This document shows, piece by piece, positions 1-23,347 of a stretch of DNA of 23,347 nucleotides. Made by a program: the position numbers and the translations under genes. Each line of letters opens with the position of its first letter. Within the stretch, counting starts at the first letter, position 1. The DNA lies in IMG/VR virus record IMGVR_UViG_3300017818_001862, positions 1-23,347 of that record, one strand, 5' to 3'. This DNA is from a virus. The notes under the pieces were generated by a model that did no database searches, was not told the origin of the DNA, and was given only the letters and a program-made list of their open reading frames with translations.

Positions 1-80
1 AACTTCCGTTGAAACTCAGCGAAGATTCGACTGTCGCCTCGAGCTCCAATATGGATGTCCGTTACAATTGCTATTTTCAT
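1..80 (-). CDS. 47: gp47-like recombination nuclease subunit (SbcD/Mre11 family), N-terminal fragment
   Basis: Only the first 26 codons are inside the window; the gene runs off the left edge. The visible start reads MKIAIVTDIHIGARGD, which matches the first metal-binding motif (D-x-H) of calcineurin-like phosphoesterases and the start of T4 gp47. In T4, gp47 pairs with the ATPase gp46 to resect DNA ends for recombination-dependent replication. Its ATG overlaps the stop codon of the upstream membrane-protein gene (ATGA), so the two are translationally coupled. The family call rests on the short N-terminal motif and on the T4-like context. Confidence 0.75.
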   Translation of the reverse strand, partial: MKIAIVTDIHIGARGDSRIFAEFQRK

Positions 81-298
81 TTACGATCCTTTAGTCCGAA
101 CGGTATGTAGCGATACCACATACGTTCGTGGTAATAATACAATACCATCTTAGTTACTACTTCAAAACCTGCTATCATACCCGCCCAATCGAGCTCGCCG
201 GTAATCAACCAAGCTAAAAGAAATGTGTCTGTTGTGGCAACTACTCTCCATGTAAGTGTCTTTGCCAGGTGTCTTTTTGCACTAACTGATTCTGCCAT
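77..298 (-). CDS. DUF2061-like small membrane protein
   Basis: This 73-residue protein has a Lys/Arg-rich N-terminus (SAKRHLAKTLTWRVVATTDT), a hydrophobic helix at about residues 24-33, a second at about 38-54, and a basic aromatic tail with HERMWYRI-like spacing. The pattern TWR-ATxDTxxLxxxxTG followed by E-xxxKxxxYYxHERxW is typical of the DUF2061 family, small inner-membrane proteins of unknown function found in many bacteria and marine phages. It sits between gp55 and gp47 in the same orientation. An AGAGG ribosome-binding site lies just before the ATG, and its stop overlaps the gp47 start. Confidence 0.8.
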   Translation of the reverse strand: MAESVSAKRHLAKTLTWRVVATTDTFLLAWLITGELDWAGMIAGFEVVTKMVLYYYHERMWYRYIPFGLKDRK

Positions 299-306
299 TA
301 GCCTCT

Positions 307-780
307 CTATTTTTTAATTTTACTTTCGAACTCCTTGATGAACTCGGCGATATACTCGGGTGGATCGTTGAGTTGTACCTGTACTTCGTTCGAGTCCATG
401 ATCGCAGCCTCGGTCATCATGGCTTGAGAAGACTTGAACTTAATGTACATTTGCTTTTTCTCTTTTTGAATACGCCTGAGGAATGCAAACCAAATGATCT
501 GAGTAAAGTATGCAAAAGGATTCTGAGACTTTTCGGGATCGAAGTTATGAATGTATTGAATACAATTCTCAATTCCATCTGAGATCATGTCATCCTTATA
601 CGAATATCCAGAAAAGTTAGGCTTAGTCGCTAGACGAGTCGAAATGAGAAAAATACACTCACCAATGTACTCTGGAATTTTTGGAGTGGGATCACCACAC
701 TCTTCTGCTTCTTTGCAATCAGCCTTATATTGAATAAGAGCTTCGAGTAGACTCTTATTATTCACATAGTTCTTGGCCAT
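307..780 (-). CDS. 55: gp55-like late-transcription sigma factor
   Basis: This 157-residue protein matches the T4 gp55 family of minimal, highly diverged sigma factors that direct host RNA polymerase to late promoters of the TATAAATA type. The best segment, residues about 60-110, has the region-2-like sequence DDMISDGIENCIQYIHNFD followed by NPFAYFTQIIWFAFLRRIQKE, as in sigma region 2.1-2.4. It is slightly shorter than T4 gp55 (185 aa). An AGGAGG ribosome-binding site precedes the ATG, and an early-type promoter lies directly upstream (825-853). TATAAATA boxes elsewhere in the window, and a gp33 candidate, fit a T4-style late switch. Confidence 0.93.
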   Translation of the reverse strand: MAKNYVNNKSLLEALIQYKADCKEAEECGDPTPKIPEYIGECIFLISTRLATKPNFSGYSYKDDMISDGIENCIQYIHNFDPEKSQNPFAYFTQIIWFAFLRRIQKEKKQMYIKFKSSQAMMTEAAIMDSNEVQVQLNDPPEYIAEFIKEFESKIKK

Positions 781-824
781 AATATACCTCCTAGGCTTTT
801 ATGAATTATTTAAAACAGGGTGCT

Positions 825-853
825 ATTCTAACACAGAACGTGTCAAATGTCAA
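825..853 (-). promoter_or_regulatory. Sigma70-type early promoter for gp55
   Basis: On the minus strand there is a perfect TTGACA (848-853), a 17-bp spacer and TAGAAT (825-830). It shares the flank GGTTGACATTTG with other promoters in the window. It overlaps the last codons and stop of uvsW and gives gp55 its own start point. Confidence 0.88.
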
Positions 854-2336
854 CCGTATAAATCTTAAACGGGAATTGTTCGTCGCTGTAGATCTCAATG
901 CGCTGTCGGAAGTGCTTGAGTGTATAATTTTGGAATGACCCCACACTGAGATCGTCGGTAATGTCGTAGAGTGTTGCTTTGTCAGATCCATTACCTTTTC
1001 GTAGTGTTCTACCAATCGATTGCAACACCTTAATTTCTGACTTGCTGCTTGACGCAAAGATTACATTATCAAGCCGACGCAAATTAACCCCAGTACTAAA
1101 TACTCCATAAGAGGCCAAAATGTCATGTTTCTTATCAGGATCATTTTCAACCAAGTGTCTAATCCTTTCTCGTTCTTCGCCTTTTGTTTTTCCATATATG
1201 AAATGCAACTCCCTGCCATCTTTACGAAGCAATGGTTCGAGAATCTTACCATGCTTTTCTACAAGATCAAACAATATTAAATTATTCTGACCTTCGAGAC
1301 TGTGAACGAGATTGCGGATAAAGTTATTCCTCTTCTCATGATTCACAATAAATTCGCGCTCAGCCGGATACTTTCGAGTGTTATCTTTGACCTTGCGCAA
1401 AGCATCTTTAAATACTTTTCGTTCTGCATTAGAATGAGATAGCACAATCGCTTTGACTTCAAAATCTGCTACTGTACCACTATCCATCAAATCCTTTGTA
1501 GCAACATACTTACGTACTTCACCAAAGCAACCTTCGAGTACCATGCGGTGAGTCTTTGATTCGGCCGACTTCAGTGTACCGGTAAAGCCATGCCGATACT
1601 CACAATCAGTGAGCTTTTCCATAATGGTAGTCAATGATTTGGCCTGGAACGTATGAGCCTCATCGCCAAGGACAACTCTGAATTGGTCAAACCAAGCTTT
1701 AGGTTGCTTGATAAGAGATTGCCATGTTGAAATGACAATCGGTGCTTTAGTGTTTTTATCGACACCACCCTGAATCCTGTAGATAAGGCTTTCATCACAC
1801 CCATAGTCTACAAAGTCACCTGCCATTTGGTGTACGAGAGAGATCGTAGGGACGATGATCAGGGTTCGGTGACCAAACGCCTGATAATAATGTTGCTGAA
1901 TCAAATATATGATTAATGATTTTCCGGAGGATGTCGGCGACAGAGATAAAGATCTGCGCTTACGCAGGGCGTTAAGTACATACTCTGTTTGATAGTCTCT
2001 TGGTGTAAACTTACAATTAATTTCTTGAGCCAACTGAGTAGGGTAGTCATCATCGAACTCTTCGTCTAAGCCAATGTTATCGGGAACGTTAAGGTGATAA
2101 TCTCGGGCTTCACAAAATTCTCGAAGCTTAGGAAGTAACCCTACGTAAAGTGTAGGGCGCATGGGTTGATAAAGTCGAATGAGTCCATCCCACACTCGAG
2201 CCTTTACTTTAGGATGGAACTGCCACCCTTCGGGCTTAAATGAGAAATACTCAGAAATTTCTTGGCGAATACTTGGATCTGCAGTAACCTTCATATTGAC
2301 AGCGTTCAAATATTCGACATTAACAACATCACCCAT
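843..2336 (-). CDS. uvsW: UvsW ATP-dependent DNA/RNA helicase
   Basis: This 497-residue superfamily 2 helicase has motif I (SPTSSGKS) at about 133-140, the DEAH box at 225-228, motif III (TGT) at 252-254, and a motif VI-like arginine stretch (QSIGRTLRKG) at about 439-448. The length and the N-terminal domain ahead of the helicase core match T4 UvsW (about 500 aa). In T4 UvsW unwinds R-loops and branched DNA and drives the switch from origin-dependent to recombination-dependent replication. It lies next to uvsY with one small membrane-protein gene between, close to the T4 order. The ribosome-binding site is AAGGA. Confidence 0.95.
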   Translation of the reverse strand: MGDVVNVEYLNAVNMKVTADPSIRQEISEYFSFKPEGWQFHPKVKARVWDGLIRLYQPMRPTLYVGLLPKLREFCEARDYHLNVPDNIGLDEEFDDDYPTQLAQEINCKFTPRDYQTEYVLNALRKRRSLSLSPTSSGKSLIIYLIQQHYYQAFGHRTLIIVPTISLVHQMAGDFVDYGCDESLIYRIQGGVDKNTKAPIVISTWQSLIKQPKAWFDQFRVVLGDEAHTFQAKSLTTIMEKLTDCEYRHGFTGTLKSAESKTHRMVLEGCFGEVRKYVATKDLMDSGTVADFEVKAIVLSHSNAERKVFKDALRKVKDNTRKYPAEREFIVNHEKRNNFIRNLVHSLEGQNNLILFDLVEKHGKILEPLLRKDGRELHFIYGKTKGEERERIRHLVENDPDKKHDILASYGVFSTGVNLRRLDNVIFASSSKSEIKVLQSIGRTLRKGNGSDKATLYDITDDLSVGSFQNYTLKHFRQRIEIYSDEQFPFKIYTVDI

Positions 2337-2363
2337 GATATATCCAATTCCTTCACCTTTTTA

Positions 2364-2588
2364 TTATTTATTCTTTTTGGAAAAGTAGGATCGAATGATG
2401 AAGATTCGAGTGTAAGCTACAAAGGTCATTACAAGAGTGACAAGAGTTCCAAGCATAACCGGATCAAGTATGCCGAGTATCTCAATATAGAAATAAAGCA
2501 ACATGAGATTCAGCGGGTAATTAATCGCTATCCCTGTTGCTATTTGTATCGACGTCTCTTTGTGGATTTGCTTTGTTCTTTGATCCAT
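2364..2588 (-). CDS. Small two-helix membrane protein, DUF7220-like
   Basis: This 74-residue protein has a short polar N-terminus, a first membrane segment at about residues 18-40, a second at about 43-64, and a basic tail (RSYFSKKNK). The layout, with an S-x-xxAxGxxxNYPLN segment followed by a second helix ending in R-x-xxxRxYF, resembles the DUF7220 phage family, but that assignment is from memory of the pattern. It sits between uvsY and uvsW, and its ATG overlaps the uvsY stop by one base (TAATG). The function is unknown. Confidence 0.75.
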   Translation of the reverse strand: MDQRTKQIHKETSIQIATGIAINYPLNLMLLYFYIEILGILDPVMLGTLVTLVMTFVAYTRIFIIRSYFSKKNK

Positions 2589-3025
2589 TAAAAATCACCG
2601 GCCTGGAACTTCATAACATCAATCATTGACTTGATAATGAAGTTACGTGAGTGAATGGTCTTAATGATATCTTCAAAATAGTTTGCTCGAGCGGTATGGT
2701 AATCAATCGTAAGACTCATTTTAATAATGTCTTTGTCTGCCTGGATATACTTGTCAACTTCATTCCGCAAGACTTTCTTTTGATAAGGTCGCCATCCACG
2801 TTCTTTGAGATCTTCCTCTGCCATTGACCCATCATAGTATTCTCGCTTTGCAAACTCGAGCTCTTTGTAATCAGCCTTAAGCTTCTTAATACGTAAAACC
2901 TCTTTATAGTATAGGTTATAGTATTTGCTGTGCAGAGATGGGATGCGACGAGACTCAGCAACGAGATCTGTCTCATCAATATGGGAATCTCGTGACCACA
3001 TTTCACTGATGTCTTCAGTGCTCAT
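2588..3025 (-). CDS. uvsY: UvsY recombination mediator protein
   Basis: This 145-residue protein aligns along its length with T4 UvsY (137 aa). Shared features are the LHSKYYNLYYKEVLRIKKL helix, the AKREYYDG turn, the VDKYIQADKDI segment, and the tail IHSRNFIIKSMIDVMKFQAG, equivalent to the T4 SRGFAIK-DMRAFEAG end. UvsY loads UvsX recombinase onto gp32-covered single-stranded DNA, and both partners are encoded at the right end of the window. It overlaps the following membrane-protein gene by one base. Confidence 0.92.
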   Translation of the reverse strand: MSTEDISEMWSRDSHIDETDLVAESRRIPSLHSKYYNLYYKEVLRIKKLKADYKELEFAKREYYDGSMAEEDLKERGWRPYQKKVLRNEVDKYIQADKDIIKMSLTIDYHTARANYFEDIIKTIHSRNFIIKSMIDVMKFQAGDF

Positions 3026-3034
3026 AATAAACTC

Positions 3035-3595
3035 CTACTGCCATACTTCATGTCGCCGAGGAACATAAGGACCATTAATCCACGTAATTAATGACCACCT
3101 TCTACCACTCGTCACCGGCGTTATTCTATGATTTAAATTAGACGGGAAGATTATCATCGTCCCCTTTGGTTGCATTGCTTGTGGACTGTGGCCTCGCAAT
3201 TGTAATTCACCACCTTCATATTCACTGCGGTCTGAAAGCTGAACTACCACTGTGTATTTACGTTGAGGTGCTTCTACCATATCCCAGTTTACATCGGCAT
3301 GCCAATTATATTTACCACCAAAGTCATACTTCAATAAATTCATTTGACTTACATGAGTGATGTCGTGCCAACCATCATTATAAGTTACTACTGCATCGTA
3401 GATAGGACGTGTAAGCCAAGGATAATTATCGGGGTTTAAGGCTAGAGTCCTAACGACACGAACTTGAGTATTGAGATTTGACTGACGAGAAGTCATTACT
3501 TCTCCGTTCTCAAATGTGCCATCAGATTGTAAGGCTACAATCCTGTCGATTTCTTCATTACTAAAAAATTGATGTAAGATAATTGGACTTTTCAT
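3035..3595 (-). CDS. 2OG-Fe(II) oxygenase, prolyl 4-hydroxylase-like
   Basis: This protein of 186 residues from the chosen start has a complete double-stranded beta-helix iron site: H-A-D at residues 99-101, a distal His at 156, and an Arg near 165-166 for 2-oxoglutarate. The segment EGGELQLRG and the following FPSNLNHRITPV are typical of the PKHD/prolyl 4-hydroxylase group. Substrates of such phage enzymes are mostly unknown; protein side-chain hydroxylation is a reasonable guess. The first ATG (3604) lies inside the -10 box of the promoter at 3603-3631, so the ATG at 3595 is preferred. That codon sits at the predicted transcription start and has no clear ribosome-binding site. Confidence 0.88.
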   Translation of the reverse strand: MKSPIILHQFFSNEEIDRIVALQSDGTFENGEVMTSRQSNLNTQVRVVRTLALNPDNYPWLTRPIYDAVVTYNDGWHDITHVSQMNLLKYDFGGKYNWHADVNWDMVEAPQRKYTVVVQLSDRSEYEGGELQLRGHSPQAMQPKGTMIIFPSNLNHRITPVTSGRRWSLITWINGPYVPRRHEVWQ

Positions 3596-3602
3596 GCCAA
3601 CC

Positions 3603-3631
3603 ATTCTAACACATTAAATGAGTAATGTCAA
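3603..3631 (-). promoter_or_regulatory. Sigma70-type early promoter for the 2OG oxygenase
   Basis: The minus strand carries TTGACA (3626-3631), a 17-bp spacer and TAGAAT (3603-3608). The expected transcript start, about 7 bases on, coincides with the ATG at 3595, suggesting a leaderless message. The -35 end overlaps the last codons of the upstream gp19-like gene. Confidence 0.82.
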
Positions 3632-4113
3632 CTGGTCTTTTGTACTTTCATATCGTCATATCTGAAAGTAACACTAGCCTTAGGATAAGTAATATCTGAA
3701 GTAGCGAGATCGAGCTCGAGAGATGAAATGCCTGTTGGGAAAGCGTTAGTAAAAACAAATTCCATGTTTGGATTTTTATGGCTATTCATAATCAATACAC
3801 GAATGTCACTTACCAGACCTTCGCCTTGTTGCAATAGTTTATACTGGTCTGTACTATCTGGAGTCCCTACACCTTCGAGCCAGTTGAGAATCTCGAGATA
3901 GTTTTCCATATTTTCATTAACAACAAAGCTGAGATCGAGATCACCATACGCTAATCGATCACCTGTCGCATACAATGCTTTGAGTGGATTAGCTACTTCA
4001 ACCGGCGAGGTGGACACATCAGGAATTGTAAGTGTTTGAGTAAAGAACTCAACATTAGGAATTCTATCAATACTGATAATGAAGTTTGCGGGTGAAAGGT
4101 AATTAGTAATCAT
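3628..4113 (-). CDS. gp19-like tail tube protein
   Basis: This 161-residue protein has the length (T4 gp19 is 163 aa) and layout of T4 tail tube proteins. It has an N-terminal NFIISIDRIPNVEFFTQTLTIP strand pair, a central GDRLAYGDLDLSFVVNENMENYLEILNWLEG section resembling the gp19 segment leading into its F-x-D-W helix, and C-terminal strands ending FPTGISSLELD-ITYPKASVTFRYDD. Tail tube and tube-initiator proteins (gp19, gp54) share this fold, so the exact role is open. It is the only structural-type gene in a replication neighbourhood. Its ATG overlaps the gp52 stop (ATGA), and a late-type box lies inside gp52. Confidence 0.68.
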   Translation of the reverse strand: MITNYLSPANFIISIDRIPNVEFFTQTLTIPDVSTSPVEVANPLKALYATGDRLAYGDLDLSFVVNENMENYLEILNWLEGVGTPDSTDQYKLLQQGEGLVSDIRVLIMNSHKNPNMEFVFTNAFPTGISSLELDLATSDITYPKASVTFRYDDMKVQKTS

Positions 4114-5474
4114 TTTTGATTCCGTAATTCGTCGAGATCAGAGATAAACTGATTCTGTGGTGTTTCTTTTTTCCAGAAGTTGTAATCTTTCTGGGCTTGC
4201 CCTATTTCTTTCTTGAGCTCTTTTACCATCTCATCAGTCAGGCTCATAATATTTATACGAAGCAACCTGTCAATTTGATCATCGGTCGCATCGGTAACAG
4301 CGAGAATCTGTTTTGCTACTGCCGCTTTCTTCTTGTTCTTAAAGATAATCTTGTCGTCAAGTACTGCTTGGATAAACTGCATCTTTACGTTGAGCCAGTC
4401 ACCGAGCTCTCGAGCCTCTTCTCGTCGAAGCTCAATTCTCTTTTGAAGAACACCTAAGCGGTAATCACAAAAATCAATAATCAATTGGCGAGGGTCATCA
4501 TACTCTCGTAGCTTACCTTCGTAATCAATCACTGTAAGGTTTTCGGCAAAGGACTTACTCAGCTTAAACTTAGAAACGATTTTAGCATCATTCCATTTTG
4601 CCGAAGTAGCCAACTTGAGTTTCACTTCAAACCGGAAACCATTCTTATCGCAGAGGTCATCATAGCTTACGATATCACCATCATCTTCAAGTTTATCGAG
4701 TACCTTTACATAGCTTTCGCGGTCGAAGCCATAGGGCACTTCAGTAATCTGAAGAACAGTCTTAGATGTCTTCTCATATACACCATAAGCGATCCACTTA
4801 TTATCAGACTCAAGATCTGCCATTACCTTACCCGAGAACTCTGGGAATTTAATCTTTGGCTTTCGAGTAATCTTACCCATCGTAATGTAATCTTCACACT
4901 TACGAAGAAGATCTTCTGGATCACGAGGTAGGATGTTTGTAGCAAAGCCAGTAGCAATACCCTTAGTCCCATTCGCTAAGACGAGAGGAATCGTAGGGAG
5001 GTAGAAAGCTGGAGGCTCGTGCTCTGGATCTTCGTGAGTTGGAGATAAATCAATATCCTTAATGTACTTATCGAAGTTTGAGTGAAGTCGAGTATAGACA
5101 TAACGAGGAGCACCTGCTTCTTGAACGAGTCGAGTACCAAATGAACCTCGCCCTTCAATAAGGCAAAGGTTGTTGTTCCACTCAGCTGCCATCAATTGGC
5201 CTGCACCTGCCGCAGAAGCTTCACCATGGTTATATCCATAATCACTAATAATACCACTCACCGCAGAGACTTTCTTGAAATCTCGCTTTGAGTTGAGAAT
5301 CGACGAATAGAGGTAGAACCTTTGGACCGGCTTCATCCCATCAATCATATTAGGAATAGCTCGAGCCTCAACGGTATACTTTGCAAAGGACAACCACTCA
5401 TTCGAAGCAACCTTCGAGATCGGGTAATCGTTAGTGTTAACTTCTTCAGCGGTGAACGTTGTGAGATCAACCAT
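4110..5474 (-). CDS. 52: gp52, DNA topoisomerase II medium subunit
   Basis: This 454-residue protein is homologous to GyrA/ParC and to T4 gp52 (442 aa), the DNA-breaking subunit of the phage type II topoisomerase. The catalytic tyrosine is Tyr125, next to Arg124 in GAPRYVYTRL. It follows the GRGSFGTR loop at about 108-115, with DGMKPVQR at about 45-52. The start at 5474 is preferred over an in-frame upstream codon at 5513 because AAGGAG sits about 9 bases before it and the family N-terminus begins there. It overlaps the gp39 stop by 8 bases, so the subunits are coupled. Confidence 0.95.
   Translation of the reverse strand: MVDLTTFTAEEVNTNDYPISKVASNEWLSFAKYTVEARAIPNMIDGMKPVQRFYLYSSILNSKRDFKKVSAVSGIISDYGYNHGEASAAGAGQLMAAEWNNNLCLIEGRGSFGTRLVQEAGAPRYVYTRLHSNFDKYIKDIDLSPTHEDPEHEPPAFYLPTIPLVLANGTKGIATGFATNILPRDPEDLLRKCEDYITMGKITRKPKIKFPEFSGKVMADLESDNKWIAYGVYEKTSKTVLQITEVPYGFDRESYVKVLDKLEDDGDIVSYDDLCDKNGFRFEVKLKLATSAKWNDAKIVSKFKLSKSFAENLTVIDYEGKLREYDDPRQLIIDFCDYRLGVLQKRIELRREEARELGDWLNVKMQFIQAVLDDKIIFKNKKKAAVAKQILAVTDATDDQIDRLLRINIMSLTDEMVKELKKEIGQAQKDYNFWKKETPQNQFISDLDELRNQK
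4250..4257 (-). promoter_or_regulatory. Possible late promoter box (TATAAATA) inside gp52
   Basis: The minus strand reads exactly TATAAATA, the T4 late promoter consensus, about 140 bases before the gp19-like tail protein. A late start here would uncouple that structural gene from the early topoisomerase operon. Eight-base matches arise by chance, and the site lies in coding sequence. Confidence 0.4.
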
Positions 5475-7296
5475 TGAACATGTACTCCTTTCGCAATTGC
5501 GAATCATTACCAAACATCATTTGAAATATTGAGGCATCGTCAACAGTCACTGTATCATAGACTGGATCATTAATAATGCTATCGTACTCTTCTTCTTGGA
5601 GTGAACCCAATCCCTTAATGTATCGGTGCTTCCATCCAGCATTGTCTGCCTTAAACTCATTGGCCTCTTCATAAGTATAGAACCACTTAATCTCAGTGCC
5701 CTTAGTCGAGATCATGATTGGTGTACGAGTGATTTTAACTCGCTTCTCATGTAGTAACCTTGGCCAAAACTTATAGAAGAACGCGATGAGTAGAGGACTA
5801 ATGTGGCCAATCCCATCGTGGTCAGCATCGGTCAGAGTTGCAATATTGCGATAAGTCATATCATCGACACTGTCTGGATTGTTGATGTCGAGACCCAATA
5901 CAGCAACCAACTCACTGAGCTCTTTGTTTTTCAATACATTGGCCGGTGCCATATCCCACGTGTTCATAATCACGCCACGAAGAGGGTAAGCACCCACCTT
6001 ATTAGGATCACGCACTTTCAGGAGGAAGCCCATTGCCGAGTCACCCTCCACGATCTTCAGAGTAGCACTATCTCGATTAGCTGAGATATGTTTAGCTACC
6101 TTTGCCTTACGTAATTTCTTTTGAGCTAGTGTTGCTGCTCGCTTGTCAGCGGCAATCTTCTTGGCCAGCTGAGCCTCAATGATAGGATCAATAATGTCAG
6201 GCGTAAGCATAATCTTACGAGCCAATGTCGCAAAATCTTTGACCTCTGCCTTTTCAATATGATCTTTAATATTGCCATAAGGATTTGTCAGCCGTTCCTT
6301 TGTTTGACTGTCGAACTTTGGGTTGGTGAAGTTACGAGCAAACTTAATGAAGGTAAGACCACCCTTGATTGTCGTCTTAGCTACCTCGACTTTATGCTTT
6401 CGTTTGATCATAGAGACGAGTTCATCGACAACGTTATTGACTACGAAGTCTACGTAGTTACCACCCTGTCGAGTATTGACTCCATTCACATAGCTATTCG
6501 TACGGAAACCATCTTCTGACGGAGCAAAGAAAAATGATAGGTCACTCGACTTTTCGATTACACATGACTCGCTATAGAGTGCAGCATACTTTTTCAAGTC
6601 AGTCACTTTGATACGACGCTTGTTAAAAGAAAATGCAATCTCAGGGAATGCCATTTGTAAGCTAATCAAACGATCTTCGATCAAAGCGACCGTGTCAAGC
6701 TCACTCATGCTGTCGACTTCAAAAAGACTAAAGTCAGCGATGAACGCCACCTCAGTACCATTGCCGTCTTTTTGCCTTTCTTTGACGTCAGTCTTTTCTG
6801 CACCATCCTTACATTCGACTTGGATCAGCTTGCCATTCTGCCACGTCTTACCAACGAACTTTGTCGATAAGAAGTTGGTGGCTGCTGAGCCTACACCGTT
6901 CGTACCAATCGTCACACGTTCATCGTCAAAGGAAGTACCCGCGTTGACTTTGGTCCATGCAGCTACGGGACGAAGAATCTTCTGGCCAGTCTGCTCATCG
7001 AATACTTCGTCTTGTGGGATGCCTCGACCATTGTCAGTGACTATGACTTTGTCACCGTCGATCGACACGTTGATCTTGTTGGCGTACTTGAACTGAGTTC
7101 GGATAGCTTCGTCAATCGCGTTATCAAGGATCTCATCGACCATCTTAGACAGCGCTGGGACGTAGGTAGCTTTCTTCCACTCACCAAGCACGAATCGCTC
7201 GATCTCTTCTTTTGAAGACGAGCCCATGTACATACCGATTCGCTCACGGACATGTTGCCGAGCTGTCAGTATGCGAAATTCTTCAGTCTGTTCCAT
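5467..7296 (-). CDS. 39: gp39, DNA topoisomerase II large (ATPase) subunit, single chain
   Basis: This 609-residue GyrB-like subunit has a GHKL ATPase fold: E55 and N59 in MVDEILDNAID, DNGRGIP at 88-94, and GTNGVGSAA at 131-139. Its TOPRIM domain shows E417-G-D and D490-A-D-H-D494. In T4 this subunit is split between gp39 and gp60; here it is one uninterrupted frame, as in many T4 relatives. With gp52 it forms the topoisomerase that supports replication initiation and relieves supercoils. A GGAGT ribosome-binding site precedes the ATG, and a strong early promoter is at 7321-7349. Confidence 0.96.
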   Translation of the reverse strand: MEQTEEFRILTARQHVRERIGMYMGSSSKEEIERFVLGEWKKATYVPALSKMVDEILDNAIDEAIRTQFKYANKINVSIDGDKVIVTDNGRGIPQDEVFDEQTGQKILRPVAAWTKVNAGTSFDDERVTIGTNGVGSAATNFLSTKFVGKTWQNGKLIQVECKDGAEKTDVKERQKDGNGTEVAFIADFSLFEVDSMSELDTVALIEDRLISLQMAFPEIAFSFNKRRIKVTDLKKYAALYSESCVIEKSSDLSFFFAPSEDGFRTNSYVNGVNTRQGGNYVDFVVNNVVDELVSMIKRKHKVEVAKTTIKGGLTFIKFARNFTNPKFDSQTKERLTNPYGNIKDHIEKAEVKDFATLARKIMLTPDIIDPIIEAQLAKKIAADKRAATLAQKKLRKAKVAKHISANRDSATLKIVEGDSAMGFLLKVRDPNKVGAYPLRGVIMNTWDMAPANVLKNKELSELVAVLGLDINNPDSVDDMTYRNIATLTDADHDGIGHISPLLIAFFYKFWPRLLHEKRVKITRTPIMISTKGTEIKWFYTYEEANEFKADNAGWKHRYIKGLGSLQEEEYDSIINDPVYDTVTVDDASIFQMMFGNDSQLRKEYMFNG

Positions 7297-7320
7297 TCAG
7301 TACTCCATTTCAACTATGCC

Positions 7321-7349
7321 ATTCTATCACAGTGAATTGCAAATGTCAA
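7321..7349 (-). promoter_or_regulatory. Sigma70-type early promoter for the gp39-gp52 operon
   Basis: The minus strand reads TTGACA (7344-7349), a 17-bp spacer and TAGAAT (7321-7326), with the recurring GGTTGACATTTG flank. It begins the long leftward operon starting with gp39. Confidence 0.9.
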
Positions 7350-7373
7350 CCGTTTTTGAAATTTTTCTTCGTA

Positions 7374-7411
7374 TATATAATATTAGGTGTAACAATTTTG
7401 TAATATTGCAC
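7374..7411 (+). promoter_or_regulatory. AT-rich upstream region with imperfect hairpin
   Basis: Upstream of the secreted-protein gene at 7454 lies an AT-rich stretch (tatatataat) followed by an imperfect hairpin: AGGTG and CAAT on the left pair with ATTG and CACCT on the right (about 7385-7413), with a three-base bulge. There is no good -35 box. It may be a weak promoter with a structured leader; this is inference. Confidence 0.25.
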
Positions 7412-7453
7412 CTGTTCATTTACTCAATTCGTTGAGATCACAAGGAGAAAGTC

Positions 7454-7783
7454 ATGAAGGTACTTACCTTTACTGCGGCGTTAGCGCTGCTCATATCTAC
7501 CTCTCAAGCATTTGCTTTCATACCGAAGAGGTACGATGCTGAAGCTATGGTCACAAAAGACTACCTTTATATCAAAGATGTGAAGGAAGAGTTCTGGCGT
7601 ACCAAAACAGATTGTAGCTATTCTATCACAAAAGACAGTAACGTGTCAATAGTTCATTTGGGTAATAATTCCGGTTCTTCTCGAATCGCTCAAATTAAGC
7701 CAGACCGCTCAACCCTACTTGTCACTATCGACGGGGCCCGGCAGAGATGTCGAGTTCTGGAGATCTCGCAGGCACGCATGTAG
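7454..7783 (+). CDS. Secreted protein of unknown function
   Basis: This 109-residue protein begins with a clear signal peptide (hydrophobic residues 4-18, cleavage probably after the Ala in SQAFA, about residue 21). The mature part has two cysteines (about residues 54 and 98), which could form a disulfide in the periplasm, and no recognised domain. AAGGAG is 6-7 bases before the ATG. It is the first rightward gene and lies divergently from gp39. A role at the host envelope is inferred only from the signal peptide. Confidence 0.8.
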   Translation: MKVLTFTAALALLISTSQAFAFIPKRYDAEAMVTKDYLYIKDVKEEFWRTKTDCSYSITKDSNVSIVHLGNNSGSSRIAQIKPDRSTLLVTIDGARQRCRVLEISQARM

Positions 7784-7922
7784 CCCGTTATAAAAGGTCG
7801 GTCCTACGGGACCGGCTATCAACTACTTAGAAGATGGTCTTGTAGCCATCTTGAACTAGTGCATCTAAGTTATTGATTTCTATGGATATTGCAAAATAAT
7901 TGAAAAAAAATGCAAAAAACGG
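7784..7922 (+). other. Intergenic region with two consecutive hairpins
   Basis: After the secreted-protein stop there are two strong inverted repeats. The first is CGGTCC-TACG-GGACCG (about 7799-7814). The second is AAGATGG, an 8-base loop, then CCATCTT (7831-7852). Neither is followed by a T-run, so these are not canonical intrinsic terminators. They could stabilise the upstream mRNA 3' end. No reading frame with coding signs was seen here. Confidence 0.5.
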
Positions 7923-7950
7923 TTGACATTTGCGTCAGGCGTGGTAGAAT
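7923..7950 (+). promoter_or_regulatory. Sigma70-type early promoter P1 of the rightward accessory block
   Basis: The site reads TTGACA (7923-7928), a 16-bp spacer and TAGAAT (7945-7950), with the same flank GGTTGACATTTGC as the gp39 and gp33 promoters. A second promoter follows about 107 bases later. Confidence 0.86.
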
Positions 7951-8029
7951 GGCTACTATCCAGCCAATAACCATATTCTATCTGATGAGTCTAGTTATAT
8001 GCTTATTCCGAAATGTTCTAAAAAAACGG

Positions 8030-8057
8030 TTGACATAAGCGTACATCGTGATAGAAT
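8030..8057 (+). promoter_or_regulatory. Sigma70-type early promoter P2 of the rightward accessory block
   Basis: The site reads TTGACA (8030-8035), a 16-bp spacer and TAGAAT (8052-8057). The expected transcript start is at about 8064, exactly on an ATG. Confidence 0.86.
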
Positions 8058-8063
8058 AGTATC

Positions 8064-8159
8064 ATGAATTATTGGAGTATGACAGTGAATCAACAAGTAC
8101 TACTCACAGCTTCTTCCATTCTCGTCTTCATGGCGGTTTGGTATTTGATCTTTAGTTAA
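8064..8159 (+). CDS. Very small single-helix membrane protein
   Basis: This open frame of 31 codons ends in a hydrophobic segment (LLTASSILVFMAVWYLIF) and then stops, the look of a phage micro-membrane protein. Three in-frame starts are possible: ATG 8064, at the predicted transcript start; ATG 8079; and GTG 8085, which has GGAG 7 bases upstream and would give 24 residues. It is the first frame after promoter P2. It has no known relatives that I recognise. Confidence 0.5.
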   Translation: MNYWSMTVNQQVLLTASSILVFMAVWYLIFS

Positions 8160-8179
8160 CAACCATAGGTATATATATT

Positions 8180-8380
8180 ATGTACGACGAAGATGTAGCA
8201 GCAGCAATGCAGGAACTTGAGTTAGCAGCCCGCCGCGAAAAGCGCAAGAATGCTAAAGCACTTAAGAACCTCACCAAGACTAAGTCAGACGACTTTGTAT
8301 TATATATCGACAGAGCCGAAGACTTCGATCTTGCTGAGATTGGTAGGGAGGATCTTTACTACCGTGGCGCAGACTATTAA
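8180..8380 (+). CDS. Hypothetical protein, charged
   Basis: This 66-residue protein has a strongly basic central stretch (residues about 18-34, RREKRKNAKALKNLTK) between an acidic helical N-terminus and an acidic C-terminus. No domain is recognised. There is no good ribosome-binding site before the ATG, only an AT-rich TATATATATT run. Its end overlaps the GTG of the next gene, so it is probably part of the P2 operon. Confidence 0.65.
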   Translation: MYDEDVAAAMQELELAARREKRKNAKALKNLTKTKSDDFVLYIDRAEDFDLAEIGREDLYYRGADY

Positions 8381-8546
8381 ACAACTGTTCGAATTATTTA
8401 TGGCTACAATAACATTCTCATTTATTGCGTTAATATTCTTTTTCGCAGTATTCCTTGGTATCGTAGCCAAAGTATTCGAAGTAGCGTTTAATAACGCCTT
8501 TCTTATTTCTATCGTATTATTGTGTATCTTATATGCACTCGCTTAG
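8364..8546 (+). CDS. Small membrane protein
   Basis: From the GTG at 8364 this is 60 residues, with two hydrophobic helices (about 14-34 and 40-58). GGGAGG lies about 12 bases before the GTG; the alternative ATG at 8400 gives 48 residues but has no ribosome-binding site. It overlaps the end of the preceding gene by 17 bases. The function is unknown; such two-helix proteins are common in T4-like accessory regions. Confidence 0.6.
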   Translation: MAQTIKQLFELFMATITFSFIALIFFFAVFLGIVAKVFEVAFNNAFLISIVLLCILYALA

Positions 8547-8557
8547 TGGAGTAGTAA

Positions 8558-8977
8558 ATGGATTTATATGTAAGCGGTCCTAGAGAAGGTAAAGTTCCAA
8601 CTTCACTGCAGGCATCAATTATGCTGGCTGCTAAATCCTTTGCACAACAACTCGGTATTAACCGACTTAAAACTTCAATTCAAATACGTGTACATCAAGA
8701 CATTGTCGTCGAGAAAGGTACTGCCACTGAAGGCCTATGTGAGTGCGTAGACCCTCGTACCTTCATTGTGGATATCGCCCTCTATGGCAATTGGCTAGGG
8801 GTACTAGCCCACGAGTTTGTACACATCAAACAGTTCGCAAGACGCGAGTTGGATCCTCAACTCTCGCGATGGAAAAATAAAAACTACGCTGATACAGATT
8901 ATTGGAATCAGCCTTGGGAGAAAGAAGCTCGACGGCTACAATACAAAATGGTCGAGCGATATGAGAAGGGAGAATAA
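8558..8977 (+). CDS. Zinc metallopeptidase-like protein (HExxH)
   Basis: This 139-residue protein carries HEFVH at 85-89 within a hydrophobic helix (GVLAHEFVHIKQ), the signature of zinc-binding gluzincin or SprT-like peptidases. A Glu in the later PWEKEARR motif (121 or 123) could be the third ligand. It is small, so it is a minimal protease domain or a zinc-site relative with unknown substrate. GGAG lies 6-7 bases before the ATG. Its stop codon is one base from tRNA-Arg. Confidence 0.78.
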   Translation: MDLYVSGPREGKVPTSLQASIMLAAKSFAQQLGINRLKTSIQIRVHQDIVVEKGTATEGLCECVDPRTFIVDIALYGNWLGVLAHEFVHIKQFARRELDPQLSRWKNKNYADTDYWNQPWEKEARRLQYKMVERYEKGE

Positions 8978-8978
8978 T

Positions 8979-9055
8979 GCGCTCGTAGCACAATTGGATA
9001 GTGCAACAGCCTTCTAAGCTGTAGGTTGTAGGTTCGAGTCCTACCGGGTGCGCCA
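8979..9055 (+). tRNA. tRNA-Arg (anticodon TCT)
   Basis: The cloverleaf is complete: acceptor GCGCTCG pairs with CGGGTGC using two wobble pairs, the D-arm is GCAC/GTGC, the anticodon stem is ACAGC/GCTGT around CTTCTAA, and the T-arm holds GTTCGAGTC. CCA is encoded. It reads AGA, and also AGG by wobble. Confidence 0.95.
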
Positions 9056-9086
9056 ATATTTAATTTTATTTTTCAAAGGATATATT

Positions 9087-9299
9087 ATGACACAGCATGA
9101 AATCGACACTTATCAATTCAAGTCAGGCCTCACTCACAAAGAAGCAGAGGCTCTCGTAGACAAGCTCGCAGATAAATATTTGAACGGCTATAGTGAAAAG
9201 AATGACACTGAGCTCTGTATCTCTATGCTCAAGGTGCATCTTTCTCGGTGTGTAAGGGACTATAAGGATCAGCGGACTATCGTGTCCTCCTGCATCTAA
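9087..9299 (+). CDS. Hypothetical protein
   Basis: This 70-residue protein is soluble and rich in charged residues (THKEAEALVDKLADKYLNGYSEKND) and probably helical. No domain is recognised. AAAGGA lies about 10 bases before the ATG, just after tRNA-Arg. It is followed 9 bases later by the coiled-coil gene, so it is probably co-transcribed with it. Confidence 0.7.
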   Translation: MTQHEIDTYQFKSGLTHKEAEALVDKLADKYLNGYSEKNDTELCISMLKVHLSRCVRDYKDQRTIVSSCI

Positions 9300-9308
9300 G
9301 GATATCAC

Positions 9309-9551
9309 GTGAGTGAGATCATCACATTAACGGATATCATTGAGAGTAAGATACGTAAAGAAAAAGAGCTCGAGCAATACTACGAACATTTGCAAGAGCT
9401 TCAGCGTAAAATTGCTTTCCTTGAGCAAGACCTTAAGATCACACTCACGTGTATTCGCATGATTGAAAACGAAACGGTTGTCGAAGTACAACCCTTTAAA
9501 GACGGAAAGGTATTGGACCTGAAAGATGAAAACAAAGACGAGAAAGACTAA
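9309..9551 (+). CDS. Small coiled-coil protein
   Basis: This 80-residue protein uses a GTG start with AAGGA 8 bases upstream. Residues about 10-52 form a heptad-like helix (ESKIRKEKELEQYYEHLQEL and onward), followed by an acidic tail ending DLKDENKDEKD. The function is unknown. Its stop is 4 bases before the next small gene. Confidence 0.7.
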   Translation: MSEIITLTDIIESKIRKEKELEQYYEHLQELQRKIAFLEQDLKITLTCIRMIENETVVEVQPFKDGKVLDLKDENKDEKD

Positions 9552-9555
9552 TCCC

Positions 9556-9669
9556 GTGGCGAAGAACATGGAAAAGTTTAATCGGCCTGCTACGTTCGTT
9601 GATCGTAAAAAGGCTGCGTCTCGTGGTTACTCAAAACACAAAGGAGCTTTATACTCGAATGAGTCGTAG
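9556..9669 (+). CDS. Very small basic protein
   Basis: This 37-residue protein uses a GTG start and reads MAKNMEKFNRPATFVDRKKA followed by a Lys/Arg/Gly-rich tail (SRGYSKHKGALYSNES). It is strongly basic. Short proteins of this composition recur in marine T4-like phages next to nucleotide-metabolism genes. The frame fills the gap between its neighbours and ends inside the start of the deaminase gene (11-base overlap), which supports it. An ATG at 9568 is an alternative start. Confidence 0.6.
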   Translation: MAKNMEKFNRPATFVDRKKAASRGYSKHKGALYSNES

Positions 9670-10165
9670 ATGGGATCGCCGATTCTTAAGTTTGGCGCGT
9701 GAGATTTCTTCTTGGAGTAAAGACCCTAGCACACAAGTCGGTGCTGTTGTAGTAAATGACGACAGGCGGGTCCTTGCGACTGGATACAACGGTTTCCCTC
9801 GTGGCATCGTTGACAAAAAGAGTAGGCTCGAAAACAAAGAAGAAAAGTACCGGTATACTGTGCACGCTGAAATGAATGCGATTTACAATGCAGCTGATGC
9901 CGGTGTTTCTTTGAGAGGAGCAACCCTGTATATCTGGGGATTGCCCGTTTGCTCTGAGTGTTCAAAGGGCGTAATCAGTAGTGGTATCACCCGTATAGTG
10001 ATGCCTAAAAGCAATAAATATCCTGAGAAGTGGATGGACTCATTTACTCATTCGGCAGCCATGTTTGATGAGGCTGGTGTGAGTTATGAGTTTCGATCTT
10101 GGGATAAGAAAGGAGGACAAAATGACAGTTCGACACAGCGAGATTCGACGAGAGAAAACACATGA
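9659..10165 (+). CDS. Deoxycytidylate (dCMP) deaminase-like protein
   Basis: This 168-residue protein belongs to the zinc-dependent cytidine/dCMP deaminase family. It has H69-A-E71 in the HAEMNAIYNAA motif and C98-S-E-C101 in PVCSEC as the zinc ligands and catalytic Glu. The N-terminal WDRRFLSLAREISSWSKDPS and ATGYNGFPRG segments are typical of dCMP deaminases, which make dUMP for thymidylate synthesis. The ATG at 9659 is chosen because AAGGAG lies 12-13 bases upstream and the family N-terminus starts here. It overlaps the next gene by 44 bases. Confidence 0.9.
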   Translation: MSRRWDRRFLSLAREISSWSKDPSTQVGAVVVNDDRRVLATGYNGFPRGIVDKKSRLENKEEKYRYTVHAEMNAIYNAADAGVSLRGATLYIWGLPVCSECSKGVISSGITRIVMPKSNKYPEKWMDSFTHSAAMFDEAGVSYEFRSWDKKGGQNDSSTQRDSTRENT

Positions 10166-10304
10166 CGGCGAAGTTTATGTAGTCGACCTGTGGGAAGATG
10201 GTAAGCTTGTTCAGACCCGCAGACTCGACGGCAAAAGCTTTTACTACGCTGAGGATGTTTCTCGAAACTGGGACAACGGATTAATACAGCAGCTCAATGG
10301 ATAA
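10122..10304 (+). CDS. Hypothetical protein, small beta-rich
   Basis: This 60-residue protein starts at the ATG preceded by AGGAGG, a near-perfect ribosome-binding site inside the 3' end of the deaminase gene. The sequence looks like alternating strands (GEVYVVDLWEDGKLVQTRRL). No family is recognised. It overlaps the next gene by 8 bases. Confidence 0.7.
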   Translation: MTVRHSEIRREKTHDGEVYVVDLWEDGKLVQTRRLDGKSFYYAEDVSRNWDNGLIQQLNG

Positions 10305-10515
10305 GTCTTTAGAAGAATTGTGGTCTCTACTTGAGTCACACGATTGGTACTACAATTATAGTGACGACCATCGCTATTACGTAAAAGGTTCCAACGAAAG
10401 AAAGGTATTACAATCGATGGTCCAAGAAAACGGAAAGCTTCTTCGTCTATATGAGGACTACGCTAATTTCGTTTTCAATAAGGCGGAAAAGCCGGACATT
10501 GACGACTATAGATAA
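10297..10515 (+). CDS. Hypothetical protein
   Basis: This 72-residue acidic, aromatic-rich protein (ELWSLLESHDWYYNYSDDHR) is probably helical. No domain is recognised. It overlaps the upstream gene by 8 bases and the sulfotransferase-like gene by one (TAATG), so it is translated as part of a tightly coupled run. Confidence 0.7.
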   Translation: MDKSLEELWSLLESHDWYYNYSDDHRYYVKGSNERKVLQSMVQENGKLLRLYEDYANFVFNKAEKPDIDDYR

Positions 10516-11069
10516 TGTATGGGCATTTCATTATTGTAGGATTACAAAGAACAGGAACGAATTGGATACACTCCAACCTTGTTCAAAACTTTGGTAATCG
10601 ATATGGTAATCAAAAATACGATCACTGGAAACATCTAACGCCGCTCGGTGGTAATCGCGAGTATTGGCCAAATCGAACAGAGATGCTACTCGATCGTTTG
10701 AAATTGCGTGACAACGTTTTTTACGTTGCTACTCAAAAGCCATTTGACTTATGGCTCTCATCGCTTGACCGGTTTAGTGCTAACTATTGGGAAACCCACG
10801 GCCACGGTGAGGCCTCACCACGTAACGGTGGTGGTAAGCGCGCTCAAATAAAGGTATGGAATGCCTGGGAAGAGTGGAAGAACCAACAGTTAGGTAAACC
10901 AAACTTTTATTACCATACATATACGGACTGGTTGGAAAACTGGCAAACGTATTTTGAAGAGATAAAAGAAATTACTGGGTGGGAACAAAAAACCGAGGAG
11001 TGGGAAAACGTACCTCGAGTAAGTAACTCACCTAATTTTGACATAACGAGGTACATCAAAAATGGATAA
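10515..11069 (+). CDS. Sulfotransferase-like protein
   Basis: This 184-residue protein has a P-loop-like motif at its N-terminus, VGLQRTGTNWIHSNL (residues 8-22), matching the 5'-phosphosulfate-binding loop of PAPS-dependent sulfotransferases. A later VATQKPFDLWLSSLDRF segment (about 71-87) fits the 3'-phosphate-binding motif. It is shorter than cellular enzymes (250-300 aa). The likely substrate is a host or virion surface glycan, inferred from nearby glycan-type enzymes. It is translationally coupled to both neighbours. Confidence 0.78.
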   Translation: MYGHFIIVGLQRTGTNWIHSNLVQNFGNRYGNQKYDHWKHLTPLGGNREYWPNRTEMLLDRLKLRDNVFYVATQKPFDLWLSSLDRFSANYWETHGHGEASPRNGGGKRAQIKVWNAWEEWKNQQLGKPNFYYHTYTDWLENWQTYFEEIKEITGWEQKTEEWENVPRVSNSPNFDITRYIKNG

Positions 11070-11286
11070 TCCAGTAGATAACGTAGTAAATATCGGTACT
11101 CAGTATCGTGTGAATCCGGCCGTAAAGACCGACATGACAACTCAGGAAAAGAGTGTCCAACGGACTTACACTACGGGCAATGGAGATTACCACGTCCGAG
11201 AAATTAATTACTCAGTTACTTGGTACGAAGCGAATGGTAAAGCTTATACATATAGCACGAGTCAAGTATTCGATAGAACAGTTTAA
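11062..11286 (+). CDS. Hypothetical protein
   Basis: This 74-residue Thr/Tyr/Val-rich protein is probably beta-structured (HVREINYSVTWYEANGKAYT). No domain is recognised. It overlaps the sulfotransferase-like gene by 8 bases and is followed after 11 bases by another small gene. Confidence 0.68.
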   Translation: MDNPVDNVVNIGTQYRVNPAVKTDMTTQEKSVQRTYTTGNGDYHVREINYSVTWYEANGKAYTYSTSQVFDRTV

Positions 11287-11297
11287 GGAAAATTTGT

Positions 11298-11489
11298 ATG
11301 TCTGCAAAGAAAGTAAGAATCGTATATACCCACCCTAACGATCCGAGCAAAACGCTCGAGACCGCTGGTTGGTATTTCGAAGAACAGAATGACGATGGTG
11401 GAACGACTGTTACTATTCGTCGTGTCGATGGGATGTTGATTGACTTCCCCAAAAGTTTAATCATTGAGCAACACGATTTGCCTGGATAA
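11298..11489 (+). CDS. Hypothetical protein
   Basis: This 63-residue protein looks like a small beta domain (KKVRIVYTHPNDPSKTLETA, then TTVTIRRVDGMLIDFP). No family is recognised. AAGGA lies before the ATG, and the stop is 2 bases from the next ATG. Confidence 0.68.
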   Translation: MSAKKVRIVYTHPNDPSKTLETAGWYFEEQNDDGGTTVTIRRVDGMLIDFPKSLIIEQHDLPG

Positions 11490-11491
11490 TT

Positions 11492-11749
11492 ATGAAACCA
11501 AAACTTGATTATGAGTGGTACCCTGAAAATTTTGACTGGTATGTAAAATGGGCTGCAACAGTTTGTATGCTTTTGGCAATGACTGCTCGCGCTGCCGGCG
11601 TTGATTACCGAGTTTTCGATTTAGCTATTGGTACATTAGGTGTAATCCTATGGCTATGGGTATCAGTGATGTGGAATGATAGAGCGCTGATTATATTGAA
11701 TGCGACCTCGGCCGTTCTACTTGGATCTACACTTTTAAGAGAATGGTAA
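11492..11749 (+). CDS. Small membrane protein, probably three helices
   Basis: This 85-residue protein has an acidic aromatic N-terminus (about 18 residues) and hydrophobic segments at about 19-36, 42-59 and 65-81. No family is recognised. Its stop overlaps the start of the second sulfotransferase-like gene (TAATG). Confidence 0.68.
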   Translation: MKPKLDYEWYPENFDWYVKWAATVCMLLAMTARAAGVDYRVFDLAIGTLGVILWLWVSVMWNDRALIILNATSAVLLGSTLLREW

Positions 11750-12465
11750 TGAAGCTAGACACCCAAGACTTGATGAAAAATTTTCAAGCGGTAGCTAATT
11801 CATTTTTGCCCGTGGGTGAGACTGAAAGCAATGGCTACCTCAAAATACATAGGCCACCACCCACCTTTATCGAGTGTCGATGTCAATGGTGTGACGAACT
11901 CAAGTGGCCACTCATGTATGACCTTGATGGTGAGCAATGCTGGTTTGAAATTCCTCGCAGTTGTTCTGTTACGGTAAAGGAATCGCATCCCGATCGCTTT
12001 CAGGTTTTTCGTTCTGAGCCTCATTACAAAACTCTGTTAGATAAGAAACCTATCGTGGTGTTTAGTGATCCTATTGATCGCTTTATTTCATGCATTAACG
12101 CTTATCTCATTGAAGGCCAGCGCTATTGGAACTATGGCCATCAGATTGCTACGACAAATAATGTAAATCTTTTTGCTATGACAATCCAAGAGCGAGTGAA
12201 TTGGTTTATGGATAACGTAGATAAGGTTACATCTCAACAGCAAGTGCATCACTTCCAACCTCAAGTGTTGTTTGTTGATGTAAAAAACTTCAGTGAGTTT
12301 ACGTTTGTTTGGAAGCATGATGTAGGAAAATTCTTTGGTACAGACGAAGTCATGAACAAGACAGATCGACAAATAGAAATAAATAATTTCTCCGATCGTC
12401 ACCTCGAGTTCCTCAAAGATTATTATAAAGACGATTACGCCTTTATCGAAAAGCACGGAGTATAG
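11749..12465 (+). CDS. Sulfotransferase-like protein, carbohydrate sulfotransferase type
   Basis: This 238-residue protein fits the Sulfotransfer_2 pattern. It has EIPRSCSVTVKE (about 67-78) at the position of the 5'-phosphosulfate loop, VFSDPIDRFISCINAY (104-119) as the 3'-phosphate motif, HHFQPQ (167-172) like the H-x-x-PQ of carbohydrate sulfotransferases, and a C-terminal FLKDYYKDDYAFIE, like their Y-x-x-D-x-x-F ending. A C-x-C-x-x-C cluster at 44-49 is unusual. The ATG at 11749 forms TAATG with the upstream stop; an ATG at 11743 is an alternative. The stop TAG lies inside tRNA-Pro. Confidence 0.78.
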   Translation: MKLDTQDLMKNFQAVANSFLPVGETESNGYLKIHRPPPTFIECRCQWCDELKWPLMYDLDGEQCWFEIPRSCSVTVKESHPDRFQVFRSEPHYKTLLDKKPIVVFSDPIDRFISCINAYLIEGQRYWNYGHQIATTNNVNLFAMTIQERVNWFMDNVDKVTSQQQVHHFQPQVLFVDVKNFSEFTFVWKHDVGKFFGTDEVMNKTDRQIEINNFSDRHLEFLKDYYKDDYAFIEKHGV

Positions 12466-12532
12466 CTCAGCTTGGTAGAGCACCTGCTTTGGGAGCAGGG
12501 GGTCGTAGGTTCGAATCCTGCTTCTCCGACCA
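12456..12532 (+). tRNA. tRNA-Pro (anticodon TGG)
   Basis: The cloverleaf is complete: acceptor CGGAGTA pairs with the TTCTCCG side (one mismatch), the D-arm is GCTC/GAGC, the anticodon stem is CCTGC/GCAGG around TTTGGGA, and the T-loop is TTCGAAT. CCA is encoded. The first 10 bases lie inside the upstream coding sequence, whose TAG stop is part of the tRNA. Confidence 0.96.
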
Positions 12533-12544
12533 ACAAGGAAGACC

Positions 12545-12721
12545 ATGAAAAACGAAGTTGTAAAAGTTATTTACAAGCACTGGCAAAAGGATATACAGCT
12601 TGAAGCAATAGGCAAGCTTATCCCTGTCAACCCACAAAGTGAACGTATTGTGGTCATGCAAGACGATGGTAAATTCGAAGATATTATTAAAGACACCATC
12701 GTAGAAATAACGCCGCTATAG
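12545..12721 (+). CDS. Hypothetical protein between two tRNAs
   Basis: This 58-residue protein runs from ATG 12545 to a TAG at 12719-12721. It is a charged, probably beta-rich small domain (MKNEVVKVIYKHWQKDIQLE, then SERIVVMQDDGKFEDIIKDT). An AAGGA ribosome-binding site (12535-12539) lies between the tRNA-Pro CCA and the ATG. Its last 10 bases are the first 10 of tRNA-Thr. No family is recognised. The protein is shorter than the tRNA spacing would require by chance and uses codons like its neighbours. Confidence 0.72.
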   Translation: MKNEVVKVIYKHWQKDIQLEAIGKLIPVNPQSERIVVMQDDGKFEDIIKDTIVEITPL

Positions 12722-12787
12722 CTCAGCAGGCAGAGCAGCTGATTTGTAATCAGCAGGTCCCGAGTTCGATTCTTGGTGGCGGCACCA
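12712..12787 (+). tRNA. tRNA-Thr (anticodon TGT)
   Basis: The cloverleaf is complete: acceptor GCCGCTA pairs with TGGCGGC, the D-arm is GCTC/GAGC, the anticodon stem is GCTGA/TCAGC around TTTGTAA, and the T-loop is TTCGATT. CCA is encoded. Its 5' end overlaps the stop of the 58-residue gene. Confidence 0.96.
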
Positions 12788-12804
12788 TTATCTAAGGAGA
12801 ACGT

Positions 12805-12966
12805 ATGATAGCCGAAGCAATTGTAGGCACGTTTATTGTTTTTATTGTGTCAATAGTTTTTGCTGCACTAGCAATGGTCACTTACGAGGTTTACAAGCTG
12901 ATTAAATTTGACACACAACTACATGGCGTTAAAGCTGATATAAATAAGAAAAAATCTATAGAATGA
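12805..12966 (+). CDS. Small single-helix membrane protein
   Basis: This 53-residue protein has an N-terminal membrane helix (about residues 5-31, AIVGTFIVFIVSIVFAALAM) and a basic C-terminus (DINKKKSIE). AAGGAG is 6-8 bases before the ATG, directly after tRNA-Thr. No family is recognised. Confidence 0.68.
   Translation: MIAEAIVGTFIVFIVSIVFAALAMVTYEVYKLIKFDTQLHGVKADINKKKSIE
12939..12946 (+). promoter_or_regulatory. Possible late promoter box (TATAAATA)
   Basis: An exact TATAAATA lies near the 3' end of the small membrane-protein gene, about 30 bases before the methyltransferase start. It could give the methyltransferase-glycosyltransferase pair late expression. A chance match cannot be excluded. 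Confidence 0.4.
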
Positions 12967-12976
12967 GGAATGAGCT

Positions 12977-13744
12977 TTGCGTATTATTATTACTGATGGG
13001 TCAACTGAAATAAAGTATAAGAAGACTCAGTTTACGCCAATTAATGTACCACCCACCACATACTATGTTCCCGAGTATGCTCAAGATCGACCAGCCGCCC
13101 GTACAATCCTTCGTGGATTTATGTATGAGCAGCTAACGCACTCGTTTATTCAACACATTTGTGCTACCTATCCTGGCAATTCAATGATTCATGCCGGTAC
13201 ATTCTTTGGTGATATGCTTCCTTCCTTTTCGGCAGCCAACGCCGATGGTAAAGTTTACGCGTTTGAGCCTGTTCTTGAGAATTATTTCCTTGCCAACATG
13301 TGTGTACAAACAAACAAGCTCGCCAATGTATCTCTCTTTAATGGTGCGCTGTCTAATGAAGTCGGCACTCTTCTTATTGATACCGTATTGCAAGAAAAGC
13401 ATGCAGGTGGGGCTTCTAAAATTTCAGACACCGGCCTTGTTTGTACCAGCTATACAATCGACATGTTCGATATTAAAGACATCGTATTGATTCACCTTGA
13501 TGTCGAAGGATGGGAAGCTCGAGCTCTTCAAGGCGCAATGAAAACACTCAAGAAGAAAAGACCAATCCTTGCGCTTGAAGATTACAATGTATCATGTATG
13601 GAACTACTCGAAGGTATTGATTACGAACTCGTTGGAGAGATTCCTGGCCTTAAACTTTGGGCACCATCTGATAATCCCGATTACATTAAGACGATTAACG
13701 AATTTCTAGCGCGAGAGCGTGCCCGAGGAACACTGACAAGTTAA
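12977..13744 (+). CDS. FkbM family methyltransferase
   Basis: This 255-residue protein carries the SAM-binding motif IHAGTFFGDMLPSF (about 71-84), the acidic strand VYAFEPV (93-99) and the later IHLDVEGWEARALQGA block (about 162-177), all typical of FkbM methyltransferases, which usually O-methylate sugars or small molecules. The only in-frame start before the conserved region is TTG at 12977, with AGGA nearby; the nearby ATG at 12970 is out of frame. It is followed 3 bases later by a glycosyltransferase-like gene, and the two probably act on the same glycan. Confidence 0.88.
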   Translation: MRIIITDGSTEIKYKKTQFTPINVPPTTYYVPEYAQDRPAARTILRGFMYEQLTHSFIQHICATYPGNSMIHAGTFFGDMLPSFSAANADGKVYAFEPVLENYFLANMCVQTNKLANVSLFNGALSNEVGTLLIDTVLQEKHAGGASKISDTGLVCTSYTIDMFDIKDIVLIHLDVEGWEARALQGAMKTLKKKRPILALEDYNVSCMELLEGIDYELVGEIPGLKLWAPSDNPDYIKTINEFLARERARGTLTS

Positions 13745-13747
13745 ATT

Positions 13748-14590
13748 ATGATTGAGAAAATGAAAGGATTCCCGCCATGTCGGGTAATCAACTTGAGAGA
13801 ATGTGAAGATCGTCGACAATATATGCAAACCGAGTTCGCTCGGCTAGGCATTACCGATTATCAAATTGATCAATACGAAAGATTTGAGAAAGGAGATATT
13901 GATGTCATTGGCGAACCAGACGTGCTCGACACGATCGACCTCGGCCCAACCACTTCTCATTTAATGACAATTAAAAAATGGTACGAAGAGACTGACGACG
14001 AAATGGTCGCGATCTTTGAAGACGATTGTGATTTCGGTGTGATAGACCTGTGGCCATTTAAATTCCAAGAACTGCTCGATCGAATGGGTCCATTGTGGGA
14101 TGGGATTTCGCTTTGTGTAATGCATGAAGGATGGCCTGTCATGTATCCACGACATCGCAATGGATTTGATCATGGTCTACAATGCTATATCATTAAGAGA
14201 CATTACGCTAAAAAGATTATTGATTGGTATTTCTATGACAAGAGAACTGTTCACTTTAAAATGCCATACATCACAAGACAGGCTGCTCCAAAAGATGGGC
14301 CGAGATCTGGTGATTTTAAAAAGTGGCCGGCAACGATTGAAAATGTCGTGTTTGGTTTAGGGTATTTCTATATCTACCCAATATTCAACCATGCAATACA
14401 TAAGTTCCCTACCACAACCGAGCATTGCGATGCAAATGGCGATTACGAGAATGTCGCCGAGAGAAGTTATGATTATATCTATGAGTGGTGGAGAAAGAAG
14501 GGGCAACACGCAACCCTAGATCAATTATTTGATTACGATTGGTGTTGCTCCGGTAATCAGACGTTTAATAACGTCATGCCAATAGACTAA
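13748..14590 (+). CDS. Glycosyltransferase family 25-like protein
   Basis: This 280-residue protein begins with CRVINLRECEDRRQYMQTEF (about 11-30), the INL-x-x-xxDRR pattern of GT25 (LPS-type galactosyltransferase) enzymes. It then has a TTSHLMTIKKW segment (about 68-78) and the metal-binding VAIFEDDCDF (about 87-96, EDD at 91-93). The rest is rich in aromatic residues and ends with cysteines. GT25 enzymes transfer sugars to lipopolysaccharide or protein. The acceptor here, whether virion, phage DNA or host surface, is unknown. Confidence 0.78.
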   Translation: MIEKMKGFPPCRVINLRECEDRRQYMQTEFARLGITDYQIDQYERFEKGDIDVIGEPDVLDTIDLGPTTSHLMTIKKWYEETDDEMVAIFEDDCDFGVIDLWPFKFQELLDRMGPLWDGISLCVMHEGWPVMYPRHRNGFDHGLQCYIIKRHYAKKIIDWYFYDKRTVHFKMPYITRQAAPKDGPRSGDFKKWPATIENVVFGLGYFYIYPIFNHAIHKFPTTTEHCDANGDYENVAERSYDYIYEWWRKKGQHATLDQLFDYDWCCSGNQTFNNVMPID

Positions 14591-14592
14591 GT

Positions 14593-14913
14593 CTACTTCT
14601 TCGCGGCAAATGCTTGTCCACCAAAGAATGCTGCTACGATAGCTGCAACAGAAACAAAGTATGTTGCGGCCATGTCACCAAGAATCTTTGAGGCCTGATC
14701 TAATCCAACGAATGTCGCAAGAACAACTGCGAATGGATAGAGTAGCATGCCGAAGAGAGCAAACCAAGCCATACTACGCTGAGCATCCCGCATAGCGTCG
14801 GCATCTTCGAGTTCTTTTCTCTTAAACTCGAGATACATTTCTTCTTCTTTTCTACTTACCTTACCGTCGCCATTTGTGTCAGCTGGGTGGTATGTCTTTT
14901 CTTCTTCTGCCAT
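14593..14913 (-). CDS. EF-hand-containing membrane protein
   Basis: This 106-residue protein starts at the ATG preceded by AAGGA; the longer in-frame extension crosses the upstream gene and is unlikely. It carries one EF-hand-like calcium loop (DTNGDGKVSRKE at about 12-23), a charged helix, and two membrane segments (about 48-66 and 80-101). It is the last gene of the leftward lipase operon. Its function is unknown. Its stop is 2 bases from the stop of the convergent glycosyltransferase gene. Confidence 0.76.
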   Translation of the reverse strand: MAEEEKTYHPADTNGDGKVSRKEEEMYLEFKRKELEDADAMRDAQRSMAWFALFGMLLYPFAVVLATFVGLDQASKILGDMAATYFVSVAAIVAAFFGGQAFAAKK

Positions 14914-14924
14914 TAGAGAATTCC

Positions 14925-15134
14925 TTATAATTTTATCGATAAAACAATGAGTATAGCGATCAATAATATATTCGTCATCAAAATTTCCAATGCCAAAATG
15001 GTATGATACCAGATCCACCTCGTCTTATATGCATTCTCAATGCTAACTTCTGAAGGGTCAGTGTCATCCTTCATTACGTCAATGGGTTGAGGTGGTGCGG
15101 GAGGACTATCGCCCTCCCAGAATTTCCATTTCAT
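14925..15134 (-). CDS. Small membrane protein with proline-rich N-terminus
   Basis: This 69-residue protein begins MKWKFWEGDSPPAPPQPIDV, followed by an acidic stretch and one C-terminal membrane helix (about 43-68, LALEILMTNILLIAILIVL). It lies in a run of short membrane proteins with a lipase. Its family is not recognised. The start ATG overlaps nothing and is 3 bases past the upstream stop. Confidence 0.7.
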   Translation of the reverse strand: MKWKFWEGDSPPAPPQPIDVMKDDTDPSEVSIENAYKTRWIWYHTILALEILMTNILLIAILIVLSIKL

Positions 15135-15296
15135 TTAATCTTCTTTTGTATAGATTGTCCATGCACCATAAGCAATTGCACCATAAGCAATCAAGCCAGC
15201 GATAGGCTTGAAGATTAGGAATGCAACACCTGCACCAATCAGAACGGCTCCGTCCCAAGTAGTGCGCTCTTCTAAACGATCTTTTAACCAATCCAT
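15135..15296 (-). CDS. Small membrane protein
   Basis: This 53-residue protein reads MDWLKDRLEERTTWDGAVLI, then a Gly/Ala-rich hydrophobic helix pair and the end WTIYTKED. The stop is directly before the ATG of the proline-rich gene. Short proteins with this N-terminal LKDRLEERTTWDGAV block recur in marine T4-like phages, by memory of the pattern. The function is unknown. Confidence 0.72.
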   Translation of the reverse strand: MDWLKDRLEERTTWDGAVLIGAGVAFLIFKPIAGLIAYGAIAYGAWTIYTKED

Positions 15297-15297
15297 C

Positions 15298-15492
15298 TTA
15301 TTTCCCCTCCATTGCGTTTTTCGCTGCTTGAATTTCGGCCCTTTTAACTTTCGCTAGCTTTGCCATTTCGCCAAGGTGTTTCCTGGCTCTTGCAGCCGAG
15401 GCCTTAACTCCCTTGTTTTCGAATTTCGCGATTTCTGACAAGTATAAAGCATAATGATTCATGAGCTCGCGGTGTGTATCGTCTCCGTCCAT
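15298..15492 (-). CDS. Small basic helical protein
   Basis: This 64-residue protein has an acidic N-terminus (MDGDDTHRE) and a Lys/Ala/Arg-rich helical rest (AARARKHLGEMAKLAKVKRA). It could bind nucleic acid or an acidic partner, but no motif proves this. It is coupled to the upstream gene by TAATG and sits one base before the next gene. Confidence 0.7.
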   Translation of the reverse strand: MDGDDTHRELMNHYALYLSEIAKFENKGVKASAARARKHLGEMAKLAKVKRAEIQAAKNAMEGK

Positions 15493-15713
15493 TACTTTTT
15501 CTCCAGCTTTTTAAGTTTTTGTTCTATTTTTTTCAACCTTGCGTCAAGCGATTCCCATTGCTCGAATTCACAAAGATCTTTTGCAGGGTGACTATCCTTC
15601 TCTAACTTTTCTATTCTTTCTAGGACACTTGGTGAACCGATACGCCAGTCCCAGAATGGATCAATCACTGAGAGAAGTAATTCCTTAGTTCTGTTTACCT
15701 TTTGTTTGATCAT
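15492..15713 (-). CDS. Hypothetical protein, C-terminal coiled coil
   Basis: From ATG 15713 this is 73 residues: a basic N-terminus, a conserved-looking VIDPFWDWRIGSPS segment, and a coiled-coil tail rich in Lys and Leu (ending KIEQKLKKLEKK). It overlaps the lipase 3' end by 29 bases. A GTG at 15668 with AAGGA upstream is an alternative start just after the lipase stop. No family is recognised. Confidence 0.65.
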   Translation of the reverse strand: MIKQKVNRTKELLLSVIDPFWDWRIGSPSVLERIEKLEKDSHPAKDLCEFEQWESLDARLKKIEQKLKKLEKK

Positions 15714-16482
15714 AATTGCTCGCTGTATATGCACAATAGTAATCAGCTCCATGATCATATAATCCATCGAACACTTGACCTTTACGAATAGCTCTCCACC
15801 TACCTTTCCACTTATCAATAAAGTCTTCCCAGTAAGTGAATTTCTTCAAGATCCCTGTGTAATTAAAGTACATACATTCGCCGTGATGGCGATATCCCAT
15901 CCATCTAAATGGAACCGTCGGAACAATATCGTTGTTATTAACAAATCGATAATGCTTTACGTTTTTGCACGCTTCGATAAAGGCTTTATTACCAACGCGT
16001 GGGGATCCGTAAGTATATAAAGAATCAATGCGATCCTTCATTCTACTTGCCGCGATCGTGGCCATCGCTCCACCGAGCGAATGCCCACACATTGTAAGCC
16101 TTTTCGAGGCGTGCGGTTTTGAGTCAACGACCTTGCGTACGTTTTCCCAAATTTTTTCGACTTCGTTTTGAAAGCCATTGTGAACAAGTCCCCCAACCTC
16201 TCCACGATCTGGCCAAGCGTTAAGATCAGCTTTAAGATCACTAATCTCAGTTGGCTCTGTGCCTCTAAAACAAAGTACGATTTCTTCTTTGTTCCAGACG
16301 GCATAGGCTTGCGCCCCGTCTTTTTCAAAGAATTTTAAGCCGGTGTAACCTAGAGCTTTATAAAGTGGTTTAGCTTCTTGTATATCTGCATACGCGTGTG
16401 CTGACATGTATGCATGCTTAGCTGCTACCATTAATGTTTGTTCTCTGTCGTACAACTCTCGCGCGACTTCATTTAACATCAT
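15685..16482 (-). CDS. Class 3 lipase (alpha/beta hydrolase)
   Basis: This 265-residue protein has a Lipase_3 fold. The nucleophile elbow is GHSLGG with Ser135 (residues 133-138). The catalytic Asp is likely Asp185 in VNNNDIVPTVP, and the His is likely His244 in GLYDHGADYY. The upstream CFRGTEP segment (71-77) and the TYGSPRVGN motif (157-165) are also typical. There is no signal peptide, so it acts inside the cell unless released by lysis. It heads a leftward operon of small membrane and basic proteins, suggesting membrane or storage-lipid attack late in infection. Confidence 0.87.
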   Translation of the reverse strand: MMLNEVARELYDREQTLMVAAKHAYMSAHAYADIQEAKPLYKALGYTGLKFFEKDGAQAYAVWNKEEIVLCFRGTEPTEISDLKADLNAWPDRGEVGGLVHNGFQNEVEKIWENVRKVVDSKPHASKRLTMCGHSLGGAMATIAASRMKDRIDSLYTYGSPRVGNKAFIEACKNVKHYRFVNNNDIVPTVPFRWMGYRHHGECMYFNYTGILKKFTYWEDFIDKWKGRWRAIRKGQVFDGLYDHGADYYCAYTASNYDQTKGKQN

Positions 16483-16510
16483 TTCTTTATCCTATGTTAC
16501 ACGGCTATTT

Positions 16511-16524
16511 TATTTATATAAATA
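16511..16524. promoter_or_regulatory. Bidirectional late promoter palindrome
   Basis: This is a perfect 14-bp palindrome, TATTTATATAAATA. The rightward half gives TATAAATA (16517-16524) towards heme oxygenase, and the leftward half gives TATAAATA (16511-16518) towards the lipase. T4 late promoters consist mainly of this octamer. The two boxes overlap by two bases, so divergent late transcription is plausible from one site. Confidence 0.6.
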
Positions 16525-16626
16525 CGTTCAAGAAGAGGTAGTCGCAGCCCCTTCGATTGGTCGCTTAATCGCTGTGGCCCCAGGCTTGCGGCCAAACCGG
16601 GGCACCATATTATAATGTGAGGATTT

Positions 16627-17172
16627 ATGACCGTTAACCTTAAACAACTTACACAAAGACATCACGACATGGCCGAGCAGTCTAAGTTTGCTGGTATGCT
16701 ATTGAGTGGTGATATATCTGCAGTCGCTTATCAACACTATCTTCGCTCTCAATACGAAATGTATAAAGTGCTTGAAGAAAGAGTACATCTTGAGCAAGAT
16801 TTGCGCGGTGTTTTTCGAGCAGACCGGATACTCGCAGACCTAACAGAACTCGAAGAAAACTTTAACCTTCAATGGATCGATGAAAATTTGCTTACGGTCG
16901 ATCGATATATTGACCACATCTTGTCACTCGAAGATAACGATGACTTAATGGCTCACGTATACGTAAGACATTTTGGTGATATGCATGGCGGACAAATTAT
17001 TAAGAAGAGAGTGCCGGGCTCAGGCACGATGTATGAGTTTGAAAATCGAAGAGAGCTTATTTCGGGACTCAGAGAACAACTACACGATGACATGGTAGAC
17101 GAAGCAATTCGATGCTTTGAGTTTGCTACCGAGCTCTTTAAAGAACTCGACGACATGTTTGGTCATTTATAG
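16627..17172 (+). CDS. ho1: Heme oxygenase
   Basis: This 181-residue all-helical protein fits the HO-1 family, which opens heme to biliverdin, CO and iron using reduced ferredoxin in bacteria. The proximal heme ligand is likely His13 in HDMAEQSKF, matching the H-x-x-AE of the family. The distal helix carries FGDMHGGQIIKK (116-127), corresponding to the GDLSGGQ motif; His120 replaces a usual Ser. It is slightly shorter than plastid and cyanophage HO1 (about 230 aa). GAGG precedes the ATG. The bilin reductase starts 9 bases after its stop. Confidence 0.9.
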   Translation: MTVNLKQLTQRHHDMAEQSKFAGMLLSGDISAVAYQHYLRSQYEMYKVLEERVHLEQDLRGVFRADRILADLTELEENFNLQWIDENLLTVDRYIDHILSLEDNDDLMAHVYVRHFGDMHGGQIIKKRVPGSGTMYEFENRRELISGLREQLHDDMVDEAIRCFEFATELFKELDDMFGHL

Positions 17173-17181
17173 GAAAAGACT

Positions 17182-17862
17182 ATGATTGATACACCAATTT
17201 TGAACCGGCTAAGAAAGCTAGCCGAAGATATTACAGCCATATTCGATAAAAGAATGGAGCGCTACGATAACTCCAAACACATCCACGAGTTTGAAGGATG
17301 GACTGATACGTTCTGGAAGTCTGACACAATTCGTAAATGCCACCTCAAAATTATTGAGCCAATCGAAGGTAAGCCTAAGCTATGGCTCATGCATATTAAC
17401 ATTTTTCCGAATACGAATGAACGTCTCCCGATACTAGGTTTAGACGTAGTCTCTGGTCCAAATAAAATTAGCGGATCCTTTTTTGACTTCTCTCCAGTTA
17501 CAGATGAGATTGATCCCATGATTCAAACGTTTGCAGCTGCTACCGCAAATCTCGTTTGGAAGAAAGAACGTGAGCTTCCACCTTGGGCCCAAGAAATTTT
17601 CTCACCACACATGGTAGCAGCAGGTAATGTACGAGAAGAAGAGACAGAACAGTTTTGTGAGACCGCACTCAATCTGATTCAATACTATGTGATGAGTATG
17701 TACTCCTCTGATAGTAAGGCTTATGATACTAAAGCTGCGCACAATAAATACTGCATTAATCAAAAAAAGAATCAGCAGCTTTGGAACTCTCTCAAAGCAA
17801 TGAAACTTGATAGTGATAAAATTGACCAATATGTAAACAATGTTTTGTTTGAAGAAATCTAA
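17182..17862 (+). CDS. pcyX: Ferredoxin-dependent bilin reductase, PcyX-like
   Basis: This 226-residue protein aligns with PcyA-type reductases, which reduce biliverdin with electrons from ferredoxin. Residues 51-106 follow the PcyA core: RKCHLKI, HINIFP, LPILGLDVVSG, FFDFSPV. The catalytic His88 and Asp105 of PcyA correspond to His71 and Asp88. PcyA Glu76, needed for exovinyl reduction, is replaced by Lys56. The C-terminal YC-x5-N block and VLFEEI end also match. Placement next to heme oxygenase and the missing Glu fit PcyX, known from marine phage sequences to make phycoerythrobilin. AGGAAAA precedes the ATG. Confidence 0.88.
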   Translation: MIDTPILNRLRKLAEDITAIFDKRMERYDNSKHIHEFEGWTDTFWKSDTIRKCHLKIIEPIEGKPKLWLMHINIFPNTNERLPILGLDVVSGPNKISGSFFDFSPVTDEIDPMIQTFAAATANLVWKKERELPPWAQEIFSPHMVAAGNVREEETEQFCETALNLIQYYVMSMYSSDSKAYDTKAAHNKYCINQKKNQQLWNSLKAMKLDSDKIDQYVNNVLFEEI

Positions 17863-17880
17863 TAGGATGTAGTAACTATT

Positions 17881-17917
17881 CATGCGTTCACGTGAATGCA
17901 TGCCGTAGTAGCTACTA
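17881..17917 (+). repeat. Two palindromes after pcyX
   Basis: The first is a 22-bp inverted repeat, CATGCGTTCACGTGAATGCATG (17881-17902), with one G-T mismatch and a perfect 10-bp core, TTCACGTGAA. The second is the perfect 12-bp palindrome TAGTAGCTACTA (17906-17917). They lie between pcyX and the next ribosome-binding site. No T-run follows, so this is not an intrinsic terminator; protein-binding sites or an mRNA 3'-end structure are the alternatives. Confidence 0.7.
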
Positions 17918-17934
17918 ACCTAAGGAGATTTAAA

Positions 17935-18345
17935 ATGAAGCAGTTATTGCTATCTATTATGGCGCTTGTTGCGACAAGCGCATTTGCACATACCATTACA
18001 TATGATAATGGTGATGTATATACGGTTGCTGAAGACGAATACGTTTTCGTTTCGAAGCGATCTGAGTTGTGGAGACGCTCTGTCTATAATAACGGTAAAA
18101 CGATGCGATATGAAAAAATCGTACCGACCGAAAAAGTAGATTACGTCCCACCAGACACTGGTGTAGACGGTGAAGCGTTTGGTAGTCACGAGTGGTGCAA
18201 AGCATATACACCGTGGAGCGAAGGTTACACTTTCACAATGCAGTATTGGCAACGTGGTTGCGACACTAACAACGATAACAAATATGGTTGTGGTGACGAG
18301 AAATACGATGCCTCAGAGGATGGAGCGGCTTGTCCCTCCAGCTAA
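17935..18345 (+). CDS. Secreted cysteine-containing protein
   Basis: This 136-residue protein starts with a signal peptide (MKQLLLSIMALVATSAFA, cleavage after residue 18). AAGGAG lies 7-8 bases before this ATG, which decides the start over longer frames. The mature part has four cysteines in the C-terminal half (EWCK, RGCD, YGCGD, AACP), with an acidic NNDNKYGCGDEKYDASEDG stretch that could bind metal. No family is recognised. A strong terminator follows. Confidence 0.8.
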   Translation: MKQLLLSIMALVATSAFAHTITYDNGDVYTVAEDEYVFVSKRSELWRRSVYNNGKTMRYEKIVPTEKVDYVPPDTGVDGEAFGSHEWCKAYTPWSEGYTFTMQYWQRGCDTNNDNKYGCGDEKYDASEDGAACPSS

Positions 18346-18350
18346 ACTAC

Positions 18351-18374
18351 AGGGGCTTCGGCCCCTTTTTCTTG
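18351..18374 (+). terminator. Intrinsic terminator
   Basis: A GC-rich hairpin, AGGGGC-TTCG-GCCCCT (18351-18366), has a stable TTCG tetraloop and is followed at once by a T-run. It ends rightward transcription of the bilin genes and the secreted-protein gene. Confidence 0.92.
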
Positions 18375-18385
18375 TTCAAGTTTTG

Positions 18386-18413
18386 TTACAGCTATTCCTC
18401 AAAGGAATATAAT
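18386..18413 (+). promoter_or_regulatory. Possible promoter with inverted repeat in the spacer
   Basis: A TATAAT box (18408-18413) follows an inverted repeat ATTCCT-CAA-AGGAAT (18394-18408). A weak -35 is TTACAG (18386-18391, 16-bp spacer) or TTGTTA (19-bp spacer). It would serve the secreted-protein gene at 18545 with a long leader. It is weaker than the other promoters in the window. Confidence 0.4.
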
Positions 18414-18544
18414 ATAGAACAAAAATAAATACAAAAAATACCACTTCTAAGCCGTTCAGGTGTATATATATTACCGTAAAAGGTAGCAACGTGTTACCAT
18501 TTTACACATCAAGTCCCCCAAAACTTATTTAAGGAGTTGAAGCT

Positions 18545-18769
18545 ATGAAAAAGCTTATTGCATTGTGCTGTGCAATTATTGCTCCTTCTGCGTTTGCAGT
18601 CGACAACTATCGTGCGACAATTAATGAAGAAGGTGAGTATTGCGCTAAGGTCAAAATCCAAATCGGTACAGGTTCTCTGATGACACGTAAGTGCCGCACA
18701 CTCGAAGAGTGGGCTGAAGCAGGTTATGTTGTTACAGATCCAGTATCTGGTGAGAAGGTGGAGATCTAA
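18545..18769 (+). CDS. Small secreted protein
   Basis: This 74-residue protein has a signal peptide (MKKLIALCCAIIAPSAFA, cleavage after residue 18). Two cysteines in the mature part (EYCAKVKI, TRKCRTLEEW) could form a disulfide. The ribosome-binding site is AAGGAG. No domain is recognised. Its stop is 3 bases before the next ATG. Confidence 0.78.
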   Translation: MKKLIALCCAIIAPSAFAVDNYRATINEEGEYCAKVKIQIGTGSLMTRKCRTLEEWAEAGYVVTDPVSGEKVEI

Positions 18770-18772
18770 GAC

Positions 18773-19027
18773 ATGACCACAAAAACCGAAGAACGTATTG
18801 CGTACTTCGTAATTACTGTAATGATTATTGCATCATTTGTTGGAATGGCAATTCCTCTTATGAACCCATCTTATTACAGTAAACTGATGCCTGGCGTCTA
18901 CGCCATTCCATTGGTTCAACACAATATCGATATTCAACAGTGTGAGACTACCCCTCTTTCTCGCATGATTGATGTTGATATTGATTCGCCAATTGTAGTT
19001 TTTTGTGACAAGGAAACCTTGGTATAA
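18773..19027 (+). CDS. Membrane-anchored protein with outer domain
   Basis: This 84-residue protein has a charged N-terminus, one membrane helix (about residues 10-32, AYFVITVMIIASFVGMAIPL) and a hydrophilic C-terminal part with two cysteines (QQCETT, VFCDKE). N-in topology would put the cysteines in the periplasm. No family is recognised. Its stop TAA lies inside a TATAAATA box. Confidence 0.72.
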   Translation: MTTKTEERIAYFVITVMIIASFVGMAIPLMNPSYYSKLMPGVYAIPLVQHNIDIQQCETTPLSRMIDVDIDSPIVVFCDKETLV

Positions 19028-19030
19028 ATA
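19023..19030 (+). promoter_or_regulatory. Possible late promoter box (TATAAATA)
   Basis: An exact TATAAATA overlaps the stop of the membrane-protein gene and sits 5 bases before an early promoter. It may let gp33-gp59-gp32 be transcribed late as well as early. A chance match is possible. Confidence 0.45.
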
Positions 19031-19034
19031 TCAG

Positions 19035-19064
19035 TTGACAAAGTACATGTACTTGTGATATAAT
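19035..19064 (+). promoter_or_regulatory. Sigma70-type promoter with palindromic operator-like spacer
   Basis: The site reads TTGACA (19035-19040), an 18-bp spacer and TATAAT (19059-19064). The spacer contains a perfect 14-bp palindrome, AAGTACATGTACTT (19041-19054), where a bound repressor would block polymerase. It lies directly before a terminator hairpin. Confidence 0.75.
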
Positions 19065-19066
19065 AG

Positions 19067-19101
19067 CGGTCTGATGGTGAGTAACTGTCGGACCGTTTTT
19101 A
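19067..19101 (+). terminator. Intrinsic terminator between two promoters
   Basis: The stem CGGTCTG (19067-19073) pairs with CGGACCG (19089-19095) with one G-U pair, and is followed by TTTTT. It stops read-through from the upstream membrane-protein genes, and possibly transcripts from the promoter at 19035. Confidence 0.75.
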
Positions 19102-19115
19102 TTTCTACTTACTGG

Positions 19116-19144
19116 TTGACATTTGCTGCGTACTATGGTAGAAT
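19116..19144 (+). promoter_or_regulatory. Sigma70-type early promoter for gp33-gp59
   Basis: The site reads TTGACA (19116-19121), a 17-bp spacer and TAGAAT (19139-19144), with the GGTTGACATTTG flank. It starts the gp33-gp59 unit after the terminator. Confidence 0.9.
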
Positions 19145-19173
19145 AGCACTTTATAAATTACAAGGAGGCATTG

Positions 19174-19413
19174 ATGTCCGTCGTGAAAATGACACCTGAA
19201 AAAATACATCACGATATTTCTAAAATGATTGCAAGCGGTGTTCCATACATCGATGCTCTTATTCATTATGCCGAGAAGAATAATCTCGAGATTGAGTCCA
19301 TTGCTGATATTGTTAAAAAGTCGTCGATCTTAAAAGAGAAAGTAAGATCAGAAGCAGTTGACTTGAAAATGGTAAAGCACGATGAGCCTGACATCACCGA
19401 CCTATGTAAATGA
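19174..19413 (+). CDS. 33: gp33-like late transcription co-activator
   Basis: This 79-residue small helical acidic protein lies just before gp59 and gp32, where gp33 is found in T4-like phages. In T4, gp33 binds the RNA polymerase beta flap and links it to the sliding clamp for late transcription. The sequence (MTPEKIHHDISKMIASG and onward) fits the shorter gp33 proteins of marine T4-likes, but identity rests largely on position. The ATG at 19174 has a strong AAGGAGG; a TTG one codon earlier is less likely. Its end overlaps gp59 by 32 bases. Confidence 0.66.
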   Translation: MSVVKMTPEKIHHDISKMIASGVPYIDALIHYAEKNNLEIESIADIVKKSSILKEKVRSEAVDLKMVKHDEPDITDLCK

Positions 19414-19984
19414 TAAATCATTCGAAGCGTATGTAAAGTACCTTGCACTGAAGAAACATTTTACTACAGATGGCTATGACTATCATAAGTATAATGGCAA
19501 GGTACGAGCTTCGATGGACGCGTTCCGTTCTCGCAATGATGCTTTCTTTTTTGCAAAGCTCGCTGGTAAGGACGATTACGTAAATAGAATTCTATCTAAT
19601 ATGTTAAAGAAGCCCAATATCTGGGTAAGAGATATACTCGAAAGTGAGGGCGATAACGTATATATAGAATGGAAACGAAAGCAGGAGTCACTCTCCTACA
19701 CTTTCAAATCCGAACTGAAGTTGCTTGATCCAAACTATCAAAACAACTTCATATCACGTGATGGGCAACACCCTATCATTATGACGATGTACTTGAGAAA
19801 AGAGATCTCGCTTGAGACCTTTACGTTGCTTACCCACTACGCAAATATTTTTGCATATTGGGATAAAATTTTGGTTGACAAAATCGTATCACGTGATATA
19901 ATTAGAATGGCTAGAAAGTATAAACCCTTCCTAGCAATTGATGATAAAAAGTTCAAAGACATTGTCCGCGAACATTTTGTTTAA
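19382..19984 (+). CDS. 59: gp59 helicase loader
   Basis: This 200-residue protein aligns with T4 gp59 (217 aa). It has YVNDKSFEAYVKYLALKKHF at the N-terminus, the YDYHKYNGKVRASMDAFRSR section and DAFFFAKLAGKDD (T4: YNWCMRVSDAAYQKRRDKYFFQKL), and a C-terminal ISLETFTLLTHYANIF like the T4 ISFETFILLDSFLNII. gp59 loads gp41 helicase onto gp32-covered forks, and both partners follow in this operon. It contains a promoter in its 3' end that should raise gp32 expression. Confidence 0.92.
   Translation: MSLTSPTYVNDKSFEAYVKYLALKKHFTTDGYDYHKYNGKVRASMDAFRSRNDAFFFAKLAGKDDYVNRILSNMLKKPNIWVRDILESEGDNVYIEWKRKQESLSYTFKSELKLLDPNYQNNFISRDGQHPIIMTMYLRKEISLETFTLLTHYANIFAYWDKILVDKIVSRDIIRMARKYKPFLAIDDKKFKDIVREHFV
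19875..19902 (+). promoter_or_regulatory. Internal promoter in gp59 driving gp32
   Basis: The site reads TTGACA (19875-19880), a 16-bp spacer and TATAAT (19897-19902), both consensus, inside the gp59 coding sequence and about 125 bases before the gp32 ATG. It suits the high demand for the single-strand binding protein. Confidence 0.78.
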
Positions 19985-20027
19985 TGATAATATATCGCAT
20001 ATACAACGCTATACAAGGAGAAACTAT

Positions 20028-20948
20028 ATGGCACCTACAAACTTCGCTGCACTTAAGAAAAACCGTAGCAAATCCCTCGACAAGCTAAATCAACAGCTTG
20101 AAAAAATCTCATCCAAGACCTACTCCGATCCTAACGAAGGTAAGATTTGGAAGCCTGTCCGCGACAAAGCTGGCAATGGTTTCGCTATCATTCGTTTCTT
20201 GCCTGCACCTCAAGGTGAAGAAATGCCTTTCGTTCGTATCTGGGATCATGGCTTTCAAGGCCCTACTGGTCTCTGGTATATTGAAAACTCTCTTACTACT
20301 TTAGGGCAAGACGATCCCGTTTCTGAGTTCAACTCCAAGCTCTGGAACTCCGGCGTTGACGCTGACAAAGAACAAGCACGTAAGCAAAAGCGTCGCCTCA
20401 AGTACGTCTCTAACATCTACGTTGTGAAGGACCCCGCTAATCCTGAAAACGAAGGTAAGGTTTTCCTCTATCAGTTCGGTAAGAAAATCTTTGATAAGTT
20501 GAATGACCTTATGAATCCTACGTTCGAAGACGAGGATCCAGTAAACCCGTTCGACTTGTGGGAAGGTGCAAACTTCCGCTTGAAGATTCGTCAATTCGAA
20601 GGCTATCCTAACTACGATAAGTCTGAGTTTGACTCGCCTGAGCCTCTCTTCGCAGATGACGATGAGATGGAAAAAGTGTGGAATCAAGAACACTCACTTA
20701 ACGAGGTGATTGATCCCAAGAACTTCAAGTCTTACACTGAGTTGAAAACCAAGCTTTATCGAGTGCTTGACCTCACCGCAGACGAGCCCGTTGCTTCTTC
20801 TCCAATGGAAGAAGAAGACGACCTTGATCTCGGTGGTTTAGCTACTGCTGCTCCTGAAGCACCAGTCGCAGAATCTCCTATGGAAACTAACGTGGTTGAA
20901 GATGACGACGATGATCTGTCAATCTTTAAAGAACTGGCACGAGGTTAA
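20028..20948 (+). CDS. 32: gp32 single-stranded DNA-binding protein
   Basis: This 306-residue protein has the basic N-terminal cooperativity region (AALKKNRSKSLDKL), the OB-fold core (GKIWKPVRDKAGNGFAIIRF, then IYVVKDPANPENEGKVFLYQ and FGKKIFDKLN), WEGANFRLKIRQFEGYPNYD, and an acidic C-tail ending DDDDDLSIFKELARG for partner binding. It contains no cysteine, so the T4 zinc site is absent. The ATG at 20028 has AAGGAG 8 bases upstream; a longer frame is rejected. It coats single-stranded DNA in replication and recombination, with UvsX, UvsY and gp59. Confidence 0.96.
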   Translation: MAPTNFAALKKNRSKSLDKLNQQLEKISSKTYSDPNEGKIWKPVRDKAGNGFAIIRFLPAPQGEEMPFVRIWDHGFQGPTGLWYIENSLTTLGQDDPVSEFNSKLWNSGVDADKEQARKQKRRLKYVSNIYVVKDPANPENEGKVFLYQFGKKIFDKLNDLMNPTFEDEDPVNPFDLWEGANFRLKIRQFEGYPNYDKSEFDSPEPLFADDDEMEKVWNQEHSLNEVIDPKNFKSYTELKTKLYRVLDLTADEPVASSPMEEEDDLDLGGLATAAPEAPVAESPMETNVVEDDDDDLSIFKELARG

Positions 20949-20956
20949 ACTAACCT

Positions 20957-21241
20957 ATGTCAGATAAACCCGAAACAATACTCGACTTTGATTTTGGCTT
21001 TACGGCTGTAGATGCAGACGAGCTTGATGTAGTACGAGAAGCAAAAGCCGCGGTAGAAACAACTTCTGCCTCGGCTGATGCTAATGCTGCTAAAGCTCAA
21101 CTCATCTATGATGCAGTCGTGCCTTTGCTCAACAACCTCAAAGCGAATCCCGAAAAAGATTATATCTATTGGCCGGATCGCTATGACAAACTTGACGCAT
21201 TTGCAGACAAGCTATATCAAATCTTGAAAGGAGATTCTTAA
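20957..21241 (+). CDS. Conserved small protein between gp32 and uvsX
   Basis: This 94-residue acidic protein begins MSDKPETILDFDFGFTAVDA, then has an Ala-rich helix (AAVETTSASADANAAKAQ) and a C-terminal helical part with DYIYWPDRYDKLDAFADKLY. Proteins of this kind sit at the same place in other marine T4-likes, as far as I recall. The function is unknown but probably linked to replication. Its stop and the uvsX ATG overlap (TAATG). Confidence 0.82.
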   Translation: MSDKPETILDFDFGFTAVDADELDVVREAKAAVETTSASADANAAKAQLIYDAVVPLLNNLKANPEKDYIYWPDRYDKLDAFADKLYQILKGDS

Positions 21242-22305
21242 TGAGCTTACTTGATAAAATGCTCAAAGCAGGTTCGGTAAAGGGATCATCTGTCTTAGCG
21301 AAGAGTACATTCTTCAATGAGAAAGACCCTATCCAAACTGAGCTACCTATCGTCAACATTGCTTTTAGTGGTTCATTGAAAGGTGGACTAATTCCTGGCC
21401 TCACTGTGATTGCTGGTGAATCTAAAAGCTTTAAGACTTTGTTGTCACTCTATTGTATGAAAGCTTATCTCAAAAAGTATGACGATGGTATCGCCATGCT
21501 GTATGATTCTGAGTACGGTATCACACCTGAGTATCTCGAAGGTATTGGTATCGATACAAATCGAGTCCTACACATTCCAATCGAAGACGTTGAGCAACTG
21601 AAGTTTGACTTGACTAAGCGATTGAATGAGATTGAGAAAGGCGATCGTGTATTTGTTATGATTGACTCTATTGGTAACCTTGCTTCTCGTAAAGAAGTGG
21701 AAGACGCTGAAAACGAAAAGTCAGTTGCCGATATGTCACGTGCAAAACAACTTAAGTCACTGTTCCGTATCGTCACACCGAAGTTGACTGGAAAAGACAT
21801 TCCTTTGTTGGCTATTAACCATACATACAAAGAGATTGGATTATTCCCGAAGAACATCGTGTCCGGTGGTACTGGTATCTACTACTCTGCTAATCAGATT
21901 TTTATTATCTCAAAGGCACAAGAGAAAGATGGTACCGACCTTGCAGGATTTAGGTTTACGATTAACATTGAAAAATCTCGCTATGTAAAAGAAAAGTCCA
22001 AGCTACCGTTCAAAGTCATGTATGACAGTGGCATCCAAAAGTGGTCCTCATTGTTTGACTTAGCTCTTGAATCAGGCCATTTGACAAAGGCCAACCAAGG
22101 ATGGTATAATATGGTAGATATGGATACAGGTGAGATCATTGAGCCTAAGCGTCGAGCGAAAGATATTGAGCAAGACGATGAGTTCTTCCAAGGATTGGTT
22201 GAAGATGAAAGATTCAATGATTTTGTTGAACGTAAATTTAAACTGCTAATGGCTGACGAGGAACAAGATGTTAGAGAAGACGATACTGTCGAACTTGATT
22301 CTTAA
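21241..22305 (+). CDS. uvsX: UvsX recombinase (RecA-like)
   Basis: This 354-residue protein is homologous to T4 UvsX (about 390 aa). Walker A is GESKSFKT (59-66), close to the T4 form, and the Walker B-type strand is VFVMIDSIGNL (about 137-147). The later LLAINHTYKEIG segment and GGTGIYYSANQIFIISK also match. The C-terminus is acidic. UvsX carries out strand exchange with UvsY and gp32. The ribosome-binding site is AAGGAG. It overlaps gp41 by 38 bases. Confidence 0.95.
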   Translation: MSLLDKMLKAGSVKGSSVLAKSTFFNEKDPIQTELPIVNIAFSGSLKGGLIPGLTVIAGESKSFKTLLSLYCMKAYLKKYDDGIAMLYDSEYGITPEYLEGIGIDTNRVLHIPIEDVEQLKFDLTKRLNEIEKGDRVFVMIDSIGNLASRKEVEDAENEKSVADMSRAKQLKSLFRIVTPKLTGKDIPLLAINHTYKEIGLFPKNIVSGGTGIYYSANQIFIISKAQEKDGTDLAGFRFTINIEKSRYVKEKSKLPFKVMYDSGIQKWSSLFDLALESGHLTKANQGWYNMVDMDTGEIIEPKRRAKDIEQDDEFFQGLVEDERFNDFVERKFKLLMADEEQDVREDDTVELDS

Positions 22306-23347
22306 TAAGGACTACTACCAAAAAGTATATCCTTACATTAAAGAAGACTACTTCGACGAAAACTCTCTTCGTAAAATCTTTTCAACGTTTGTAGATTATG
22401 TTGAGCAATACAAAGAGCCTCCCTCCGTGGAGGCTCTTAAACTCAGCATTGACAAGCGAAAAGACTTGAATGAAGATACCTATAAAGACGTGATGGAAAC
22501 AGTCAACGAGCTTAATGTTGACACCAACACAAGTGATGAGTTCTTAGTAAGTGAAACTGAAAAGTTTTGCCAAGATAAAGATCTCTATAACTCAATTCGT
22601 AAAGCTATCCTGATTCTCGATGGACAGGATGGAGAAAACGACAAAGGGTCAATCCCAAAAATCCTTTCTGATTCGCTCGGAATCAATTTTGACTCAAGCG
22701 TCGGTCACGATTTTCTTGACGACTTTAGTGATCGCTATGATTACTATCATCGTAAGGAAGAACGTATTCCGTTTGACATTGACATCCTCAACAAAATCAC
22801 CAAGGGTGGTCTACCTCGTAAGTCAATGACTGTGTTACTGGCTACGACGGGTGGTGGTAAGTCTTTGCTCAAATGTCACTTCGCTGCTAATCATTTGATG
22901 TATGGTAAGAATGTTTTGTATATCACAATGGAAATGGCAGAGGAAGAGATTGGTCGTCGTATTGACGCCAACATTATGGATATTACACTTGACGAACTTA
23001 ATGAGTGTCCTCGTGATGTATACGAAAAGCGTATGGATCGGTATAAGACAAAGACACCTGGCAAGTTGGTTATTAAAGAATATCCCACTGGATCGGCACA
23101 TGCCGGTCACTTCAGGCACATCCTGAATGAATTACGTATGAAGAAAGGTTTTATACCTGACGTAGTCTTTGTTGACTACCTCAACATCTGTGCATCTTCT
23201 CGTGTACGAGGTGCTGCAGCAGCTAATTCATACACACTTGTCAAATCAATTGCGGAGGAAATACGTGGTCTCGCTATGGAATTTAATTGTGCCGTTGTTA
23301 CTAGTTCTCAGTTTAATCGTGACGGCTACGGCAACTCTGATGTGGAT
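22268..23347 (+). CDS. 41: gp41 replicative DNA helicase, N-terminal part
   Basis: The gene runs off the right edge; 360 codons are visible. The start MLEKTILSNLILNKDYYQKV parallels the T4 gp41 start. The helicase core shows Walker A TTGGGKSLLK, then HLMYGKNVLYITMEMAEEEI, RIDANIMD, and the Walker B strand VVFVDYLNICASS. T4 gp41 is the hexameric replicative helicase that works with primase gp61 and is loaded by gp59. The ATG at 22268 lies within the 3' end of uvsX. Confidence 0.95.
   Translation, partial: MLEKTILSNLILNKDYYQKVYPYIKEDYFDENSLRKIFSTFVDYVEQYKEPPSVEALKLSIDKRKDLNEDTYKDVMETVNELNVDTNTSDEFLVSETEKFCQDKDLYNSIRKAILILDGQDGENDKGSIPKILSDSLGINFDSSVGHDFLDDFSDRYDYYHRKEERIPFDIDILNKITKGGLPRKSMTVLLATTGGGKSLLKCHFAANHLMYGKNVLYITMEMAEEEIGRRIDANIMDITLDELNECPRDVYEKRMDRYKTKTPGKLVIKEYPTGSAHAGHFRHILNELRMKKGFIPDVVFVDYLNICASSRVRGAAAANSYTLVKSIAEEIRGLAMEFNCAVVTSSQFNRDGYGNSDVD

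Follow-up and report, generated by a model that had tools for sequence, protein, structure and literature searches.

Bilin genes in phages of non-photosynthetic bacteria have been called enigmatic (PMC11480375). A heme oxygenase (HO) gene followed by that of a ferredoxin-dependent bilin reductase (FDBR) in a T4-like phage raises the question of what such a pair would make, when, in which host and to what benefit. The window, i.e. the whole stretch of DNA analysed, is a 23,347-base virus record (IMGVR_UViG_3300017818_001862) and represents a fragment of a phage genome.

The cassette and its T4-like surroundings

Both genes lie on the plus strand with a gap of 9 bp, exactly as the first-pass annotation had placed them, and the Pfam, PHROGs and PDB searches concur on the two families. 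The cassette and the genes that define its context are:

16627 to 17172, plus strand: heme oxygenase, short form, 181 aa (PF01126)
17182 to 17862, plus strand: ferredoxin-dependent bilin reductase, Lys clade, 226 aa (PF05996, 5owg, structural model)
307 to 780, minus strand: gp55, late sigma factor (phrog_234, late sigma, 1.1e-61)
19382 to 19984, plus strand: gp59 helicase loader, with which the conserved downstream block begins (phrog_269, 2.2e-50)
20028 to 20948, plus strand: gp32 single-strand binding protein, part of the conserved downstream block (PF08804, 3.4e-46)
21241 to 22305, plus strand: UvsX recombinase, conserved downstream block (phrog_97, 4.1e-87)

The HO matches PF01126 with an E-value of 1e-17 and 65.1 bits (cut-off 23 bits). 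Together with this profile, the proximal His13 and the distal helix (GDMHGGQ, which fits GDxxGGQ) identify it as a heme oxygenase. Among the 84 aligned Lys-clade HOs with letters at these sites, His13, Tyr46, Arg114, Gly117, Gly121 and Gly122 never vary. Site 118, the equivalent of human Asp140, is occupied by Asp in 75 and by Glu in 9 of the 84 aligned sequences. One subclade (L007, L008, L009, L107 and L108) combines the change of the distal Asp118 to Glu with a longer HO-reductase spacing. The AlphaFold model of the HO (pLDDT 92.2) matches heme oxygenases in the PDB (HmuO, TMq 0.81). This model and that of the FDBR were built from alignments of relatives, and the HO alignment (A4) included the phage Mosig (L015).

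For the FDBR, membership of the bilin reductase family had been set beforehand as the test, and it is borne out by a PF05996 match above the curated cut-off (E-value 1.4e-20, 74.4 bits against 31) and by the FDBR fold. The best solved relative by sequence is PcyX_EBK42635 (5owg, E-value 2.6e-32). The AlphaFold model has a pLDDT of 94.1 and can be superposed on PcyA (TMq 0.82) and PcyX (TMt 0.84). In a Foldseek search with this model PcyA, PcyX, PebA, PebS and HY2 are all significant, and PcyA is the closest by E-value.

HO and FDBR are under strong purifying selection: compared with the sister genomes, the window gives a pN of 0.15-0.20 and a pS of 0.84-0.93. As dS is saturated, dN/dS was left out for most pairs. 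Among the matches listed, an HO lies in front of the reductase in all 69 Lys-type contigs with more than 1.6 kb upstream. Because of this constant order and the purifying selection, a chance pairing is excluded. The annotation of a two-gene pathway in a T4-like phage, predicted to lead from heme via biliverdin to a bilin, is therefore upheld as regards HO, FDBR and the nearest PDB sequence, which is a PcyX. The label "PcyX-type" attached to it does not hold, as set out below.

The T4-like context is firm. The window contains the T4-superfamily core genes gp55, UvsW, gp59, gp32 and UvsX and a gp41-type helicase gene that runs off its end, as well as UvsY, gp39 and gp52 (gp39 and gp52 are topoisomerase subunits; the mechanical open reading frame of gp32 starts at 19938, against 20028 as annotated). 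As an addition to knowledge, however, a T4-like (myovirus) setting for such cassettes had already been published, with pelagimyophages and a gp13 tree (PMC11480375). The contig of a sister genome, G007 (169,742 bases), runs collinear to the window, with 83-94% identity for gp55, UvsW, UvsY, gp39, gp52, gp59, gp32 and UvsX, 78% for the HO and 71% for the reductase.

Some other genes of the window are worth recording. A tail tube-like protein gene (3628-4113; G007 copy 77.5%) lies beside the topoisomerase subunit genes and not within the structural cluster, and G007 also has a main tail tube gene. Between UvsY and this gene lies a 2OG-Fe(II) oxygenase gene (3035-3604), which was probably exchanged, since it shares 40% identity with the sister genome copy versus 78-86% for its neighbors. 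A predicted methyltransferase gene stands in tandem with a glucosyltransferase-like gene at 12977-14590, close to tRNA genes. Downstream of the cassette, 17932-18345 encodes a small protein that probably has a signal peptide and matches no family; its identity to the G007 copy is 94%, a higher conservation than that of the neighboring bilin genes.

A lysine at the Glu76 position

PcyA requires Glu76, His88 and Asp105; the first step, at the D-ring vinyl, is considered to take its proton from Glu76 (PMC9800206). Asp55 has been described as the PcyX-specific catalytic residue (PMC11480375). When 5owg is aligned with PcyA, the PcyX Asp falls at the place of Glu76; we infer that this residue is Asp55, given an assumed tag offset of 8 residues in the crystallized chain. 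The corresponding codons of the window are:

17347 to 17349, plus strand: Lys56, at the place of PcyA Glu76 and PcyX Asp55 (Lys in 64 of 67 distinct relatives)
17392 to 17394, plus strand: His71, equivalent of PcyA His88 (137 of 137 distinct relatives)
17443 to 17445, plus strand: Asp88, equivalent of PcyA Asp105 (137 of 137 distinct relatives)

Relatives were collected by an alignment-based scan of viral contigs, at least 561 of which encode a relative (best 80 used), and by a scan with the Mosig reductase (best 80 of 194 contigs used). Among the matches listed, the Glu76 site of 137 distinct relatives is Lys in 64, Asp in 68 and Glu in 5. A second signature site (PcyA position 90) holds Asn in 64, Cys in 69 and Val or Ile in 4 of the 137; the Asn is invariant in the Lys clade, the Cys is found in PcyX.

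In a tree computed with both signature columns removed, 33 Lys-type representatives form one branch (support 95/94) and the Asp type, PcyX, forms another (100/90). The Glu-type reductase of contig L014 stands beside the Asp type, and the Lys and Asp clades lie together opposite cyanophage PcyA. An alphaproteobacterial PF05996 match (L129) was dropped from the tree, being too divergent for rooting (branch length 10). PebS was left out as well; no pebS was found beside the HO in P-SSM2.

Because of Lys56 and the separate branch, the FDBR of the window is not a PcyX in the strict sense. "PcyX-type" was too specific a label: the PcyX-specific Asp55 is Lys in the window and throughout its clade, and the enzyme falls outside the PcyX clade. 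It is not a PcyA either, as the His and Asp are present and Glu76 is Lys. A single residue cleanly sets the Lys clade, a large group of reductases, apart. In the open literature no published name was found for it (subscription papers and supplements lay outside this search), and no assayed member was found in the literature. Lys-type reductases may constitute a further functional class, with a product or reaction order unlike that of PcyA and PcyX and a late bilin in a widespread non-cyanobacterial T4-like lineage; the chances of this are put somewhat below even. The chemistry of the group lends itself to direct testing, as the one residue can be swapped in recombinant enzymes from E. coli and no phage is needed.

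A predicted late promoter and a fixed locus

T4 late promoters consist of TATAAATA and are read by gp55 (PMC1524935). A T4-type late promoter is defined by recognition of this motif by gp55 at -13 to -6 of the transcript; the motif and its enrichment are what is matched here. Upstream of the HO the window contains:

16517 to 16524, plus strand: TATAAATA, predicted gp55-type late promoter for HO-FDBR (exact match)
16511 to 16518, minus strand: TATAAATA, predicted late promoter of the divergent lipase (exact match)
15685 to 16482, minus strand: class 3 lipase gene, divergent from the HO (PF01764, 7.3e-25)

The two motifs overlap and form the palindrome TATTTATATAAATA, which the lipase apparently shares with the HO as a late promoter. 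They account for two of the five occurrences of TATAAATA in the window, where 1.6 are expected. In G007 the motif pair likewise precedes lipase and HO, and further copies stand ahead of the tail sheath gene and of others in the structural region. Close relatives have the lipase gene in the same place; if made late, such a phage lipase could attack membranes at lysis.

Among the matches listed, 39 of 54 distinct cassettes carry TATAAATA within 150 bp upstream of the HO, compared to a mean of 1.1 and a maximum of 4 in dinucleotide shuffles, although the cassette and contig sequences are related and such counts are non-independent events. After collapsing the HOs at 90% identity, the motif is present in 24 of 37 clusters, and 13 are without an exact copy. 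It lies mostly 32-54 bases before the HO ATG in the clusters and 110 bases before it in the window. In the same contigs the motif was not found upstream of the FDBR (0/45), gp59 (0/51) or UvsX (0/51) and was found in 9 of 63 cases upstream of gp32. Since TATAAATA is enriched before the HO and absent before FDBR, gp59 and UvsX, HO and FDBR probably form a two-gene late operon, the timing in the cell being read from the promoter.

The place of the cassette is fixed as well. Among the matches listed, 77 Lys-type contigs extend at least 2.5 kb beyond the FDBR, and in every one of them gp59, gp32 or UvsX follows within 6 kb. The only contigs of that set without this block are L014 (Glu-type), Mosig and L106 (both Asp-type). 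In the Asp-type set, the neck genes gp13/gp14 directly follow the cassette in 70 of 70 contigs (among the best 80 of 194). A role in early metabolic reprogramming is disfavored, because two lineages keep the cassette at two fixed places in a late context.

The window fragment is without a TerL, so the lineage was placed with that of G007. This TerL is closest to that of Sinorhizobium phage phiM12 (60.7%). In the tree it groups with phiM12, Rhizobium phage I1_18 and Pseudoalteromonas phage XG4 (96/97), apart from the cyanophages, Mosig and Melnitz, and hence outside both Kyanoviridae and pelagimyophages. The Lys-clade cassette thus appears to belong to a phage lineage outside Kyanoviridae, separate from the cassettes of pelagiphages.

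Host, role and relation to known systems

The best guess is a heterotrophic, alphaproteobacterial host, as suggested by the G007 TerL tree and by the binning of metagenome-assembled genomes (MAGs). Three cassette contigs are binned in one Rhodobacteraceae MAG, and all three are phage contigs. Indeed, the "bacterial" FDBR matches are phage contigs with the same gp59-gp32-uvsX block. A Bacteroidetes match (L108) was considered as a host pointer and rejected, being likewise a phage contig, which makes MAG binning weak evidence for a host. The reductase was found in none of 297 other genomes from the family of the co-binned MAG. The tRNA-Arg of the window matches Alphaproteobacteria best at 87% over 77 bases and Bacteroidia best at 87% over 67 bases, and thus favors neither group. 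The hosts of HO-pcyX phages in general had been described as uncertain; this no longer applies to all of them, as the pair is present in Mosig EXVC030M, which was grown on HTCC1062 (PMC7892664).

Some Lys-type contigs may also offer a heme supply. A 5-aminolevulinate synthase (AlaS) above the curated cut-off is present in G007, G009, G038 and G039, which are all long Lys-type contigs, and a partial one lies at the contig end of G034; none was found within the window fragment. A Fer2 (2Fe-2S) ferredoxin is present in Mosig, but neither G007 nor any other Lys-type contig searched yielded one. No psbA was found in 15 records, no phycobilisome protein in the relatives searched and no PAS_2 phytochrome domain in searched relatives or in the co-binned MAG G044; the ferredoxin and these three negatives concern those families only, in records that are partly incomplete.

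The favored reading, to which slightly better than even chances are given, is a late bilin operon of a T4-superfamily phage in a heterotrophic, probably alphaproteobacterial host, with a product other than phycocyanobilin. The gp55-type late promoter about 100 bases upstream would yield one message for both enzymes. The HO would open heme to biliverdin IX-alpha, iron and CO. Subsequently, the FDBR would take electrons from host ferredoxin and reduce biliverdin via the conserved His71/Asp88 pair. Since the Glu76 carboxylate is replaced by an invariant Lys, a PcyA-like reduction of the D-ring vinyl is not expected. The product would be an A-ring-reduced bilin, most likely either phycoerythrobilin or phytochromobilin; both are reported from pre-PcyA, which lacks Glu76 (PMC10151467, PMC13193486). 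Confidence in the product is moderate, because the regiospecificity of FDBRs is not reliably predictable (PMC13193486). Removal of biliverdin by the FDBR would pull heme breakdown forward. Given the AlaS of a sister genome, late infection would see heme first supplied and then turned into bilin, and bilin production or a steady turnover of heme accords better with AlaS in this lineage than iron salvage alone.

The reductase could instead have the ordinary PcyX function, the four-electron conversion of biliverdin to phycoerythrobilin known from the pelagiphage enzymes, with Lys56 as a neutral replacement. This is possible but rather doubtful: the closest solved relative by sequence is a PcyX, the Lys and Asp clades stand together in the tree, across from cyanophage PcyA, and a pre-PcyA enzyme from a group without Glu76 also makes phycoerythrobilin (PMC13193486, PMC10151467), but Asp55 is named as the catalytic residue specific to PcyX (PMC11480375), the Lys is without exception in the clade and Asn invariantly replaces the Cys. 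It is unlikely that the benefit resides in heme breakdown itself, through iron or CO release or heme removal, with a reductase that only clears biliverdin. Coupling to a reductase would relieve the product inhibition of the HO, which speaks for this explanation. An iron supply has moreover been proposed for such cassettes (PMC11480375). However, AlaS in the sister genomes feeds heme synthesis, and breaking newly made heme would be pointless as net iron salvage; the retention of both genes together in all testable contigs (among the matches listed) also suggests that the bilin matters.

Retuning or disabling of a host bilin photoreceptor, e.g. a bacteriophytochrome, appears improbable. The PcyA product of the freshwater phage CB_2 does assemble with a phytochrome (PMC11480375), and conversion of biliverdin would presumably deprive phytochromes that use it, but the PAS_2 search was negative and late expression leaves scant time for a change in signaling. 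Least credible, and by far, is a cyanophage that sustains light-harvesting pigments. Although bilin reductases in phage isolates come nearly all from cyanophages and the nearest UvsX comes from a phage with Synechococcus elongatus as its listed host, psbA and phycobilisome proteins were not found in the records named above and the G007 TerL lies outside the cyanophage group.

Earlier work on aquatic phages described HO-pcyX cassettes, part of them accompanied by 5-aminolevulinate synthase, and the marine ones were assigned to pelagiphages through a gp13 tree and their likeness to the isolate Mosig (PMC11480375), which infects Pelagibacter ubique HTCC1062 (SAR11) (PMC7892664). Mosig, with its PcyX (phycoerythrobilin synthase), resembles the window in the HO directly upstream, the Pfam families, the fold, the T4-like phage and the late-gene context. 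It differs in sequence (36% identity for the HO and 33% for the FDBR over the aligned parts, and 31% for the FDBR in alignment A2), in Asp55 and Cys where the window has Lys and Asn, and in the locus, as its cassette precedes gp13 and that of the window gp59-gp32-uvsX. Furthermore, Mosig has the Fer2 ferredoxin not found in G007, and G007 falls outside Kyanoviridae by TerL.

The freshwater phage CB_2 (vHemO/vPcyA and vAlaS) combines an HO and a PcyA/X-like reductase with an AlaS elsewhere, as in G007 (PMC11480375). Its enzyme, set beside the window by description, is a true PcyA that makes phycocyanobilin (PMC11480375). In L014, a 297,258-base phage contig, the HO overlaps the Glu-type reductase found beside the PcyX branch (7340-8570 for the two genes), and this enzyme is possibly similar to that of CB_2.

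Cyanobacterial and cyanophage PcyA has the His88 and Asp105 equivalents in common with the window, and the model is closest to it by Foldseek E-value; it differs in the essential Glu76, which is Lys here, and in phage and context. The pre-PcyA of heterotrophic bacteria is without Glu76, like the window, but also without the His88 that the window keeps, and occurs in chromosomal clusters with globins (PMC10151467). With the HO-pcyX pair already known from phages, and one host known, the cassette is less new than the first-pass annotation held. That annotation mentioned neither the late promoter nor the fixed position, the large clade or the AlaS of a sister genome. Three things are new compared to these systems: the Lys clade, the fixed place of its cassette in a phage lineage that falls outside Kyanoviridae, and the predicted late promoter.
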